From Kineosporiaceae bacterium SCSIO 59966 (GTDB taxonomy: Bacteria > Actinomycetota > Actinomycetes > Actinomycetales > SCSIO-59966), in contig CP052876.1 of the NCBI GenBank assembly GCA_020881835.1, forward strand, positions 1,674,001 to 1,738,000: 64,000 bases of DNA, given 5' to 3'. How positions within the stretch are numbered: the first letter of the stretch is position 1; each line of letters opens with the position of its first letter. A program made the translations under genes and the position numbers. The notes under the pieces are model-generated. The model ran no database searches. It had not been told where the DNA came from and saw only the letters and a program-made list of their open reading frames with translations. This document shows, piece after piece, positions 1-64,000 of the stretch.

Positions 1-271
1 GGGGCAGGACGCGGTCCAGGACGACGCCGGCGGGGCCGGCGATCACCGTGCGGCCCTGCTCCCCGGGCAGGCCCGTCTCGGACAGCACGACGTCCTCGAC
101 GACGCCGACGACGTCCTGCGGCGCGCCCTGCTCCAGCAGCGACTGACGTACAGCAGCCCAGCGCAGCCGGAGCTCCTCGGCCGAGGTGGGCTGGTCCCGG
201 GTGACGTCGAGGTGGACGCTGGCGAAGGGGCCGTCGGCCTCGACGACCTCCTGGAGCCATCCGGTCTGCAT
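1..271 (-). CDS. Rv2629-like (baeRF-type) release-factor-like protein, N-terminal part
   Basis: The gene runs off the left edge; only the first 90 codons are present. It begins ATG CAG ACC (Met-Gln-Thr) behind a good AGGAG ribosome site. The early stretch reads ADGPFASVHLDVTRDQ, and further on are a Trp-Arg pair and EQGRTVIAGPAGVVLD. This pattern matches the start of Mycobacterium Rv2629 as I remember it, a member of the bacterial/archaeal eRF1-like (baeRF, Vms1-related) families proposed to act as peptidyl-tRNA hydrolases or release factors on stalled ribosomes. The catalytic loop would lie in the missing part, so activity cannot be judged. It is divergent from the SpoIIE-type phosphatase, with a 184-base intergenic region between them. 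Family call is fairly firm; function is inferred. Confidence 0.7.
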   Translation of the reverse strand, partial: MQTGWLQEVVEADGPFASVHLDVTRDQPTSAEELRLRWAAVRQSLLEQGAPQDVVGVVEDVVLSETGLPGEQGRTVIAGPAGVVLDRVLP

Positions 272-455
272 CGGGTCTCCTCTCTGCGAACGGCCGTGTC
301 GGTCCTGCCGCTACCCGATCACGGCGGCGGCGAACCGGCCACCGGAAACCGGCCGGAACCGGGTGCTCAGCGGCGGCGCCGCCGCGTCCCCCGCCGTTAC
401 AGTGAGTGCCGGTCCGGCACCCCGCCGGAGACGTGTGAGGTGGAGGCGCGGTCGG

Positions 456-2483
456 ATGCTCGACGAGGCCACGATCGGTCGCGTCCTCACCGCGGTCTCG
501 GACGTCTCCCCCTACGGCATGTGCGTCATCGACGCCGACGCCGTCGTCGTGCACGCCAACCCGGCGATGGGCCAGCTGCTCGGGACCGCCGACGAGGACC
601 TGCCCGGCGCCGTCCTGACCTCGTGGCTGCGGCCCGCCGACCGGGCCGACGAGCAGCCGGTGGACGGTGCCCTCGCCGCCGGCAGCACCCGTGAGGACGG
701 CCGCCGGCTGCGCCGCCGGGTCGTGCGCTCCGACGGCCGCGAACGCGTCGTCACCCTGCTGCTGTGGGACGTTCCGGCAGACGTGGCCGGCCGGGAGCTG
801 TTCGTCGTCCAGGTGCTGCCGGACGCCGAGGACGCCTGGTCCGTCGGGCCCGCCCCGGCGTCCCGGGTGCCGTTGCGGGTGGTGCAGGCCCGGGCCGTCG
901 AGGAGGCGGCGACGGCGCTCGCCGGCGCCGTGACCGTCGCGGACGTCACCGCGGTGATGGAGCGCCAGCTGCAGGCGTTCGACGCCCAGGGCCTGCTGAT
1001 CTCGCTCGCGGACGGGCCCCGGCTGCGGCTGGCGTCCAGCCGCGGCTACCCCGACCCCGTCCGGAAGGTGCTGGAGGACCAGCCGATGGCCGAGCGCTCA
1101 CCGATGGTCGAGGCCGTCCTGGAACGCAGCCCGATCTTCGTGGAGACCTTCGAGGACTACGTCGCCCGATACCCGCAGCGACAGGCGGTCGCCCGGGCCG
1201 CGGGCAAGGGAGCGTGGGCGTTCCTGCCGATGATCGCCGGGGGCGAGGTGATCGGGTCGTGGTGCCTGAGCTTCGACGGTCCGCACCGGTTCACGGTCTC
1301 CGAGCGGGCACTGCTGACGACGCTGTCCGGCCTGCTGGCCCAGGCCGTCGCCCGCTCCGAGGTGCTGGCCGCTGAACGGTCGCTGACCCGGACACTGCAA
1401 CGGTCCCTGCTCCCGCAGCACCTGCCGGACGTCCCCGGCTGCGCCATCGCGGTCCGGTACCAGACCGCTGTCGCCGGTCTCGAGGTCGGCGGCGACTTCT
1501 ACGACGTCATCCCCCTGCCCAAGGGGGGCACCGGCATCGTCATCGGCGACGCCCAGGGCCACTCCGCTGCGGCCGCGGCACTGATGGGCCAGGTCCGCGG
1601 GGCGCTGCGGGCCTACGCCGCCGAGGGGCACGACCCGGCCACCATCGTCGCCCGGGCCAACCGCTTCCTGCTCACCGCGGGCGCGGACTCCTTCGTCACG
1701 TGCACCTACGCCGCGCTGGACGCGACCCACGACGGCCTCACCATCGTGCGGGCCGGGCACCCGCAGCCGCTGCTCGTCATGCCGGACGGCACGGCCGGGT
1801 CGCTCGACGTCCCCGGCGGACTGCCGCTGGGCATCGACCCCCAGGCGTCCTACCCGGTCACCTGGGTGCCGCTGACCGAGGGCTGCCGGGTCGTCCTCTA
1901 CACCGACGGCCTCGTCGAGCGCCGCGACCTGGACCTCGGACGCGGCGAGGCGGCCCTGCTCGCCCGGGCCCGCTCCGCCGTCCGGGAGCCGCTGCCGGCG
2001 TTCGCCGACGCCCTGATCGGGCACGACCCGGCCAGGGAGGACGACGTCGCCCTGCTGATCCTGGAACGTACCGGCGCCAACGGCGGACCGGGCGTGCGCC
2101 AGGCCACCTTCGAGGCTGCGACGACGGACGCGGCGGCGGTGCGCGCGATGCGGCGGGCGGTGACCGACCGAGTCCGCGACTGGGGCTGGCACGAGCGGGC
2201 CGACGAGGTCGAGCTGCTCGTCAGCGAGCTGATCACGAACGCGGTCGTGCACGTGGGCGGGTCCGTCGTGGTGACGGTCACTGGCTCGGACGCCGAGCTG
2301 ACCGTCGCGGTGTCCGACACCAGCGTGCACACCCCGCAGCCCAGGACCGACGACCTGACCGGTGAGGACAGCGTGTGGCGGACGTCGGGGCGCGGCCTGG
2401 CGATCGTGTCCGCCGTCGCCGACTCCTGGGGTATCGACCCCTCCGGCCCGGGCAAGAGCGTCTGGTTCTCCCTCAGCGCCTGA
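456..2483 (+). CDS. PAS-GAF-SpoIIE serine phosphatase with C-terminal kinase-like ATPase
   Basis: 675-residue signalling protein of the actinobacterial partner-switching type. The N-terminal PAS domain (about 1-120) starts near PYGMCVIDADAVVVHAN, a GAF domain follows (about 150-300), then a PP2C-like SpoIIE phosphatase domain. GDFYD at 346-350, GDAQGH a little further on and a late EDDVALL supply the metal-binding acidic residues. The C-terminus is an RsbW-like HATPase with an N-box (ELITNAVVH from 591) and a GRGLAIV G-box. Such proteins dephosphorylate anti-sigma-factor antagonists, and the fused ATPase may phosphorylate or bind them. No anti-anti-sigma gene lies nearby, so the partner is unknown. 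I chose ATG 456 because TGAGGTGGAGG precedes it and the PAS fold begins there; the frame is open back to 186 but that part looks non-coding. Confidence 0.88.
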   Translation: MLDEATIGRVLTAVSDVSPYGMCVIDADAVVVHANPAMGQLLGTADEDLPGAVLTSWLRPADRADEQPVDGALAAGSTREDGRRLRRRVVRSDGRERVVTLLLWDVPADVAGRELFVVQVLPDAEDAWSVGPAPASRVPLRVVQARAVEEAATALAGAVTVADVTAVMERQLQAFDAQGLLISLADGPRLRLASSRGYPDPVRKVLEDQPMAERSPMVEAVLERSPIFVETFEDYVARYPQRQAVARAAGKGAWAFLPMIAGGEVIGSWCLSFDGPHRFTVSERALLTTLSGLLAQAVARSEVLAAERSLTRTLQRSLLPQHLPDVPGCAIAVRYQTAVAGLEVGGDFYDVIPLPKGGTGIVIGDAQGHSAAAAALMGQVRGALRAYAAEGHDPATIVARANRFLLTAGADSFVTCTYAALDATHDGLTIVRAGHPQPLLVMPDGTAGSLDVPGGLPLGIDPQASYPVTWVPLTEGCRVVLYTDGLVERRDLDLGRGEAALLARARSAVREPLPAFADALIGHDPAREDDVALLILERTGANGGPGVRQATFEAATTDAAAVRAMRRAVTDRVRDWGWHERADEVELLVSELITNAVVHVGGSVVVTVTGSDAELTVAVSDTSVHTPQPRTDDLTGEDSVWRTSGRGLAIVSAVADSWGIDPSGPGKSVWFSLSA

Positions 2484-2490
2484 CCGCAGC

Positions 2491-2511
2491 GCCTGACCGG
2501 CCGGCTCAGGC
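2491..2511. terminator. Small hairpin between convergent genes
   Basis: GCCTGA, then CCGG/CCGG, then TCAGGC forms a compact stem in the 22 bases between the end of the phosphatase gene and the end of the sirtuin gene; it reaches into the sirtuin stop codon. It could act as a terminator in both directions. There is no T-run, which is usual in such GC-rich genomes. Confidence 0.4.
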
Positions 2512-3351
2512 CGTCCGGTCCGCCGGGACGGCCAGTCGGGCCGCCAGCACCGGCAGCACGTCCCCCAGCGGCGCGTCCACCCGCACGTCGGCGCGGTCGT
2601 CGGCGCGGGTTGGGCCCCGGTTGACGACCGCGACCGGGATGCCCCGGCGGGAGGCGTGCAGGACGAACCGGTACCCGGACATGACCGTCAGGGACGACCC
2701 GAGGACGACGACGGCGCGGGCGGCGTCGACCAGCGTGAAGCAGCGCGCGGTACGGTCGGGCGGCACCCGCTCGCCGAAGAACACGACATCCGGCTTCAGC
2801 GGGCCGGAGCCGCAGCGCAGGCAGTCCACGACGACGAAGTCCTCGAGCACCTCGTCGGGCACCTCGGCGTCGCCGTCGGGGTTGACCCGCTCGACGTCCG
2901 CTCCGAAGCGCGGGTTGGCCACGGTGAGCCGGGCGTCCAGCCCGGCCCGCGACGTGACGTCACCGCAGCACAGGCACACCACCCGGTCGAGCCCACCGTG
3001 CAGCTCGACGACGTCGCTCGAGCCGGCGGCCTGGTGCAGGCCGTCGACGTTCTGGGTGATGACGGCGTCGACGAGCCCGCGGTGCTGCAGCCGGGTGACG
3101 GCGTCGTGACCGGCGTTGGGCCGCGCCCGTGCGATCGTCCGCCAGCCGACGTGGCTGCGGGCCCAGTACCGGCGCCGGGCCGCCGCCGAGCCGGTGAACT
3201 CCTGGAACGTCATCGGGCTGGCGCGCCGCAGCGACCCGGTCGGCCCCCGGTAGTCCGGGATGCCGGAGTCGGTGGACAGGCCGGCGCCGCTGAGCACGAG
3301 CACGCCGCCACCGGCCACCAGCTCGACCAGGCCGTCCAGTCCCGTTGCCAC
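2506..3351 (-). CDS. Sir2-family NAD-dependent protein deacylase
   Basis: 281 residues, a normal size for a bacterial sirtuin. The NAD-binding GAGLSTDSGIPDYRG starts at residue 22, the TQNVDGLH segment lies at 99-106, and the likely catalytic histidine is H118 in ELHG. A structural zinc site is formed by C126/C129 (CLCC) and a later CLRC pair. It should remove acyl groups from protein lysines while cleaving NAD to O-acyl-ADP-ribose and nicotinamide. The early sequence resembles the class II (SIRT4-like) group; substrate preference is inferred only. It is convergent with the phosphatase gene and divergent from hrpA, with 56 bases between the two starts. Confidence 0.93.
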   Translation of the reverse strand: MATGLDGLVELVAGGGVLVLSGAGLSTDSGIPDYRGPTGSLRRASPMTFQEFTGSAAARRRYWARSHVGWRTIARARPNAGHDAVTRLQHRGLVDAVITQNVDGLHQAAGSSDVVELHGGLDRVVCLCCGDVTSRAGLDARLTVANPRFGADVERVNPDGDAEVPDEVLEDFVVVDCLRCGSGPLKPDVVFFGERVPPDRTARCFTLVDAARAVVVLGSSLTVMSGYRFVLHASRRGIPVAVVNRGPTRADDRADVRVDAPLGDVLPVLAARLAVPADRTA

Positions 3352-3392
3352 GGACGGAAGCCTACGTTCGCGACGGCCCCAGGGGTGCGGCG

Positions 3393-3398
3393 TACCCT
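3393..3398 (+). promoter_or_regulatory. Probable -10 element of a leaderless hrpA transcript
   Basis: TACCCT fits the TANNNT actinobacterial -10 pattern and ends 9 bases before the hrpA ATG. No Shine-Dalgarno sequence precedes that ATG. A convincing -35 box is not visible. Confidence 0.4.
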
Positions 3399-3407
3399 GA
3401 GCCGGTC

Positions 3408-6400
3408 ATGTCGGCGCTGCCTGCGGTGGACCCGCTCCAGAGCCTGCACGGGCGCCTTGCCGGGCTGACCCTGGCGGACGAGCGTCGGCTGCGCCGCCGG
3501 CTGGACGGCGTCCGGTCGCTGCGCGACGAGGCCCGCAGGCAGCGGGCACTGACCCAGGTCGAGGCCGCGCTCGACCAGGCCGAGCAGCGGGTGGCCCGCC
3601 GGCGAGCGTCCGTCCCGCAGGTCAGCTACCCCGAGGAGCTGCCGGTCAGCCGGCACCGGGAGCAGATCGCCGCCGCGATCCGCGACCACCAGGTCGTGGT
3701 CGTCGCCGGGGAGACCGGGTCGGGCAAGACCACCCAGCTGCCGAAGATCTGCCTCGAGCTGGGCCGTGGGGTGCGCGGGACGATCGGCCACACCCAGCCA
3801 CGCCGGATCGCCGCGCGGTCGGTGGCCGAACGGGTCGCCGAGGAGCTCGGCGGTGAGCTGGGCGGCGTGGTCGGCTACAAGGTCCGGTTCACCGACTCCT
3901 CCCGGCAGGACACGCTCGTCAAGGTGATGACGGACGGCGTCCTGCTGGCCGAGATCCAGAACGACCGGTCGCTGCTGCGCTACGACACGATCATCATCGA
4001 CGAGGCGCACGAGCGGAGCCTCAACATCGACTTCCTGCTCGGCTACCTCAAGCAGCTGCTCCCCCGCCGCCCGGACCTCAAGGTGGTCATCACCTCGGCG
4101 ACGATCGACCCGGACCGGTTCTCCCGGCACTTCGACGGGGCCCCCGTGATCGAGGTGTCCGGCCGCACGTACCCCGTCGAGGTGCGCTACGAGCCGTACG
4201 ACCCGGAGGAGACCGACCAGGTGCAGGCGGTCTGTGACGCGGTGTCGCGACTCGCCGGCGAGGCACCCGGCGACGTCCTGGTCTTCCTCTCCGGGGAGCG
4301 GGAGATCCGGGACACCGCGGACGCCCTGCGGGCGATGTCGTTGCGCGGCACCGAGGTCCTGCCGCTGTACGCCCGGCTCAGCGCCGCGGAGCAGCACCGG
4401 GTGTTCAGCCCGCACCCCGGCCGCCGCGTCGTGCTGGCCACGAACGTCGCCGAGACCTCGCTGACGGTCCCCGGGATCCGCTACGTCGTCGACGCGGGCA
4501 CCGCCCGGATCTCCCGGTACAGCCACCGCACGAAGGTGCAGCGGCTGCCGATCGAGCCGGTGTCCCAGGCGTCGGCGCGGCAGCGGGCCGGCCGCTGCGG
4601 CCGGGTCGCCGACGGCGTCGCCGTCCGGCTGTACTCCGAGGAGGACCTGCACTCCCGCCCGGAGTACACCGACCCGGAGATCCTGCGGACCAACCTCGCC
4701 TCGGTCATCCTGCGGATGTCCGCGCTCGGTCTCGGTGACGTCGCGGCCTTCCCGTTCGTCGACCCGCCCGACCCGCGGCAGGTCCGTGACGGCCTCGCCC
4801 TGCTGCACGAGCTCGGCGCCATCGACCCGGACGAGAAGGACCCGCGCCGGCGCCTCACCCCGCTCGGACGCCGGCTCGCCCAGTTTCCCGTCGACCCGCG
4901 GCTGGGCCGGATGGTCCTGGAGGCGGACGCGAACGGCGCCGTCCACGAGGTGCTCGTCATCGCCGCGGCGCTGTCGGTGCAGGACCCGCGTGAGCGCCCG
5001 GCGGACCGGCAGCAGGCGGCCGACGAGGCGCACCGCCGGTTCCGACACGAGACCTCCGACTTCCTGGCCTACCTCAACCTGTGGAACCACGTCACCGAGC
5101 AGCAGAAAGCGTTGTCCTCCAGCGCGTTTCGCCGGATGTGCCGCACGGAGTTCCTCAGCTACCTGCGGGTGCGCGAGTGGCAGGACCTCTACGCCCAGCT
5201 GCGCGAGGTCGCCCGGAGCGTGGACGTCAGTGTCAACCGCACCCCTGCCACGCCGGAGCAGGTGCACCGGTCGCTGCTCGCCGGGCTGCTGTCGCACATC
5301 GGCCTCAAGCAGGGCGACCGCAACGACTACCTCGGTGCCCGGGGCACCCGGTTCGCCGTCTTCCCCGGGTCGGCGCTGTTCCGTCGGCCGCCGGCCTGGG
5401 TGATGGCCGCCGAGCTCGTGGAGACCTCGCGGCTGTGGGGCCGTGAGGTGGCCCGGATCGAGCCGGAGTGGGCGGAGGCGATCGCCGGGCACCTCGTCAA
5501 GCGGGTCTACAGCGAGCCGCACTGGTCGAAGAAGCAGGGCGCGGTGATGGCGCAGGAGAAGGTGCTGCTCTTCGGGGTGCCGCTCGTCGCCGCGCGCCGC
5601 GTCGGGTACGCCGCCGTCGACCCCGAGACCTCCCGGGAGCTGTTCATCCGCCGCGCGCTCGTCGAGGGGGACTGGGACACCCACCACCGGTTCTTCCACC
5701 GCAACCGCGAGCTGCTCGCCGACGTCGAGGACCTCGAGCACCGGGCCCGCCGCCGGGACATCCTCGTCGACGACGAGACGCTGTTCGACTTCTACGACCG
5801 GCGGGTCCCGGCCGACGTCGTGTCCGCCCGCCACTTCGACGCCTGGTGGAAGCGCGAGCGGCACCGGCACCCGGACCTGCTGACCTTCGACCTCGACCTG
5901 CTGGTCAACCCCGAGGCCGGGGACGTCGACGAGCGCGACTACCCGCGGACCTGGCGACAGGGGCTGCTCGAGCTGCCGCTGAGCTACCAGTTCGAGCCGG
6001 GGTCTGACGCCGACGGGGTCACCGTGCACGTCCCGCTGGCCGTCCTCAACCAGGTGACCGCCTCGGGGTTCGACTGGCAGGTACCAGGACTGCGGGCGGA
6101 CCTCGTCACCGCACTGATCAGAGGGCTGCCCAAGCCGGTGCGCAAGCAGCTCGTGCCCGCCCCGGACCGCGCCCGCGAGGTGCTGGCCCGGCTGCCCGCC
6201 GAGCCGGACGGCCGAACGCTGACCCGTGCCGTCGCCGACGAGCTGCACCGCACCACCGGCGTGGACGTGCCCGACGACGCGTGGGACCCGACCGGGGTCC
6301 CGGACCACCTGCGGGTCACGTTCCGGGTCGAGGACGACTCCGGCCGCCGGCTCGCCGAGGGCAAGGACCTCGAGGCCCTGCGGCGCCGGCTGGCACCCGA

Positions 6401-7364
6401 CGTGGCCCAGGCCGTGGCCCGGGCGGTGACGGCCTCCGGTGCACCGGAGCCCGCCCGGGAGACGGCGTCCGCTGGTGGGACCACCCCGGCCCTGGACCGC
6501 ACCGGCCTGACCGGGTGGGACGTCGACACGCTGCCACGCGTGGTCGAGCAGGTCACCGCCTCCGGCCACCTCGTCCGTGGCTACCCGGCACTCGTGGACG
6601 CCGGCGGCCGGGTCGACGTCCGGGTGCTGCCCACCGAGGCCGAGCAGCGACGGGCCACCTGGGCCGGTCAACGGCGGCTGCTGCTCGCCGAGGTGCCGAG
6701 CCCGGGCCGGGTGGCTCGCGAGGTCCTCGACAACGCCGGCCGGCTCGCGCTGACCCGCAACCCGCACGGCAGCGTCGACCGGTTGCTCGAGGACTGCGCC
6801 GCGTGCGCCGTCGACACGCTGATGACGACGGGTGGCGCGCCGGTGTGGGACGCAGCCGACTGGGAGCGGCTCGCGGCGCACGTACGGGGTTCCGCCGAGC
6901 CGGTGCTCGCCGACGTCGTCCGAACCGTGGCCCGGGTGCTCGCGGACTCCCACGCCGTCGCCGTCCGGCTGGACGCCGCGGCGTCCCTGCCGCTGCTGCC
7001 CTCACTGGCCGATGCCCGGGCCCAGCTCGACGCCCTCGTGCACCCCGGCTTTGTCACGGCCACCGGAGCGCGGCGGCTCCCCGACCTGCTGCGCTACCTG
7101 CGGGCCCTGCACCGGCGGCTCGACAAGCTGCCGGAGGACCCGGCGCGGGACCGGGACCGCACCGGCGTCGTCCAGCGGCTGGCGCAGGAGTACGCCCGGG
7201 TGGTGGACCGGTTGCCCGAGCACCGCCGGGAGGACGACGACGTGGTCGCCGTGCGGTGGATGCTCGAGGAGCTGCGGGTGTCGCTGTTCGCCCAGGGCGT
7301 GGGCACCGCGCACCCGGTGTCCGAGAAGCGGATCCGCAAGGCCTTCGCGGCACTGTCCCCCTGA
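3408..7364 (+). CDS. hrpA: ATP-dependent RNA helicase HrpA
   Basis: 1,318-residue DEAH-box helicase, the usual length for HrpA. Walker A is GETGSGKTTQ at 101-110, the DEAH box is at 198-201, and TSATIDPD is motif III. QRAGRCGRV is motif VI. The winged-helix and OB-like regions and the long HrpA-specific C-terminal half (DUF3418) follow. Bacterial HrpA unwinds RNA and has been linked to mRNA processing and, in E. coli, to rescue of collided ribosomes. ATG 3408 is used because sequence upstream to 3345 has no family similarity and a -10-like TACCCT lies just before it. It is a single gene, divergent from the sirtuin gene. Confidence 0.95.
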   Translation: MSALPAVDPLQSLHGRLAGLTLADERRLRRRLDGVRSLRDEARRQRALTQVEAALDQAEQRVARRRASVPQVSYPEELPVSRHREQIAAAIRDHQVVVVAGETGSGKTTQLPKICLELGRGVRGTIGHTQPRRIAARSVAERVAEELGGELGGVVGYKVRFTDSSRQDTLVKVMTDGVLLAEIQNDRSLLRYDTIIIDEAHERSLNIDFLLGYLKQLLPRRPDLKVVITSATIDPDRFSRHFDGAPVIEVSGRTYPVEVRYEPYDPEETDQVQAVCDAVSRLAGEAPGDVLVFLSGEREIRDTADALRAMSLRGTEVLPLYARLSAAEQHRVFSPHPGRRVVLATNVAETSLTVPGIRYVVDAGTARISRYSHRTKVQRLPIEPVSQASARQRAGRCGRVADGVAVRLYSEEDLHSRPEYTDPEILRTNLASVILRMSALGLGDVAAFPFVDPPDPRQVRDGLALLHELGAIDPDEKDPRRRLTPLGRRLAQFPVDPRLGRMVLEADANGAVHEVLVIAAALSVQDPRERPADRQQAADEAHRRFRHETSDFLAYLNLWNHVTEQQKALSSSAFRRMCRTEFLSYLRVREWQDLYAQLREVARSVDVSVNRTPATPEQVHRSLLAGLLSHIGLKQGDRNDYLGARGTRFAVFPGSALFRRPPAWVMAAELVETSRLWGREVARIEPEWAEAIAGHLVKRVYSEPHWSKKQGAVMAQEKVLLFGVPLVAARRVGYAAVDPETSRELFIRRALVEGDWDTHHRFFHRNRELLADVEDLEHRARRRDILVDDETLFDFYDRRVPADVVSARHFDAWWKRERHRHPDLLTFDLDLLVNPEAGDVDERDYPRTWRQGLLELPLSYQFEPGSDADGVTVHVPLAVLNQVTASGFDWQVPGLRADLVTALIRGLPKPVRKQLVPAPDRAREVLARLPAEPDGRTLTRAVADELHRTTGVDVPDDAWDPTGVPDHLRVTFRVEDDSGRRLAEGKDLEALRRRLAPDVAQAVARAVTASGAPEPARETASAGGTTPALDRTGLTGWDVDTLPRVVEQVTASGHLVRGYPALVDAGGRVDVRVLPTEAEQRRATWAGQRRLLLAEVPSPGRVAREVLDNAGRLALTRNPHGSVDRLLEDCAACAVDTLMTTGGAPVWDAADWERLAAHVRGSAEPVLADVVRTVARVLADSHAVAVRLDAAASLPLLPSLADARAQLDALVHPGFVTATGARRLPDLLRYLRALHRRLDKLPEDPARDRDRTGVVQRLAQEYARVVDRLPEHRREDDDVVAVRWMLEELRVSLFAQGVGTAHPVSEKRIRKAFAALSP

Positions 7365-7406
7365 CCCGGCCCCCCCTCCCCCAGCCCCGCGCCGTCCGCC
7401 CTACCA

Positions 7407-7437
7407 CCCCAACCCCCCCAACCCCCCCAACCCCCCC
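7407..7437 (-). repeat. C7AA tract, strong G-quadruplex motif on the minus strand
   Basis: Within the 347-base gap after hrpA, a run of four Cs is followed by three runs of seven Cs, each separated by AA. On the minus strand this is four G-tracts with two-T loops, an almost ideal G-quadruplex sequence. Another C-rich stretch (7369-7385) lies just upstream. It may act in transcription termination or be a replication-slippage product. Confidence 0.8.
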
Positions 7438-7500
7438 ACGTCGTGCGGGCATGACGTGGCCATCGCGGCCCCCGTCCCACGTCGTGCGGGCATGACGTGG
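7436..7500. repeat. Two identical 24-bp palindromic repeats
   Basis: Identical 24-base copies at 7436-7459 and 7477-7500, 41 bases start to start. Each is a near-perfect inverted repeat with outer arms CCACGTC/GACGTGG and inner TGC/GCA, with one mismatch per arm. The first copy touches the C7AA tract. The rest of the gap (7501-7711) shows no gene; it ends in short GACGCCG repeats before the next start codon. The copies could be protein-binding sites or a REP-type repeat. Confidence 0.75.
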
Positions 7501-7711
7501 CGCCCACCGGACGGCGCCCGGCCGGTCGTCCGTCGCCGACGCCCTGCGCCCGGCCGACCCCGTGGGCGCACAGTGGCGTCGAGCGGCCGACCGACTGGTG
7601 ACGGCGGTACATCGTCCTCGTGGATCCGGCTGCTCGGCGGCGGCCGCCGACCCCCGTCATCCGGTCGCGGGACGCCGGACGCCGGACGCCGCAGCGTGGT
7701 AGAACGCCTCC

Positions 7712-8869
7712 GTGGACGAGGCCGGGCACGCGCTGCGCCGCCGCATGGAGTGCCTCGTCGGCGTCAGCTTCACCGAGGGCAACGCGATCGACGTCCTGCG
7801 TAACGGGGACCAGATCTTCCCGGCCCTGCTCGAGGCGATCCGCGCCACCCGGCGCACTGTCGATCTCATGACCTTCGTCTACTGGCAGGGTCAGCCTGCC
7901 CACGACATCGCCGCTGCCCTCGCCGGGCGGGCCCGAGCCGGCGTCCGGGTTCGCGTCCTCATCGACGCCGTCGGCGGCTGGCACATCGACCGGGACTGCC
8001 TCGCGGTGATGAGCGATGCGGGCGTCGACGTCCGCTGGTTCCGCATCCCCTGGTCGAAGTCGCCGTTCAAGCACAACCACCGCGGACACCGCAAGGTCAT
8101 GGTGTGCGACGAACAGGTGGCCTTCACCGGGGGGGTCGGGATCGCGCAGGAGTGGTGCGGAGACGCGAGAGACGAGACTGAGTGGCGGGACACCCACTTC
8201 CGGGTCCGGGGGCCCGCGGTCGACGGCCTGGCCGCCGCATTCGCCCAGGACTGGGCGGAGACCGGTGGTGACCTCTACGACGACCGCGACCGCTTTCCCG
8301 ACCAGCCGCAACCAGGCGGTGCTGTCATCCAGGTGGTACGCGGCTCGGCGAGCATCGGTCACGACGACCTCAAGCGCGCCTGGTACATCCTGCTGCAGTC
8401 CGCGCGTCACCGGATCCGGTTGCAGAGTGCGTACTTCGCCCCCGAGGACGATCTGATGGAGGTGCTACGGGACGCCATGGCCCGCGGCGTCGAGGTCGAG
8501 GTCATGCTGCCGGGGCCGCACTGGGACAAGCGCGTCTCGCGGCTGGCCGGGGAGGCGACATACGCCGACCTGGTGAGCGCCGGTGTGCGGGTGTGGAGCT
8601 ACCAGACCTCGATGCTTCACGCCAAGGCCCTGCTCGTCGACGACATGTGTGCGTTCATCGGCTCGAGCAACGTCAACCGGCGCTCCCTGGACCACGACGA
8701 GGAGGTGGCGCTCGTCGTCCTGGACGACGACCTCGTGGCCACCCTTGACGCCCACTACGACGACGACCTGCGAAGCTGCCGGCAGGTCGACGGCGAGCGG
8801 TGGGCACGCCGCGGCGCCGCCCAGCGGGCGCTCGAGGCCGCCGTCCGCCCCCTGCGCCGCTGGCTCTGA
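7712..8869 (+). CDS. Cardiolipin synthase-like phospholipase D family protein
   Basis: 385 residues with two phospholipase-D catalytic motifs in the HxK(x4)D form. The first has H126, K128 and D133 (GHRKVMVCD), the second H303, K305 and D310 (LHAKALLVD), each followed by the usual glycine/serine-rich strand (FTGG; FIGSSNVNRRS). Enzymes of this type use a phospho-histidine intermediate to transfer a phosphatidyl group, typically making cardiolipin from phosphatidylglycerol. There is no N-terminal membrane hairpin of the ClsA type, so it resembles the shorter ClsB/ClsC-like proteins and would be peripheral. The start is GTG. Exact substrate is not determined. Confidence 0.85.
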   Translation: MDEAGHALRRRMECLVGVSFTEGNAIDVLRNGDQIFPALLEAIRATRRTVDLMTFVYWQGQPAHDIAAALAGRARAGVRVRVLIDAVGGWHIDRDCLAVMSDAGVDVRWFRIPWSKSPFKHNHRGHRKVMVCDEQVAFTGGVGIAQEWCGDARDETEWRDTHFRVRGPAVDGLAAAFAQDWAETGGDLYDDRDRFPDQPQPGGAVIQVVRGSASIGHDDLKRAWYILLQSARHRIRLQSAYFAPEDDLMEVLRDAMARGVEVEVMLPGPHWDKRVSRLAGEATYADLVSAGVRVWSYQTSMLHAKALLVDDMCAFIGSSNVNRRSLDHDEEVALVVLDDDLVATLDAHYDDDLRSCRQVDGERWARRGAAQRALEAAVRPLRRWL

Positions 8870-8910
8870 CCCATCGGTGACCAGTCGACAACCCCCCTCC
8901 CCTCCCCCCC

Positions 8911-8932
8911 GTGATCATGCAATCCCGCCACC
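8911..8932 (+). repeat. TGATCATGCAAT-type repeat, forward copy
   Basis: A 22-base repeat unit beginning GTGATCATGCAAT and ending CCCGCCACC, preceded by a C-rich stretch. Three copies in the opposite orientation follow at 9054-9148. No gene is visible between 8870 and 9209; the region is almost entirely repeats. Confidence 0.85.
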
Positions 8933-8942
8933 CACCGGCTCG

Positions 8943-9001
8943 CAGAATGCTGGGTTGGTGGCGCGACACGCCGGGAAAGTTGTGCCGAGCGCAGCATTCT
9001 G
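8943..9001 (+). repeat. 59-bp dispersed palindromic element, copy 1
   Basis: Bounded by CAGAATGCTG (8943-8952) and its exact complement CAGCATTCTG (8992-9001). A second element of exactly 59 bp occurs in reverse orientation at 56445-56503; the first 31 bases agree except at positions 16 and 19. It lies between the inverted TGATCATGCAAT copies. It looks like a REP/MITE-type extragenic repeat. Confidence 0.8.
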
Positions 9002-9053
9002 TGAAGGCGCCCGACCCGGCGTGGGACGCCACGGCCAGCAAGGCCGCGGGCGG

Positions 9054-9148
9054 GGTGGCGGGATTGCATGATCACGGGACGGGGACGGGGTGGCGGGATT
9101 GCATGATCACGGGGGGCGTGGGGCGGGGTGGCGGGATTGCATGATCAC
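9054..9148 (-). repeat. TGATCATGCAAT-type repeat, three reverse copies
   Basis: Identical 22-base copies (reverse complement of the unit at 8911-8932) at 9054-9075, 9089-9110 and 9127-9148, separated by 13 and 16 bases of G-rich sequence. Together with the forward copy this is a small repeat cluster in the gap before the RsbW-like gene. Confidence 0.85.
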
Positions 9149-9197
9149 GGGTGGGTCGGGCGGGGGGCTCCGACGGGCGGCCGCGCGGGGCACGCCG

Positions 9198-9203
9198 TAC
9201 CCT
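9198..9203 (+). promoter_or_regulatory. Probable -10 element of a leaderless transcript
   Basis: TACCCT ends 6 bases before the GTG start of the RsbW-like gene, and no ribosome site is present. It has the same arrangement as upstream of hrpA, the Crp/Fnr gene and yciO. Confidence 0.4.
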
Positions 9204-9209
9204 CGCCGC

Positions 9210-9707
9210 GTGGCGCGCCCCGAGACCCCGGGCGGCACCGTCGGCGACCCGTCGACCGCGGTGCCGGGTTCACCGTCCCCACCGGGACCGGGACAGGCAC
9301 CGGCACCGTCCCCGCCAGGACAGGCGGAGGCCGGTGGCACGGCGGGCACCTTCGAACACGTCGTCCGACCTGACCGACCTGACCTGTCCGGGATGCGGCG
9401 GCGGCTCGCCGACTGGCTGCGGACCCACGACGCCCCCGACGACGACGTGGAGCTCGTCGTCCTGGCCTGCTCGGAAGCCGTCGCCAACGCCGTCGAGCAC
9501 GGTTCCCCGGACGGCGAGGTGCAGGTCTCGGCCGCGGTGCGGGACGGGCGAGTGCACCTGGAGGTGCACGACGCCGGCCGCTGGGACGACTCTCCGAGCG
9601 AGCCGTACCGCGGTCACGGGCTCCGGCTCATCCGCCGGGCGATGAACCACGTGCGGATCTCCACCGACGCGGGGACCGTCGTGCGGATGGAGCGGGCGCT
9701 GCGCTGA
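9210..9707 (+). CDS. RsbW-like anti-sigma factor / ATP-binding regulatory protein
   Basis: 165 residues. A Pro/Gly-rich, probably disordered N-terminus of about 45 residues is followed by a HATPase_c_2 domain. The N-box SEAVANAVEHG holds E89 and N93, HDAGRW resembles the G1 box, and GHGLRLI the lid region. Proteins of this type bind ATP and act as serine kinases of anti-sigma antagonists or directly hold sigma factors. There is no sigma factor or antagonist gene beside it; the SpoIIE-type phosphatase is 7 kb away. The GTG start is chosen because the upstream part of the frame consists of intergenic repeats. It converges on the methyltransferase gene, 29 bases apart. Confidence 0.8.
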   Translation: MARPETPGGTVGDPSTAVPGSPSPPGPGQAPAPSPPGQAEAGGTAGTFEHVVRPDRPDLSGMRRRLADWLRTHDAPDDDVELVVLACSEAVANAVEHGSPDGEVQVSAAVRDGRVHLEVHDAGRWDDSPSEPYRGHGLRLIRRAMNHVRISTDAGTVVRMERALR

Positions 9708-9736
9708 GCCCTGCTGGACTCACCCTCGGCCTGGGG

Positions 9737-11005
9737 TCACGGGGTCCAGTCCGGGCGGAGCGGAAAGTCTGGTGCGCCCGCCTCGGTGCGGGTGCACAGC
9801 ACCTGGTGCAGCTGCAGGGCGTTGCGCTCGAACGACAACCGGGAGCCGGCCATGTACAGGCCCCACACCCGCGCCGTTCCCTCACCGACGTCAGCGACGC
9901 ACTCGTCCCACCGGTCGACAAGGTTGCGGCACCAGGCAGCGAGGGTCAGCGCGTAGTGCTGCCGGAGGTTCTCGTCGTGCTGCACCTCGAGCCCGGCGTC
10001 GTGGATCTCGGTGATCAGCCGGCCGGGGGACGCGAGCTCGCCGTCCGGGAACACGTACCGGTCGATGAACGCCCCGGTGCGGTGCGAGGCGCGGCTGTCG
10101 CTGCGGGTGATGCAGTGGTTGAGCAGCCGGCCACCGGGCACCAGCAGCTGGCGCAACCGGCGGAAGTAGTCGGGGTAGTTCTCTACCCCGATGTGCTCGG
10201 TGAGCCCGATCGAGCTGATCGCGTCGAAAGGAGCGTCGGTCGGCAGGTCCCGGTAGTCGAGGTAGCGCACCTCGGCCAGGTCGTCGAGCCCCTCCTTCTT
10301 GATCGCCTCTGCCGCCCACGTCGCCTGCTGGCGGGACAGGGTGACGCCGAGGGCGCGCACGCCGTGCTCCCGCGCCGCGTGCCGCACCATGCCACCCCAC
10401 CCGCAGCCGACGTCGAGCAGACGCATACCGGGCCGCAGCCCGAGCTTGTCGGCGACCAGGGCGTACTTCGCCTCCTGCGCGGTCTCCAGGCTGTCGTCGG
10501 GACTGCGGTAGAGGGCGCACGTGTACGTCATCGACGGGCCGAGCACCTTCTCGTAGAAGGAGTTCGAGACGTCGTAGTGGTGCTGGATCGCCGCGGCGTC
10601 CCGGGACCTGGAGTGCCGCAGCCCCTGCACGGTGCGCCGCCAGCGGGGCAGGGACTCCTGGGGCGGCGGCTGCGGTGGGCGCAGCCGCTGCAGGCCCAGG
10701 CCCCGCGCCAGCGTCACGACCTCCGCCGCAGAGGGACGGCGCAGACGCAGGTCCTCGCCCAGTCGCAGCACCTCGTACGGGTCCCCGGGGTGGACCCCCT
10801 GCACCTCCATGTCACCGTTGACGTAGGCGCGCGCCAGGCCGAGGTCACTCGGTGCCGTCAGCACGTACGACAGCCCCCGCTCGGAGGCCACGTGCAGCCG
10901 GATCGCCGCGTCGCGCGGCCCGACGTCGCTGCCGTCGTATGCCGTCAGCCTCAGCGGCAGTGGTCCGTCCGTCACGGCGTCCACGATGTCCGCGACCGTG
11001 GTCAT
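9737..11005 (-). CDS. SAM-dependent fatty-acid methyltransferase (cyclopropane synthase family, TmsB/BfaB-like)
   Basis: 422 residues. The C-terminal two-thirds is a CFAS/Mycolic-acid-cyclopropane-synthase fold with the SAM motif DVGCGWGGM starting at D198 and IEHIG-like TEHIGVENY further on. The N-terminal extension is typical of the actinobacterial group that pairs with an FAD oxidoreductase. In that pathway the methyltransferase adds a methylene group to the double bond of oleoyl phospholipid, and the FAD enzyme reduces it to 10-methylstearate (tuberculostearic acid). The FAD partner gene is immediately upstream, 22 bases away, supporting this assignment. ATG 11005 is preceded by GGAAGGAGAG. 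Plain cyclopropanation is the alternative, but the neighbour makes it less likely. Confidence 0.82.
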   Translation of the reverse strand: MTTVADIVDAVTDGPLPLRLTAYDGSDVGPRDAAIRLHVASERGLSYVLTAPSDLGLARAYVNGDMEVQGVHPGDPYEVLRLGEDLRLRRPSAAEVVTLARGLGLQRLRPPQPPPQESLPRWRRTVQGLRHSRSRDAAAIQHHYDVSNSFYEKVLGPSMTYTCALYRSPDDSLETAQEAKYALVADKLGLRPGMRLLDVGCGWGGMVRHAAREHGVRALGVTLSRQQATWAAEAIKKEGLDDLAEVRYLDYRDLPTDAPFDAISSIGLTEHIGVENYPDYFRRLRQLLVPGGRLLNHCITRSDSRASHRTGAFIDRYVFPDGELASPGRLITEIHDAGLEVQHDENLRQHYALTLAAWCRNLVDRWDECVADVGEGTARVWGLYMAGSRLSFERNALQLHQVLCTRTEAGAPDFPLRPDWTP

Positions 11006-11027
11006 GTCTCTCCTTCCGGAGCCGGAC

Positions 11028-12416
11028 TCAGCGCCGGCCCACCACCTTGTCGTACATGTCTGTGAGCCGGTGGGCGGGGTCGTAACGCTCCTTGGCCGAG
11101 CGGTACGTCTGGCCGCCGTACAACCGGTCAAAAGTCTCCCGGTCGTAGTACGCGTCCGAGTACAGCGACTTGTGCCCGCCGGCCTCTGCCACTGCCCGCT
11201 CCACCGCCCGGTTGACGTCACCGTCGGCCGCGCCGGGAGCGATCGGCACCGTGCCCCAGAAGCCCACGTTCACGTAGGTTCGCCCCGGCGACAGCGGGTA
11301 CAGCGGCCACGCCCGGTCCGAGCGCAGTCGTACCGGGCACAGCCACACCGGTTCCATCGGCACGTTCCGTGAGAACCACCGCAGGAAGTCGGCGGTGCCC
11401 TCGAGCGGGATCTCGACGTCCTGCACGACGCGTTCGCGGGGCGGCATGCCGCGCAGCCGGTCGAGGCGTGCGGCGACGTGCAGCCGGTGGTCGAGCCCGA
11501 CGAGCCGGTGGTACACGTCGCTGCGGCGGTACCGCCGCGGCCACAGCCGGCGCACGTGCGGGTTCTGCACGCCGAAGGCCCTCGAGCACCAGAACCAGTC
11601 GGTGTCCCACCGCCACAGGTAGTCGTGCACGGTGAGGGCGTCGCGACCTCGGTCGCGCAGCGAGCGGTAGTACACGTCCTGCCCGGTGTAGTCGCTGACC
11701 GCCGGCACCTGGTCGGTGAAGGTACCGAGGACGAGGTACGCCTCGTCCGGCGAGAACATCACCCCGTCCATCGCGTCGACCCGTTCGCCGCCCCACGCGC
11801 CGGTGCCGGTCACTTCACCCACCGCAGCCACCAGCTCGTCGAGGTCGGTGAACCGGACGTTGCGCAGCGCGACGTAGGGCCCCACCGGCTGCAGCTCGAT
11901 CCGCAGCCGGGTCGCGTACCCCAAGGCGCCGTACGAGTTCGGGAAGGCCCGGAACAGCTCGTCGTGCTCGCCGTCGGGCGCAGCAGTGACGACCTCCCCC
12001 GCACCGGTGAGCACGTCCATCTCCAGCACGGACTCGTGCGGCAGCCCGTGCCGGAACGAGGTCGACTCGATACCCAGGCCGGTGACGGCGCCGCCGAGCG
12101 TGATCGTGCGCAGCTGCGGGACGACGAGCGGCGCGAGCCCGTACGGCAGGGTCGCCTCGACGAGGCTCTCGTACGTGCACATGCCCTGCACCTCGGCGGT
12201 GCGACCGTCCGGGTCGACCTCCAGGACGCCGGTCAGCCCGGAGGCGTCGAGCCCGGCGACCACCGTCCCGGTCCGGGGACGGAAGAGGTTCGACGTCCGC
12301 TTGGCGAGCCGCACCGGCGCCCCGGCCGGGACGGCCCGGTAGGAGCGCAGCATCGCCTCGACGGCGCGGGTGTGGGCGTCCCACCGGTCGACAGCTGCAA
12401 CCACGAGATCGATCAT
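11028..12416 (-). CDS. FAD-binding reductase (TmsA/BfaA-like, DHCR24 family)
   Basis: 462 residues with an FAD_binding_4 domain at the N-terminal half: RTSNLFRPR, GMCTYESLVEATLPYG and TLGGAVTGLGIESTS are the flavin-cradle segments expected in DHCR24-like oxidoreductases. In 10-methyl fatty acid synthesis this protein reduces the methylene intermediate made by the adjacent methyltransferase, using NADPH through FAD. The gene sits 27 bases after the SMR transporter gene and 22 bases before the methyltransferase, so co-transcription is likely. The assignment to the branched-lipid pathway rests on the gene pair rather than on any single residue. Confidence 0.82.
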   Translation of the reverse strand: MIDLVVAAVDRWDAHTRAVEAMLRSYRAVPAGAPVRLAKRTSNLFRPRTGTVVAGLDASGLTGVLEVDPDGRTAEVQGMCTYESLVEATLPYGLAPLVVPQLRTITLGGAVTGLGIESTSFRHGLPHESVLEMDVLTGAGEVVTAAPDGEHDELFRAFPNSYGALGYATRLRIELQPVGPYVALRNVRFTDLDELVAAVGEVTGTGAWGGERVDAMDGVMFSPDEAYLVLGTFTDQVPAVSDYTGQDVYYRSLRDRGRDALTVHDYLWRWDTDWFWCSRAFGVQNPHVRRLWPRRYRRSDVYHRLVGLDHRLHVAARLDRLRGMPPRERVVQDVEIPLEGTADFLRWFSRNVPMEPVWLCPVRLRSDRAWPLYPLSPGRTYVNVGFWGTVPIAPGAADGDVNRAVERAVAEAGGHKSLYSDAYYDRETFDRLYGGQTYRSAKERYDPAHRLTDMYDKVVGRR

Positions 12417-12443
12417 AGCTCGCCGAGGCAGCCGTGACCGGGC

Positions 12444-12758
12444 TCAGTCGATCAGTCTGAGCCCGACGACGCAGACGACGATCCCCGCGAGCAGCAGCAC
12501 CCGCAGCACCGAGACCGGCTCGGCGCCGGTCACCATCGCGTAGCCGACGGTCAGCGAGGCGCCGATGCCCACCCAGACCGCGTAGGCGGTGCCGGTGGGC
12601 AGCTCACGCATGGCGTAGGCGAGACCCGACATGCTGAGCACCAGCGCGACGGCGAACACCACGGTCGGTCCCAGCCGGGTGAACCCCTCGGAACGGCCGA
12701 GGGCGGTGGCCCACACCGCCTCCAGGACCCCGGAGACCACGAGCACGAGCCAGGACAC
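12444..12758 (-). CDS. Small multidrug resistance (SMR) family transporter
   Basis: 104 residues, the standard length, with four hydrophobic segments and the membrane glutamate E13 in SGVLEAVWATALG, which is the proton/substrate carboxylate of SMR proteins. The later segment LPTGTAYAVWVGIGA is also diagnostic. SugE/Gdx-type members export guanidinium and EmrE-type members export cationic drugs; the sequence does not settle which. It lies between the S4 gene (14 bases) and the FAD reductase (27 bases), so it appears to belong to the lipid operon. Whether it serves lipid synthesis is unknown. Confidence 0.9.
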   Translation of the reverse strand: MSWLVLVVSGVLEAVWATALGRSEGFTRLGPTVVFAVALVLSMSGLAYAMRELPTGTAYAVWVGIGASLTVGYAMVTGAEPVSVLRVLLLAGIVVCVVGLRLID

Positions 12759-12772
12759 CGAGATCGCTCCGT

Positions 12773-12982
12773 TCAGGCCACGCGGGCCGGCGCCGCGCCG
12801 TCGACCTCGACGACGTCGCCGCGGTGCAGCTGCCGGCCGCGACGGGTCTCCACCTCACCGTTGACCCGCACGCCTCCGGACCTCAGCAGGGGGCGGACGT
12901 CCCCGCCGGCGTCCACGGTCCCGGCCAGCTTGAGGAACTGGCCGAGCCGGATCATGTCGCTGCGGATCGGGACGTCGAGCAC
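12773..12982 (-). CDS. S4-domain RNA-binding protein (YbcJ/YaaA type)
   Basis: 69 residues, essentially a lone S4 domain: IRLGQFLKLAGTVDAGG, then VNGEVETRRGRQL and GDVVEV, the RNA-binding helix-turn and strands of the S4 fold. Stand-alone S4 proteins of this size bind structured RNA or ribosomal particles, with poorly defined roles. It appears to be the first gene of the operon leading to the SMR, FAD and methyltransferase genes. Part of the start region is shared with the end of an upstream hairpin zone, but the ATG and frame are clear. Confidence 0.82.
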   Translation of the reverse strand: MLDVPIRSDMIRLGQFLKLAGTVDAGGDVRPLLRSGGVRVNGEVETRRGRQLHRGDVVEVDGAAPARVA

Positions 12983-12995
12983 GCACCGAGGCTAG

Positions 12996-13049
12996 ACGAC
13001 GCGCCCCCGGCGCCGGCCCGCCGCAGCGGGACCGGCGCCGGGGCGTCGT
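12996..13049 (-). terminator. GC-rich hairpin terminator after the symporter gene
   Basis: The arms are ACGACGC plus CCCGGCGCCGG on the left and the exact complement on the right, with a three-base bulge and a 15-base loop. It lies between the symporter stop and the S4 start. Both genes read leftward, so it most likely ends the symporter transcript and insulates the lipid operon. Confidence 0.65.
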
Positions 13050-13058
13050 GCAGGTCGG

Positions 13059-14789
13059 TCAGTGCCGAGGACCCGACGGAGGCTCGTCACCGTCCTCGAT
13101 GACCACGTCCTCCAGGTGCCCCTCGGCGTGCGCGACGACGAGCTCCGTCTTGCCGGGGTAGCGGATCTCCTCGACCAGCTCCTGCATGGCCAGCGACGGC
13201 TTCGTCGTGAACTGCGAGACGACGATCGTCACGACGAAGTTGATGATCATGCCGACGGTGCCGAAGCCGGTCTCGTGGATGCCGAGGATGCCGTCGCTGT
13301 TGCCGTAGATGTCGATGGTCCACACCATGTACAGCAACGTCGTCCCGAGGCCGGCGATCATGCCGGCTGCGGCGCCGGCCGCCGTGGTCTTCTTCCAGAA
13401 GATACCGAGCACGAGGGTCGGGAAGAAGCTCGCCGCGGCCAGGCCGAAGGCCAGTGCCACCACCTGCGCGACGAAACCGGGCGGGTTGATCCCGAGGTAG
13501 CCGGCGACGACGATCGCAGCGGCCATCGCGATCCGCCCGACGAGGAGCTGGCGCGCCTCGGTGGCCTGCGGGTTGATCCGCTTGTAGTAGATGTCGTTCG
13601 CCACCGCGGAGGAGATGACGAGCAGCAGACCGGACGCCGTCGACAGGGCGGCGGCCAGGCCACCGGCGGCGACGAGGCCGACGATCGGGGCCGGCAGACC
13701 GGCGATCTCCGGGGTGGCGAGCACGATGATGTCGTTGTTGATGACGAGCTCACCGGCCTCCCCCGGCACGTAGTCGATGATCCCGTCACCGTTGAGGTCG
13801 GTGTGGGTGATGAGGCCCACCTCGGACCAGTTCGTGAACCAGGACGGCACCTGGTCGACCGGCGTGCCGGCGATCTGGTCGATGATGTTGAACTTGCTGA
13901 ACACGGCCACGGCCGGGGCCGAGGTGTACAGCAGGGAGATGAAGAACAACGCCCACAGCGCCGAGAACCGCGCCGCCCGAACGGACTTGGCCGTGTAGAA
14001 GCGGACGATGACGTGCGGCAGGCCGGCGGTGCCGAACATGAGCGCCGCGGTGATGAGCACCATGTTGAGCATGTTGGTCTGGGTGAAGGCCTCGGTGTAC
14101 GCGGCGAAACCGAGGTCCTGCTGCAGGCCGTCGAGCTCGTCGAGCAGCTGGCCGAACCCGATCTGCGGCACCGGGATCCCGGTCAGCTGCTGGGAGATGG
14201 CGAACACCGGGATGAGGTAGGCGATGATCAGCACCGTGTACTGGGCCACCTGGGTCCAGGTGATGCCCTTCATCCCGCCGAGGACGGCGTAGAAGAACAC
14301 GATGACCATGCCGATGACGATGCCGGCGGTGGTGTCGACCCCGAGGAACCGCTGGAACACGACGCCGACGCCCGACATCTGGCCGGCCACGTAGACGAAC
14401 GAGACGACGATCGCGGCGATGACCGCCACGAGCCGAGCGGTCTCGTTGTACCGGTCACCGACGAAGTCGGGGACGGTGTACCTGCCGAACTTGCGCAGGT
14501 ACGGCGCGAGCAGCATGGCGAGCAGCACGTAGCCGCCGGTCCAGCCCATGAGGTACACCGAGCCGGCGTACCCGTTGTTGGAGAACGCGACGATGCCCGC
14601 CATCGAGATGAACGACGCCGCCGACATCCAGTCCGCGGCGATGGCCGCGCCGTTGGCCGGGGCGGGGATGCCGCCGCCGGCGACGTAGAAGCCCGAGGTC
14701 GTGCTGACCCGGCTGGCGTAGGCGATGTAGATGTACAGACCGAACGTCAGGACGACGAAGACGAGGGTCCACAGCTGGATGTCGCTCAC
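13059..14789 (-). CDS. Sodium:solute symporter (acetate/monocarboxylate type, VC_2705 subfamily)
   Basis: 576 residues with about 13 membrane segments of the SSS family. The early region NGAAIAADWMSAASFISMAG and the FGTAGLPHVIVRFY stretch match ActP-like cation/acetate symporters. The insert between membrane helices carries DLNGDGIIDY (from D331), an EF-hand-like calcium loop. The start is a GTG overlapping the stop of the DUF4212 gene by four bases, so the two are translationally coupled and probably form one transporter. Substrate is probably a short monocarboxylate such as acetate or pyruvate; this is family inference. A CRP-type site lies upstream of the pair. Confidence 0.9.
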   Translation of the reverse strand: MSDIQLWTLVFVVLTFGLYIYIAYASRVSTTSGFYVAGGGIPAPANGAAIAADWMSAASFISMAGIVAFSNNGYAGSVYLMGWTGGYVLLAMLLAPYLRKFGRYTVPDFVGDRYNETARLVAVIAAIVVSFVYVAGQMSGVGVVFQRFLGVDTTAGIVIGMVIVFFYAVLGGMKGITWTQVAQYTVLIIAYLIPVFAISQQLTGIPVPQIGFGQLLDELDGLQQDLGFAAYTEAFTQTNMLNMVLITAALMFGTAGLPHVIVRFYTAKSVRAARFSALWALFFISLLYTSAPAVAVFSKFNIIDQIAGTPVDQVPSWFTNWSEVGLITHTDLNGDGIIDYVPGEAGELVINNDIIVLATPEIAGLPAPIVGLVAAGGLAAALSTASGLLLVISSAVANDIYYKRINPQATEARQLLVGRIAMAAAIVVAGYLGINPPGFVAQVVALAFGLAAASFFPTLVLGIFWKKTTAAGAAAGMIAGLGTTLLYMVWTIDIYGNSDGILGIHETGFGTVGMIINFVVTIVVSQFTTKPSLAMQELVEEIRYPGKTELVVAHAEGHLEDVVIEDGDEPPSGPRH

Positions 14790-15064
14790 GAGTGGTGGAC
14801 CTCCTCCTCGTACTCGGTGATCCCGTACTCGGCGTCCAGCTTGTCCATCCGCCACACGTAGATGGCGATGAGGACGACGAAGGTGATGATCGACCCCTGC
14901 TGGGCGAACCAGAACCCGAGCGGGAAGCCGAGGATGCTGAACTCGTTGAGCGCGTCGACGAAGAGGATGCCGGCGCCGTAGGACACGAGCGCCCAGATCG
15001 TCAGCAGCACCGCCATCAGGCGGAGGTTCCTGCGCCAGTACTCCCGGCGCTGTGTCGCGTCCAT
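14786..15064 (-). CDS. DUF4212 small membrane subunit of the symporter
   Basis: 92 residues with two membrane helices (about 17-38 and 50-72) and a charged C-terminus, WRMDKLDAEYGITE. This is the standard DUF4212 pattern, always found next to VC_2705-type sodium:solute symporters. It is thought to be an accessory subunit needed for assembly or activity. AGGGAGA lies just before the ATG, and the stop overlaps the symporter GTG (GTGA). Confidence 0.9.
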   Translation of the reverse strand: MDATQRREYWRRNLRLMAVLLTIWALVSYGAGILFVDALNEFSILGFPLGFWFAQQGSIITFVVLIAIYVWRMDKLDAEYGITEYEEEVHHS

Positions 15065-15141
15065 GCGGTCTCCCTGGGACGACGGAGGGGCAGCGGTCGT
15101 CGGCAGGAAACAGACCCGTCATCTCACGGTCAAGCACTCGC

Positions 15142-15157
15142 CGTGATGTGGCTCACA
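15142..15157. promoter_or_regulatory. Candidate CRP/GlxR binding site
   Basis: CGTGA-N6-TCACA, nine of ten matches to the TGTGA-N6-TCACA consensus. It lies about 80 bases upstream of the DUF4212 start. cAMP-receptor control of an acetate-type symporter would make sense. The rest of the 205-base gap up to 15269 holds no gene. Confidence 0.5.
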
Positions 15158-15269
15158 CCAATCGCCGGGCGGTCACCCCTCGACCGCTCGTCGCGTGAGG
15201 CACGCCGCTCGGCGCGCCGCCGGCGAGGCGGGTGGACCCGGCAGCCGGGGACGTCGCACGCTCACCGCC

Positions 15270-15671
15270 ATGAACGCCGTCAGCACACCTGCCCGGCGCC
15301 CGGTCGCCCGTCGCAGCCGCTACAGCCGGCACCTGCTCGGCGCGGCCCTGATGATCCTCCTCGGCGCCTTCCTGCCCTGGGTGTCGACCGCCCTCGGCAA
15401 CGTCGCCGGCGTCCAGGGGGCCGGCATCTGGACGATGTACGCGGCGATGCTCGGGGTCGCCGGGGCGATCCTGCGCTCCCCGCGCTGGGCCGCCGGCCAC
15501 GCCGCGGTGATGGGCGCCGTCGCCGTCGCTCTGAGCCTGTGGCAGGTCCTCCACCTGGTCGGGCTGGTCGGGTTCTCCGGCTGGATGCCCGGTCCAGGGC
15601 TCGTCCTCACCGTCGGTGGCGGGGTGCTGGCCCTGGTGGCCGCCACCGGCCTGCTCCGCGAGGCCCGCTGA
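15270..15671 (+). CDS. Small four-helix membrane protein, unknown function
   Basis: 133 residues. After a basic N-terminus (RRPVARRSRYSR) come four hydrophobic segments at roughly 24-42, 52-68, 75-95 and 105-125, ending in LLREAR. The positive-inside N-terminus suggests a cytoplasmic start. I do not recognise a family. The gene points the opposite way from the flanking symporter and exonuclease genes and ends 10 bases before the exonuclease stop. The ATG has no strong ribosome site; the open frame extends back to 15195 but that part looks unlike a membrane protein start. Confidence 0.65.
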   Translation: MNAVSTPARRPVARRSRYSRHLLGAALMILLGAFLPWVSTALGNVAGVQGAGIWTMYAAMLGVAGAILRSPRWAAGHAAVMGAVAVALSLWQVLHLVGLVGFSGWMPGPGLVLTVGGGVLALVAATGLLREAR

Positions 15672-15680
15672 CCGCGCGCC

Positions 15681-17723
15681 TCACCGCCCGCCACCGGTGA
15701 GCCGGCGGTCGACCCGCGCCTGCTGGGTGCTGCGGCTGAGCCGGATCGCCTCCCCCAGCGTCGTCACCCCGGACCGACGAAGCAGCACGAGCTGACGCAC
15801 GAGGACCTCGGCGGTGACGAGCGCGTCGCCGAGCGCGGTGTGCCGCCCGACGACGTCGACGCCGAGCCGTTCGGCGATGGCCTCCAGGGTGTGGCTCTCG
15901 TGGTCCGGGTGCAGGGCCGCGTCGATCAGCAGCGTGTCGAGCACCGGCAGGTCGAGCCGGACGCCGGCGGCGTCCGCGGCCGCCTGCAGGAAGCGCAGGT
16001 CGAACCCGACGTTGTGCCCGGCGAGCACGGTGCCGTGCGCGAACCGCAGGAGGTCGGGCAGCACCTCGGGCAGCGTCGGCTGGCCGGCCACCATCGCGGT
16101 GGTGATGCCGTGCACCGCCGTCGAGGCCGCGGGCACCGGGCGACGGGGGTCGACGAGCCGTTCGAGCACCTCGTCGTGGAGCAGCCGGCCGTTGACGACC
16201 CGGACGGCGCCGACGGCGACGACCCGGTCGGTGGCCGGGTCCAGTCCGGTGGTCTCGGTGTCCAGGACGGTGAACGTCAGGTCGGCCAGGGGCCGGTCCG
16301 CGAGGTCCGTGTCCGGCGCAGGCGCGGGCAGCTCGAAGTCGTAGAACTCCGGGCGGCTACCGGTCTCCACCGCCGACCGCAGGACACCGGCTCCTGCAGC
16401 AGGGGCACCGGACGACGCGGGCACGGCCGGCAGGTGCAGCCGCAGCAGCCCCGGCGCGCCGTCGACCCGCCCCCGGTGGCGGGCGAGCAGCGCCCGGGAG
16501 GTCAGCCCCGCGATCGGGGCGGGCCGGTCCAGCAGGTCGTCCAGCCAGTCACCCGGCAGGTCGGCCGGCAGGTCTCCCGGCCCAGCGGCACCGGCCCGGG
16601 GCGTCCAGGTGACCGACAGCGTCACCTCCCCGGCCGGACCTGGCGTCGGCGACACGTCCTCCTCTCCCGGCCCGACCCGCACGGTCACCGGGGCGGACCC
16701 CCCGGCACCGGCGAGCAGCCGGACGACGAGCCGCGCCAGGGCGTGCGGGTCCGCCCGGACCCAGCCGGCGCCCGGTGCGGTCGGCGCCTGCACGGCGACG
16801 TCCGCGTCCGGGCCGAGGTGCTCCTGGACGGTACCGGCGACCACCTCGGCGAGGTCGTCGGCGGAGATCTCCGTCATCACCGGCAGCAGGGGGACGGCGG
16901 CACTGTGCTGGACCCAGTCCGCGACCAGCCGGCGCAGCTGCTGCGGGTCGTGAGCCTCCGTCAGCCGCTCGGTCAGGGCAACGAGCGAGGCCTCTCGGCG
17001 GTCGGTCGCCCGCACCGTCTCGGTGACGTCCTCGAGGACGAGGACGAACCCGCCGTCCTGGCCACCGGGCTCCTGCACCGCGGTGAGCCGCACCGACAGC
17101 AGCCGGCCGCGGTGCACCGTGGTGCCGGTGTACCCGCGTCCGCCCCGGCGGGCCCGGGCCAGCCCGTGGGCGACGAGGGAGCGGTCCACGACACCGAACA
17201 CCGGTCGGCCCAGGCCCAGCAGGGTCTCGTCGTCGACGAGCCGGCGGGCGGCGTCGTTGTACAGCAGCACCCGCCCGTCGGGGGCGCAGACGACGACGGG
17301 CAGGGCCAGACCGGCGAGCAGGGCGGCGAGCCGGTTGCGTTCGGCCTCGAGGTCACGGCGGGCGGTGGCGACACGTTCGGCGAGGCCACCCTCGGCGTCC
17401 TGGCGGGCGTCGGCGAGCCGGTTCACCGCCGCGGCGAGCAGGTACATCTCCCCGGCGGCCACGGGATCGAGCCGGTGGGCGGGGTTGACGTCGAGCAGCA
17501 CCCTGGTGTCGGCGGCCAGCCGGCGCGCGGTCGCCGCGGTCCGGCTGACCCGCGCCGCGAGCAGCCACGCCAGCCCCAGGACCGAGGCGGTGGCGAGCAG
17601 CGCGGTGGCCACCGGGTCGGCGCCGCCGGCGAGCAGGCCGGTGACGACGCCGCCGGCGGCGACCGCGTAACCGGTGACCCCGGCCACCCACAGCCGCTGG
17701 CGCCGGTCGAGCTCCAGGGCCAT
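15681..17723 (-). CDS. Membrane-anchored PAS sensor fused to a DnaQ-type 3'-5' exonuclease
   Basis: 680 residues. Two N-terminal membrane helices (about 10-32 and 38-57) are followed by a HAMP-like/coiled region to 140 and a PAS domain (about 135-235) with LPVVVCAPDGRVLLYNDAARRL. A degenerate histidine-kinase-like region (about 245-440) has a recognisable dimerisation helix but no clear phospho-acceptor or ATP lid. The C-terminal DEDDh exonuclease domain (about 480-660) has DTETTG (D488, E490), HNVGFD and HTALGDA, so all four acidic residues and the histidine are present. It overlaps the nucleotidyltransferase stop by one base (TGATG), indicating coupling. A role in coupling an external signal to nucleotide or DNA turnover is plausible but unproven. 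Confidence 0.85.
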   Translation of the reverse strand: MALELDRRQRLWVAGVTGYAVAAGGVVTGLLAGGADPVATALLATASVLGLAWLLAARVSRTAATARRLAADTRVLLDVNPAHRLDPVAAGEMYLLAAAVNRLADARQDAEGGLAERVATARRDLEAERNRLAALLAGLALPVVVCAPDGRVLLYNDAARRLVDDETLLGLGRPVFGVVDRSLVAHGLARARRGGRGYTGTTVHRGRLLSVRLTAVQEPGGQDGGFVLVLEDVTETVRATDRREASLVALTERLTEAHDPQQLRRLVADWVQHSAAVPLLPVMTEISADDLAEVVAGTVQEHLGPDADVAVQAPTAPGAGWVRADPHALARLVVRLLAGAGGSAPVTVRVGPGEEDVSPTPGPAGEVTLSVTWTPRAGAAGPGDLPADLPGDWLDDLLDRPAPIAGLTSRALLARHRGRVDGAPGLLRLHLPAVPASSGAPAAGAGVLRSAVETGSRPEFYDFELPAPAPDTDLADRPLADLTFTVLDTETTGLDPATDRVVAVGAVRVVNGRLLHDEVLERLVDPRRPVPAASTAVHGITTAMVAGQPTLPEVLPDLLRFAHGTVLAGHNVGFDLRFLQAAADAAGVRLDLPVLDTLLIDAALHPDHESHTLEAIAERLGVDVVGRHTALGDALVTAEVLVRQLVLLRRSGVTTLGEAIRLSRSTQQARVDRRLTGGGR

Positions 17724-18766
17724 CAGGTCACCGTGTGGGTGGCGTAGCGGGACTCGGTGACCTCCTGGACCACCCGGACGGTGCGGACGGCGTCACGCAG
17801 CCGCCGCTGGTCGGCGGCGGACAGCCCGGCCACGTGCACCCGGTTGTCCGGGGGCAGGCCGGCACGCACCTGGGCCACCTGGTGGCGAAGTCGCAGCCCG
17901 GTGAGCAGCCGGTAGGCCGCCAGCAGCTGGTCGACGCCGGCCGGGCTCAGCGCACCGTGCTCACGGGCTGCCGCCAGGCGGGTCGTCGTGCTGCGGGCCG
18001 CGGAGCCGACGGACAGCGCGTACAGACGCGCCAGCAGGACGATGGCGGCGGTGCCGGCCCGCTTGACGTCCAGGTAGCCGTGGTCGGTGTGCAGCCGGCC
18101 GAAGATGACCCGCGGCGGGCGGAACGACACCGCGGCCCGGGCCATCTGCAGGACGAAGGCGCCACGCTGCCCGCCGCGCACGAGGATCCGGTCCAGCCGG
18201 GCGACGTCGAGGTCGCCGTGCACGGGGCGGACGTCGAGGAACACCTCCGCCTGCAGCAGCGCGGACGGCAGCGGGTGCTCCACCCAGTGCTCGAAGGCGG
18301 CCGCCAGGTCGTCGAGGGACCGCCACCAGGACGTGGCCATGTACCCGCCGCTGCAGCGCCGGATGCCGGCCCGGGCGAGCCCGTCGACGACATGGCCGGC
18401 CAGCCGCGGGTAGTACTGCGCCGGTTCCCCCGGGCCGAGCCGGGGGCCGCCGAAGGCCAGGGCGCTGTCCTGGTCGCTGGACAGCACCTGCTCGCCGCGG
18501 CCGTGCGAGCCGAGCGCGAGCCAGGCGTAGGCGAAGGGCGGCGGCCCCAGCGTCTCCTCGGCGAGGCGGAGCAGCCGGACGGTGAGGACGTCGTTGACGC
18601 CCGCGATCGTCCGGGTCACCTCGAGCGGGTCGGTGCCGGCGTCCAGCAGGGCCGCCGTGGCCGCGGTCATCCGCGCCGGGAAGGCGTCCAGGACGCCGAG
18701 GTCGTCGACCGAGCCGAGACCGGAGACGAGCTCGAGCGGGCCGGCGACGTCGTCCGCGCGCTCCAC
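17723..18766 (-). CDS. DUF294-type (GlnD-like) nucleotidyltransferase
   Basis: 347 residues. The nucleotidyltransferase signature GSHGRGEQ starts at G86 and is followed by SSDQD, giving D98 and D100 as metal ligands. The C-terminal half, with YLDVKRAGTAAIVLLARLYAL, matches the DUF294_C substrate-binding domain. Relatives usually carry N-terminal cyclic-nucleotide and CBS domains. Here only about 80 residues precede the catalytic motif, so the regulatory part is missing or reduced. The family is related to the PII uridylyltransferase, but no target is established. Coupled to the exonuclease gene and close to the symporter pair, a combination I recall from proteobacteria. Confidence 0.8.
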   Translation of the reverse strand: MERADDVAGPLELVSGLGSVDDLGVLDAFPARMTAATAALLDAGTDPLEVTRTIAGVNDVLTVRLLRLAEETLGPPPFAYAWLALGSHGRGEQVLSSDQDSALAFGGPRLGPGEPAQYYPRLAGHVVDGLARAGIRRCSGGYMATSWWRSLDDLAAAFEHWVEHPLPSALLQAEVFLDVRPVHGDLDVARLDRILVRGGQRGAFVLQMARAAVSFRPPRVIFGRLHTDHGYLDVKRAGTAAIVLLARLYALSVGSAARSTTTRLAAAREHGALSPAGVDQLLAAYRLLTGLRLRHQVAQVRAGLPPDNRVHVAGLSAADQRRLRDAVRTVRVVQEVTESRYATHTVT

Positions 18767-18832
18767 CAGGCCGAGACTAGCCGCCTGGGCAGCGCCACCG
18801 CCCCGACCGCACCGGCGGACGGCCTCGCTGCG

Positions 18833-21049
<2,217 letters not shown>

Positions 21050-21126
21050 CGGGACTCCGTTCCACCGTCGAGGACGTCTTGACGTGAAGATACCGCGCGT
21101 GTCGGGCGCACCGTCCGGCCGTCCAT

Positions 21127-21154
21127 CCTGCCGCTTCGATCCTGCCGCTTCGAT
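21127..21154. repeat. 14-bp direct repeat upstream of icd
   Basis: CCTGCCGCTTCGAT occurs twice back to back in the 126-base gap between icd and the NERD helicase. It is possibly part of the icd promoter region; no clear -10/-35 was found. Confidence 0.6.
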
Positions 21155-21175
21155 CTGGCGAAGCGACGTGGACCC

Positions 21176-22846
21176 TCAGGTCGGACCGGACGTGCCGAGC
21201 CGTCGGGCGACGTCCTCCCCCACGACGGCCCGCACCTCTCCTGGGTCGCCGCAGACGACGAGCTGGTCCCGGGCCCGGGAGAGCCCGACGTACAGCCGTT
21301 CCCGGCCCCGGTCGGCCAGGCCACCGTTGACCGCGAGGACCACGGCGGAGCGCTCGAGGCCCTTGAAGCCCAGCACGTGCCCGTAGAAGACCTGGTCGGC
21401 GTCCCAGAAGGTGTCCCAGTACGACTCCTGGCCCCGGTCCTGACGGGCCACCTGCTCGGGGTGCCGGGACCCGGTCGCCAGCAGCGCGACGTCCTGGGGC
21501 CGCCAGCCCTCGGCGAGCAGCCGGTCCACCTCACGGTCGGCGACGTCGATCGCGTCCGGCGCGGGGCACGGCACGAACCGGACGTCGGGTCCGTCGCCGC
21601 CGAGAAGTCGCATCCGGACGTCGGTCAACGGGTTGAAGGTGTCCGCGATCTGCCGGGTGTTGCGCAGGTTGTGGTCGAGCACCAGCGGCACGAGCGGCAC
21701 CGGCGGGGCGCCGAAGCGGTCGAAGACCCGCTGCCCCTCGTCGGAGAAGACGTACAGCCCGCCGTCGTCCCCGTCCCGCAGGGAGGACAGCAGCGGCGCC
21801 CACCAGGCGTCGGCGAAGTCCTGGGCCTCGTCGACCACGATGCTGTCGAACCGGTGCCCCGGGTCCAGCGCGGCCGCCAGCCGGGTCATCCGCTCCGGCA
21901 GCTCCCGCTCCCAGAACCGGGCGGCGTCCGCGCTGCGGTCGCTCTCCGGCGGGCCCTGCGGCGCCCCCCACAGCCGGCCGAGGGCGTGGAACTCCCCGAC
22001 GTAGGCCGGCTGCTGGCGCCGCGGCCAGCCGGCGACCACCCGGCGCAGGTAGGAGGCCAGCCCGTGCGAGTAGCACACCAGTGCGACTCGCTCACCGTCC
22101 CGGGCGAGCCGGCGGGCCCGCTCCATGGCCAGGAACGTCTTGCCGCTGCCCGCGCCGCCCCGGACCTCGACCCGACGCAGCAGCCGGGTGGCGTCGAGCA
22201 CCAGCCCCTGCTCCTGGGTGAGCTGCACCTGCACCTGCTGGTCCCGGGCCGCGGCCTCGGCGACCAGGTCGCGCTGCGGCAGTCCCCGGCCGCGCAGGAT
22301 CTCCGCGATCAGCTCGACGTCGTCGAGGTCAGGGGCCCGGTTCGGGCTCTGCTGCCGCACGGGGATCTCGCGCAGGCGGGCGGCCAGCGTGTCGAGTCCG
22401 CGGCTGTCCACGACCGACCAGCGGGGGCAGTCCGGCAGCGAGAACTCGTCCGGCAGGGTGGTGGCCGGCAGCACCAGGGCGTGTGCCCAGCGCACCCGCC
22501 GGCGGCTGGAGTCACGCCACCGCGGGTCGTGCTCGACGTAGTCGCGGACCGCGTACTTGTTCGTGCGGACCTGGTCCACGGGGTCGAGGGTGGCGTCGCG
22601 GCCGTTCCAGCGGCGGTGCCAGGACCGCCCGTCGTGCCAGAGCGCACCGCCCTTGACCTCCACGACCACCACCCCGGCGTCCGGCAGCACGACGATCATG
22701 TCGATCTCGTGGTCCTTGCTGCGGTCGGTGATCCGCTGGTTGGCCACGAGCAGGTCGTCGGGGCGCAGGGTGGAGCGCAGCCGCTCCCAGACGAGCTGCT
22801 CGGCCGGACTGGCGAAGCGTGGACGCTCGGGCAGGCACCGGGGCAC
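21176..22846 (-). CDS. NERD-domain UvrD-like helicase
   Basis: 556 residues. The N-terminal NERD nuclease-related domain (about 12-120) contains DHEIDMIVVLPDAGVVVVEVKGG, with the D and E-x-K residues expected of a restriction-like nuclease fold. A superfamily 1 helicase follows with Walker A GAGSGKT (K236), Walker B VVDEAQDF and a late YVGLSRARDQLVV motif VI. The protein probably acts in DNA repair or nucleic-acid defence; similar NERD-helicases occur both as housekeeping genes and in defence loci. The start is GTG with no good ribosome site. Three 16-bp direct repeats lie immediately upstream. Confidence 0.85.
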   Translation of the reverse strand: MPRCLPERPRFASPAEQLVWERLRSTLRPDDLLVANQRITDRSKDHEIDMIVVLPDAGVVVVEVKGGALWHDGRSWHRRWNGRDATLDPVDQVRTNKYAVRDYVEHDPRWRDSSRRRVRWAHALVLPATTLPDEFSLPDCPRWSVVDSRGLDTLAARLREIPVRQQSPNRAPDLDDVELIAEILRGRGLPQRDLVAEAAARDQQVQVQLTQEQGLVLDATRLLRRVEVRGGAGSGKTFLAMERARRLARDGERVALVCYSHGLASYLRRVVAGWPRRQQPAYVGEFHALGRLWGAPQGPPESDRSADAARFWERELPERMTRLAAALDPGHRFDSIVVDEAQDFADAWWAPLLSSLRDGDDGGLYVFSDEGQRVFDRFGAPPVPLVPLVLDHNLRNTRQIADTFNPLTDVRMRLLGGDGPDVRFVPCPAPDAIDVADREVDRLLAEGWRPQDVALLATGSRHPEQVARQDRGQESYWDTFWDADQVFYGHVLGFKGLERSAVVLAVNGGLADRGRERLYVGLSRARDQLVVCGDPGEVRAVVGEDVARRLGTSGPT

Positions 22847-22853
22847 GGCCCAT

Positions 22854-22901
22854 GTCTACCGCAGCGCTTGTCTCCCGCAGCGCTTGTCTACCGCAGCGGT
22901 G
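22854..22901. repeat. Three 16-bp direct repeats at the NERD helicase start
   Basis: Units at 22854, 22870 and 22886, each about GTCTACCGCAGCGCTT with one to three changes. They begin 8 bases upstream of the helicase GTG, between it and the divergent SDR gene. The position suggests an operator or a slippage repeat. The rest of the gap to 22995 is unremarkable. Confidence 0.7.
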
Positions 22902-22995
22902 CCGGCTGGCCGTGGCGCTGCGCCCGTACGCTTCACCCGGCTGAGCCGGTAGCGGCCTGGCCTGCCCCTCCCGACCCCGAGGAACGAGGTGCCCC

Positions 22996-23796
22996 GTGCC
23001 GGTGCTCGACGCAGCCGCAGACCGTCCCGAGCGGGTCGCGCTGGTCACCGGCGCGGGCAGCCCCACCGGGATCGGCGTCGCCTGTGCCAGGGCCCTCGCC
23101 GAGACCGGTGCCGCCGTGGTGCTGGCCGCCACCACCGACCGCGTGCACGACCGGGTGGCCGAGCTCACGGCCGCCGGCTGGCCCGCTGCCGGCGTCGTCG
23201 GCGACCTCACCGACGAGCGAGTCGCCGAGGCGGTGGTGGCCCAGGCCCGGCAGCAGTGGGGACGGCTGGACGTCGTGGTGAACAACGCCGGGATGGTCTC
23301 GGCGTCCGACCCCGACTACCAGTCCGGGACGCTGGACCGCGTGCCGGTGAGCACCTGGCACGCCTCGTTGCGGCGCAACCTGGACACCGCGTTCCTCGTC
23401 ACCCGCGCGGCGCTGCCGGCCCTGCGCGCGGCCGACAGCGGCCGGGTGGTCATGGTCGCCAGCGTCACCGGCGCGGTGATGGCGATGCGCGGCGAGGTCC
23501 CGTACGCCGCGGCCAAAGCCGGGCTCGTCGGGCTGACCCGGGCGCTGGCGGTAGACCTCGCCGCGGACGGGATCACGGTCAACGCGGTCGCGCCGGGCTG
23601 GATCGCCACCGGCTCGCAGACCGCGGCCGAGGCGCTGGAGGGGCGCAGCACACCGCTCGGGCGCAGCGGCACACCGCAGGAGGTGGCCTCCGCGGTGTGC
23701 TGGCTGGCCTCACCGGGAGCCGGGTACGTGACCGGTCAGCTGCTGGTCGTCGACGGCGGGGCGTCGGTGGCGGAGGAGCGGGTCACCGGGGGTTGA
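22996..23796 (+). CDS. Short-chain dehydrogenase/reductase (FabG-like)
   Basis: 266 residues. Cofactor motif TGAGSPTGIG near the start, NNAG in the fourth strand, and a complete catalytic set with Y170 and K174 in YAAAKAG. The C-terminal VTGQLLVVDGG is typical of FabG-type SDRs. It should reduce a carbonyl or oxidise an alcohol with NAD(P)H; the substrate is not indicated. The GTG start has a GAGG site (CGAGGAACGAGGTGCCCC). Its 3' end overlaps the converging membrane-protein gene by 61 bases. Confidence 0.88.
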   Translation: MPVLDAAADRPERVALVTGAGSPTGIGVACARALAETGAAVVLAATTDRVHDRVAELTAAGWPAAGVVGDLTDERVAEAVVAQARQQWGRLDVVVNNAGMVSASDPDYQSGTLDRVPVSTWHASLRRNLDTAFLVTRAALPALRAADSGRVVMVASVTGAVMAMRGEVPYAAAKAGLVGLTRALAVDLAADGITVNAVAPGWIATGSQTAAEALEGRSTPLGRSGTPQEVASAVCWLASPGAGYVTGQLLVVDGGASVAEERVTGG

Positions 23797-24233
23797 GACG
23801 CCTCGCCGACCCCGGGGACTGCTCCTGCCGGGACACCGCAGGCCGCCGGGTCGCTCAGCCGCTGGGCGAGGCCGAATCCGACGACGGCCAGCGCGAGCGC
23901 GGCGGTGCCGCCGTCCCCGGCGGCGCCGTTGCGCAGCACGAGGGTCGCCGCGAGCACGGTGACCGCCGACAGCGCCGCGCAGGTCGTGCAGCCGAGGTCG
24001 GGCCGGCTACCGACGGCCGGTACGTAGCTGGCCAGCACGAGAGCGCCGGCGAGGGAGGTCAGCAGGACCAGTCCTGCCCATCCCAGCGGCAGGTCGGCGC
24101 CGGCGGCGAGCAGCTCGCCGGCCCCGGCGGCAGAGCCGAACCAGGCCAGCAGGACCGGCAGCACCACGACCGTGACCACCCAGCGCCGGGCGGTCCACCC
24201 GGCCAGCGGCGTGCGGGCGACGAGGACGCGCAT
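23736..24233 (-). CDS. Hypothetical membrane protein
   Basis: 165 residues with about four or five hydrophobic segments (around 15-33, 44-62, 72-88 and 100-120). DLGCTTCAALS contains a CxxC-like cysteine pair. I do not recognise the family, though vitamin K epoxide reductase-like or DoxX-like small membrane proteins could be compared. ATG 24233 begins a typical membrane-protein start (MRVLVARTPLAGWTARRW). The last 20 codons overlap the end of the convergent SDR gene. Confidence 0.6.
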   Translation of the reverse strand: MRVLVARTPLAGWTARRWVVTVVVLPVLLAWFGSAAGAGELLAAGADLPLGWAGLVLLTSLAGALVLASYVPAVGSRPDLGCTTCAALSAVTVLAATLVLRNGAAGDGGTAALALAVVGFGLAQRLSDPAACGVPAGAVPGVGEASQPPVTRSSATDAPPSTTSS

Positions 24234-24292
24234 CCCGTCACGATACCCCCTGGGGTGTACGACTCCGCCGGCCGCGCCGGGGCGCGGCAGGG

Positions 24293-25426
24293 TCACGTGG
24301 GACCGGTGCCCCGCTCCGCCGCGGACCTGCGCCCGCGCCGCAGCCCGAGCTCGTACCCGACGAGTGCGACGAAGGTGAGGACGGTGAGCGGGACGACGAA
24401 CCCGAGCATGACGGCGCTGAACGCGGGAAGGGCGTCGTGCGTGGTCGCGTCCAGCAGCAGGAACGCCACGTAGGCGCCGTAGTAGCCGACGAAGACGACC
24501 GCCTCCCACCGGGCGACGGTGAAGCCGGTGAACACGATCGGCAGCAGCAGCAGCGCCACCGCGACCATCACCGGCAGGTCGAAGCGGACGGCGCTCGGTT
24601 CGACCGGCACCCCTCCCGGCGCGACGGCGGCCGACAGACCCATCACCGCGCCGATGTTGAAGATGTTGCTGCCGACGACGTTGCCGACGGCCATGTCGCG
24701 TTCGCCGCGCACCGCGGCGATGACCGAGGTCGCCAGCTCGGGCAGCGACGTGCCCACCGCGACCACGGTCAGACCGATGACCATGTCGCTGAGACCGAGC
24801 GCGCCGGCCACCTCGGTGGCAGCGCCCACCAGCCAGTCGGCGCCCAGCACCAGAGCGGCCACCCCGACGGCGAGGAGAGCGCCGTCACGGAGCATCGCCC
24901 CGGCGGTCCGTCTCCCGTCGGCCGCATCACGCCGGTCGTGCTCGCCGTCACCGGCAGGTGGCCCGGCCGGGTCGGCGCGCCGTCCGCCGACGACGGACCA
25001 CACGACGTACCCGACGAGCAGGACGACGAGCAGCAGGCCGTCGAGCCGGGACACCCCGCCGTCCAGGGCCAGGACGAGGAGCAGCGCGCTGAGCGCCAGC
25101 ATCACCGGCACGTCCCGGCGCACCAGGGAGGAACGCACCGCCAGCGGCAGGATGAGCGCCGACAGGCCGAGCACGAGCAGGACGTTGACGATGTTGCTGC
25201 CCACGACGTTGCCGACGGCCAGCCCGGGGCTGCCGGACACGGCGGCGTCCAGGGTGACGGCGAGCTCGGGGGCGGACGTCGCGAAGGAGACGACGGTGAG
25301 CCCGACGACGAGCGGCGACAGGCCGAACCCGCGGGCGAGGCCGCTGGCGCCGCGGACGAGGACCTCACCGCCGCCGACGAGGAGCACCAGGCCCCCGAGG
25401 AGCATCCCGAGGGTCGGTGCGTTCAC
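24293..25426 (-). CDS. Calcium/sodium antiporter (CaCA family)
   Basis: 377 residues, about ten membrane helices in two homologous halves. Each half carries the alpha-repeat: SAPELAV with E54 and GNVVGSNIVN at 72-81 in the first, and TSLPELATS with GNVVGSNIFN in the second. These glutamates and asparagines bind Ca2+ and Na+ in YrbG/NCX-type exchangers. The protein should export Ca2+ in exchange for Na+ or H+. The middle loop is long, charged and variable. The GTG start overlaps the stop of the glycosyltransferase gene by four bases. Confidence 0.92.
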   Translation of the reverse strand: MNAPTLGMLLGGLVLLVGGGEVLVRGASGLARGFGLSPLVVGLTVVSFATSAPELAVTLDAAVSGSPGLAVGNVVGSNIVNVLLVLGLSALILPLAVRSSLVRRDVPVMLALSALLLVLALDGGVSRLDGLLLVVLLVGYVVWSVVGGRRADPAGPPAGDGEHDRRDAADGRRTAGAMLRDGALLAVGVAALVLGADWLVGAATEVAGALGLSDMVIGLTVVAVGTSLPELATSVIAAVRGERDMAVGNVVGSNIFNIGAVMGLSAAVAPGGVPVEPSAVRFDLPVMVAVALLLLPIVFTGFTVARWEAVVFVGYYGAYVAFLLLDATTHDALPAFSAVMLGFVVPLTVLTFVALVGYELGLRRGRRSAAERGTGPT

Positions 25427-26850
25427 CGCACCAGCTCCTCGATCAGCGTGACGTACTGCCGCAGGTGCCGGTCGCCGAGAAAGGCGTCGAGCACCCGGCG
25501 GCGGCCCGCGGCACCGATCCGGTCGGCGAGGTCCCGGTCGGCGAGCAGCCGTTCGAGGGCGCGGGCGAGCTCGTCGAGGTCGGTCGGGTCGTGCACCAGC
25601 AGCCCGGTGCGGCCGTCCTCGATCTGGTCCTGGATCCCGCCGACGGCGCTGGCCACGACCGGGCGCCCCTTCCACATCGCCTCGGTGACGGTGAGCCCGA
25701 ACCCCTCGACGAGGCTCTTCTGGACGACGACGTAGGCGTGCCGCTGCAGCGCGTTCACGATGATCGCGTTCTCGTCGATGTCGTCCATCGGCAGCTCGGC
25801 GAGGTGGACGCGCTCCCGGCACGCAGGCTCGAGGCGCCGCCAGCGGGCGATGCAGTCGGCGAGCACCTCGGCGCCCTCCGGGTCGTCCGACACCCCGCTG
25901 ACCTCGGGACCGGCGAGCACGAGGTGCACGTCGCCGGGCAGGTCATCGACGTGCCGGGTGAACGCCTCCAGCACGCCGGCCATGTCCTTGAGCCGGTCCC
26001 ACCGGCTGACCTGGACGACGAGCCGCGCGTCCAGCGGCGGGGCCGCTGCCGCGTCGACGAGGACGCCGGTGTGCCGGCCGACGACGTCCGGGCGACCGTC
26101 CCGACGGGTGAACTCCACCGGTGGGTGCTCCCCGGCGCCGTCCCGGACCAGGCCGGCGGAGAGCAGGATGCCGCGGACCTGCTCGCCGGTGAGCTCCTGG
26201 TTCTTGGCGGTGAACGGGTCGATGGACGGGGGGATGACGGTCACCCGGTCCTGCGGAAGCCACTCGGGGACGTACTGTGCGCGGGAGAAGATGAACCGCT
26301 CGACGTCGGCGAGGTACGGACGCAGGAACTCCCAGGCCCGGTCGGTGTGCTCGTTGTCCTCGTCCCGGCCCACGTGCGAGCGCCAGACGACGTGCGCCCC
26401 GGCGGCGCGCAGGCCGGCGGCGAGCCCGGCGGTCTGGGGATCGTGCAGGAGCACCGCGTCCCCCGGGGACACCTCGTGCACGATGGCCTCGAGGTTGTCC
26501 TGCAGCACCTCCTCGTAGTGCGCCCGCTCGGCGTCCCCGAGCGGCCCGCCGTCACCGGGTGAGCCGTGCAGCAGGTGGTGCAGCCGTTTGGTGAGGGTGA
26601 AGAACGGCGGGTCGCCGCGCAGCACGAGCCAGCGCGCGTCGACCCCGGCGCCGCGGATGTAGGCGAGCAGTGACTGGAGCATCTCAGCGACCCCGCCGCC
26701 CTGGGCGGTGGCGTTGACGTTCCACACCACGCGCCCGGCAAGCGCCTCGCGGGCGTGCTCGGCGGTCCGGCGCAGCTGCTCGGCGCGCTCCGGCACGAGG
26801 AGGGCGGCCAGCCGTTCGGGGGGCAGGGGGTCGATCCACACGTGTCGCAC
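25423..26850 (-). CDS. GT4-family glycosyltransferase, trehalose synthase (TreT)-like
   Basis: 475 residues with the two Rossmann domains of GT-B enzymes. WNVNATAQGGGVAEML near the start matches the nucleotide-sugar/glucose site of TreT and sucrose-phosphate-type transferases. KSLVEGFGLTVTEAMWKGRP near 375 is the E-x7-E donor-binding motif. TreT makes trehalose from nucleotide-glucose and glucose. A mannosylglycerate or related glycosyltransferase is the alternative. It is translationally coupled to the antiporter downstream, and divergent from the Cys/His protein gene. Confidence 0.85.
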   Translation of the reverse strand: MRHVWIDPLPPERLAALLVPERAEQLRRTAEHAREALAGRVVWNVNATAQGGGVAEMLQSLLAYIRGAGVDARWLVLRGDPPFFTLTKRLHHLLHGSPGDGGPLGDAERAHYEEVLQDNLEAIVHEVSPGDAVLLHDPQTAGLAAGLRAAGAHVVWRSHVGRDEDNEHTDRAWEFLRPYLADVERFIFSRAQYVPEWLPQDRVTVIPPSIDPFTAKNQELTGEQVRGILLSAGLVRDGAGEHPPVEFTRRDGRPDVVGRHTGVLVDAAAAPPLDARLVVQVSRWDRLKDMAGVLEAFTRHVDDLPGDVHLVLAGPEVSGVSDDPEGAEVLADCIARWRRLEPACRERVHLAELPMDDIDENAIIVNALQRHAYVVVQKSLVEGFGLTVTEAMWKGRPVVASAVGGIQDQIEDGRTGLLVHDPTDLDELARALERLLADRDLADRIGAAGRRRVLDAFLGDRHLRQYVTLIEELVR

Positions 26851-26871
26851 CGGCTCTTTCTAGTGCACCCC

Positions 26872-26901
26872 TTGTCCGCCGGCATCCGGCGTGCTTACCG
26901 T
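26872..26901 (+). promoter_or_regulatory. Sigma70-type promoter for the Cys/His protein gene
   Basis: TTGTCC (26872-26877), an 18-base spacer and TACCGT (26896-26901) lie about 25 bases before the ATG, with GGAGGT as ribosome site. This is one of the few places in the window with both boxes recognisable. Confidence 0.45.
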
Positions 26902-26926
26902 CGGGCGAGGCAACGGAGGTCGCGCC

Positions 26927-27595
26927 ATGACGGTTCCAGGGTCCCGGGTCCCCGACGGTCTGCCCCGGCTGCTGCGCGGCAGCCACGACAACCCGACCGA
27001 GGGCGCCTGCTTCATGGAGTACGCGTCGGTGCTGGCCGGCGAGCCGTTCAGCGACCAGCCGCGGTGCACCCACCCGCTGCTCGCCGAGCTGGCCCGGATG
27101 GTCAACGACATGACCAGCGACGCGGCCAGGGCCGGCCTCGTCCCACTCGTCCCCCGTGTGGTGGGCTGCACCACCGACGACCCGGCGTGCGCGCCGCGGC
27201 TGGTGCTCGACCTGCTCACCCTCGCCTCGCGGCACGGCCTGCGCGGCACCGTGCTGGAGTGGCACCAGGCGCGCGCCGCCCGCCGGTTGCAAGTGGTGCG
27301 CCGCCGGCGTCCGGTCGGCAGGCCGGTCGGTGGGCTGGTTACCGGCGTGCGCCGGCTGCGGGACGTCCTGTACTCCGAGGGGCCCGCGGTGCGGGCAGTG
27401 AGCGCCGTCGGCTGCGCCGCGGCCACCCTGAGCCCGGCCCGCCGGGACGCCGTGCTCGCCGAGCTGCTCGAGTGCGGGATCCGGACCGTCGCCGAGGTGC
27501 GGGACGCCGCTCAGCCGGCCGGGTCGACCGGTGGCAGCGGCTTCACCGCCGGTCCCTGGAGCACGGCGCCGGTGGGGTCGAACCGGGAGCCGTGA
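26927..27595 (+). CDS. Uncharacterised C-x18-C-T-H family protein, copy 1
   Basis: 222 residues. The conserved part is residues 26-90: GACFMEYASVLAGE (C28, E31), then SDxPRCTHP (C47, T48, H49), VND (59-61) and a DDPxC segment. The same pattern occurs in the protein encoded at 44038-44784, so the two are paralogues. Spacing of C28 and C47-x-H49 suggests a metal- or cofactor-binding site, but this is inference. No signal peptide or membrane segment; the C-terminal half is Arg-rich and not conserved between the two copies. I know of no function for the family. Its 3' end overlaps the convergent FAD-Rieske gene by 85 bases. ATG 26927 is set by GGAGGT. Confidence 0.75.
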   Translation: MTVPGSRVPDGLPRLLRGSHDNPTEGACFMEYASVLAGEPFSDQPRCTHPLLAELARMVNDMTSDAARAGLVPLVPRVVGCTTDDPACAPRLVLDLLTLASRHGLRGTVLEWHQARAARRLQVVRRRRPVGRPVGGLVTGVRRLRDVLYSEGPAVRAVSAVGCAAATLSPARRDAVLAELLECGIRTVAEVRDAAQPAGSTGGSGFTAGPWSTAPVGSNREP

Positions 27596-29037
27596 CAGGG
27601 GCAGTCCCAGCTGCGCTCGCCGTCGTTCCAGGCCACGTAGCACCCGAGGTGGGTGCAGCGGGCCGAGACGCTGTGCAGCCGGCCGTCCTCGTCCCGGTAG
27701 CAGGCGGCGGGGGTGCGGCCGAGGCGTAGGACGGCGGCCTCGCCGGGCGCCAGGTCCGCCGGGGACCGGTGGTCGCGGTTCGTCACCCGGTCGGTGACGA
27801 ACCGTTGACCGACGTGCAGGTTCTGCCGGGCAAGACGGCCCGCGGTCGCGACCAGGTTGACCCGGCGGGCGTCCCACGCCTGCGCCCACGGGTTCTCGTG
27901 GCCGAGCAGCAGGTCGCTGAGCAGGATGGCGGCCGCGGTCCCGTTGGTCATCCCCCACCCGGCGAACCCGGTCGCGGTGAGCAGCCGGTCGGTCCCCGGC
28001 GTCAGCCAGCCGACGTACGGCATCCCGTCGAGGCTGGTCACGTCCTGGGTCGACCACCGGTACCGCACCGGGCCGGCGCCGAGGTGCTCGCGGCCCCAGT
28101 CGGCCAGCGCGCGCCACCGCGCCTCGGTGTCCCGGTCGTGACCGACCGGGTGGCTCTCCCCCACGACGACGAGCAGCCGCTCGCCGTCCAGGCGGGCGGT
28201 CCGGGTGGAGCGGGTCGGGGCGTCGACGGTGATGGTCATCCCGGCGGCGACGTCCTCGGGCAGCGCCAGCGCCACCCCGTAGGCGCGCTTGTGCGACAGC
28301 CGGGCAAAGTGCATCCCGCGGTCGAGCACCGGGTAGTGGGTGGCGACGACGACCTGCTCGGCGGTCAGGTCGCCGCGCTCGGTGGTGACCACGCAGGGGG
28401 CGTCGTCGGAGACCCCGGTGGCCCGGGTGCCCTCGAGGAGGGTGCCGCCGGCGGCGACGAAGGCAGCGGCCAGCCCGTACAGGTAGGCCACGGGGTGCAG
28501 GGCCACCTGGTCGTCGAAGGCCACCGCTGCCCGGACGACGAGCGGCAGCGGCACGTCGCCGGTGAGCCGGGCCGGCAGCCCGAACCGTCGGGCCAGCTCG
28601 GCCTCCCGCTCCAGGGCGGCCACCCCGTCCGGCTCGGCGGTCCAGACGACGTGCGGCGCGACATCGAGGTCGCAGTCGATCCCGAGCTCCTCGACCAGGG
28701 AGCGCACGGTGGCCAGGCCGGCCTGGTTGGCGTCGGCGTAGGTCCGTGCGGCGTCCTCGCCGAGCCGGTCGCTGATGCTGCCGAGCACGGTGCCCTGCCC
28801 GACGGTCACCTTGACCGTGGAGTGCCCGGTGACGCCGTGCCCGACGGGGCCGGCGTCCAGCAGGGTCACCTGTCGGCCCGCGCGCTGGACCAGCAGCGCG
28901 GTGGTGAGGCCGGCGACCCCCGCGCCCAGCACGACGACGTCGGCCTGGCCCGGTCGGAACGTGGTGTCCCCGAGGTCGGGGCGGGTCGCGGTGGCGATCC
29001 ACGGGGACACGTGCCGGCCGGTGGGCGGTGCGCTCAT
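27511..29037 (-). CDS. FAD-dependent oxidoreductase with C-terminal Rieske domain
   Basis: 508 residues. Residues about 28-60 form the dinucleotide-binding fold (VVVLGAGVAGLTTALLVQRAG) of a DAO/glycine-oxidase-like flavoprotein. A Rieske [2Fe-2S] domain occupies about 420-508 with C461/H463 (CTHLGC) and C481/H482 region (CPCHGS). Such DAO-Rieske fusions are widespread (YhfW-like) but of unknown substrate. The domain order suggests electron transfer from the flavin to the cluster. It lies 16 bases downstream of the large carboxylase gene and is probably co-transcribed with it. ATG 29037 is preceded by GACGAGGTCC. Confidence 0.88.
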   Translation of the reverse strand: MSAPPTGRHVSPWIATATRPDLGDTTFRPGQADVVVLGAGVAGLTTALLVQRAGRQVTLLDAGPVGHGVTGHSTVKVTVGQGTVLGSISDRLGEDAARTYADANQAGLATVRSLVEELGIDCDLDVAPHVVWTAEPDGVAALEREAELARRFGLPARLTGDVPLPLVVRAAVAFDDQVALHPVAYLYGLAAAFVAAGGTLLEGTRATGVSDDAPCVVTTERGDLTAEQVVVATHYPVLDRGMHFARLSHKRAYGVALALPEDVAAGMTITVDAPTRSTRTARLDGERLLVVVGESHPVGHDRDTEARWRALADWGREHLGAGPVRYRWSTQDVTSLDGMPYVGWLTPGTDRLLTATGFAGWGMTNGTAAAILLSDLLLGHENPWAQAWDARRVNLVATAGRLARQNLHVGQRFVTDRVTNRDHRSPADLAPGEAAVLRLGRTPAACYRDEDGRLHSVSARCTHLGCYVAWNDGERSWDCPCHGSRFDPTGAVLQGPAVKPLPPVDPAG

Positions 29038-29053
29038 CGGGACCTCGTCGTCG

Positions 29054-32000
29054 TCAGCCGGCCCGCCCGGCGCGGGCCGTCCTGTCCCCACCCTGCCCCG
29101 CGCCGTCCGACGGCGCACCTCGCCCGCAGCGGGCCAGCCCGGCCTCGACCGCGGCCACCAGCCGGGGCCGCAGCTCGTGCGGGGCGATGACCGCGTCGAC
29201 GGACCCGACCTGGACGGCGCGGTGGATGCTGTGCACACGGTCGAACTCGGCGGCGACCTCGGCGAGCCGCTCGGTGCGCACCGCCGAGCGCACGCTCTCG
29301 AGCTCGGCGAGCAGGCCGGCGCGGGCCGCGTCGTCGGCGCCGGCGAGCCGCTCCTCCAGGGCCCGCACCCGTGGGTCCGCGGCGGTGCGGGCGTCCACCT
29401 CGCCGGCGAAGACGACCGCCGCCGCCGGGGCCCCGCCGATGACCGAGGCGTAGGACCCCTCGACGGCCAGCACGGTCATCGCGCTGTTGAGCGCCTTGGA
29501 GAACACGACGAACGCGCCGCCGTGGTAGCGGGAGACCACGCAGAACACGATCGGGCCGTCGAAGTTGACGACCGCCCGGCCGATCTCGGCGCCGTACTCC
29601 AGCTGCAGGTTGCGCATCGACTCCGGGGAGCCGTCGAAGCCGGAGAGGTTCGCCAGCACGACGACGGGCCGGTTTCCGCTGGCCGCGTTGATCGCCCGGG
29701 CGGTCTTCTTCGACGACCGGGGGAACAGGGTGCCGGCGGTCCACGTGGCGGGCCCGTCGCTGGGCGGGAACCCGCGCCGCGGCACCGGGTGGGACTCGAT
29801 ACCGATCAGGCACACCGGCCAGCCGCCCAGGGAGGCGTCCAGGACGACGGAGGTCTCGGCGTCCGCCATGTCGGCCCACCGCTCGAGCACCGGCTGGTCG
29901 GCGTCCGCCACGGCCCGCAGCAGGGTGCGGATGTCGAACGGCTTCTTGCGCTCAGGGTTCCGCTCGGCGGAGAACACGTCGCCGATGGTGGTGAAGTCGC
30001 TGCCCGGGAGGGTGTGCGGCGTGGCGCAGACGTCCCGGTCCACCGGGTCGGTGGTCCGCGCGCGCCGGGGCCCGGGCTCGCCGGGTGCCCGGTAGGTGTG
30101 CTCGTGGTGAGCGAGCAGCAGGTCGACCGCCGAGCCGAGGTCGGGGGCCCAGTACTGCGCCTGCCCGTTGGGGCCCATCACCCGGTCGTAGCCGCCGATG
30201 CCGACGTTGTCCTCCGCGGAGACACCGCCGGAGAAGTCCAGGGACTGCTTGCCGGTCAGCACCATCGCGCTGTCCGGGGTCATGACGAGGATCCCCTTGG
30301 TGTGCATGAGCATCGTCGCCTCGGCGTTCCAGTACGGCTGGGCCCCGACGGTGATGCCGGCGACGACGACGTGGACGGTGCGGCCGTCCTGGGTGAACCG
30401 GACCAGGCGCCGCAGCGCCCGCGCGACCCAGTCCATGTTCTCGGTGCCGGAGTCCATCGCGATCCGGGCGCCGGCGGACAGCGCGTACCAGTCCACCGGC
30501 ACGTCGAGGCGCTCGGCGAGGTCGAGGGCGGCGATGATCCGGCGGCACTCCGGCTCGGCGACCGCCCCGAGCGCCCGGGTCGGGTCCCCCATCAGCACCA
30601 CCCGCCGCACGCCCTCGGGGTACCGGGCGGTGGGAGTGACTGCGACGCCGACGACGACCCCGGCAGTGTTGAGGCCCTTCGGCCGGTCGACGGGCACCAG
30701 GGTGGTCCCGTCCTCGGCGAGGTCGTACTCGGTGAACTGCCCGCCGGGTCCGGCGACCCGCTCGGCCAGCTCGTGCGGGTGCACGGCACCGCGACGGCGA
30801 GCCCGGATCACCTTCTGGGCGTAGCCGTCCAGCGGCGCCAGCCGCCGGGTCGGCGGTCCACCGACGTTGGCGACGACGCCGGTGCCCGGCCGGTAGCCGA
30901 ACCGGACGGCGGCCCGGCGGGTGCCCCCGTCGACGTCCCGGACCCGGCCCTGGACGACGACCTCCTGGACCCCGGCGCCGACGGTGAGCGGGGAGACCCG
31001 CTCCTTCAGCGGCAGGAGCTCCTCGAGTGCGGCGTCCAGCACCGGCCAGATGGTGAGCCACACGTGGTTGGTGTCGAGCCGCGACCCGGCCGGACCGCGG
31101 GCGCTCCGTGCCCCACGGATCGCCTCCAGGCAGGCGGCCAGCGCCCGCTCGAGGTGCGGCAGGGAGGTGACCGTGCCCTCGGCGTCCCGGACGACGGCGA
31201 GCTCACGCACCTGCGCCAGGGCGACGAGCCGCTGGTCGGACGGGTTGTCCGGGGCGACGCAGTGGTACAGCAGGACGTCCCCGGGCGCATCGAGGCGGGT
31301 CACCTCGAAGTCCCGCAGCCGCCACAGGTCGAGGCGCCGGGCGACCATCGGGTGCACGCCCCGGACCAACCGGTCCTCCACCAGGGCACGGGTGGGGTCG
31401 TCGTCCTCGGCGCCGTACCGCTCGGGCTGGTAGGTGAGGTACTGGACGTCGCGGCCGTCGCCCGGGTGCACCCCGACGACCACCCGCTTGACCCGCCGCA
31501 GGGCCTCGACCTGCTCGAGCACGACTCGTAAACGGTCGGCCAGGTCGTCCGGCGCCACGGGGGCCCCCGGCCAGTACAGGTAGAGGTCGACGGCCCGCTC
31601 GACGCCTGACCCGGCGCCTGACCCGGCGCCTGACCCGGCGCCGGCCAGCAGGTCGGCGAGGTCACGCGCCAACGGCGCCGGCCTGGTCGGCCCGCCCGGT
31701 GCCCCGGGGCCGGCTTCCGGGGCCAGCTCCTCGACGTGCCCCAGGGTGCTGACCAGGACGGTGTCCCGGCCGTCCAGGGTGTACCGGGCGCTCACCGCGG
31801 CCCGGGAGCCGTCGTGCACCCGCAGGTCGCGGACGTCGTGCTCGCGGTAGTGCCGGCCGACGAGGACCTCGAGCATCGGCTCCCGGGCCGGGACGCCGCG
31901 CTCCAGGCGCTGGGCGAGGACACCGACGATCCGCTCCGGCACGGCGACCAGGGCGTCGATCCGTCTGGCCCGGTCCGGCGCCTCGGGATCGGCGAGGGCG

Positions 32001-34795
32001 TCGACCTCGGCGGGGACGCCGGCGAGCACGTCGGCGCGGGCGGCGTCGACGAGCGGCTGGTCGAACCACCGGAACCGGGCGCTGCGGGCCAGGTCACCCA
32101 GCAGCGGGTGGCGCAGCTGGGTGGCGAGCACCAGGTGGTCCAGGACGTCGTGGACGCGCTCGGCACGGACCCCGTCCGGGGCCCGGTCGGTGAGCCACTG
32201 CTGCAGGACGGCGGCGACCGCGCCGGCGTGCGCCGCGGCCTGCTGCTGGGCCAGGAAGAGCCGGTACACGGCCTGCTCCAGGGCGGGGGTCCGCTCGAGG
32301 TCACCGACCCCGTAGTGCGCCAGCGCCCGGACCAGTCGGCGCCGGAACGACTCCGGCAGCCGCTCCCGCTCGGCGTCCAGGCTGTGCAGGTAGCTGTGCA
32401 GGTGCTCGCGCGGGGAGTGCACCCGGGTCTCGGCGTCCTCCTCCCCGGCCGGCCGGTTGCGGGCGACCTCGGCCACGTCGGCGAAGGCCTCGAGCAGGGC
32501 CACCTCGGCGTCCAGGACCGCCGGTGGCACCGGGTCGGTGCCGGCGCGGACCGCCCGGTAGGCGGCCAGCGCCCGGTCCTGCTCCCCCGGCAGCAGGTCG
32601 TGGCCGAGGACGAGGTCCCGCAGGTCGCGCAGCGCCGCCACCGCGGTCGCGGCGGGGTCCTCGCCGGTGGACGACGCCGCCTCGGGCAGTCCGAGCGGCT
32701 CGGGGACGTCGGCCGCCGGCCGCGGCGTGGCTGGGTCCTGAGCGGCGTCGGGGGCGTCGGGGTCGTCGGGGTCGAGCCGCAGCAGCGGCGTCCCGGACTC
32801 GACCTGCCCGCCCACGGCGACGGCGACCTCCCGCACCACCCCGTCGTGCGGGGCGGTCAGGACGGTCTCCATCTTCATCGACTCGAGCACGACCACCCGC
32901 TCGCCGCGCCGGACCCGGTCGCCGGGGCCGACCGGGGTGGCGACGACCAGCGCCGGTGCCGGGGAGCGCACGACCCCGCCCTCGTCCCGCCAGACCCGGT
33001 GCACGGCGCCCTCGACGTCGATGGTGTGCACGGCGCCGTGGGTGGCGCTGACCACCTGGAAGGCGCTGTCCCCGATCGTGACCCGGGCCGTGTAGCGGTC
33101 GAACCGCTCGACCCCGACGTCGACCGGTGCCGTCCCCTCCCCCGGGGCGACCCGGTAGCGGGTCGGGCCGCGGCGGGTGACGGTGACCCGGTGCAGCCGG
33201 TCGCGCAGCCGCAGCTCGACGGCTCGCAGCGGCTCGTGCCGGACGTGCGGGCGTCCGCCGTGCGCGGTGGTGAGGAAGTGCGCGCGCTCGTGCGCCTCCT
33301 CCTGGTCGTGCACCTCGATCGCGGCGACGACGACGGCGACGCCCGCGTGAGTGGTGGAGGCGAGCCGGCCGGAGGCGCGGACGCGGTCGATCCAGCCGGT
33401 GTCGGCGCTGCCGTCGACGACCTCGCGCTGGTGGAGCAGGTCGAGCAGGAAGCCCTTGTTCGTCGTCCCGCCCTCGACGACGACGTGGGTGTCGGCCAGC
33501 GCCCGGCGCAGCCGCGCCAGGGCCTCACCGCGGTCCCGCCCGGTGGCGATGACCTTGGCGACCATCGAGTCGAACTCGGCCGGGATGGTGTCCCCCTCGG
33601 CCAGGCCGGTGTCGACGCGTACGCCCGGCCCGCTGGGCAGCCGCAGCAGGGCGACCCGGCCGGGGGCGGGGGCGAAGTCGCGGTCGGGGTCCTCAGCGTT
33701 GAGCCGCGCCTCGACGGCGTGCCCGGCCTCCCTCGGCCGCTCCCCCTCGAGGCGGCCGCCCGCGGCGACGTGCAGCTGGGTCTTCACCAGGTCCGTCCCG
33801 GTGGTCAGCTCGGTCACCGGGTGCTCCACCTGCAGGCGGGTGTTCACCTCGAGGAAGGCGAGGGTGCCGTCGCCCGGGTGGTAGAGGAACTCGACGGTGG
33901 CCGCGCCGCGGTAGCCGACCTCCAGGACGAGCCGCTCGGCGGACTCGCGCAGCCGGCGGTCGGCGTCCGCCGGGAGCACCGGGGAGGAGGACTCCTCGAT
34001 CAGCTTCTGGTTGCGGCGCTGGACGCTGCAGTCGCGCACCCCGAGCGCCCAGGCGGTGCCCTGGCCGTCGGCGACGACCTGGACCTCGACGTGCCGGGCA
34101 CCGGTGACGAGCCGCTCGAGGAAGACGACGTCGCTGCCGAACGCCCGGGCGGCCTCCTGGCGGGTGCGCTCGAACGCGTCGGCGAGCTCGGCGTCCGTGG
34201 TGACGACGCGGATGCCCCGCCCGCCGCCGCCGGCGGTCGCCTTGAGCACCAGCGGGTAGCCGATCCGGTCGGCGGCGGCGCGGGCCTGCTCGAGGTCGCT
34301 GACGGGTCCACGGCTCCACGGCGCGACCGGGACGCCGACCGACTCGGCGAGCAGCTTGGCGCCGATCTTGTCGCCGAGCCGGCGCATCGCCTGCGCGTCC
34401 GGGCCGACGAAGGTGACACCGAGCCGGTCGCACAGCTCGGCGAACGCGGGGTCCTCCGCGACGAACCCCCAGCCCACCCACGCGGCGTCCGCCCCGGTCG
34501 CCGTGAGCGCCCGCTCGAGGACGGCGAGGTCGAGGTACGGGCGTGCCGCCGCCGGGCCGAGGTCGTACCCGGCGTCCGCCTCCCGCACGAACCGGGCTCC
34601 AGCCTCCTCGGTGACGTGGAGGGCGACGGTGCGCACCGGCGGGGTCGAGGGGTCCTCGCCGCGGGCGGCGTTGAGCTCTCGGACGGCGTGCAGGAGGCGG
34701 ACCGCGGCCTCACCGCGGTTGACGATCGCGACGGTGCGCAAGGGGCGCGGGGACGTGGTGGTGGTGGTGCGGCTCACCCGCGTCACCGTAGGCAC
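29054..34795 (-). CDS. Single-chain biotin-dependent acyl-CoA carboxylase
   Basis: 1,913 residues that combine all parts of an acyl-CoA carboxylase, in the order used by eukaryotic ACC. Biotin carboxylase is at about 20-480 (VAIVNRGEAAVR, ATAGGGGRGIR, FLEVNTRLQVEHPVTE). The biotinyl domain has ESMKMET with biotin lysine K641. A long central region without clear motifs (about 700-1330) precedes carboxyltransferase halves at about 1330-1890 (KGLNTAGVVVGVAVTP; GKQSLDFSGG; GGYDRVMGPNGQAQYW). It should carboxylate acetyl-CoA or a longer acyl-CoA to feed lipid synthesis; the acyl substrate cannot be read. Most bacteria split these activities over several subunits. Start is GTG 34795, possibly the next in-frame GTGs; it overlaps the ATPase gene end by 86 bases. 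Confidence 0.93.
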   Translation of the reverse strand: MPTVTRVSRTTTTTSPRPLRTVAIVNRGEAAVRLLHAVRELNAARGEDPSTPPVRTVALHVTEEAGARFVREADAGYDLGPAAARPYLDLAVLERALTATGADAAWVGWGFVAEDPAFAELCDRLGVTFVGPDAQAMRRLGDKIGAKLLAESVGVPVAPWSRGPVSDLEQARAAADRIGYPLVLKATAGGGGRGIRVVTTDAELADAFERTRQEAARAFGSDVVFLERLVTGARHVEVQVVADGQGTAWALGVRDCSVQRRNQKLIEESSSPVLPADADRRLRESAERLVLEVGYRGAATVEFLYHPGDGTLAFLEVNTRLQVEHPVTELTTGTDLVKTQLHVAAGGRLEGERPREAGHAVEARLNAEDPDRDFAPAPGRVALLRLPSGPGVRVDTGLAEGDTIPAEFDSMVAKVIATGRDRGEALARLRRALADTHVVVEGGTTNKGFLLDLLHQREVVDGSADTGWIDRVRASGRLASTTHAGVAVVVAAIEVHDQEEAHERAHFLTTAHGGRPHVRHEPLRAVELRLRDRLHRVTVTRRGPTRYRVAPGEGTAPVDVGVERFDRYTARVTIGDSAFQVVSATHGAVHTIDVEGAVHRVWRDEGGVVRSPAPALVVATPVGPGDRVRRGERVVVLESMKMETVLTAPHDGVVREVAVAVGGQVESGTPLLRLDPDDPDAPDAAQDPATPRPAADVPEPLGLPEAASSTGEDPAATAVAALRDLRDLVLGHDLLPGEQDRALAAYRAVRAGTDPVPPAVLDAEVALLEAFADVAEVARNRPAGEEDAETRVHSPREHLHSYLHSLDAERERLPESFRRRLVRALAHYGVGDLERTPALEQAVYRLFLAQQQAAAHAGAVAAVLQQWLTDRAPDGVRAERVHDVLDHLVLATQLRHPLLGDLARSARFRWFDQPLVDAARADVLAGVPAEVDALADPEAPDRARRIDALVAVPERIVGVLAQRLERGVPAREPMLEVLVGRHYREHDVRDLRVHDGSRAAVSARYTLDGRDTVLVSTLGHVEELAPEAGPGAPGGPTRPAPLARDLADLLAGAGSGAGSGAGSGVERAVDLYLYWPGAPVAPDDLADRLRVVLEQVEALRRVKRVVVGVHPGDGRDVQYLTYQPERYGAEDDDPTRALVEDRLVRGVHPMVARRLDLWRLRDFEVTRLDAPGDVLLYHCVAPDNPSDQRLVALAQVRELAVVRDAEGTVTSLPHLERALAACLEAIRGARSARGPAGSRLDTNHVWLTIWPVLDAALEELLPLKERVSPLTVGAGVQEVVVQGRVRDVDGGTRRAAVRFGYRPGTGVVANVGGPPTRRLAPLDGYAQKVIRARRRGAVHPHELAERVAGPGGQFTEYDLAEDGTTLVPVDRPKGLNTAGVVVGVAVTPTARYPEGVRRVVLMGDPTRALGAVAEPECRRIIAALDLAERLDVPVDWYALSAGARIAMDSGTENMDWVARALRRLVRFTQDGRTVHVVVAGITVGAQPYWNAEATMLMHTKGILVMTPDSAMVLTGKQSLDFSGGVSAEDNVGIGGYDRVMGPNGQAQYWAPDLGSAVDLLLAHHEHTYRAPGEPGPRRARTTDPVDRDVCATPHTLPGSDFTTIGDVFSAERNPERKKPFDIRTLLRAVADADQPVLERWADMADAETSVVLDASLGGWPVCLIGIESHPVPRRGFPPSDGPATWTAGTLFPRSSKKTARAINAASGNRPVVVLANLSGFDGSPESMRNLQLEYGAEIGRAVVNFDGPIVFCVVSRYHGGAFVVFSKALNSAMTVLAVEGSYASVIGGAPAAAVVFAGEVDARTAADPRVRALEERLAGADDAARAGLLAELESVRSAVRTERLAEVAAEFDRVHSIHRAVQVGSVDAVIAPHELRPRLVAAVEAGLARCGRGAPSDGAGQGGDRTARAGRAG
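31604..31639. repeat. 12-bp tandem repeat inside the carboxylase gene
   Basis: GCCTGACCCGGC three times in frame, encoding a GAGSGAGSGAGSG linker near residue 1,055 in the central region. It probably joins two folded parts. Confidence 0.8.
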
Positions 34796-36674
34796 TACTG
34801 CCCGGTAGGCCGGTATCGCGTGGCCGGCCCCGCAGCAACCGCATGGCGTTAAGGATCACCGCCAGCACCGACACCTCGTGGACGAGCATGCCGACGGACA
34901 TCGTCACCCCGCCGACCAGGACCCCGACGAGCAGGACCACGACGGTGCCCACGGCCACGGCGATGTTCTGCCGCAGCACCCGCACGGTGCGCCGGGCCAG
35001 GGCGAGCGCGTACGGCAGGCGCAGCAGGTCGTCCGCCATCAGCGCGACGTCCGCAGTCTCCACCGCCACCGCGGTGCCAGCAGCGCCCATCGCCACACCG
35101 ACGTCTGCGGTGGCCAGGGCAGGGGCGTCGTTCACCCCGTCGCCGACCATCGCGACCACGTGCCCCTCGGCCTGCAGCTCTCGGACGGCGTCCAGCTTCG
35201 CCTCCGGCAGCAGCCCGGCGCGGACGTCCTCGATCCCCACCTGCGCGGCGACGGCTACCGCCACCTGCGGAGCGTCTCCGGTCAGCATGACGGTCCGCAG
35301 CCCGAGGGCGTGCAGCTGCTGGACGGCGCGTCGCGACTCGGCCCGGACCGGGTCGGCGACGGCGAGGACCCCGACGACCTGGCCGTCCACGGCGACCGCC
35401 ACCGGCGTGCGGCCGAGCGTCGCGAACCGGTCCAGCAAGGGCTCGACGACAGCGGTGCTGACCCCTCGGGCACGCAGCAGCGCCGCGGTCCCGACCAGGA
35501 CGGCGTGGCCGGCAACGACGGCCACCACCCCGTACCCGGGGACGGGCTCGGTCTGCTCGGGCAGCGTCGGCGCGGGCAGTCCCGCGGCGCGTGCGGCGTC
35601 CATGATCGGCCGGGCCAGCGGGTGCTCCGAGCCGGCCTCCGCCTGAGCCGCCCACCGCAGCACGTCGTCTTCGTCGGCGCCCGGCGCGACGGCCACGACG
35701 TCGGTGAGCCTGGGTCGGCCCTCGGTCAGGGTGCCGGTCTTGTCGAGCGCGACCACGCTCACCCGGGCGGTGGTCTCGAGGTGCTCCCCGCCCTTGACCA
35801 GGACGCCGTCACGGGCGCCGCGCCCGATCCCGGCGACGACAGCGACCGGCACGGAGATGACAAGGGCACCGGGGCAGCCGATGACCAGCAGGGTCAGCGC
35901 CAGCACGACGTCACCGCTCAGCACGCCGGCCACGACGGCCAGGACGATGACGGAGGGCGTGTACCAGGCCGAGAACCGGTCCATGAACGCCTGGGTGCGG
36001 GCGCGAGCGTCCTGGGCCTGCTCGACCCGGTGGATGATCCGGGCCAGCGTGGTGTCGGCGCCGACGCCCACGGCGCGGACCTGCAGCAGGCCGCCGCGGG
36101 AGACCGTGCCGGCGAACACGTCGTCCCCGCGGCTCTTCTCCACCGGCATCGACTCCCCGGTGACGGTGGACTCGTCGACGGCCCCGGAGCCACCGGTCAC
36201 GACGCCGTCCACGGGGACCTTCGCCCCGTTCTTGACGAGCACGCTCTCCCCGGGCCGGACGGCGAGCGCGGGGACCTGTACCTGCTCGCCGTCCCGGACG
36301 ACGACGGCGACGTCCGGGGCGACGGCGACGAGCTCGGCGAGAGCCGACCGGGTGCGGGCCAGGGTGGCCGCCTCCAGGGCGTGCCCGACAGCGAACAGGA
36401 CGGTCACCGCGGCGGCCTCCCAGTACTCGCCGATGAGGACCGCGCCGACGGCCGCGACGGAGACGAGCAGGTCGATGCCGACGGTGCGGACCCGCAGAGC
36501 GCGCACCGCGCCGCGGACGATCCCCGTGCCGGCCACGACGGCGGCGGTGACCATGAGCAGGTCCTCGACGGCGTGCCGGTCCAGGACTCGACCGGCCAGC
36601 AGGCCGGCGACGACGAGGCCACCGGAGACCGCGGGAACGGCCCACCGGCTGCGGGTAGCGGCGGAAGGGTGCAC
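34710..36674 (-). CDS. P1B-type heavy-metal transporting ATPase with CPG motif
   Basis: 654 residues. The membrane core has paired helices at the start, TGES phosphatase loop, the ion-site motif CPG (C267, P268, G269) in IGCPGALVIS instead of the common CPC, DKTGTLT with phosphorylated D311, and GDGVNDAPAL. HEVSVLAVILNAMRL in the last helix resembles Zn/Cd/Co exporters. It should export a divalent metal ion at ATP cost. No N-terminal HMA domain is present; the separate HMA protein gene is 9 bases upstream. The tail with five histidines is formed by reading a CAC run that belongs to the carboxylase start, so it may not be functional. GTG start with GAGGAG. Confidence 0.9.
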   Translation of the reverse strand: MHPSAATRSRWAVPAVSGGLVVAGLLAGRVLDRHAVEDLLMVTAAVVAGTGIVRGAVRALRVRTVGIDLLVSVAAVGAVLIGEYWEAAAVTVLFAVGHALEAATLARTRSALAELVAVAPDVAVVVRDGEQVQVPALAVRPGESVLVKNGAKVPVDGVVTGGSGAVDESTVTGESMPVEKSRGDDVFAGTVSRGGLLQVRAVGVGADTTLARIIHRVEQAQDARARTQAFMDRFSAWYTPSVIVLAVVAGVLSGDVVLALTLLVIGCPGALVISVPVAVVAGIGRGARDGVLVKGGEHLETTARVSVVALDKTGTLTEGRPRLTDVVAVAPGADEDDVLRWAAQAEAGSEHPLARPIMDAARAAGLPAPTLPEQTEPVPGYGVVAVVAGHAVLVGTAALLRARGVSTAVVEPLLDRFATLGRTPVAVAVDGQVVGVLAVADPVRAESRRAVQQLHALGLRTVMLTGDAPQVAVAVAAQVGIEDVRAGLLPEAKLDAVRELQAEGHVVAMVGDGVNDAPALATADVGVAMGAAGTAVAVETADVALMADDLLRLPYALALARRTVRVLRQNIAVAVGTVVVLLVGVLVGGVTMSVGMLVHEVSVLAVILNAMRLLRGRPRDTGLPGSSAYGDAGEPHHHHHVPAPLAHRRDRQPR

Positions 36675-36683
36675 GGCTTCTCC

Positions 36684-36923
36684 TCAGAACGCGGCGGGCA
36701 CGGCGCGGTAGCCGGCGTCGGCGACCTCGGCGACGAGGTCGCCGACGGGGACCCGCTGCGGGTCGTGGTCGACCTCGATCCGCCCGGAGGCGAACCGGAC
36801 GGTCGCCGCGCTCACGCCGTCGAGGCGCAGCAGCCGCTTCTCGATCGTCGCCACGCAGGAGGGGCAGGAGAAGCCCTCCGCGCGCAGGACGGTGTGGGTC
36901 GGGGTGGTGGGTACTGCGGTCAT
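36684..36923 (-). CDS. HMA-domain metallochaperone (CopZ-like)
   Basis: 79 residues, one HMA domain with GFSCPSC (C20, C23) as metal-binding CxxC, followed by the expected EKRLLRLDGVSAATVRFA and a C-terminal DAGYRAV. It should carry a soft metal such as copper, zinc or cadmium to the ATPase encoded immediately downstream, replacing the HMA domain missing from that protein. ATG 36923 has GGGAGG upstream. The frame is open to 37019, but the extension has no similarity to HMA proteins. Confidence 0.9.
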   Translation of the reverse strand: MTAVPTTPTHTVLRAEGFSCPSCVATIEKRLLRLDGVSAATVRFASGRIEVDHDPQRVPVGDLVAEVADAGYRAVPAAF

Positions 36924-37025
36924 CTCAGCTGCCTCCCGGCGGGACGGACGGCCCCGGTCGGGGCCGGACCCCGCACGGTCGCGGGGCACGTCCGGGACGC
37001 TAGGAGCTCGCCGGAGCACCGACCA

Positions 37026-37037
37026 TGACGTGCGTCA
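37026..37037. promoter_or_regulatory. Palindrome, candidate operator between regulator and metal-export genes
   Basis: TGACGTGCGTCA is an inverted repeat (TGACG-N2-CGTCA), flanked by ACC and GGT. Its centre is 38.5 bases before the ATG of the Crp/Fnr gene, the place of a class II activator site if that transcript is leaderless. Spacing is shorter than in a classic CRP site, so another regulator is possible. Confidence 0.4.
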
Positions 37038-37056
37038 GGTTGCGGCAGAACGGCCC

Positions 37057-37062
37057 TAGGCT
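37057..37062 (+). promoter_or_regulatory. Probable -10 element for the Crp/Fnr gene
   Basis: TAGGCT (TANNNT) ends 7 bases before ATG 37070 and no ribosome site is present, again suggesting a leaderless mRNA. Confidence 0.4.
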
Positions 37063-37069
37063 GGCGCCG

Positions 37070-37828
37070 ATGGCACGCCGACACGCCCCGCTGCGCCGGG
37101 TATGCGCCGAGCCGCACGCCTGCCCGCTGCCGCTGCGGCTCGAGGTGCTCGCCCACGTGCCCGTGCTCGCCGGCCTGACCCGTGGTGAGCTCGCCGGAGT
37201 CGACCGGCGGATGAAGAGCCTCGCCTGGGGGCAGGGCGAGGCCCTCTACCGGGCCGGGGAGCCGGCCGAGTACCTGTTCGTGCTCGCCGAGGGCCGGGTC
37301 AAGGTGACCCAGCCCACTGCGTCCGGCGCGGAGGTGGTCACCGACGTCCTCGTCCCCGGTGACCTGTTCGGCTCGCTGACCGTGCACGGCGAGGCCCGCT
37401 ACCCCGAGTCCGCGGTGGCACTGACGACGGTGTGCGCGCTGCGGATCGGGCCGGCGGCCTTCCGGCAAGTGCTCACCGAGCACCCGGCGGTCGCCCTGCA
37501 GGTGCTGGACGACGTCGCCGTCCGGCTCGAGCGCAGCCGCACCTCCACGAGCCGGTCCGCGTCGGGCACGGTCACCGAACGGGTCGCCGCGACCCTGCTC
37601 CGGCTCGCCGACCGGGTGGGTCAGCGACGCACCGACGGCGGGACGCTGCTGCAGCTGCCGCTCACCCGCGCCGACCTGGCCGGGATGACGGGGTCGACCC
37701 CGGAGTCGGTGTCGCGGGTGATGAGCCGACTGGTCGCCGACGGTGTCGTGGAGACCGGGCGTCGGTGGACGGCGGTGCTGGACCGTGACCGGCTGGAGGA
37801 GCTCAGCGGAACGCGGAGTGCCCGGTGA
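37070..37828 (+). CDS. Crp/Fnr-family transcriptional regulator
   Basis: 252 residues. A cyclic-nucleotide-binding-like beta-barrel domain (about 25-140) is followed by a dimer helix and a winged helix (about 170-235) with TRADLAGMTGSTPESVSRVMSRL as the DNA-recognition region. Near the N-terminus C12, H16 and C18 (VCAEPHACP) could bind a metal or Fe-S cluster, as in FNR-like or metal-sensing relatives. It is divergent from the HMA-ATPase pair, with a palindrome between them, so it may sense metal or redox state and control export. The 3' end overlaps the acyl-CoA dehydrogenase gene by 26 bases. Confidence 0.88.
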   Translation: MARRHAPLRRVCAEPHACPLPLRLEVLAHVPVLAGLTRGELAGVDRRMKSLAWGQGEALYRAGEPAEYLFVLAEGRVKVTQPTASGAEVVTDVLVPGDLFGSLTVHGEARYPESAVALTTVCALRIGPAAFRQVLTEHPAVALQVLDDVAVRLERSRTSTSRSASGTVTERVAATLLRLADRVGQRRTDGGTLLQLPLTRADLAGMTGSTPESVSRVMSRLVADGVVETGRRWTAVLDRDRLEELSGTRSAR

Positions 37829-39020
37829 GGGCCTGCCCGACGACGAGGGTGTGCACCTCGGAGGTGCCCTCGTAGGTCAGCACCGACTCCAGGTTGCTGG
37901 CGTGCCGCATCACCGGGTAGTCCAGGGTGATGCCGTTGGCGCCCAGCAGGGTCCGGGCCTCCCGGGCGACCGCGAGGGCCTCCCGCACGTTGTTGAGCTT
38001 GCCGACGCTGACCTGCTCGGGGCGCAGCCGGCCGGCGTCCTTCAACCGCCCGAGGTGCAGTGCCAGCAGCATCGACGTGCCGAGGGCCACGGTCATGTCG
38101 GCGAGCTTGCGCTGGGTCAGCTGGTAGCCGGCCAGCGGACGGTCGAACACCTCCCGCTCCGCGGTGTACGCCAGGGCGGTCTCCACGCAGTCGCGGGCCG
38201 CGCCGACCGCGCCGAAGACGATCCCGAACCGGGCCTCGGTGAGGCAGCCCAGCGGTCCGGCCAGGCCCCGGGCGCCGGGCAGCTCGGCGCCGGCGGGCAG
38301 CCGCACGCCGTCCAGGGCCAGCTCGGCGGTCACCGAGGCGCGCAGGGAGAGCTTGCGCGGCACCGGGGTCGCGGTGAAGCCGGGGGTTTTCGTGGGGACG
38401 ACGAACCCGCGGACACCGTCCTCGGTGCGGGCCCACACCACGGCGACGTCGGCGACGGAGCCGTTGGTGATCCACGCCTTCGTGCCGTCGAGCACCCAGT
38501 CGGGGCCGTCCCGCCGGGCCCGGGTCCGCATCCCGCCGGGGTCGGACCCGTGGTCCGGCTCGGTGAGGCCGAAGCAGCCGATCGCCTCGCCCGCGGCCAT
38601 CCGCGGCAGCCACTCCTGCTTGTGCTCCTCGCTGCCGTAGGCGTGCAGCGCGTACATCGCCAGCGACCCCTGGACGCTGACCAGCGAGCGGACGCCGGAG
38701 TCGGCGGCCTCCAGCTCGAGGCAGGCCAGGCCGTACTCGACGGCGCTGGTGCCGGCGCACCCGTAGCCCTGCAGGTGCATCCCGAGCAGGCCGAGACCGC
38801 CCATCTCCCGGGCCAGCTCGCGGACCGGCAGGTCGCCCGCGGCGAACCAGTCGGCCACGTGGGGCCGGACCCGGTCGCCGCAGAACCGGCGCACGGTCCG
38901 CTGGACGTCCCGCTCCTGCTCGGTCAGCAGCGAGTCGACGTCGAGCAGGTCGAGCGGGGCGACCGGCCGGGGTCGCGGCGACTGGGGTCGGGTCGACTGG
39001 GGTCGGGTCGGCTGGGTCAC
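37803..39020 (-). CDS. Acyl-CoA dehydrogenase, glutaryl-CoA dehydrogenase-like
   Basis: 405 residues, all three ACAD domains present. GCFGLTEPDHGSDPGGMRTRA is the FAD/substrate loop, here a landmark only; catalytic base E384 sits in TYEGTSEVH. The segment GLACLELEAADSGVRS resembles glutaryl-CoA dehydrogenases, which make crotonyl-CoA from glutaryl-CoA in lysine and tryptophan breakdown. The start carries repeated TRPQS units from a 15-base DNA repeat. There is no electron-transfer or partner gene nearby to confirm the substrate. Convergent with the Crp/Fnr gene. Confidence 0.85.
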   Translation of the reverse strand: MTQPTRPQSTRPQSPRPRPVAPLDLLDVDSLLTEQERDVQRTVRRFCGDRVRPHVADWFAAGDLPVRELAREMGGLGLLGMHLQGYGCAGTSAVEYGLACLELEAADSGVRSLVSVQGSLAMYALHAYGSEEHKQEWLPRMAAGEAIGCFGLTEPDHGSDPGGMRTRARRDGPDWVLDGTKAWITNGSVADVAVVWARTEDGVRGFVVPTKTPGFTATPVPRKLSLRASVTAELALDGVRLPAGAELPGARGLAGPLGCLTEARFGIVFGAVGAARDCVETALAYTAEREVFDRPLAGYQLTQRKLADMTVALGTSMLLALHLGRLKDAGRLRPEQVSVGKLNNVREALAVAREARTLLGANGITLDYPVMRHASNLESVLTYEGTSEVHTLVVGQALTGHSAFR

Positions 39021-39148
39021 GGGGCCTCCCGGGGACGGCTGTGCGGCGCAGGTTAGCCGCCGGCGCCGCCGGCAGGGTGACCGTGCTGCCGATCAGGCGC
39101 CGACGAGTGACATCCTGACGCGGTGAGCGTGCGGGACGGAGGGGTCCG

Positions 39149-40438
39149 GTGGACGGCGTCCTGAGCGACGTCGGGATGGTCGTGCTGTTCATCCTCGTCG
39201 GCGGCTTCTTCGCGGCGAGCGAGATCGCCCTGGTGTCGCTGCGCAGCACCCAGCTGGAGCGCCTCGCCGAGCGGGGGGCTGCCGGCGCGCGGGCCGGGCG
39301 GCTCGCGGCCGACGCGAACCGGTTCCTGTCGACCGTGCAGATCGGGGTCACCTTGGCGGGGTTCTTCTCCGCCTCCTACGGCGCGGTCACGCTCGCCCCC
39401 TACCTGGCCCCCGTCCTCGTGGACTGGGGGCTCGGCCAGGAGGCGGCCGACACGGTGGCGTTCATCGTCATCACCGTCGCGATCGCCTACCTGTCGCTGG
39501 TCTTCGGCGAGCTGGCACCCAAACGCCTTGCGCTGCAACGGCCCGAGGGCCTGTCCCTCGTCGTCGCCATCCCCCTGGACCTGCTGGCGACCGTGCTGCG
39601 CCCGGTGATCTGGCTGCTGTCCCGGTCCACGGACGTCGTCGTCCGGCTGCTCGGCGGTGACCCGACGGCCCAGCGGGAGGAGATCAGCGAGGAGGAGCTG
39701 GCGGTGCTGCTGCGCGGCCACCAGTCGCTGACCGTGCACGAGCGCCGGATCCTCGGCGACGTGCTGGAGGCCGGTGACCGGCACGTCCGGGAGGTGATGC
39801 TGCCGCGGACCGAGGTGGAGTTCCTGCGCGCCGACCTGCCGTTGGCCGAGGCGGTCGAGACGTGCCGGGGGCGGCCGTACTCCCGCTACCCCGTGATCGG
39901 GACGACCCCGGACGACGTCCGCGGCTTCGTCCACGTGCGGGACCTGTTCGACCCAGCCACGACCGCCGGCGCCCAGGTCGTCGGTGACGTCGTGCGGGAG
40001 GTGCCGCTGCTGCCCGAGTCCATGCACGCGCTGGTGGCGCTGGCCCGGATGCGTGCCTCGGGCACGCACCTGGCCGTCGTGGTCGACGAGTACGGCGGGA
40101 CGGCGGGGATCGTCACCCTCGAGGACCTCATCGAGGAGCTCGTCGGGGACATCCGCGACGAGTACGACCTGGTCCCGGAGGTGCCGCCGCCGGCGCCGGT
40201 GGGCGCCCGGACGCTGGACGGGCTCACCCGGGTCGACGAGGTCCACGAGACGGTGCCGGGCCTGCGTCTGCCGGACGGCGACTACGACACCGTCGGCGGG
40301 TTCGTCATGGACCGGCTCGGGCGCGTGCCCCGCCTCGGGGACCGGGTGACGGCGGACGGGCACGAGCTCGAGGTGGTCGAGATGGACGGCTACCGGGTCG
40401 CCCGCGTGCTGGTCCGACCGGTCTCCCGGCCCGACTGA
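39149..40438 (+). CDS. CNNM/CorC-type transporter-associated protein (HlyC/CorC family)
   Basis: 429 residues. A DUF21 (CNNM) domain with three or four membrane helices spans about 5-185, with FGELAPKRLAL as typical end motif. Two CBS domains follow (about 205-330), with VVDEYGGTAGIVTLEDLIEELVG the landmark in the second, then a CorC_HlyC domain (about 345-425). This family is linked to Mg2+ or other divalent-cation export; bacterial CorC transports Mg2+ with Na+. The GTG start has a GGAGGGG-like site upstream. Divergent from the acyl-CoA dehydrogenase gene. Confidence 0.9.
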   Translation: MDGVLSDVGMVVLFILVGGFFAASEIALVSLRSTQLERLAERGAAGARAGRLAADANRFLSTVQIGVTLAGFFSASYGAVTLAPYLAPVLVDWGLGQEAADTVAFIVITVAIAYLSLVFGELAPKRLALQRPEGLSLVVAIPLDLLATVLRPVIWLLSRSTDVVVRLLGGDPTAQREEISEEELAVLLRGHQSLTVHERRILGDVLEAGDRHVREVMLPRTEVEFLRADLPLAEAVETCRGRPYSRYPVIGTTPDDVRGFVHVRDLFDPATTAGAQVVGDVVREVPLLPESMHALVALARMRASGTHLAVVVDEYGGTAGIVTLEDLIEELVGDIRDEYDLVPEVPPPAPVGARTLDGLTRVDEVHETVPGLRLPDGDYDTVGGFVMDRLGRVPRLGDRVTADGHELEVVEMDGYRVARVLVRPVSRPD

Positions 40439-40448
40439 GGTCTGCGGG

Positions 40449-41879
40449 TCAGCGACCGCGGCGCGGGCCGCCGGCCCGGGAGACGTCGACCGCCGTCCGC
40501 GCCCGGCCGCCGGAGCGGCGGGAGCGGCTGCGGGTGCCGGACGGCCCGGCCACCGGCACCGGTGCCACTGCGGGCTCGATGTGCGCCGCGCGGTCGCCGA
40601 CCAGGCGGCGCAGCACCGGCGCCCCGGCCGAGGCCGGGGAGTGCTCGGCGGTGATCCCGGCCTGACGCATCAGGGTGCGGACGTCGCCGCGCTGCTCGGT
40701 GAGCATCACGGTGACGACCGTCCCGCCGGCCCCGGCGCGCGCCGTCCGGCCGGAGCGGTGCAGGTAGGCCTTGTGCTCGACCGGCGGGTCGACGTGCACG
40801 ACGAGCTCGACGTCGTCCACGTGGATGCCGCGGGCGGCGATGTCGGTGGCGACGAGCACCCGCACCGCCCCGTCGGAGAACGCCGCCAGGTTCCGCTCCC
40901 GGGCGTTCTGGGAGAGGTTGCCGTGCAGGTCGACGGCGGGGATGCCGGCCGCGGTGAGCTGCTTGGCCAGCTTCTTCGCGGCGTGCTTGGTGCGGGTGAA
41001 CAGCAGCCGGCGGCCGGTGCCGGCGGCCAGCTCGTGGACGACGTCCCGCTTGTCGCCCGGACCGTCCACCGCCAGGACGTGGTGGGTCATGCCGGCGACC
41101 GGAGAGGACGCCGAGTCGACCGAGTGCGTCACCGGGTCGCGCATGTAGCGGCGGACCAGCACGTCGACGCCGTTGTCCAGGGTGGCGGAGAACAGCAGCC
41201 GCTGGATGCCCGCCGGGGTCGCGTCGAGGATCCGCTTGACCCCGGGCAGGAAGCCGAGGTCGGCCATGTGGTCGGCCTCGTCCAGGACGGTGACCTCGAC
41301 GGCGTCCAGGGCGATGTGCCGCTGGCCCATCAGGTCCTCCAGCCGGCCCGGCGTGGCGATGACGATGTCCACGCCGGCGCGCAAGGCGGTGACCTGACGG
41401 TGCTGGGAGACCCCGCCGAACACGGTGGTCACCGACAGCCCGGCGACCGCGGCGAGCGGCTCGAGGACGGCGGTGATCTGGTTGACGAGCTCGCGGGTGG
41501 GCGCCAGGACGAGCCCGCGGGGGTGGCCGGGGCGGGTGCGCCGGCCCCCGGCGGTGAGCCGGGTGAGGAGCGGCAGGGCGAAGGCGAGGGTCTTGCCGCT
41601 GCCGGTGCGGCCGCGGCCCAGGACGTCACGGCCGCGCAGGGAGTCCGGCAGGGTCGCGGCCTGGATCGGGAACGGGGCGGTGATGCCCTGGGCGGTGAGG
41701 ATGGCCGCCAGGGCCGCCGGGACGCCGAGGGCGGTGAAGCCGTCGGCCCCGGCGGGAGCGGCGGCTGGAGCAGTGCGGGTGCTGCGAGGGGACGTGCGAA
41801 CAGGGGACAGCGTGCTGCTGGTCAAGGGGAGGTGCCTTCCGGGCAGAGGGTCGGGGCGCCGCGCAACGGGCACGGACAC
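40449..41879 (-). CDS. DEAD-box RNA helicase
   Basis: 476 residues with the complete motif set: GRTGSGKT (Walker A), PTRELV (Ia), DEAD in VLDEADHM, SAT in FSATLD, and HRSGRTARAG (VI). The C-terminal tail is Arg/Gly/Ser-rich (GTRSRSRRSGG), typical of RhlE-like helicases, and helps RNA binding. It probably remodels RNA in ribosome assembly or cold adaptation. The first 18 codons show no family similarity; a TTG at 41825 following GGAAGG is a serious alternative start. Convergent with the CorC gene, 10 bases apart. Confidence 0.9.
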   Translation of the reverse strand: MSVPVARRPDPLPGRHLPLTSSTLSPVRTSPRSTRTAPAAAPAGADGFTALGVPAALAAILTAQGITAPFPIQAATLPDSLRGRDVLGRGRTGSGKTLAFALPLLTRLTAGGRRTRPGHPRGLVLAPTRELVNQITAVLEPLAAVAGLSVTTVFGGVSQHRQVTALRAGVDIVIATPGRLEDLMGQRHIALDAVEVTVLDEADHMADLGFLPGVKRILDATPAGIQRLLFSATLDNGVDVLVRRYMRDPVTHSVDSASSPVAGMTHHVLAVDGPGDKRDVVHELAAGTGRRLLFTRTKHAAKKLAKQLTAAGIPAVDLHGNLSQNARERNLAAFSDGAVRVLVATDIAARGIHVDDVELVVHVDPPVEHKAYLHRSGRTARAGAGGTVVTVMLTEQRGDVRTLMRQAGITAEHSPASAGAPVLRRLVGDRAAHIEPAVAPVPVAGPSGTRSRSRRSGGRARTAVDVSRAGGPRRGR

Positions 41880-42003
41880 GGCCGGTGAGGGCGGGTGCCG
41901 GGCGGGAGCTCCACGACGGGCGGGTGCGCCGGGTCGGCGCTGCCTCGCAGGTCCCAGTATGCCCTACCCCAGACCAACCGGCGTCCGCCCCCCTGGTGCC
42001 ACG

Positions 42004-42067
42004 CGATCTCTGGAGGCTTTCCGTGGTCTCAAGTGGCCGTGAGACCACGGAAAGCCTCCAGAGATCG
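42004..42067. terminator. Perfect 28-bp hairpin
   Basis: The left arm (42004-42031) and right arm (42040-42067) are exact complements over 28 bases with an 8-base loop. It lies between the stop of the MurJ-tail-like gene (42076) and the helicase start (41879), both leftward, so termination of the former is likely. It is far longer and less GC-rich than needed for that. Between the hairpin and 41880 no other feature is seen. Confidence 0.7.
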
Positions 42068-42075
42068 AGGGGACG

Positions 42076-42699
42076 TCAGGGGGTGGTCAGGGTGGGGGTG
42101 GTGATGTCGGCTCCGTAGCCGTCGCCGCGCTGGGCGAGCGAGGTGACCCAGAGCATCCAGTACCGGTGGGCGCCGGCGTCCGCGGCGGACAGCTCGTTGG
42201 TCCCGGCGACGGTCGTCGTCTCGGCCACCGGTGTCATCCCCTCAGCGGCCCCGGACGGCGGAGCGTCACCGGCGAGCAGGGCGACGGCCACCCCCGCGGA
42301 GGCACTGTCGAACGTCACCGTGCCGACCTCGCGGGGTTCGCCGAGGTCGACGAGCAGGCCGACGCCGGGCTTGAGCCGGCCGAAGTCGGCGGTGGTGTAC
42401 GTCTGGGTGCTCCACGCGCCGCCGCCCTCGTCCTGGAAGCCGCTGCCGCCGACCGGGTCGTAGCTGGTCACCGAGACGGGCTCGATCGCGACGGGCTCCT
42501 GGGTCGGTTCGTCGGTGATGGTGACGACCGGGGTGCCGCCGGCCGGCCCACCGAGCCGGCCGAGCAGGACCCCGGCCCCGGCCCCGAGCACGGCGGCCAG
42601 GACCAGGCTGAGCAGGACGACGGCAAGACCGGGCCCGCCTCGACCGTCGGGGACCGCGGGGACGCCATCGACCGGGGTGACAGGACCGGAGGTGGACAC
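42076..42699 (-). CDS. Membrane-anchored protein with MurJ-tail-like (discoidin-type) domain
   Basis: 207 residues. A proline/glycine-rich cytoplasmic N-terminus, one membrane helix (about 24-46, GLAVVLLSLVLAAVLGAGAG), a Thr/Pro/Glu linker and an extracellular domain with SVTSYDPVGGSGF, STQTYTTADFGRLKPGVGLLVDLG. This pattern resembles the periplasmic C-terminal domain of actinobacterial MurJ (MviN) proteins as I recall it, which has a galactose-binding-like fold. Binding of a wall polysaccharide or partner is an inference. Expressed towards the long hairpin. Confidence 0.7.
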   Translation of the reverse strand: MSTSGPVTPVDGVPAVPDGRGGPGLAVVLLSLVLAAVLGAGAGVLLGRLGGPAGGTPVVTITDEPTQEPVAIEPVSVTSYDPVGGSGFQDEGGGAWSTQTYTTADFGRLKPGVGLLVDLGEPREVGTVTFDSASAGVAVALLAGDAPPSGAAEGMTPVAETTTVAGTNELSAADAGAHRYWMLWVTSLAQRGDGYGADITTPTLTTP

Positions 42700-42733
42700 G
42701 GACGTCAGTCCACCACACCCGGGCCGGGCGCCC

Positions 42734-42739
42734 TACGCT
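42734..42739 (+). promoter_or_regulatory. Probable -10 element for yciO
   Basis: TACGCT ends 6 bases before the ATG at 42746. The bases between (CCCAGG) contain AGG, so a very close ribosome site cannot be excluded, but leaderless start is likely. Confidence 0.35.
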
Positions 42740-42745
42740 CCCAGG

Positions 42746-43366
42746 ATGGCCAGGTACCTCGAGGTGCACCCCCAGGACCCGCAGCCGCACGCGATCGCCA
42801 CGGTCGTCAGGATGCTGCGCGACGACGCCCTCATCGCCTACCCGACGGACTCCGGCTACGCCCTGGGCTGCGTGCTGGGCAGCCCGACCGGCGCGGAGCG
42901 GATCCGGCGGATCCGCGGCCTCGACGACGGGCACCACTTCACCCTGCTGTGCGCAAACTTCGGGCAGCTGGGCCAGCTGGTGCACCTGAGCAACACCGCG
43001 TTCCGGTCGGTGAAGGCGGCGACCCCCGGGCCGTACACGTTCATCCTCCCGGCGACCAAGGAGGTCCCGCGCCGACTCGCGCACCCGCGCAAGCGGACCG
43101 TCGGTGTGCGCATCCCGGACCACCCGGTGACGACGGCCCTGCTCCGCGAGCTCGGGGAGCCGCTGATGTCGAGCACGTTGATCCTGCCTGGGGAGCAGGA
43201 GCCGATGACGGACGGCTGGGAGATCAAGGAGACGCTGGACAGCGCGGTCGACGTCGTCCTGGACTGCGGTGACAGCCGCCCCGGACCCACCACCGTCGTC
43301 GACTGGTCCGGCCCGGAGCCGGAGGTCGTGCGGGTCGGGGTCGGCGACCCCTCCCGCTTCAGCTGA
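42746..43366 (+). CDS. yciO: YciO/YrdC/Sua5-family threonylcarbamoyl-AMP synthase-like protein
   Basis: 206 residues, one YrdC domain. IAYPTDSGYALGC is the nucleotide-binding start, KAATPGPYTFILPATKEVPRRL the central block and KRTVGVRIPDHP the third landmark. TsaC/Sua5 make threonylcarbamoyl-AMP for tRNA t6A; the YciO group is related but its role is less certain. The start of this protein (MARYLEVHPQDPQP) follows E. coli YciO rather than TsaC. ATG 42746 is used; the open frame upstream overlaps the neighbouring gene. Its stop is 2 bases from the stop of the carbonic anhydrase gene. Confidence 0.88.
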   Translation: MARYLEVHPQDPQPHAIATVVRMLRDDALIAYPTDSGYALGCVLGSPTGAERIRRIRGLDDGHHFTLLCANFGQLGQLVHLSNTAFRSVKAATPGPYTFILPATKEVPRRLAHPRKRTVGVRIPDHPVTTALLRELGEPLMSSTLILPGEQEPMTDGWEIKETLDSAVDVVLDCGDSRPGPTTVVDWSGPEPEVVRVGVGDPSRFS

Positions 43367-43368
43367 GG

Positions 43369-43860
43369 TCAGTGCACCTCGGTGAGCGTGCCGTCGGTCA
43401 CCGAGTAGACGAAGCCGCGCACCTGCTCCTTGTGCGGGATGAAGGGGTTGGCGGTGATCCGCCTGAGTGACTGCCGCACGTCCTCGGCGGGGTCCTGGAA
43501 GGCCTCAGCGGCCCAGGGCGGACGGATGCCGGTGTCGGCCTCGACCTGCGCCTTGAAGCCGTCGTCCGTGAAAGTCAGCATTCCGCAGTCGGTGTGGTGG
43601 ATGAGGATGATCTCGCGTGTCCCGAGGAGACGCTGGCTGATCGCAAGGGACCGGATCACGTCCTCGGTGACGACCCCACCGGCGTTGCGGATCACGTGGG
43701 CGTCGCCCTCCGCCAGTCCGAGCAGGCCGTACGGGTTGAGGCGGGCGTCCATGCAGGCGACGACGGCGACCTGCCGACCTGGCGGCATGGGCAGATGGCC
43801 CAGGTCGAAGGAGGCGGCGTAGGCCTCGGCGTTCCGCAGAAGCTCATCGGTCATGCTCAT
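43369..43860 (-). CDS. Beta-class carbonic anhydrase
   Basis: 163 residues, as in Rv1284-type enzymes. Zinc ligands C36 (CMDAR), H89 and C92 (HHTDCG), and the D38-R40 pair that positions the active site, are all present. It converts CO2 and water to bicarbonate, which could supply biotin-dependent carboxylases. ATG 43860 (MSMTDELL) has GAGGAG upstream. It is divergent from the second Cys/His protein gene, with 177 bases between that show no further gene. Confidence 0.93.
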   Translation of the reverse strand: MSMTDELLRNAEAYAASFDLGHLPMPPGRQVAVVACMDARLNPYGLLGLAEGDAHVIRNAGGVVTEDVIRSLAISQRLLGTREIILIHHTDCGMLTFTDDGFKAQVEADTGIRPPWAAEAFQDPAEDVRQSLRRITANPFIPHKEQVRGFVYSVTDGTLTEVH

Positions 43861-44037
43861 GGCGGTGCTCCTCACCGGGCTCGCACGGAACTCTTCGGGC
43901 CGCGGAGCGACAGCCCCACGGAGCCACGAGATTCGCAGAGGAGCCCGGCGTCGACAAGGGCTCGACAGGGGCTGGACGACACGACCGCGGCGGCGCAGAC
44001 TGGTCGGGTCGGACGACCCGTCCCCAGGGGGTGCCTC

Positions 44038-44784
44038 GTGGCCCACATCCTCGATGTCGCGGACGCACTCGACGTCCCGGACGCGCTACCCGTCCTGTCC
44101 CGCGGCAAGCACCGCAGACCGCGGCACGGCGGGTGCTTCATGGAGATCGCCTCCTTCCTGGCCGGGGAGCGGTGGAGCGACCACCCGGCCTGTACCCACC
44201 CGTTGCTCGCGGCGCTGGCCCGGCACGTCAACGACGTCACCGGGGACGACGCCCGCCCCCGTCTGGCGCCGCTGATCCCGTCGGTGATCGGCGTGGTCGG
44301 GGACGACCCGCGGCTGGACGTCGAGCTGGCCCGGCTGGCGGCCGTGCGGGCGCTGCCGGTGACCTCCGAGGAGCGTCAGCACGTGCTCGCCCTCGCGCTG
44401 CTCGCCACCGAGGCCGTCGACCGGTTGCTCGACGGCGGGCCGCCGGACGACGAGATCCGTTCCCCCGAGGTCCGGGCCGTGCTCCGGCTGGCGCCCGGGG
44501 CGGAGGCGTGGGCGCGGGACTTCCGGCGGCGGGTCGGCGGCCGGGTGCCGGTCTCGGTGCGGACCTTCCGCCGGTTCACCGCACCCAACACGGTCCGGCA
44601 CGCGGTCGAGGGGATCGCGACGTCGTGCACCCACGACCCGGAGCGGATGCTCTACGACCTGCTCGTCGACGCGATCGCGGTGAGCCGGGAGGTGCTCGGG
44701 CGCGGGACCGTGCAGGCGCCGTCGGCCGAGCAGTGGGACGCCGCCTGCCGGCTCGTCGGGACGGCGCCGGGGCCGCGCGGCTGA
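44038..44784 (+). CDS. Uncharacterised C-x18-C-T-H family protein, copy 2
   Basis: 248 residues, paralogue of the protein at 26927-27595. Shared block: GGCFMEIASFLAGE (C33, E36), SDHPACTHPLLA (C52, T53, H54), VND (64-66) and the following PLIPSVIGVVGDDP. The spacing C-x18-C-T-H is identical in both. Outside this block there is little similarity; this copy has a helical, Arg/Glu-rich C-terminus of about 150 residues. No signal peptide. The GTG start follows CAGGGGG. It converges with recD, 18 bases apart. Function unknown. Confidence 0.75.
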   Translation: MAHILDVADALDVPDALPVLSRGKHRRPRHGGCFMEIASFLAGERWSDHPACTHPLLAALARHVNDVTGDDARPRLAPLIPSVIGVVGDDPRLDVELARLAAVRALPVTSEERQHVLALALLATEAVDRLLDGGPPDDEIRSPEVRAVLRLAPGAEAWARDFRRRVGGRVPVSVRTFRRFTAPNTVRHAVEGIATSCTHDPERMLYDLLVDAIAVSREVLGRGTVQAPSAEQWDAACRLVGTAPGPRG

Positions 44785-44802
44785 CCCGCTCGTAGCGGCG
44801 GC

Positions 44803-46740
44803 TCAGCCGATCGGCCGGCGCAGGCCGCTGGCCCGTCGCACCGGCCGCTCGACGGCGGCGGTGACCGCGGCCGCGGTCCCGACGACCCGGACCCGTTCGC
44901 GGGCCCGGGTGACGGCGGTGTACAGGAGCTCACGGGTCAGCAGCGGTGAGGTCGCCGGCGGCAGCAGCAGCGACACGGCGCCGAACTGGCTGCCCTGCCC
45001 CCGGTGCACGGTCATCGCGTGCACGGTCTGCACGGCCGGCAGGCGGTGCGGGCGCACCAGCAGCGGGGCCTCGGGGGTGCCGAAGACGGCGACCACCCCG
45101 CCGGGCGCGGCGACGACGACACCCGTGTCGCCGTTGTACAGCCCGCTGTCGCGGTCGTTGGCGGTGACGAGCAGTGGCCGCCCGGGGTACCAGGGGCCGT
45201 GGGCCCCGCCCGGGTCGGGCCCGGTCTCCTCGGCGACCCAGGCCTCCACCTCGGCGGCCCAGTGCGCGACGCCGGCCGGGCCGCGGCGGTGAGCGAGCAG
45301 CAGCCGGTGCCGCTCCAGGGCGGCGAGCGCAGCGGGGACGTCTCCGCGGCGGGCGGCCCGGACCAGCTCGGTGCCCGCGGCCACCGCGTCGGCCCGCACC
45401 CCGGCGACGTCCGCGGCGGTGGGCCGCTCGGTGGTGACCTCGACGAAGGACACGGCGTCCCTGCCGGTGCGCAGCAGGTGGAGGACCTCCTCCGCGCGCC
45501 CGTGCCGGACGGCGCCAGCGAGCTCGGCGATGACGGAGCCGTGCCGGTGCACCCGTTCCAGCCGGACGACGCCGTTGCCGAGCGCGGTCCGGTCCGCCGG
45601 GTGCTGGGGGACGTCGTCCGGGACGGCGGTGGCGAGCAGTGCGGGCAGGGTCCCGGCGACCGGGGGGCGGGCCACGAGGTCGCCGAGGACGGCGCCAGCC
45701 TCGACCGAGGCGAGCTGGTCGGGGTCCCCGACGAGCACGACCCTCGCCTGGGGTCGCAGCGCCTCGAGCAGCCTGGCCATGAGCGGCAGGGACACCATCG
45801 AGGTCTCGTCGACGACCACGACGTCGTGCGGCAGGTGGTGGCCGCGGTGGTGGACGAACCGGGTGCTGGTCCCGGGCCGCCAGCCGAGCAGGCGGTGCAG
45901 GGTGGACGCGGTGAGACCGCCGAGCCGGTCGGCCGTCTGCCCGCCGACGACGCCGGTGCTGCGCAAGTCGGCCACCTCGGCCCGGACGGCTTCCTGCAGC
46001 CGGGCCGCGGCCTTGCCGGTCGGCGCGGCCAGGGCGATCCGCAGTCCCGGTCCGGCGACGTCGTCGAGGGCGGCCAGGAGCCGGGCGACGGTGGTGGTCT
46101 TGCCGGTGCCCGGTCCGCCGGTGAGCACGGTGAGCGGGCTCAGGACGGCGCAGGCGGTGGCGAGCCGTTGGCGGGCGTCCTGCGGCCGGGGGAAGACCCG
46201 CCGGGCGGCGTGCCCGGCGCGCAGCGGGTCGACCCCGGTCGGGCCGGTGCCCTGACCGGACCCGGCAGTGCCCTGGCCGGACCCGGCGGTGAGCCGGCCG
46301 TCCACGTGCCGGCGGACGAGCTGCTCGTCGCGCCAGTACCGGTCCAGGTACATCCGCCCGTCGACCCACCGGACCGGGCGCTCCGGTGACCCGTCGGGGC
46401 CGACCGCGACCAGCGGGCTGGCGGCGATGGCGGCGCGCCACTGCTCCGGGTGGGGCCAGGGCAGCGCACCGAGCGGCTCGGCGTCCTCCGCCTCGGGGAC
46501 GGCGAGCGCGTCGAGGTCGTCGAGGTCCAGGCACACGGACCCGGACCGCAGCGCCCGGACGGTGAGCGCGACGGCGAGCAGCACCCGTTCGTCGTCCTCG
46601 CCGGTGAGCCGGCCGAGCCGGCGGGCGACGTGGACGTCGGGGGCGGCGACGACGCCGGCCCGGTTGATCTCGGCGATCAGCGGCGGGGCGTGCACCGCGA
46701 TGCGGGGGTCGCTGCCGGCGGCGGCTTCCGGCGGGCTCAC
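44803..46740 (-). CDS. recD: Exodeoxyribonuclease V alpha subunit RecD
   Basis: 645 residues. SF1B helicase with Walker A GGPGTGKTTT (K214), VVDETSM Walker B-like motif II, GDPDQLASVEAG motif III, and a late AMTVHRGQGSQF and TAVTRARERV motif VI. It is the 5'-3' motor of RecBCD, which resects double-strand breaks and degrades linear foreign DNA. The GTG start overlaps the recB stop by four bases. A 21-base DNA duplication (46248-46289) encodes a repeated AGSGQGT linker before the helicase core. A frame extension to 46797 is not used because GTG 46740 fits the overlap and family start. Confidence 0.95.
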   Translation of the reverse strand: MSPPEAAAGSDPRIAVHAPPLIAEINRAGVVAAPDVHVARRLGRLTGEDDERVLLAVALTVRALRSGSVCLDLDDLDALAVPEAEDAEPLGALPWPHPEQWRAAIAASPLVAVGPDGSPERPVRWVDGRMYLDRYWRDEQLVRRHVDGRLTAGSGQGTAGSGQGTGPTGVDPLRAGHAARRVFPRPQDARQRLATACAVLSPLTVLTGGPGTGKTTTVARLLAALDDVAGPGLRIALAAPTGKAAARLQEAVRAEVADLRSTGVVGGQTADRLGGLTASTLHRLLGWRPGTSTRFVHHRGHHLPHDVVVVDETSMVSLPLMARLLEALRPQARVVLVGDPDQLASVEAGAVLGDLVARPPVAGTLPALLATAVPDDVPQHPADRTALGNGVVRLERVHRHGSVIAELAGAVRHGRAEEVLHLLRTGRDAVSFVEVTTERPTAADVAGVRADAVAAGTELVRAARRGDVPAALAALERHRLLLAHRRGPAGVAHWAAEVEAWVAEETGPDPGGAHGPWYPGRPLLVTANDRDSGLYNGDTGVVVAAPGGVVAVFGTPEAPLLVRPHRLPAVQTVHAMTVHRGQGSQFGAVSLLLPPATSPLLTRELLYTAVTRARERVRVVGTAAAVTAAVERPVRRASGLRRPIG

Positions 46741-49700
46741 CGGGTGCCGTCCAGGAGGGTGGACAGGCCGGTGACGACCGTGGTCGGGGGACGCCACGCC
46801 AGCACCCCGCAGGGGCTGCCGTCGACGACCGGGGTGGCCGGTCCGGCCATCCCGCGCACGAACAGGTACAGGCCGCCGCCGAGGTGGCGGTCGGGGTGGT
46901 AGCCGGGGACCCGCCAGCGCAGGTAGCGGTGCAGGGCGACGGTGTAGAGCAGCAGTTGCAGCGGGTAGTGGGAGCGCATCATCGCCTCGGCCATCGCCGC
47001 CGGCCGATAGTGCCCGAGGGTGAGCGGCTCGTCGGGGGCGGCGAGGTGGTTGGTCTTGTAGTCCACGACGACGTACCGCCGGTTCTCGGGCGGCCCGACC
47101 CGCAGCACGACGTCGATAGAGCCGGTGAGGTAGCCGAGCAGCCGGGCGCTGCCGAGGCCGTCGTCGAGCATCCGGTCGGGGTAGGCGGCGAACAGGTCGT
47201 CGGCGGGCAGCTCGCGGCGCAGCAGGTCCGCGACGTCGGCCAGGGCCCCGGCCACCCGACCGGCCGTTGCGGCGTCCCCGCCGCCTATCGGCAGACCGGC
47301 GTCCCCGCCGCCCAGCGGCAGCTCGAACTCCAGCTCCGCCAGCCGGTCGCGAGCCGGGACGTCGGCCAGCGTCAGCCCGTCGAGCGTCGGGCCGAGCGGC
47401 GTGGCGAGGACCGGTTCAAGAGCGGCGGCCAGGACCTCGGGAGCGACGCCCACGGTCCGCGCCGACCCGGACTCGGCGCAGCGACGGGCCAGCTCGGCGG
47501 CCGGGTCGCCGGCCTCCGGGTCGACGTGCTCGAGCACCTCGTGGACGACGGTCCCGAACGCCGCTCCCCCGGGCAGGTCGGCCATCGGGGAGGGCTGCGC
47601 CAACGGGTCGTCCCCGGCGGGCTCGCCGGCTACCTCCCCGGTCGCCTCCCCGGTTCCCGTGGCAGTGGCCGCACCGCCCCGGACGGCGATGTCGGTCTCG
47701 TCCTGGACGCCGGTGGTCTCCGGCTCGCTGGTCACCCCGGGCGCGGTGGCGTGCGCGGCTGCGGTGAGGCCGGTGTACGACGTCCGGCGCCAGGTCTGGT
47801 CGAGGACCCGGCCGAGGCGGCCCACGGACAGCTCCGCGCCGGTGGGCTCGGCCGCCGGCCAGTGCAGCCGGGCGGGGGCGGCGTCGACCAGCTCGTGCAC
47901 GACGGTCCCCTGCGAGCCCGCGGCGAGCCCCGCCAGCCGGGTGGCGACCGCGTCGTCGGCGAGGCGGGCGGCGGTGACCCGTTCGGGCGGCTGGGCACCG
48001 GGCGGGTGCCCGCCGAGCAGCAGCCGGGTCAGCGGCCCGCAGGCGGTGTTCCGCTGCGTCGGGCACCACCACAGGACGACCTGGGAGCGGGCCCGGGTCA
48101 GCGCGACGTAGAGCAGGCGCAGGTCCTCGCCGCGCTCCTCGGCCCGGTGGCGGGCGACGGCCTCGTCGTGGCCGGGGTCGGTGGAGCCGCCGACGGACAG
48201 CACCCGCTCGCCGCGCTCGTCGTGGTAGCGCAGCACCCCGGGCGGGCGACCGTCGTGGCGGTCCCAGGCGAACGGCACGTAGACGACGGGGAACTCCAGG
48301 CCCTTGGCCGAGTGCACGGTGACGACCTGGACGGCGGCGGCGTCGGTCTCCAGCCGCCGGCTGCGCTCCTCGGCGTAGTCGGCGTCGGCCTCCTGGGTGC
48401 GCCGGCGCAGCCACTCAGTGAGCGCGGAGGTCCCGAGCCCGTGCTCGAGGGCAGCGGCGTGCAGCACCTGCCCGATGTGGCGCAGGTCGGTGAGCACGCG
48501 CTCACCGGTGTCCGTGCGCAGCAGCCGCTCGGCCAGCCCGTCGGCTGCGGCCGCCTCGAGCAGGGCGGCGACCCCGCGGGTGGCGAGCAGCCGGCTCCAG
48601 CGGCGCAGGGTGTCGGCGAGGGCGTCGCGCTCGTCGTCCCCGGCGGTGGCCAGCCGGGCGGCGTCCCAGCCGAGGAAGGGGGTGAGGGCGGCCGCGGCCA
48701 CCAGCCCGGAGCGCCCGGGCTGCTCGAGGGCGGCGAGCAGGGTGGTCCAGGCCCGGGCGGCCGGGGTGTCGAAGACGCTGGCCTGGCCGGACACGACGGC
48801 GGGGACGCCGCAGGCGACGAGCTCGTCGCGGACCTGGGCGGCCTCCTTGTTGGTCCGGGTGAGCACGGCGACGTCGGCGGGCCGCAGCGGGCGCCAGCCG
48901 TCGCCGTCCTGCACCCGGACGCCGCCCAGCTGGCGGACGACGTCGGCGGCGACGTCGGCGACGACGAGGTCGCGGGCCGACTGGACCCTGGGGCCGGCGG
49001 ACGGCGAGCGGGGCCCGAACGCGGCCCGGGTCACCTGCCGGACCCGCAGCGGGGCGCCGCCGTCGAGCCGGCGGCCGGCGTGCTGGGCCTGCACCGGGTG
49101 GACGACGATCGCGTCGTCACCGAGGGCGGCGCCACCCAGGACGGCGTCCAGGGCGCGGGCCAGAGGGGCGTCGCTGCGCCAGCTGCGCCCGAGGGTGGCG
49201 ACGTGGTGGGCCCGGGTCCGGGCGGCCAGGTAGGCGTGCACGTCGCCGCCGCGGAAGGCGTAGACGGCCTGCTTGGGGTCGCCGATGAGGACGAGGGTGC
49301 GGTGCCCGTGGAACGCGCGCTCGAGCACGGTCCACTGCACGGGGTCGGTGTCCTGGAACTCGTCGACCATCACCACCCGGTAGCGCGAGCGGACGCGTTC
49401 GGCGACGACGGGTCCGTGCTCGGGGTGCACGAGGGCGTCGCGCAGCAGGGTGAGCTGGTCGTCGTAGTCGAGCAGCCGACGGGCCCGTTTGCGGCGGGCG
49501 ACCTCGGCGACGACGTCCCGGGCCAGGGCGTACCGGTGACCGGCCTGCGTGGCCGGGTCGGCGTCGGCGGGCTCGAGCCGCGCCTGCCGGTCCCCGGCCG
49601 CGGCGCGAGCGACCGCGCGGGCCTCCGAGACGCTGAGGACCGGGTCGGGGTCGTCGGCGTACCGCTGCAGGTACAGGTCGTCGACGACCTCGTCGACGAG

Positions 49701-50171
49701 GTCGGCGATGTCCGGCAGGAGCACCGCGTCACGGTCCATGTCCCCAGCGACCCCGAGGGAGAGCAGCATCTGGTGGCAGAAGCCGTGGGTGGTGGTGATG
49801 GTGGCGGCGTCGACGTCGGCGAGGGCCCGAGTGAGGCGGCTGCGGCGACGGTCGAGCTCGTCGTCGTCGACGTCGGCGAGCAACCGGATCAGCGGGTCGT
49901 CCGCGGTACGCGCGTCCACGGCTCGCAGGGCCCGTTCGGCGCTGACGAGCCGCTCCCGGACCCGGTCACGCAGCTCGCTGGTGGCGGCGCGACCGAAGGT
50001 GACGAGGAGCAGGTCGGCGAGGTCGGCGTGCCCCTCGGCGACGTAGCGGGTGGCGAGGGCGGCGATGGTGAAGGTCTTGCCGGTGCCGGCGCTGGCCTCG
50101 AGCACGGTGGTGCCGGTGGGCAGCGGTCCGCAGACGTCGAAGACGTCCGGTGGGGCGAGCAGGGAGGTCAT
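46737..50171 (-). CDS. recB: Exodeoxyribonuclease V beta subunit RecB
   Basis: 1,144 residues. SF1A helicase with Walker A ASAGTGKTFT (K32), VDEFQDTDPVQW motif II, GDPKQAVYAFRGGD motif III and ALTRARSQV motif VI. The C-terminal nuclease domain contains FGTVVHEVLEHV and VVDYKTNH (Asp and Lys of the catalytic site). A Gly/Thr/Glu-rich spacer around 830-870 joins the parts. RecB is the 3'-5' motor and the only nuclease of RecBCD. Both ends overlap its neighbours by four bases (recC before, recD after), so the subunits are made from one message. Confidence 0.96.
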   Translation of the reverse strand: MTSLLAPPDVFDVCGPLPTGTTVLEASAGTGKTFTIAALATRYVAEGHADLADLLLVTFGRAATSELRDRVRERLVSAERALRAVDARTADDPLIRLLADVDDDELDRRRSRLTRALADVDAATITTTHGFCHQMLLSLGVAGDMDRDAVLLPDIADLVDEVVDDLYLQRYADDPDPVLSVSEARAVARAAAGDRQARLEPADADPATQAGHRYALARDVVAEVARRKRARRLLDYDDQLTLLRDALVHPEHGPVVAERVRSRYRVVMVDEFQDTDPVQWTVLERAFHGHRTLVLIGDPKQAVYAFRGGDVHAYLAARTRAHHVATLGRSWRSDAPLARALDAVLGGAALGDDAIVVHPVQAQHAGRRLDGGAPLRVRQVTRAAFGPRSPSAGPRVQSARDLVVADVAADVVRQLGGVRVQDGDGWRPLRPADVAVLTRTNKEAAQVRDELVACGVPAVVSGQASVFDTPAARAWTTLLAALEQPGRSGLVAAAALTPFLGWDAARLATAGDDERDALADTLRRWSRLLATRGVAALLEAAAADGLAERLLRTDTGERVLTDLRHIGQVLHAAALEHGLGTSALTEWLRRRTQEADADYAEERSRRLETDAAAVQVVTVHSAKGLEFPVVYVPFAWDRHDGRPPGVLRYHDERGERVLSVGGSTDPGHDEAVARHRAEERGEDLRLLYVALTRARSQVVLWWCPTQRNTACGPLTRLLLGGHPPGAQPPERVTAARLADDAVATRLAGLAAGSQGTVVHELVDAAPARLHWPAAEPTGAELSVGRLGRVLDQTWRRTSYTGLTAAAHATAPGVTSEPETTGVQDETDIAVRGGAATATGTGEATGEVAGEPAGDDPLAQPSPMADLPGGAAFGTVVHEVLEHVDPEAGDPAAELARRCAESGSARTVGVAPEVLAAALEPVLATPLGPTLDGLTLADVPARDRLAELEFELPLGGGDAGLPIGGGDAATAGRVAGALADVADLLRRELPADDLFAAYPDRMLDDGLGSARLLGYLTGSIDVVLRVGPPENRRYVVVDYKTNHLAAPDEPLTLGHYRPAAMAEAMMRSHYPLQLLLYTVALHRYLRWRVPGYHPDRHLGGGLYLFVRGMAGPATPVVDGSPCGVLAWRPPTTVVTGLSTLLDGTR

Positions 50172-53100
50172 GACGTCTCGGTCTCCTCGTGCGCCAGCAG
50201 CGGGTGCCACACCCGCCGGGCCAGGACGCCGAACCGGGTGGTCTCCTGCGGCCACCAGGCCTGCTCGGTGGGGTCGGGGACGCCGGCCAGGGCGCTCAGG
50301 GGCACGTCGTCGCCCCAGCACAACCGGTGGTGCTCGTCGGCCCGCTCGAACCCGTCGTGCCAGGTGCGGGCGGCGGCCTCCAGGGCGACCGGCTCGGTGT
50401 CGCCGCCGAGCCGGGCCCGGGCGTAGGAGGCGGCGGTGTCGACGGGCAGCGGCAGCGGCTGGCGGGCGGCCCGGGGGCGCAGCCGGACGAGCTCGTCGAG
50501 CCGCCGGGTCGCGGTGGCCTGGTCCAGTGGTGGCAGCAGCGCCGCGGTGGCCGTGGGCCGCCCGGTCGGGCCGCGTCCCACGGTGACAGCCCGCCACCCG
50601 CCGTCCGGGCGGGCGGCGCTGAGCGCGAGCAGCTGGACCCAGGCCCGCAGCCGGTGCTTGGCGCCGAGCCTGGAGTACACGGCGCGTACGACGGTGCGTT
50701 CGTGCACGCCGGTGACGCTGCCGGTGAGCCGGGTGCCGTCGGGCAGGTCGACGGCGACGTCGAGGACCTCGCCGTCACCCGGGTCGTCGCCGGTGTGCCG
50801 GCGGGTGAGGGCCAGGACCGGGGCGAGCTCGTCGAGGACCGTGTTGAGCACCGCCCGGCCCAGCGCCCGGGGCGGTACCTCTCCGCGGCGCCACTCCGCG
50901 GCCGCGGCCCGGTCGCGGGGCACGCCGGCGAGCGCGGCCTGGAGCAGCCGGTTGCCGACCGCCCACTTCTGCAGGGGGTCGACGGTGAGCGGCAGCCGGT
51001 CCTCGACGTCCGCCTCGTCCCCGGCCAAAGAGATGCCCAGCCGGTGACGCAGGAACCACTTGGCCGGGTGCTCGAGGAGGGCGACGAGGTCGTCGAGGTC
51101 GACCTCGGCGGGCGAGGGCTCGGCGGGCAGCGGCCCGGGCAGGAACGGCGGTGTCGGGGTGCGTCCGGCGCGGGCGGCGAGCGCGGCGCGGTGGGCGTGG
51201 ACGTCGAAGCTGAACGGGCCCGGCCGGCGCAGGGCGCCGGGGGTGAAGGCCCGGTCGTCGACCGGCTGCAAGGGGTGCCGGACGACGACGTGGTCGCGGA
51301 CGGGCCGGCCGTCACCGGCGGCGGCGGTCACGTCGAGGGCGTCGAGCAGCTCCCCGACCGGGACGGCGGGCGCCCGGACGGCTCCGGTGCGCTCGTCCGC
51401 GCCGGCGTACAGGACGACGAGGCGCTCCCCGGCCGCGGCCACCGCGTCGAGGAACAGCTGGCGGTCCTCGCTGCGCTGGTCCCGCTCCCCCAGGCACGGG
51501 TCGCGCAGCAGGACGTCGTCCCCGTCGGTACCGGTGCCGCGGGGGAACGCCCCGTCGTCCATGCCGAGCAGGCACACGACCCGGTGCGGGACGGCGCGCA
51601 TGGGTTCCAGCGAGCACACCGTCAGGGCGCCGGTGCGGAACCCGGCGCGGGTGGGCCGGCCCTCGAGCCGGCCAGCGAGCAGGGCCCGCACGTCGGGCAG
51701 CCGCAGCGGCACCCCGTCGTGGGCCTGCCCGGCGCGTCGCACGTCGGCGAGCACGCGGCGGGCCTGCACGGCCTGCCAGGACTGGTCCGGCGGGACGTCG
51801 GTGAGCAGGTCCAGGGCCTGGTCGAGGTCGTCGAGCCAGTGGGCCAGCGGCCGGGTGCCGTCGAGGGCGGCCAGCACGGTGCCCAACCGGTCGACGAGCT
51901 CGGCCAGGCGTCCGGCGAGGTCGACGTCCGTGCTGTCGACGTCGTCCAACGGCAGCGCTGACCCGACGTAGCGGTGGTCCTCCTCGGCCATGGCGACACC
52001 GAGCAGCAGCCGGTCCAGGCCGGCGTCCCAGGTGCCCTGGCGCAGGACGCCGAGCCCGTACCGGGCGCGGCGCCGGGTGTCCTCGCCCCACCGGGTCCCG
52101 GTGGCGACCACCCAGCTGCGGACGCGGTCGAGGTCGTCGTCGCCGAGGGCGAACCGGCGCCGGACCGGTTCGCGGGCGGCGAGGTCGAGGACCTCCGAGG
52201 CGGTGACGCGCCCGTCGGCGAGACGCAGCAGGTCCTCGAGCACTCCGAGCACGGGGTTGGTGCGCCGCGGTGACCGGTCGGCCAGGCGGACCCGCAGCGT
52301 CTGGCCGGGGTGGACGACGTCCGGGCCGTCGTCGTCCCCGGCCAGGCCGAAGGTCGCGGTGACGAGCGGGGCGTAGGCCTCGACGTCCGGGCACATGACG
52401 AGGACGTCGCGCGGCTCCAGGGTGGGGTCGTCGGCGAGCAGGCCGACCAGTGCCTCGCGGAGCACCTCGACCTGGCGGGCCCGGCCGTGGCAGGCGTGGA
52501 CCTCGACGCTGCGGTCCTGCGGGTCGAACGGCACCGGCGGGAAGGTGGCGTCGTCGTCCCGCAGCCGCTGCTGCAGGGCGCCGAGCAGGGTGGCCGGGGG
52601 CGCCGGGGCCGGGTGGTGCTCGTCTGTGTGCGGGACGGCCAGCGCGCCGAGTCGAACCTGGAGCTCGGCGGTGTCGCGGGCCATCGACGCGAGCAGCGGG
52701 TGGGCGGCCAGCGGCGGAAGCGCCCGGCGGCGCGGGCCCGGCGCCGACGCGGCGGCCACCTTCTCCCACAGCCGGGGGGACGGGTGCGGCAGCCACAGAT
52801 GGACGTCGCGGTGCTCGGCCAGGGCGGCGAGGACGGCGAGGTGCTCGGCGGGCAGCCGGGTCGGCCCGAACACGCTGAGCCGGGCCGGCAGGTCCACCCG
52901 GTCGGGCTGGTCGCGCAGCAGAGCGACGGCGTCCTCGATCCGCTCGGCGGGACTGGGGACGCCGACCTCGCGGCGCACCCGCCGCCAGAGCTCGGGCTGC
53001 CACCGCAGGTCCGCCGGGACGGTGCCGCCGGCGCCGTCCCCGTCCCCGCCGTCGAGCCACTCGAGCACGAGCCCGGGTCGCTGCCGGTGGTAGGAGGCGA

Positions 53101-53635
53101 ACAGGCCGGCCAGGTGCCGGGCGACGGCGAGACGGCGGCCGCGGCGCGGGCCGGTCGGGTCGTCGGGGCCAGCAGAGTCAGCCGCGTCGACAGCGTCGGC
53201 AGGGTCGGCGGGGTCGGCGGCATCAGCGGGGTCGGGGTCGACCGCGACGTCCAGGCCGAGGTGCCGGGTGAGCACCTCGCACCACGGCTCGCCCGCGGAG
53301 TGGTCGATCACCCGCAGCAGCGGCCAGAGGAGCCGGTCGGGGTGCCACGGGTCGTCGTCCGGGTCGACGTCGAGCACCCCCGCGAGCACCCCGGCCAGCA
53401 CGGAGCCGACGAGCCGGGACGGGGAGGCGAAGTCGATGTTGGCGCACACCCCGGTCTCGCCGTCCGGGCCGGCGCCGAGGTGGTGGGACAGCCGCTGGGC
53501 CAGCCACCGCTCGACGCCCCGGGTGGGGACGGCCACGACGTCCGGGGTGAACGGGTCCTGCGGGGGCACGGCGAGCACCGCGGCGAGCGGTGCGACCAGC
53601 GCGTCCGCGCGTTCCGAGCGGTGCGTCCTCAGCAC
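50168..53635 (-). CDS. recC: Exodeoxyribonuclease V gamma subunit RecC
   Basis: 1,155 residues, near the usual RecC length. Landmarks: THRSERADALVAPLA near the start, VAVPTRGVERWLAQRLSHHLG, FGPTRLPAEHLAVL, MCPDVEAYAPLV and CLLGMDDGAFPRG. RecC holds the complex together and scans for Chi-like sites with inactive helicase folds. GTG 53635 has GGGGAGGGG upstream and gives the normal family start; the frame continues to 53743 but without similarity. First gene of the recC-recB-recD operon. Confidence 0.95.
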   Translation of the reverse strand: MLRTHRSERADALVAPLAAVLAVPPQDPFTPDVVAVPTRGVERWLAQRLSHHLGAGPDGETGVCANIDFASPSRLVGSVLAGVLAGVLDVDPDDDPWHPDRLLWPLLRVIDHSAGEPWCEVLTRHLGLDVAVDPDPADAADPADPADAVDAADSAGPDDPTGPRRGRRLAVARHLAGLFASYHRQRPGLVLEWLDGGDGDGAGGTVPADLRWQPELWRRVRREVGVPSPAERIEDAVALLRDQPDRVDLPARLSVFGPTRLPAEHLAVLAALAEHRDVHLWLPHPSPRLWEKVAAASAPGPRRRALPPLAAHPLLASMARDTAELQVRLGALAVPHTDEHHPAPAPPATLLGALQQRLRDDDATFPPVPFDPQDRSVEVHACHGRARQVEVLREALVGLLADDPTLEPRDVLVMCPDVEAYAPLVTATFGLAGDDDGPDVVHPGQTLRVRLADRSPRRTNPVLGVLEDLLRLADGRVTASEVLDLAAREPVRRRFALGDDDLDRVRSWVVATGTRWGEDTRRRARYGLGVLRQGTWDAGLDRLLLGVAMAEEDHRYVGSALPLDDVDSTDVDLAGRLAELVDRLGTVLAALDGTRPLAHWLDDLDQALDLLTDVPPDQSWQAVQARRVLADVRRAGQAHDGVPLRLPDVRALLAGRLEGRPTRAGFRTGALTVCSLEPMRAVPHRVVCLLGMDDGAFPRGTGTDGDDVLLRDPCLGERDQRSEDRQLFLDAVAAAGERLVVLYAGADERTGAVRAPAVPVGELLDALDVTAAAGDGRPVRDHVVVRHPLQPVDDRAFTPGALRRPGPFSFDVHAHRAALAARAGRTPTPPFLPGPLPAEPSPAEVDLDDLVALLEHPAKWFLRHRLGISLAGDEADVEDRLPLTVDPLQKWAVGNRLLQAALAGVPRDRAAAAEWRRGEVPPRALGRAVLNTVLDELAPVLALTRRHTGDDPGDGEVLDVAVDLPDGTRLTGSVTGVHERTVVRAVYSRLGAKHRLRAWVQLLALSAARPDGGWRAVTVGRGPTGRPTATAALLPPLDQATATRRLDELVRLRPRAARQPLPLPVDTAASYARARLGGDTEPVALEAAARTWHDGFERADEHHRLCWGDDVPLSALAGVPDPTEQAWWPQETTRFGVLARRVWHPLLAHEETETS

Positions 53636-53770
53636 GTCGTCCCCTCCCCGTGACCTGTGGCCGGCTGGCCCCCGGCCGGTGCACCGGGCCGTGACGGCCA
53701 CGGCTGGTGCGTCGCCAGCGACCCTAGAGGACCCCACCGACAACGCCCGGACGCCGCCACGCGAGGCCGG

Positions 53771-54556
53771 TCAGGCCCGCAGTGATCGGCGGTGCAGCAC
53801 CCGGTAGCCGACGAGCAGGACCCCGTTGCTGAGCAGCAGCCACAGCGCCAGCAGCACGAGGGTCGCCAGCGAGCTCGCCCCGTAGCGCTCGGTGACGTCG
53901 GCGAACACCCGCAGGTACACCAGGTAGCCACCGGTGACGACGGCGATGAGGCCGGTCGTCGCCAGCGCCGCCACTGCGACGTCCCGCCAACGGGTGCCTT
54001 CCAGACGGAAGACGCCGAAGAGTGCGGCGACGACGAGGGCCAGGACGGCGAACGCGCCGACGGCGAGCAGCGCCGTCAGCAGCCACCCGGTGCCGAGTAC
54101 ACGGGGCGCCAGGTACAGCACGACGATGGTCGACAGGACGACGAGGGGCAGCACCGCGACGACGCCGAGTGCGGCGAGCCGGCCGCGCCAGCCGCGCAGC
54201 CGGCGCTCGGAGTCCGGCGCGACCTCGGTGAAGGCACGGGCCAGCGCCGAGCCGTAGGCCGTAGCGGGCCACAGGGCCGCGAGCACCGACACCCAGCCGG
54301 CCGTGGTGGCGACGTCGATGAGCCCCTGCAGGACGGTCCCGACCGGCAGCTCCTGGGGTGCCCGCTGGTCGAGGGTCGTCCCGAGCTGCTGGAGCTCGTC
54401 GTCCGAGACGAACGACCCGGCCACCCAGAAGGCGATGAGGACGGTCGGCGGCAACGAGATGAGGGCGTAGAACGCCAGGCCGGCGCTCGTCGTCGTCAGC
54501 TCCGGACCTACCAGGCGCTCTGCCCGGTCATGCGGCTCAGGCAACCACGGCGGCAA
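53771..54556 (-). CDS. YihY/BrkB-family inner membrane protein
   Basis: About 261 residues with six membrane helices and the family landmarks SAGLAFYALISLPP near the start and YGASSLATLVLLALWLLLSNGVLLVGYRV near the end, here landmarks only. The function of the family is unknown; it was once misnamed RNase BN, and transport of an ion or lipid is guessed. The start is unclear: TTG 54556 or 54544 give a normal N-terminus, while a GTG at 54661 would overlap the hydrolase gene by 55 bases and add an unlikely Arg/Pro-rich lead. No good ribosome site for any of them. Confidence 0.78.
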   Translation of the reverse strand: MPPWLPEPHDRAERLVGPELTTTSAGLAFYALISLPPTVLIAFWVAGSFVSDDELQQLGTTLDQRAPQELPVGTVLQGLIDVATTAGWVSVLAALWPATAYGSALARAFTEVAPDSERRLRGWRGRLAALGVVAVLPLVVLSTIVVLYLAPRVLGTGWLLTALLAVGAFAVLALVVAALFGVFRLEGTRWRDVAVAALATTGLIAVVTGGYLVYLRVFADVTERYGASSLATLVLLALWLLLSNGVLLVGYRVLHRRSLRA

Positions 54557-54606
54557 CGGTGGTGCCGCTCGGGTGCAGCCACTCCCGCGCGGCGCTGCTG
54601 CGGTGT

Positions 54607-55362
54607 TCAGCGTGCAGGGCCGGCCAGGTGCTCGGCGAAGAACGCGTCGATGCGGCGCCACGCGTCGGCCGCCGCCGCCGGGTCGGGTCCCGCCCCGAGC
54701 ACCCGCTTCAGCAGCGGCCGCAGCAACCAGGGGACGTCCTCATCGCTGTCGTTGAGGAACGAGTGACCGGCTGTCGGGTACTGCTTGACGTCGTGCGGGA
54801 CGCCCGCTGCCGACAGGGCCGCCTCGAGTCTGGCCGGAGCCTTGCGCAGCGTGAGGTCCCGCCCGCCGTAGCTGGCAACGATCGGACAGGCTCCGGCGAG
54901 AGCCTCGTCCAGGTGGCGAGGCAGCTGACCGTAGTTGACCGATGCCACGTCGAAGCCCTTGCCGTCGGCGGCCATCAGCGCGAACCCGCCGCCCATGCAG
55001 AACCCGAGGACACCGATCCGACCCGTGCAGTCGGTGCGGGCGAGCAGCGCCTGACGGGCCACCTCGACGTCGACGAACGCGCGACCCTCGCCTCGGAGGA
55101 TGTCAGCGAAGGTGGACCGCAGGCACTTGCGCGGGCCTCCCTCGACGAACAGGTCGGGCATCAGGACGAGAAACCCGGCGTCGGCCATGCGCTGCACCTG
55201 CCGCCGCATGGTTGGGGTGAGTCCGAACGCCTCGTGCACCATGACGACGCCCGGCCACGGGCCCGGGCCCTCGGGCACCCCGAGCACCCCGCGCAGGTGC
55301 GGGCTCACCCCCGGCGCGTCCGACGGCAGGTCGACGTCGAGAAGGGTGGAGCTGCTGGGCAT
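54607..55362 (-). CDS. Dienelactone hydrolase family protein
   Basis: 251 residues, alpha/beta-hydrolase of the DLH group. The nucleophile is C122 in GFCMGGG; the acid is Asp in SYGGRDLTL and the base His in AGHSF, so the Cys-Asp-His triad is complete. Dienelactone hydrolases open lactones in chloroaromatic breakdown, but many members have other ester substrates; none is indicated here. ATG 55362 with GGAGG is used. Upstream 131 bases to the SDR gene hold no gene. Possibly co-transcribed with the BrkB gene. Confidence 0.88.
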   Translation of the reverse strand: MPSSSTLLDVDLPSDAPGVSPHLRGVLGVPEGPGPWPGVVMVHEAFGLTPTMRRQVQRMADAGFLVLMPDLFVEGGPRKCLRSTFADILRGEGRAFVDVEVARQALLARTDCTGRIGVLGFCMGGGFALMAADGKGFDVASVNYGQLPRHLDEALAGACPIVASYGGRDLTLRKAPARLEAALSAAGVPHDVKQYPTAGHSFLNDSDEDVPWLLRPLLKRVLGAGPDPAAAADAWRRIDAFFAEHLAGPAR

Positions 55363-55493
55363 GAAGGCCTCCGCTCGAAAGAGAGCGGGATCGTACAAGC
55401 CGACGGCCTGACGAGGGAACTCGTCGGGTCGCCGGCTCGGACGATTTGGGGCCTGACGGGCCCGACCACCGCTGCGGCGGCAGCGCTCTCCGG

Positions 55494-56246
55494 TTACATG
55501 GCCGTGTGGCCACCGTCGACGGCGAGAACCTGGCCCGTTATCCAGGAGGACTCGTCCGAGGCGAGGAACAGAGCCGCAGCCGCAATGTCCTCGGGCGTGC
55601 CAGGCCGCTTAAGCGGTTGGACCGAGAGCATCATCTGAATGAACGGGTCGTTGGACAGATCTGCTGTCTGCTTGGTGAATGGCACGAACCCCGGGGCCAG
55701 AGCATTGCAGCGGATGCCGTGCGTGCCATAGTCAACGGCGATGGAGCGAGTGAGTCCGATGACACCCGCCTTCGTCGCGGCATGCGGTCCGTGCGTGGGG
55801 ATGCCGACCATGCCTGAGGTCGAGGCAGTATTGATGATGACTCCGGAGCCGCGCTCCTTCATGACCCGCAGAGCATACTTGCAACCGTAGTACACCTGCG
55901 TCAGCTCGAACCGGACCGTGAAGTCCCAGTCTTCGGTGGACAGATCTGCGATGGGCGCCATCCTGACAAGTCCGGCGTTGTTGTACATGACATCAAGTCG
56001 GCCGTGGACGTCGACAGTGTGTTGAACGAGCGTAGCCACCTGCTCCTCAGACGTGACGTCGACCTTGAAGAAGGACGCGTCTCCGCCGTCCTTGACGATG
56101 GCCTCGGCAGCTTCGCGCCCCCCTTCCTCGTCAAAGTCCGCGACGACCACGTGCGCACCTTCACGTGCAAAAAGTGATGCGGCCGCCCTCCCCTGGCCTG
56201 ACGCCGCACCGGTAATAATCACAATTTTGTCAGACAGCCTGTCCAT
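55494..56246 (-). CDS. SDR-family protein with His at the catalytic Tyr position
   Basis: 250 residues, classical SDR: TGAASGQGR cofactor loop, NNAG, S142 and K159, and WITGQVLAVDGG near the end. At the place of the catalytic tyrosine (YxxxK) the sequence reads PHAATKAG, with H155 encoded by CAT, one base from TAT. This would normally destroy or strongly change activity. Base composition is clearly less GC-rich than in the neighbouring genes, with more A/T at third positions, suggesting recent acquisition. The substrate is unknown; relatives are annotated as glucose or cyclohexanol-type dehydrogenases. A sequencing or assembly error at one base is the trivial alternative. Confidence 0.85.
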   Translation of the reverse strand: MDRLSDKIVIITGAASGQGRAAASLFAREGAHVVVADFDEEGGREAAEAIVKDGGDASFFKVDVTSEEQVATLVQHTVDVHGRLDVMYNNAGLVRMAPIADLSTEDWDFTVRFELTQVYYGCKYALRVMKERGSGVIINTASTSGMVGIPTHGPHAATKAGVIGLTRSIAVDYGTHGIRCNALAPGFVPFTKQTADLSNDPFIQMMLSVQPLKRPGTPEDIAAAALFLASDESSWITGQVLAVDGGHTAM

Positions 56247-56444
56247 CCGTGTCTCCTTGAGTCCTGGTCCGCCATGAGATGACGCATCTGGCCATACTTG
56301 ATTCCACCTTGGGCACCAGCGGCGAGGCCGTAGTCTTTCTGAGTGGCACCAGCCGCGGCAGGGACTAAGGTCCTGACACGTCTGGGCTCAGGCGGTCGTC
56401 GGACATCGCAGGTGATTGGCAGCTCACTGGCCGGCGGACAGACA

Positions 56445-56503
56445 CAGAATGCTGGATCTGGCCGCCGCTACGCGGCGTGTCGCGGCAACAACCCAGCATT
56501 CTG
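56445..56503 (-). repeat. 59-bp dispersed palindromic element, copy 2
   Basis: Ends CAGAATGCTGG (56445-56455) and CCAGCATTCTG (56493-56503) are perfect complements. In reverse orientation it matches the element at 8943-9001, with the same total length. It sits in the 289-base gap between the low-GC SDR gene and jetD; the rest of that gap has no gene. Confidence 0.8.
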
Positions 56504-56535
56504 GGAGAGGGGATTCTGGGAGAGGCGGGAGGGGT

Positions 56536-57771
56536 TCACCACAGGTGGTCGAGGAGGGTGTCGAGCACGGCCTCCTCGTGCACGGCTCGCCCGGTGCGAC
56601 GCATCGCCTCACCGAGCGCGGGGTCCCACTCGGGGGCCACGGGTGCCCCGAGCAGCGCGGGCCCGTCGGCACGGACGGCGGCCTGGTAGTCCTCGGCGGA
56701 CATCCGCCAGGGGCGGCAGCCGGCCGATACGACGAGCCGGTTCGCGATCGCGACCCCGGGCCAGTCGAAGTCGCCGTGGTAGTCCAGGTGGGCGCCGCCG
56801 GTCCGCAGCTGCCGCAGCACGTCGGAGGTGACCAGCCCAGGCATCCCGGACGTGCACACCACCGGCACCGCTCCCCCGCGCCGCTCGGCGACGGCCTCCA
56901 GCACGCGGGGGTTCTCGCAGACCAGGACCCGGGTGCCCCCGGGCACGGCGACGTCCGCCCGGGCCAGGTCCCACGCGGTGAGGTGCACGGGGTCGCCGTC
57001 GTCCGCGGCCAGAGCCAGCCGGTGCGCGAGCGCGGATCGGGCTGCGGGCCGCAGGCCGAGGGTCAGGCAGGTCCCGGACACGGCGTCGGGGCGCACCCCG
57101 TGCCGCTCCCACAGGGCGCGCCGGGCGGCGGCGGTGCGCGGCGCCTCCTCCCCCACGGCGGCGGCGAGCGCCCGCAGCACCAGGGCGCCCAGCACGGTGC
57201 CGTCGTCCAGGGCGTGGGCGTCCCCGGCGACCCGGGCGGCCAGCACGTTGCGGCCGGTGGGCACGGGGTCGCCCTCCCCCAGCAGACCGGCGGCCACGGC
57301 CGCCGCCTGGACGAGCACCCGGCCGGCGTCCTGGGGGTCGGTGACCCGGGCCAGCAGGCCGGAGCGACGGACGCCGGCCAGCCACGGCTCCACCCAGGGC
57401 TGGGCCGCGACCGCGGGGTGGTCGGCGAGCCAGGACCGCAGCGCCGCGTACGGGGCCTGCCGGGCCGCGGCGGCGGCAGACCGTTCCGCCACGCGGTCAC
57501 GCAGCGGGCCGCCGACCGCCTCCACCAGGGCCACCACGCCGGCGGTGCCGGCCCGCTCGCGCGCCACCGCGTCCAGCAGCTCCAGGTCGATGCGCACCCG
57601 GTCGCGCAGCACCGGCCGGCCGAGCAGGCCGGAGACGGCGTGGCGGACCGACCGGTCCGGGCAGTCCACCGTGATCGTGCCGACCGGTTCGAGCCCGTTG
57701 CGCTCCAGCCGGCTGCGGGCGGCCCTCCACACCGGCGACAGCGCCGGGTCGAGCGCCCACGGGGCGGGCAT
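56536..57771 (-). CDS. jetD: Wadjet JetD-like Toprim nuclease (TIGR02679/DUF2399)
   Basis: 411 residues. The C-terminal DUF2399 region holds a Toprim fold: VLVCENPRVLE with E286 and DYHGDFDWPGV with D334 and D336, the metal-binding acids of topoisomerase VI-A-like nucleases. The N-terminal part corresponds to DUF3323. In Wadjet systems JetD cuts plasmid DNA after the JetABC condensin has extruded and compacted a small circle. The start codon overlaps the jetC stop by one base (TGATG), so expression is coupled. Last gene of the operon. Domain identity is clear; the plasmid-defence role is taken from studied Wadjet systems. Confidence 0.88.
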   Translation of the reverse strand: MPAPWALDPALSPVWRAARSRLERNGLEPVGTITVDCPDRSVRHAVSGLLGRPVLRDRVRIDLELLDAVARERAGTAGVVALVEAVGGPLRDRVAERSAAAAARQAPYAALRSWLADHPAVAAQPWVEPWLAGVRRSGLLARVTDPQDAGRVLVQAAAVAAGLLGEGDPVPTGRNVLAARVAGDAHALDDGTVLGALVLRALAAAVGEEAPRTAAARRALWERHGVRPDAVSGTCLTLGLRPAARSALAHRLALAADDGDPVHLTAWDLARADVAVPGGTRVLVCENPRVLEAVAERRGGAVPVVCTSGMPGLVTSDVLRQLRTGGAHLDYHGDFDWPGVAIANRLVVSAGCRPWRMSAEDYQAAVRADGPALLGAPVAPEWDPALGEAMRRTGRAVHEEAVLDTLLDHLW

Positions 57772-60700
57772 CAGGCGCCGACCGCCTGGAGCCGGGCGCC
57801 GTCCCAGGTGTACCGGTACTGGGCGATCCCCCGCTGCCCCGGGTCGCGCAGCGCCTCGTAGATCGCCAGGGACGGCACGGTCGCGTGGTCGCCCCAGAGC
57901 CGTTCGCTGGTGACGATGAAGTCGAGGTCGAGGTCGACGAGCAGGCCGAACAGCAGCGGGTGGGTCCGGACGTCGATCTTGGGGAAGGCGTCGTCGAGCA
58001 GGATGAACCGCGGAGCGTGCGGTGCGGCGCCGGCCAGGGAGGTGAAGTGCGCGGCGGCGGCCGCGAACAGGGGCAGGTAGCACACCACCTTCTGCTCCCC
58101 CTGGGACAGCGGGGAGCGCCGGTGCAGGTCCAGCCAGGTACCCGGCGCCTCGGGGCGGGTGTAGCGGATCCGGAAGGCGAACCACTGCCGGTAGTCCAGC
58201 GCCCGGCTCAGGTGCTCGGTGTAGCTCTCCTCGGGCGCCTCCACCCGGGAGGCCTCGATGAGCCGGTGCAGCGCGTCCCGCAGCTCGGTCCGCTCGCTGG
58301 GCAGCAGCGCGCCGACGTCGCGCCCGAGCAGGTCGACCGCGCGCCGGGCGTCCTCGGGGACGTCCTCGCGCATCTGCCAGCGCAACCGGACCGCGATGCC
58401 CTGGGACGTCGTCACCTGGCCCAGCAGCCGGTTCATCCCCTCGACGAGATCGGCGGCCTCGAGCCGGCGCCGGCGCAGCACCGCGCCGAGCTCGCCGATG
58501 AGGTGCTCCTCGAACAGGGTGCGCTCCCGTTCGGTGAGCAGCTCCCGGTCGCGGCGGACGGCGGCCTCCAGCCGGGTGGCCAGCTCGGTCACCGGGTGCT
58601 CCCCGCCGTCGTCGCGGCCGAGCGCGGCGAGCAGGTCACCGACGGGCAGCACCCGCGGCTCGTGGTCGGCGGCGTCACTGCTCGTCGCCTGCTGCAGCGC
58701 GGCGTACAGGGCGGCCGCGTCGACCGGACGCGACGGCTCCGGCAGGGCGGCGAACCGGCGGGCCAGGTCCAGGACCGGCCGCGGCACGGGCGCCCCGGCC
58801 TGCAGTCCCGCGGCCAGGCTGAGTGCGGCGCCGTCCGGGGAGCCGCCGTCCGGGGAGCCGCCGTCCGGGGAGCCGCCGTCTGGGGAGTGACCGTCCCGGG
58901 CGACGTCGACGGCACCGACGAGTCCCGGGACGTCGCCGAGCTCGGCGAGGCGACGGCCGGCGGCGACGACGAGCGGCTCGGCCTCCTCCCGCCGCTGGGC
59001 GGCGGCCTGCAGGGCGGTCCGCGCGGCGCCGAGCTGCTCACGCAGCCGGCCGGCGTCCTGGCGCAGCACCCGCAGCTCGGCGCGTGCGCTCTCGGTCTCG
59101 CCGCGGGCGGCGGCGAGCCGGCGTTCCAGCTCGGCGATGCCGGCCCCCACGGCGTCGGCGAGCGTGCGGTGCTGCTCGTCCGCCGACTGGGCCGCCGCCC
59201 TGGCCTGCGCCGCCTGCTCGGCCAGATTCTCGGCGTGTTCGGCGTCCCCGCTCCACAGCGCCCAGTCATCGCCCCACCGCTTCAGTCGCCGCTGCAGGTC
59301 GGGGACGGCGTCGACGAGCCGGTTCACCCGGGTCCGCAGGGTGACGAGCAGGTCGCGGCGCTCGGCGAGCGCCTGCCCGGAGGTGGGCAGCCGGTGCCGG
59401 TCGGCGAGGCTGACCAGGGCGGCCCGGCGCTCGGCGGCCACCGTCCGTGCCGCGACCGCCGCCCGCTCGGCGGTGTCGGCCTCCTCCTCGGCTCGGCGGG
59501 CGGCCTCGGTGCGCTCCTCCAGCCGCGTCCAGGCGGTGAGCAGCGGTTGACCGGAGGGCAGGTCGGCGAGCCAGCTCTCGATCTCGCGGCGACGGGTCCT
59601 GGCGGTCTCCCGCTGGCGGCGGGCGTCGTCGCGGCGGCCGGTGGCGGCGAGGATCCGGGCGGTGACGTCGGCGAGGCGGCGCTCGCGCTCCGCGGCCCGG
59701 GCGGTCGCCCCGAGGTACTGGGCCGCGGGCTTGGCGGCCCGGCCGGTCAACGGGCCCAGCCGCCACGACCCGTCGAGGGCGACGGTCGCGGTCCCCGGGG
59801 ACACGGCGGCGTCCGTGTCGCCCACGGCGACCCGGCGCAGGACGCCGGTGACCAGGTCCGCGGTGACCGGGGACCCGGCGGGTACGTCGACGACGAGGAC
59901 GTCGGCCAGGGTGCGGCCGGCGGCGGGCTCGCCGCTGGGCAGGACGACGTCACGGCGGTCGGGGTCGAGCAGCGCACCGTCGGCCCGCACCCAGGCGTCG
60001 AGCAGCCCGGAGGACTCCAGGGCTGCCTCCAGGGCGGCGCGCCGATCGTCGTCCAGGTCTGCGGCGACGTCGACGAGCCGCCACAGCGGGGCGCCGTCAG
60101 CGTCGTCCCGGGGAGTGCGGCCGAGCGGCGGGGCGGGCGGCGCCGGGTCCCGCTCGGCCTCGACCGCCTGGCGTTCGGCGGCCAGCTCGGCGAGCAGCTG
60201 GTCCTCCGCCCGTTCGGCGGCGGCCGCAGCCGCCTCGGTCTCCCGCAGCTGGCCGGTCTGCGGCTCGGCGGCGGCCCGGACGGCGGCGGGCAGCCCCGCG
60301 ATGGTGGTCGCCGTGAGCTCGGGCAGCTCGACCGGGACGCCGCGCGCGTCGCCGCGCCAGGTGGCCAGCCCGGTGAGCAGCCGCTCCTCGGCGTCGGCGG
60401 CCAGCCGGGCGGCGTCCTGGCGTCGTCCGCGTTCCGCCTCGGCGCGCCGCTCGGTCTCCGCGGCCCGCCGCTCGGCCGCCTCCCGCTCGGCGTCCGCCCG
60501 CTCGGCGGCCTTGCGCGCGTCGTCGACGACGGCGACCGCGACGAGCAGCTCCCCGAGCGGACCGAGCACCGAGCGCACCGCGGTGGCGTGCTCGGTGAGC
60601 CGGTCGACCAGGGCGTCGGCGGTGCCACGGTCGGTCAACGGGCCGTCGCGCAGGCCGGCCGGCAGGGCGGGGACCTGCGCCAGCCCGGCGTCCGACGCCG

Positions 60701-61961
60701 CCCCCAGCACCTCGAGACCGGCGGCGGCCGCCGACGCCGTCTCCTCGAGCAGGCCGCGGGCGTCGGCGGCGACCCGCTCACCGACCTGCTGGGCCCGCTG
60801 CCGGGCGTGCTCGGCGGTCCGCTGGGCCGTGTCGGCGACGTCGGCGGCCTCCCGGGCCCGGGCGGCGAGGTCCAGCACCCGTTGGTGGCTGCGGGCCTCC
60901 GGGCTGGACTCCAGCTCGGCGGTGCGCGCCTGCGCCCGCTGCAGCCGCTGCTCGGTGTCCGCGAGCCGGGCGTCCACCTCGTCGTTCTCGCGCTGGCGGT
61001 CCTGCGCGTCCTGGGCCGCCCTGGCCTCGGCGTCCCGGCGCCGGCCCAGCTCGCGGTATGCCTCGACGAAGGCGGCGCCGCGCTCCCGGGCCCGGGCGGT
61101 GGCGTAGCCGCGGTAGGTGGCGGCCATCGCGGCCACGGCCTCGGCGGCCCGTCCGCGGCGCTCGATCTGCTCGCCGAACGCGGCGAGCTCGTCGAAGGTG
61201 TCCCCGGCGGACCGCACCGCGTCGTCGTCGAGCTGGGGCAGGGCCTGGGCGAGCTGGTCGGCCAGGCGCGCGGGTTCGATGTCCTCGCCGATCTGCGGCT
61301 GGCGCAGCCAGTACAGCAGCCGGAGCAGCTCGTCGTAGCGGGCGGCGTCGAGGCCGAACAGGACCCGCCCGACGTGTGCCTTGTAGGCGCGGGCCTGGTC
61401 GAAGAAGGAGCCGTCGGCGGACACCTCGGCCCGCAGCCGGTCCCGGGTCAGCGGGCCGGCGTCGTCCTCGAGGAACAGGTCGACGCCCACCGACCGCGGG
61501 CAGGTGAAGTACCAGGACGTCGCGGTCCTGGCGGTGGAGGAGGCCCGGACGCCGACCCCGCAGGTGAGCACCTCGCGCTCGCCGTCCGGCGTGGTCCGGG
61601 CGAACTCCACCCACAGGTAGCCGGTGCGGTTGCCGTCGTGACCGTCGGTCATCAGCCACAGCAGGCTGGTGTGGTGCCGGCCCGAGGCGGTGATCCGCAT
61701 CTTGTCGCCGTCGATCGCGAACGGCAGCAGCATCTCCAGGGTCTTGGACTTGCCGGCGCCGTTCGCGCCGCGCAGCAGCATCCGGCCGTCGGCCAGCTCG
61801 AAGACCTGCTCGTCGTACTGCCACACGTTGAGCACGCCGGCGCGGGACAACCGGTACCGGCCGGCCGACGCCGTCACGTGATCGGTCGTCTGATCGGTCG
61901 TCGCGGGCCCGGCGGTCACCTGCTCGGCGGTCAGCTGCTCGGTGACGGTGCGCGCACTCAC
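57771..61961 (-). CDS. jetC: Wadjet JetC-like SMC/MukB-type ATPase (TIGR02680)
   Basis: 1,396 residues with the two-headed ABC architecture of SMC-like proteins. N-terminal Walker A GANGAGKS at 65-72; C-terminal signature LSQGEQK at 1285-1291 and Walker B FILLDDAFPK with D1323 and D1324. Between them are long heptad-rich, Ala/Arg/Glu-rich coiled-coil stretches (about 270-500, 640-720, 880-1010) broken by a hinge-like globular part (about 750-870). It should be the loop-extruding motor of the Wadjet complex. The GTG start overlaps the jetB stop by four bases. The linker (SPDGG)n at about 1024-1043 comes from a 15-base DNA repeat. Confidence 0.9.
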   Translation of the reverse strand: MSARTVTEQLTAEQVTAGPATTDQTTDHVTASAGRYRLSRAGVLNVWQYDEQVFELADGRMLLRGANGAGKSKTLEMLLPFAIDGDKMRITASGRHHTSLLWLMTDGHDGNRTGYLWVEFARTTPDGEREVLTCGVGVRASSTARTATSWYFTCPRSVGVDLFLEDDAGPLTRDRLRAEVSADGSFFDQARAYKAHVGRVLFGLDAARYDELLRLLYWLRQPQIGEDIEPARLADQLAQALPQLDDDAVRSAGDTFDELAAFGEQIERRGRAAEAVAAMAATYRGYATARARERGAAFVEAYRELGRRRDAEARAAQDAQDRQRENDEVDARLADTEQRLQRAQARTAELESSPEARSHQRVLDLAARAREAADVADTAQRTAEHARQRAQQVGERVAADARGLLEETASAAAAGLEVLGAASDAGLAQVPALPAGLRDGPLTDRGTADALVDRLTEHATAVRSVLGPLGELLVAVAVVDDARKAAERADAEREAAERRAAETERRAEAERGRRQDAARLAADAEERLLTGLATWRGDARGVPVELPELTATTIAGLPAAVRAAAEPQTGQLRETEAAAAAAERAEDQLLAELAAERQAVEAERDPAPPAPPLGRTPRDDADGAPLWRLVDVAADLDDDRRAALEAALESSGLLDAWVRADGALLDPDRRDVVLPSGEPAAGRTLADVLVVDVPAGSPVTADLVTGVLRRVAVGDTDAAVSPGTATVALDGSWRLGPLTGRAAKPAAQYLGATARAAERERRLADVTARILAATGRRDDARRQRETARTRRREIESWLADLPSGQPLLTAWTRLEERTEAARRAEEEADTAERAAVAARTVAAERRAALVSLADRHRLPTSGQALAERRDLLVTLRTRVNRLVDAVPDLQRRLKRWGDDWALWSGDAEHAENLAEQAAQARAAAQSADEQHRTLADAVGAGIAELERRLAAARGETESARAELRVLRQDAGRLREQLGAARTALQAAAQRREEAEPLVVAAGRRLAELGDVPGLVGAVDVARDGHSPDGGSPDGGSPDGGSPDGAALSLAAGLQAGAPVPRPVLDLARRFAALPEPSRPVDAAALYAALQQATSSDAADHEPRVLPVGDLLAALGRDDGGEHPVTELATRLEAAVRRDRELLTERERTLFEEHLIGELGAVLRRRRLEAADLVEGMNRLLGQVTTSQGIAVRLRWQMREDVPEDARRAVDLLGRDVGALLPSERTELRDALHRLIEASRVEAPEESYTEHLSRALDYRQWFAFRIRYTRPEAPGTWLDLHRRSPLSQGEQKVVCYLPLFAAAAAHFTSLAGAAPHAPRFILLDDAFPKIDVRTHPLLFGLLVDLDLDFIVTSERLWGDHATVPSLAIYEALRDPGQRGIAQYRYTWDGARLQAVGA
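58831..58890. repeat. 15-bp tandem repeat inside jetC
   Basis: Four units of CCGTCCGGGGAGCCG, the last slightly changed, in frame, encoding SPDGG repeats after the second coiled-coil region. It is likely a flexible joint, and a place where copy number may vary between strains. Confidence 0.8.
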
Positions 61962-63205
61962 TGGCCCTCCTCGTCGTCGAACAGGGACGCCTCGCCGGAG
62001 GGCGCCGCCGCGGCCAGTGTCGGGCGGGCTGCGTACCGGGCGGCGGCCGCGTGCAGCCACCACCCGCCGCCGGGGTCGGGGCGGACCAGGCCGGCGTCGG
62101 TGAGGACGTCGGTGGCCTCCGCCCGGGCCGCCTGCGGGTTGTCGCGGTGCTCCCGGCGCAGCCCCGCGCCCCACTCGGCCAGCACGTCCTCGGCCGCCCG
62201 GGCCACGACGTCCGGGCCGAGCCACCACCACACCCGGTCCGCGGTGTCCGCGCTCCGGGCCGCCGGCCGGGCCACCTCCACCAGCCGTTCCAGCCACAGG
62301 AGGGCGAGGTGCCGCGCGGACCCGGTGCCGGGGAACGGGGCGTCGGTCAGCTCGTCGAGCGGGTCGACGGCCAGGGCACCCTCGGCGCGCAGCTCGAGGT
62401 CGAGCCCGAACCGGTCGGCGAACCAGTCCCGCTCCCGGTTGCGGTTGCGCCGCCACCACTCGGCCTGGTCCTCGGTGAGGTCGGTGACGGACAGCACCGG
62501 GGTCTCCACGAGCCGGCGGCGGACGGCGACCCGGGCGCCCCCGGACGCCGAGGGCAGGGCCGCGACGTCCAGCAGCTCGCGGGGGCCGGTGGCCGAGGCC
62601 AGCGGGGCGGCGACGAGCAGGCCGAGCCGGTCGCGGCGGACGTCGAGCAGGGACAGGGTGCGCTGCTCGGCCCAGTGCTCGAGGTCACCGTCCCGTTCGG
62701 TGAGCACGCCGAGGTCGACGAGGGCCAGCAGGGCCCCGTGCAGGGCCCGCCGGTCGGCGATCGCGTCGAGGTCCACGTCGAGGCCGGCGTCCCCGGCCGC
62801 GGAGCGGACCTCGGCGACGAGCTCGTCGACGAGCAGCTGGGTCTTGCACCGGGTGAGCGCGGCGAGGGTGAGGCAGAGCAGGGCGTAGCCGCGGGGCCCG
62901 AACGGCCGGCCGGACCGGCGCCGCAGGGGCCGTGAGGCGTCGTCGCCGAGACCGGCCTTGAACAGCCGGGCCGCGCCCGGTTCGACGACGAGGCGGTACC
63001 CGAGGCCGTCGGCGAAGGTCCTCGTCAGCTCGTCGCGGTGCCGCCGGACGAGGCGCAGCAGGGCGGCGGAGTCGTCGTCCTCGTCGGTGACCAGGGGCGT
63101 GCGGAGCAGGCCACGGGCGGCGCGTCGACGCTCCTGGGCGGCCTGCAGGTCCCCGGCGGGCGCGGGACGGTCGACCCGGGGCTGGGTCACTGGTCCCCCA
63201 TCCAT
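61958..63205 (-). CDS. jetB: Wadjet JetB-like protein (TIGR02678/DUF2398)
   Basis: 415 residues. Landmarks of TIGR02678 are LVTDEDDDSAALLRLVRRHRDEL near the start (landmark only), RPFGPRGYALLCLTLAAL, and SVTDLTEDQAEWWRRNR in the middle. In Wadjet the JetB protein is the MukE/kite-like winged-helix subunit that, with JetA, closes the JetC ring. ATG 63205 lies 10 bases after the jetA stop; GTG 63190 behind GGGGGA is an alternative. The stop overlaps jetC. It ends in an acidic tail (SLFDDEEGQ). Confidence 0.85.
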   Translation of the reverse strand: MDGGPVTQPRVDRPAPAGDLQAAQERRRAARGLLRTPLVTDEDDDSAALLRLVRRHRDELTRTFADGLGYRLVVEPGAARLFKAGLGDDASRPLRRRSGRPFGPRGYALLCLTLAALTRCKTQLLVDELVAEVRSAAGDAGLDVDLDAIADRRALHGALLALVDLGVLTERDGDLEHWAEQRTLSLLDVRRDRLGLLVAAPLASATGPRELLDVAALPSASGGARVAVRRRLVETPVLSVTDLTEDQAEWWRRNRNRERDWFADRFGLDLELRAEGALAVDPLDELTDAPFPGTGSARHLALLWLERLVEVARPAARSADTADRVWWWLGPDVVARAAEDVLAEWGAGLRREHRDNPQAARAEATDVLTDAGLVRPDPGGGWWLHAAAARYAARPTLAAAAPSGEASLFDDEEGQ

Positions 63206-63215
63206 GTCACGGCGC

Positions 63216-64000
63216 TCACGCGCTGACCTCCTGCTGCCCGGTGCGGACATCTGTCGCGGTGGTGAGGCTAAGGGTCAGGTCCGACAGCACGAGCCGCCCT
63301 TCCGGGCTGGCGATGGTCGTGCTGCGCCCGGGGGTGCGGCGGACCGCCAGGCGGAAGGCGGCCTGGCTGTCGGTGGACGCGGTGGCGTCGGCGCGGGCCT
63401 CCCCGCCGGCGCCGAGTGCCGGGCCGCTCCCGGTGAGCGCCCGGGCCAGCACCTCCAGCAGGGCCGCGCGGGCGTCGTCGGAGATCCGCAGCACCTCCGG
63501 CTCGCCGGTGTGCCGGGCCACCTCGGCCAGGGCGGCGGCCCGCCGGCGCTCAGCCGCCTGCCGCTCGGCGAGCCGGGCGCGCTTGGCGTCGGTGAAGTCC
63601 TCGCGGCGTCCGGAGCGGCCGGTGACCTTGCGCTCACCGCGTTGCCGCAGGGTCACCGGCACCTCCGCGACCGGGGTGCGCCACCAGGAGGCGGTGGCCG
63701 GGACCGGGTCGGCGTCGTCGTCCGCCGGGAAGGCCAGGTGGCGACAGGAGTACAGGCCGAACGCAGCCGCCCACAGCGCGTGCGCCGTGGCGTCGTCCGC
63801 CTCATCGAACCAACCGGCGAGGCGCAGCAGGTCGGCGTACCGGCTGCGCTCCCGGTCGCTGCTCGCGGCGATCCGGCGCAGGTTGACCAGCAGTGCCCGC
63901 ATGGCCTCGGTGGCGAGCCGGCGGACCCCGTCGGCGTCGGCGTCCCGGCCGGGGGTGCCGACGAACCAGCTGTGCAGACCGTCCCAGTCACGGGGGTCCA
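63216..64000 (-). CDS. jetA: Wadjet JetA-like protein (TIGR02677/DUF2397), C-terminal part
   Basis: Only the last 261 residues are in the window; the gene starts beyond the right edge. The visible part contains DPRDWDGLHSWFVG, ALLVNLRRIAASSDRERSRYADLLRLAGWF and AFGLYSCRHL, which fit TIGR02677 proteins. In Wadjet JetA is the MukF-like kleisin. It is followed by jetB with 10 bases between. It ends RTGQQEVSA. The order A-B-C-D, all leftward, is the standard order of these operons. Confidence 0.82.
   Translation of the reverse strand, partial: DPRDWDGLHSWFVGTPGRDADADGVRRLATEAMRALLVNLRRIAASSDRERSRYADLLRLAGWFDEADDATAHALWAAAFGLYSCRHLAFPADDDADPVPATASWWRTPVAEVPVTLRQRGERKVTGRSGRREDFTDAKRARLAERQAAERRRAAALAEVARHTGEPEVLRISDDARAALLEVLARALTGSGPALGAGGEARADATASTDSQAAFRLAVRRTPGRSTTIASPEGRLVLSDLTLSLTTATDVRTGQQEVSA

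Follow-up and report, generated by a model that had tools for sequence, protein, structure and literature searches.

A perfect 64-bp palindrome in the genome of Kineosporiaceae bacterium SCSIO 59966 is, as judged by sequence, a solo copy of a dispersed family of inverted repeats, and two other members of the family bracket a gene whose product, in structure models, looks like a fusion of an AbiEi-like DNA-binding protein with a Vsr/homing-endonuclease-type domain. Genome comparison reveals the family itself, the bracketing of the gene, the generality of this arrangement across Actinomycetes, arms that are specific to lineages, linked changes in the two arms, and placement at gene 3′ ends. These observations suggest an undescribed, fast-changing partnership between a repeat and a nuclease; no earlier description of a palindrome-nuclease link was found in the literature among open-licence papers. 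The reading that we favor, and hold to be somewhat better than an even bet, is that of a dispersed palindrome family whose AbiEi-like/Vsr-type nuclease partner would bind, cut and homogenize its members, which probably also act as terminators.

The palindrome lies in the window, the 64,000-nucleotide stretch of DNA that was analyzed as a whole (Table 1). The first-pass annotation had described a perfect 28-bp inverted repeat with an 8-base loop, and the arms indeed pair without a mismatch; extended outward to 33 nt, they remain 94% complementary. The same annotation rightly called the hairpin AT-richer than its surroundings, with G/C at 38 of 64 positions (59%) versus 72 to 79% in the surrounding 500-base windows. 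With a palindrome score of 28, the element is the sole site that scores at least 16 across the 64 kb; when the whole window was dinucleotide-shuffled five times, the maxima were 12.5 to 16. As RNA, the 106 nt around the element fold at −79.9 kcal/mol (z = −10.8). A scan for a hairpin plus T run between positions 41800 and 42300, on both strands, found no terminator, and no T run follows the hairpin, unlike in an intrinsic terminator.

Table 1. The palindrome and its neighbors in the window
Feature	Position in window	Strand	Remark
64-bp palindromic element, solo copy	42004..42067 (genome C1:1716004-1716067)	.	one of 16 genomic copies, each exactly 64 bp
Left arm, 28 nt	42004..42031	+	28/28 complementary to right arm
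Center, 8-nt loop	42032..42039	.	sequence varies among copies
Right arm, 28 nt	42040..42067	+	28/28 complementary to left arm
207-aa ORF, neighbor (context only)	42076..42699	-	stop codon 8 nt from element
DEAD-box helicase gene (context only)	40449..41879	-	PF00270, E 1.5e-42

The hairpin had also been placed upstream of a helicase gene. This position is true of the window copy, which lies 125 to 178 nt from the DEAD-box gene start, depending on the start codon chosen, but on its other flank the stop codon of an ORF without a Pfam match shows the general pattern of the copies. Helicase autoregulation and a small RNA were considered and rejected: the 16 copies adjoin many unrelated genes, and in Rfam the element reached no family at the gathering score, the matches being sub-threshold hairpins, mostly microRNA precursors.

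The genome (G000; one contig of 3.095 Mb) was searched at the DNA level, and the copies found were extracted. All 16 have the same length and follow the consensus CGATCTCTGGAGGCTTTCCGGGGTCTC-N10-GAGACCCCGGAAAGCCTCCAGAGATCG, with arm columns that are 95% identical on average and ten center columns (28 to 37 of alignment A1) that average 52%. The family is sharply delimited, given that a covariance model scores the 16 copies at 64 to 90 bits and the next match in the genome at 15.4, with none between. Covariation within the family is modest: five pairs show double changes, and the score of 0.075 versus 0.054 was reached by 8 of 500 shuffles. The best genomic match to the window copy is the copy at C1:552846-552909, one of the two that flank the nuclease gene, and the two have in common a T/A variant at pair 21/44, in both arms. 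A search for other copies had been suggested in the first-pass annotation; because the genome holds 16, the case of no copies elsewhere does not arise. Its phrases "recent or selected" and "mobile-element remnant" pointed in the right direction, toward a family of dispersed repeats that turns over in sequence and is linked to a nuclease gene.

In G000, the palindromes at C1:551670-551733 and C1:552846-552909 bracket a gene of 332 aa (C1:551843-552841). The homologous protein of a second genome, G063, gave an AlphaFold2 model with a pLDDT of 91.1, for which Foldseek found matches to Rv2827c and to the catalytic domain of I-Bth0305I. Alignment with VIA-align separates the two parts: residues 1 to 183 match AbiEi (6y8q, Z 9.5) and 1zel (Z 6.8), and residues 188 to 289 match I-Bth0305I (Z 12.2), NGO0050 (Z 11.4) and Vsr (Z 10.1). 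Sequence matches to known structures are weak but concordant with the fold (3r3p, E 0.031; 3hrl, E 0.091); PF18741 was found in 6/8 and DUF559 in 4/8 members of the protein family, and PADLOC gave a weak AbiEi match in two of three proteins, that of G000 included. In an alignment of 15 nuclease proteins, D246, Y258, G260 and D272 are invariant and H263 is conserved in at least 90%. The C-terminal nuclease domain of the G000 protein was modeled less confidently, with means of about 55 to 83 over 10-residue blocks, and this domain may be decaying, even though the conserved nuclease residues are present despite the poorer model. None of the neighbors of the gene resembles, by reading alone, a nucleotidyltransferase toxin. 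The literature describes the MTES_1575 domain as a Vsr-type nuclease within a large HEPN fusion protein (PMC3710099), and AbiEi and Rv2827c as proteins that bind pairs of 23-bp inverted repeats a few bases apart and that autoregulate (PMC7319586).

The nature of this gene bears on the possibility that the palindromes are classical mobile debris, either a MITE of a DDE insertion sequence or a REP/REPIN moved by a RAYT, which we regard as very improbable. Dispersed intergenic palindromes that prefer gene 3′ ends do recall the REPs (PMC3733652). However, a search of G000 for HUH/Y1 proteins (PF01797) yielded no match, the control search giving matches in 6 of 14 genomes; a RAYT/HUH partner was accordingly rejected, the bracketed gene being AbiEi-like/Vsr-type. 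Furthermore, the consensus lacks the GTAG tag, and 0 of 16 were seen flanking a transposase when the first residues of the neighboring proteins were read. Nor is there a target-site duplication, in which the palindromes differ from such a MITE: over 54 copies from G000, G015, G063 and G003, the mean flanking repeat was 1.35 nt, compared with 1.91 at random places.

Within the order, matches to profile A2 of the protein family occur in 127 of 149 genomes. The G000 palindrome model, run over the order (396 genomes, then nine), detected related palindromes in three genomes, at 24 places in G063, 11 in G015 and 1 in G175, with weaker matches elsewhere. Two of the G063 copies bracket a homologous nuclease gene, and the single G175 palindrome adjoins one; dispersal is not shown for G175 because search model R1 found one place there. 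In G015, whose assembly has 450 contigs, none of the protein matches is bracketed by its 11 palindromes. The copies in this fragmented genome, from another family, represent a sister version (CGATCTCTGGTGGG...).

Searching eight genomes with the protein returned 25 match rows, and many of the genes are flanked by a look-alike pair of palindromes, each locus with its own sequence. Bracketing was then scored as matched palindromes within 500 nt of a gene on both sides: among 70 loci, 23/59 nuclease genes have such a pair versus 0/193 other genes of the same loci. A scan of the contigs of named genomes, including Pseudonocardia, Saccharopolyspora, Klenkia and Amycolatopsis, retrieved no relative with the G000 protein as query and 80 loci with alignment A3, at which 19/58 nuclease genes are bracketed versus 1/286 controls; scored by match coordinates, 9 of 32 loci, partly overlapping with this set, are bracketed. 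After removal of duplicate proteins, the counts are 39/109 nuclease genes versus 1/455 controls (Fisher p 8e-30), and a stricter rule applied to a wider set gives 35/174 versus 2/551, where both of the control genes scored adjoin a nuclease gene. These samples are the highest-scoring entries of ranked lists and were not randomly drawn. Roughly two in three surveyed nuclease genes have no detected matched pair, and therefore the link between palindrome and nuclease is either not universal or often degenerate. Where present, the flanking palindromes center on a length of about 63 bp; the upstream one lies 52 to 399 nt before the start of the nuclease gene, and the downstream one anywhere from 48 nt inside the gene to 109 nt past its stop. 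An imperfect inverted repeat of another kind, 110 bp long (GTCTCGACGGGCTCGACGGG...), was noted in G115 (L110:3156-3265), with a nuclease gene some 0.9 kb away.

The two palindromes of a gene resemble each other far more than those of different loci, with a mean similarity score of 26.4 between left and right of one gene versus 7.9 between loci. Only 7 of 253 between-locus pairs are alike, and these are distributed as 6/16 at protein identities of at least 50% and 1/237 below; the Mantel correlation between proteins and palindromes is weak (0.14, 199/5000 permutations). The nuclease protein diverges faster than its neighbors, for example with 62% identity between the G073 and G007 orthologues versus 80 to 83% for the neighbors. 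Beyond G000 and G063, dispersal of the cognate palindrome was sought from three loci and found every time: in G003 (14 places) and G022 (7 places), in G073 (19 places), and in G023 (22 places, some of them partial at contig ends).

In the draft genome G023, copies of the palindrome sit at, or close to, one end of contigs C22, C29, C37, C43 and C11, which suggests that the repeats break short-read assemblies. In G063, two palindromes overlap through a common arm so that three arms stand in a row (L091:3001-3106; C15:73157-73262), and single arms in this genome are palindromic in themselves (CCCGGAAAGGACCCTTTCCGGG).

The dispersed copies favor the ends of genes. In G000, 9 of 16 have a stop codon 0 to 8 nt away, and 2 of 16 sit between divergent genes. 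In G073, 15 of 17 classified copies fall between 4 nt inside and 14 nt past a stop codon, and 11 of the 17 are surrounded by convergent genes. Across G000, G015 and G063, not one of the 47 classified solo copies is found far within a called gene; in G015, the end of a called ORF is overlapped by one copy. Of 25 codirectional copies, 19 are nearer to the upstream stop.

Comparison of related species indicates that both the presence and the spelling of the palindromes change rapidly. The bracketed gene occupies the same locus in G003 and G022 but is inverted relative to its neighbors. At three G003 solo-copy sites, with three further sites tried left out of the comparison, the orthologous G022 gap contains a different hairpin (two sites) or none (one site). 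Between close species, the synteny of bracketed genes is mostly kept, and therefore movement of the gene itself is seldom observed; among eight syntenic pairs, palindrome similarity is clearly greater within genomes than between species in only two. In two Pseudonocardia species (L253/L279), the neighbors of one flank appear swapped to the opposite flank. At L162/L169 as well as L253/L279, the bracketed gene is inverted with respect to conserved neighbors, the outcome expected if flanking palindromes recombine.

The clearest comparison covers one gap in 18 genomes of G073's genus, between genes that we take, from their sequences, to be DUF3054-like and rdgB. Of the 18, 9 carry a palindrome whose outer motif is TGTGGGC or nearly so (G185 counted by eye; G406 with a long center), 7 lack such a palindrome, and 2 are too fragmentary. 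Several congeners of G073 thus carry a differently spelled version at the orthologous site, the inner arm being rewritten from GTTTGGCGCTATT in G073 to TTTTGGCCCTGTT in G402, AATCGGCAGCTCG in G338 and GATTTCTGG in G007 and G364. Averaged over eight species, the two arms agree at 20.25 of 24 positions within a site, whereas a given arm agrees at 13.4 when species are compared. In G073, copies of the G073 version flank the orthologous nuclease gene on both sides; in G007, copies of the G007 version do so. Within each genome, the gene and the gap share one version, and therefore the copies at the gene and the remote copy vary in concert. In G026, the gap is empty; the repeats that flank the orthologous nuclease gene are degenerate and, as judged by eye, belong to a third version. 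G073 also contains sister palindromes whose outer motif is GTGGG and whose inner arms differ (L354:256-318, L362:3624-3679, L357:1187-1262), and therefore several versions coexist in one genome. Another dispersed repeat, about 100 bp long and distinct from the palindrome reported here, was seen in G073 (L356:707-808); it is roughly 80 to 97% identical, occurs in many genomes of the genus and is sometimes tandem.

Taken on their own, the proximity to stop codons, the very stable fold and the finding of a different hairpin or none in G022 at the three G003 sites would suit terminators without a U tract, TRIT-like elements that are alike by convergence or ancient duplication and functionally unlinked to the nuclease gene. 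We think this quite unlikely as the whole explanation. One type of gene is bracketed by matched pairs against a near-zero background, arm sequences are conserved beyond what pairing demands, some G000 copies lie between divergent genes, and the rewriting of the arms from species to species parallels that of the copies flanking the gene. A terminator role for individual copies is plausible from their position and stability, and it is compatible with the nuclease link, but such a role alone does not explain that link.

The pattern of changes within the arms can be followed among 15 G073 copies, in which nine pairs have changed on both sides (23 cells) and the covariation score is 0.219 versus 0.111, a value reached by 0 of 500 shuffles. 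For example, pair 9/48 is U-A in nine copies, C-G in six and G-U in none, and throughout this family double changes are commoner than G-U intermediates. Conversion between the arms, or the identity of two double-stranded sites, accounts for these changes no less well than RNA pairing does. Many complete double changes without intermediates would also be expected of an operator, that is, of palindromes that simply bind the AbiEi-like protein for autoregulation and for a small regulon or DNA organization, with neither mobility nor cutting; the position of the upstream palindrome before the nuclease gene start and the resemblance of the two 27-bp arms to the repeat pairs of AbiEi and Rv2827c, which autoregulate, point the same way. 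Against an operator function alone, which we consider unlikely, stand the dispersed copies at stop codons instead of promoters, the second palindrome after the gene, the fused nuclease domain and the fast turnover of the sequence.

In the favored partnership of repeat and nuclease, the AbiEi-like N terminus would bind each arm as double-stranded DNA, by analogy with the binding of AbiEi to its inverted-repeat pairs; the arms are read as a putative AbiEi-type site because two 27-bp arms around a free center look like one. The Vsr/homing-type C terminus may then nick or cut the palindrome site or nearby DNA, and repair from another copy would spread the palindrome and keep the two arms, the gene-flanking copies and the dispersed copies alike. 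We infer cutting, repair copying and homogenization because a nuclease fold, dispersal and concerted change occur together. Copies at stop codons would be the tolerated or useful ones, and probably serve in addition as transcription terminators that lack a U tract. More tentatively, and with less than even confidence, we suggest a selfish or domesticated element of the Actinomycetes: its nuclease would recognize the two-armed repeat, cutting and repair copying would spread the repeat to gene 3′ ends, drift of the nuclease's specificity would rewrite the whole genomic set, and each lineage's own version, at the same sites, would serve as terminators.

The current view is that REP-like palindromes depend on RAYT transposases. 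If the partnership is real, it would be a second such solution, built around an unrelated nuclease, implying that populations of enzyme-bound palindromes arose more than once, and it would assign a function to a large, uncharacterized and widespread group of proteins (DUF559/MTES_1575-like). It would also offer a natural system in which the DNA specificity of a protein changes in concert with dozens of its target sites in the genome, and orthologous protein/palindrome pairs make this joint change of specificity directly testable by binding assays.

Several known systems share some of these features. The DNA uptake sequences of Neisseriaceae are species-labelling repeats that occur as inverted pairs at gene 3′ ends, a likeness to the palindromes described here; unlike these, they are far shorter and far more numerous, and we know of no nuclease gene bracketed by them. 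TRIT, which Gardner is said to have described in 2011 as a U-less terminator motif of mycobacteria, reportedly consists of repeated hairpins at gene ends; going by that description, it resembles the present palindromes in being a repeated gene-end hairpin without a U tract, and to our knowledge it has no partner gene. The AbiEi-family antitoxins AbiEi and Rv2827c have in common with the bracketed protein the fold predicted for residues 1 to 183, whereas the present protein is fused to a nuclease and its cognate repeats are dispersed in the genome and stand on both sides of the gene. Free-standing EDxHD/Vsr-type homing endonucleases such as I-Bth0305I are alike in the fold of the catalytic domain, with a weak sequence match; they differ in that the protein here has an N-terminal AbiEi-like domain and in that its gene is bracketed by whole palindromes with many solo copies elsewhere, and no occupied/empty pair for the nuclease gene was found among the loci examined.

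The closest parallel is to REPtrons and TIRtrons. REPs and REPINs are dispersed intergenic palindromes near gene 3′ ends with species- and gene-specific sequences (PMC3733652; PMC3116915), and in REPtrons copies of the repeat bracket the RAYT transposase gene in the same layout (PMC3733652); all of these features, including a dedicated gene bracketed by the same repeat, recur here. Conversely, the gene here is an AbiEi-like/Vsr-type nuclease instead of an HUH tyrosine transposase, the unit is longer (mostly about 56 to 67 bp, with arms of about 27 bp), and the G000 family is without a GTAG/CGTC tag, its consensus starting with CGATCTCTGG and ending with CCAGAGATCG. What is new relative to REPtrons is the same layout built with neither an HUH protein nor a GTAG tag.

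Follow-up and report, generated by a model that had tools for sequence, protein, structure and literature searches.

A chromosomal type II Wadjet operon from a sub-group with two linked substitutions in the JetC ATPase site

Introduction

Which kind of Wadjet system is encoded by the jet genes of this actinobacterial chromosome, and does its SMC motor carry the ATPase site of the type II complex that has been characterised? Type I Wadjet systems cut circular but not linear DNA, need both ATP and the JetC ATPase, and are explained by total extrusion of a DNA loop, which leads to collision of the motors and activation of JetD (reviewed in PMC10586767). The type II JET complex of Neobacillus vireti cuts naked circular DNA in vitro, has a channel-less hinge, and is unable to bypass obstacles (PMC12647877). 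An initial annotation of the present locus, made from the sequence alone, had proposed a Wadjet JetABCD operon and had assigned its domain set to type III.

Results

A complete jetABCD operon

The window is the whole stretch of DNA analysed, 64,000 nucleotides (bases 1674001-1738000) from an actinobacterial genome of 3.10 Mb in a single contig. At its upper end, intact jetA, jetB, jetC, and jetD genes follow one another head-to-tail and end to end on the minus strand in A-B-C-D order. Only the C-terminal half of the kleisin gene jetA (63216..64793, minus strand, 525 aa) falls within the window (63216..64000), and the 793 bases of its 5' end lie outside. Because the full 525-residue gene can be read from the genome, we rejected a JetA truncated by the window edge, and the loss of its N-terminus that the initial annotation had envisaged did not occur. 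The KITE subunit is encoded by jetB (61958..63250 or 63190, minus strand, 410-430 aa); the GTG at 63190 is the more likely start, as a GGGGGA Shine-Dalgarno-like run precedes it. The SMC motor of the complex is the product of jetC (57771..61961, minus strand, 1396 aa), which has a GTG start that overlaps the jetB stop as GTGA and is the only TIGR02680 gene in the genome. The start of jetD (56536..57771, minus strand, 411 aa, ATG start) overlaps the jetC stop as TGATG, and its product has an N-terminal DUF3323 domain and a C-terminal DUF2399 Toprim nuclease domain. These coordinates bear out the four consecutive genes with nearly touching or overlapping ends that had been described.

The operon belongs to type II

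HMM searches placed all four products above the curated NCBIfam cut-offs, in agreement with the family matches that had been claimed: JetA scored 203 with TIGR02677 (cut-off 166), JetB 148 bits with TIGR02678 (cut-off 125), JetC 846 bits with TIGR02680 (cut-off 463), and JetD 244 bits with TIGR02679 (cut-off 196). Pfam identified DUF2397 in JetA (PF09660, E=9e-109), DUF2398 in JetB (PF09661, E=7e-88), an SbcC Walker B in JetC, and DUF3323 (PF11796) together with DUF2399 (PF09664) in JetD. In the PADLOC search, the four proteins matched JetA2 (E=1e-179), JetB2 (E=3e-105), JetC2 (E~0), and JetD2 (E=1e-122), respectively; type I models gave only weak matches, to JetB1, JetC1, and JetD1 with none for JetA, and no Jet types other than II and weak I were matched by any of the four.

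Structural comparisons led to the same family. JetC matched chain A of PDB 9qe0 by sequence in its N-terminal and C-terminal heads as well as in the hinge region (E=1e-75), and JetA matched chain E of the same entry (E=1e-17), which is titled 'Neobacillus vireti Wadjet-II JetABC dimer'. Sequence searches of the PDB with JetB and JetD gave no matches, but a fold search matched both. The best fold match of the JetB AlphaFold model (pLDDT 74) was 9qe0_D (E=1e-14), with type I JetB and MukE ranking next; that of the JetD model (pLDDT 93.5) was C. glutamicum MksG/JetD (8b7f), followed by Topo VI-A and Spo11. Thus, the operon shares all four families with the N. vireti Wadjet-II complex (nvJET; PDB 9qe0, 9qe1; Roisne-Hamelin, Liu and Gruber 2025), being related to it by sequence in JetC and JetA and by fold over 380 columns in JetB, with an alignable hinge region. 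With the type I Wadjet/MksBEFG systems of E. coli GF4-3, P. aeruginosa PA14, and C. glutamicum it has in common the kleisin-KITE-SMC-Toprim plan and the match of its JetD model to MksG, but its JetB has roughly double the length of the JetB chains of type I.

Type II membership calls for the JetA, JetB, JetC, and JetD families in adjoining A-B-C-D order on one strand, which is the arrangement found here. The matches to the PADLOC type II models and the homology to 9qe0 therefore make the operon type II rather than the proposed type III, to which we give next to no credence: no PADLOC type III model was matched, type II models matched all four proteins, and the matched structure bears a Wadjet-II title. 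The broader claim of a Wadjet JetABCD operon was borne out by the NCBIfam, PADLOC, and 9qe0 matches alike, and we conclude, with a probability of about 0.9, that the chromosome carries a complete type II Wadjet operon here.

The JetD nuclease residues are intact

The metal-binding glutamate of the JetD Toprim domain, E286 (56914..56916, minus strand), and its DxD motif, D334-F335-D336 (56764..56772, minus strand), show no variation in an alignment of 27 JetD proteins. The initial annotation had listed E286, D334, and D336 as intact, and its numbering is right for the 411-residue protein; its other proviso, that the locus might be a non-Wadjet MukBEF relative lacking JetD, is countered by the presence of an intact jetD with a TIGR02679 match and its Toprim acids. 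In the broader set of type II homologues, every sequence that aligns at its site has the glutamate, and the Toprim acids are kept in both of the JetC sub-groups described below, with one exception among complete rows: in the type II relative L126, the second aspartate of the DxD motif is glycine (GDFG), and this JetD homologue is possibly an inactive nuclease. In C. glutamicum MksG, a JetD homologue, Toprim changes at E236 or D279 drastically impair nuclease activity (PMC10123090).

Two linked substitutions in the JetC ATPase site

A motif scan and alignment with relatives located the Walker A motif of JetC, GANGAGKS, at residues 65-72 (61746..61769, minus strand). The signature motif, LSQGEQ, occupies residues 1285-1290 (58092..58109, minus strand) and has glutamine in place of the first glycine of LSGGE; the Walker B motif, LLDDAF, occupies residues 1321-1326 (57984..58001, minus strand) and has Asp1324 at the normal position of the catalytic glutamate. 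Walker and signature motifs had been noted previously and are all present, but the initial annotation was silent on both the Walker-B aspartate and the LSQGE signature. N. vireti JetC, by contrast, has an SGGE signature and LDEAF with the canonical catalytic glutamate. This canonical ABC site, SGGE with a Walker-B DE, is not a criterion of the family and is absent here, and the protein still passed the family models.

The loci collected, mostly from Actinomycetota, provided 119 type II-like C-terminal heads. The signature was SQGE (76 heads) or SEGE (2 heads) in 78 of them, each with DD in Walker B, and SGGE, STGE, SAGE, or SSGE in the remaining 41, each with DE; the change in the signature and the change in Walker B were thus paired without exception. 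In a maximum-likelihood tree of the heads, calculated with the two motif columns and three long-branch rows left out, a single branch with 100/99 support separated the DD group from the DE group. When the three long-branch rows were kept, a second change appeared, arising from two outlying SMC-like proteins at weakly supported nodes. Because the split falls on one branch, it represents one historical event, and the association, although perfect, is unreplicated within Wadjet. Actinomycetota account for every DD row found so far; a few related MAG contigs that are filed under other groups have no C-terminal head. The DE rows also include Bacillota and Pseudomonadota.

This JetC sub-group is therefore defined by a composite ATPase site with two linked substitutions, SGGE to S[Q/E]GE in the signature and glutamate to aspartate in Walker B, and the characterised N. 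vireti type II complex belongs to the other, LSGGE/LDE, sub-group. Actinobacterial LSQGE/LLDD relatives from Pseudonocardia, Nocardioides, Nostocoides, Ornithinimicrobium, and Streptomyces share the operon order, the motifs, and an intact JetD with the operon studied here, and the C-terminal JetC heads are up to 78% identical (L078).

A private repeat in JetC

A 15-bp tandem repeat at 58829..58887 (minus strand; 3.9 copies, 97% matches, TRF score 111) encodes (SPDGG)n at JetC residues ~1026-1049, about 60-80 residues ahead of the C-terminal head. It had been read as a joint between coiled coil and head. The repeat itself is real, but we rejected a conserved joint, since the repeat occurs in this JetC alone among those aligned, being absent even from the actinobacterial LSQGE/LLDD relatives, and in relatives the region around it (query columns 985-1130) varies from 114 to 166 aa compared with 146 here. 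No feature of the repeat points to a functional joint. The simplest reading of the alignment is that the repeat would have expanded recently within a tolerant linker.

Genomic surroundings

The operon is followed downstream by genes for an SDR, a dienelactone hydrolase, and BrkB, beyond which come recC, recB, and recD. The last three form an operon (window 44803-53743, minus strand) a few kb away that encodes RecC, RecB, and RecD of 1191, 1286, and 664 aa. Upstream, past the window, are genes that encode PNPOx-like and NERD proteins, a Schlafen-group-3 helicase, and a transposase, and farther upstream GmrSD_C, UvrD-like, and HNH genes precede a BREX-type set. Given these defence genes, BREX included, the operon borders a defence island. 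The BREX-type locus lies ~17-36 kb from jetA, outside the window (L003:17382-19926 plus L146:1486-18499, genome about 1755400-1774500), and contains BrxHI, BrxD, PglZ, BrxC, a dGTPase-like gene, and PglX. Beside jetA, the NERD gene (minus strand) and the Schlafen-group-3 helicase gene (plus strand) stand back to back (L003:1267-4324, window 65267-68324); neither had a strong PADLOC match, and the two are possibly an undescribed defence pair.

A search for a conserved partner found that none of 10 neighbouring genes recurs in the flanks of 76 related loci, save for one weak SDR match (L066), and the actinobacterial LSQGE/LLDD relatives have other genomic neighbours, which indicates that the operon moves as a unit. 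The proximity of recBCD is no evidence of a functional partnership, since recBCD is not found in the flanks of related loci.

Sporadic distribution

Genomes with matches above the cut-off numbered 17 of 297 in the same order and 24 of 396 in the phylum, and 20 plasmid records carried copies; the distribution is sporadic. Most relatives with a whole locus have the genes adjoining in A-B-C-D order, as do the annotated plasmid copies. On a 149-kb circular plasmid of Alicyclobacillus dauci (L109), a type II Wadjet operon has as neighbours a split cas12b and a gene for a PemK/MazF toxin, so that a plasmid here bears an anti-plasmid system.

A partial parallel in RecF

The C-terminal head of JetC gave a weak NCBIfam match to RecF (E=7e-5), and most RecF proteins examined resemble JetC in having a non-glycine signature position and a DD Walker B. 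RecF differs in being without the coiled-coil arm, the hinge, and the JetA, JetB, and JetD partners of JetC. The RecF of the same genome (L143:1423-2574, minus strand) has SHGE with LVLDD, and among PDB chains the D. radiodurans protein has SRGE with LLLDD and that of T. tengcongensis SQGQ with LLLDD. Thermus RecF breaks the pairing, having SRGE with LLVDE, and this weakens RecF as independent proof that DD and the altered signature go together. The species names given to these chains come in part from PMC5794780. The two aspartates in T. tengcongensis RecF contact magnesium through water, and ATP hydrolysis by RecF is negligible (PMC5794780).

Discussion

In most respects, the operon is a sound and ordinary type II Wadjet; its one under-explored feature is the ATPase site of its sub-group. 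By analogy with characterised systems, we infer that it is expressed and restricts plasmids. JetA, JetB, and JetC would form a dimeric, ATP-driven complex that extrudes DNA loops; on a small circle, extrusion would run to its end, the two motors would meet, and the Toprim nuclease JetD would become active and cut the DNA, so that plasmids would fail to establish. The Walker-B aspartate of JetC could instead suggest an MksBEF/MukBEF-like condensin that organises the chromosome, no longer serves in defence, and retains JetD as a passenger. We regard this as very unlikely, as jetD is intact with every Toprim acid kept, presence in 17 of 297 genomes of the order is unlike that of a housekeeping condensin, copies are found on plasmids, and BREX genes lie nearby.

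The altered LSQGE/LLDD site may change ATP hydrolysis: the motor of the sub-group could run more slowly or be gated differently, or the aspartate may simply serve as the catalytic acid. Another proposal is that the sub-group hydrolyses ATP poorly and acts as a RecF-like DNA clamp or sensor that ATP switches, and not as a fast extruder of loops. That all 78 heads with S[QE]GE also have DD is consistent with this proposal, as are the DD motifs of the D. radiodurans, T. tengcongensis, and own-genome RecF proteins and the negligible hydrolysis by RecF (PMC5794780). Nevertheless, we consider it improbable, because Thermus RecF combines SRGE with DE and the pairing is thus no rule in RecF, because an aspartate is able to act as a catalytic carboxylate, and because the remainder of the JetC motor is homologous to N. 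vireti JetC. With the canonical Walker-B glutamate absent and most RecF proteins alike in this respect and negligible in hydrolysis, the motor activity of this JetC is not to be taken for granted.

In a tentative extension that we consider unlikely, type II Wadjets would fall into two sub-groups, deeply separated and different in the chemistry of ATP hydrolysis, of which the one so far found only in Actinomycetota, with its RecF-like coupled site, may measure and cut circles by slow or DNA-gated hydrolysis. Mutation of the Walker-B glutamate is the usual means of stopping SMC motors. Here the change of this glutamate to aspartate extends across a whole natural branch and always accompanies a change in the signature, and herein lies the interest of the sub-group: whether an LSQGE/LLDD motor still extrudes loops and licenses cutting would show which parts of the ABC site extrusion needs.
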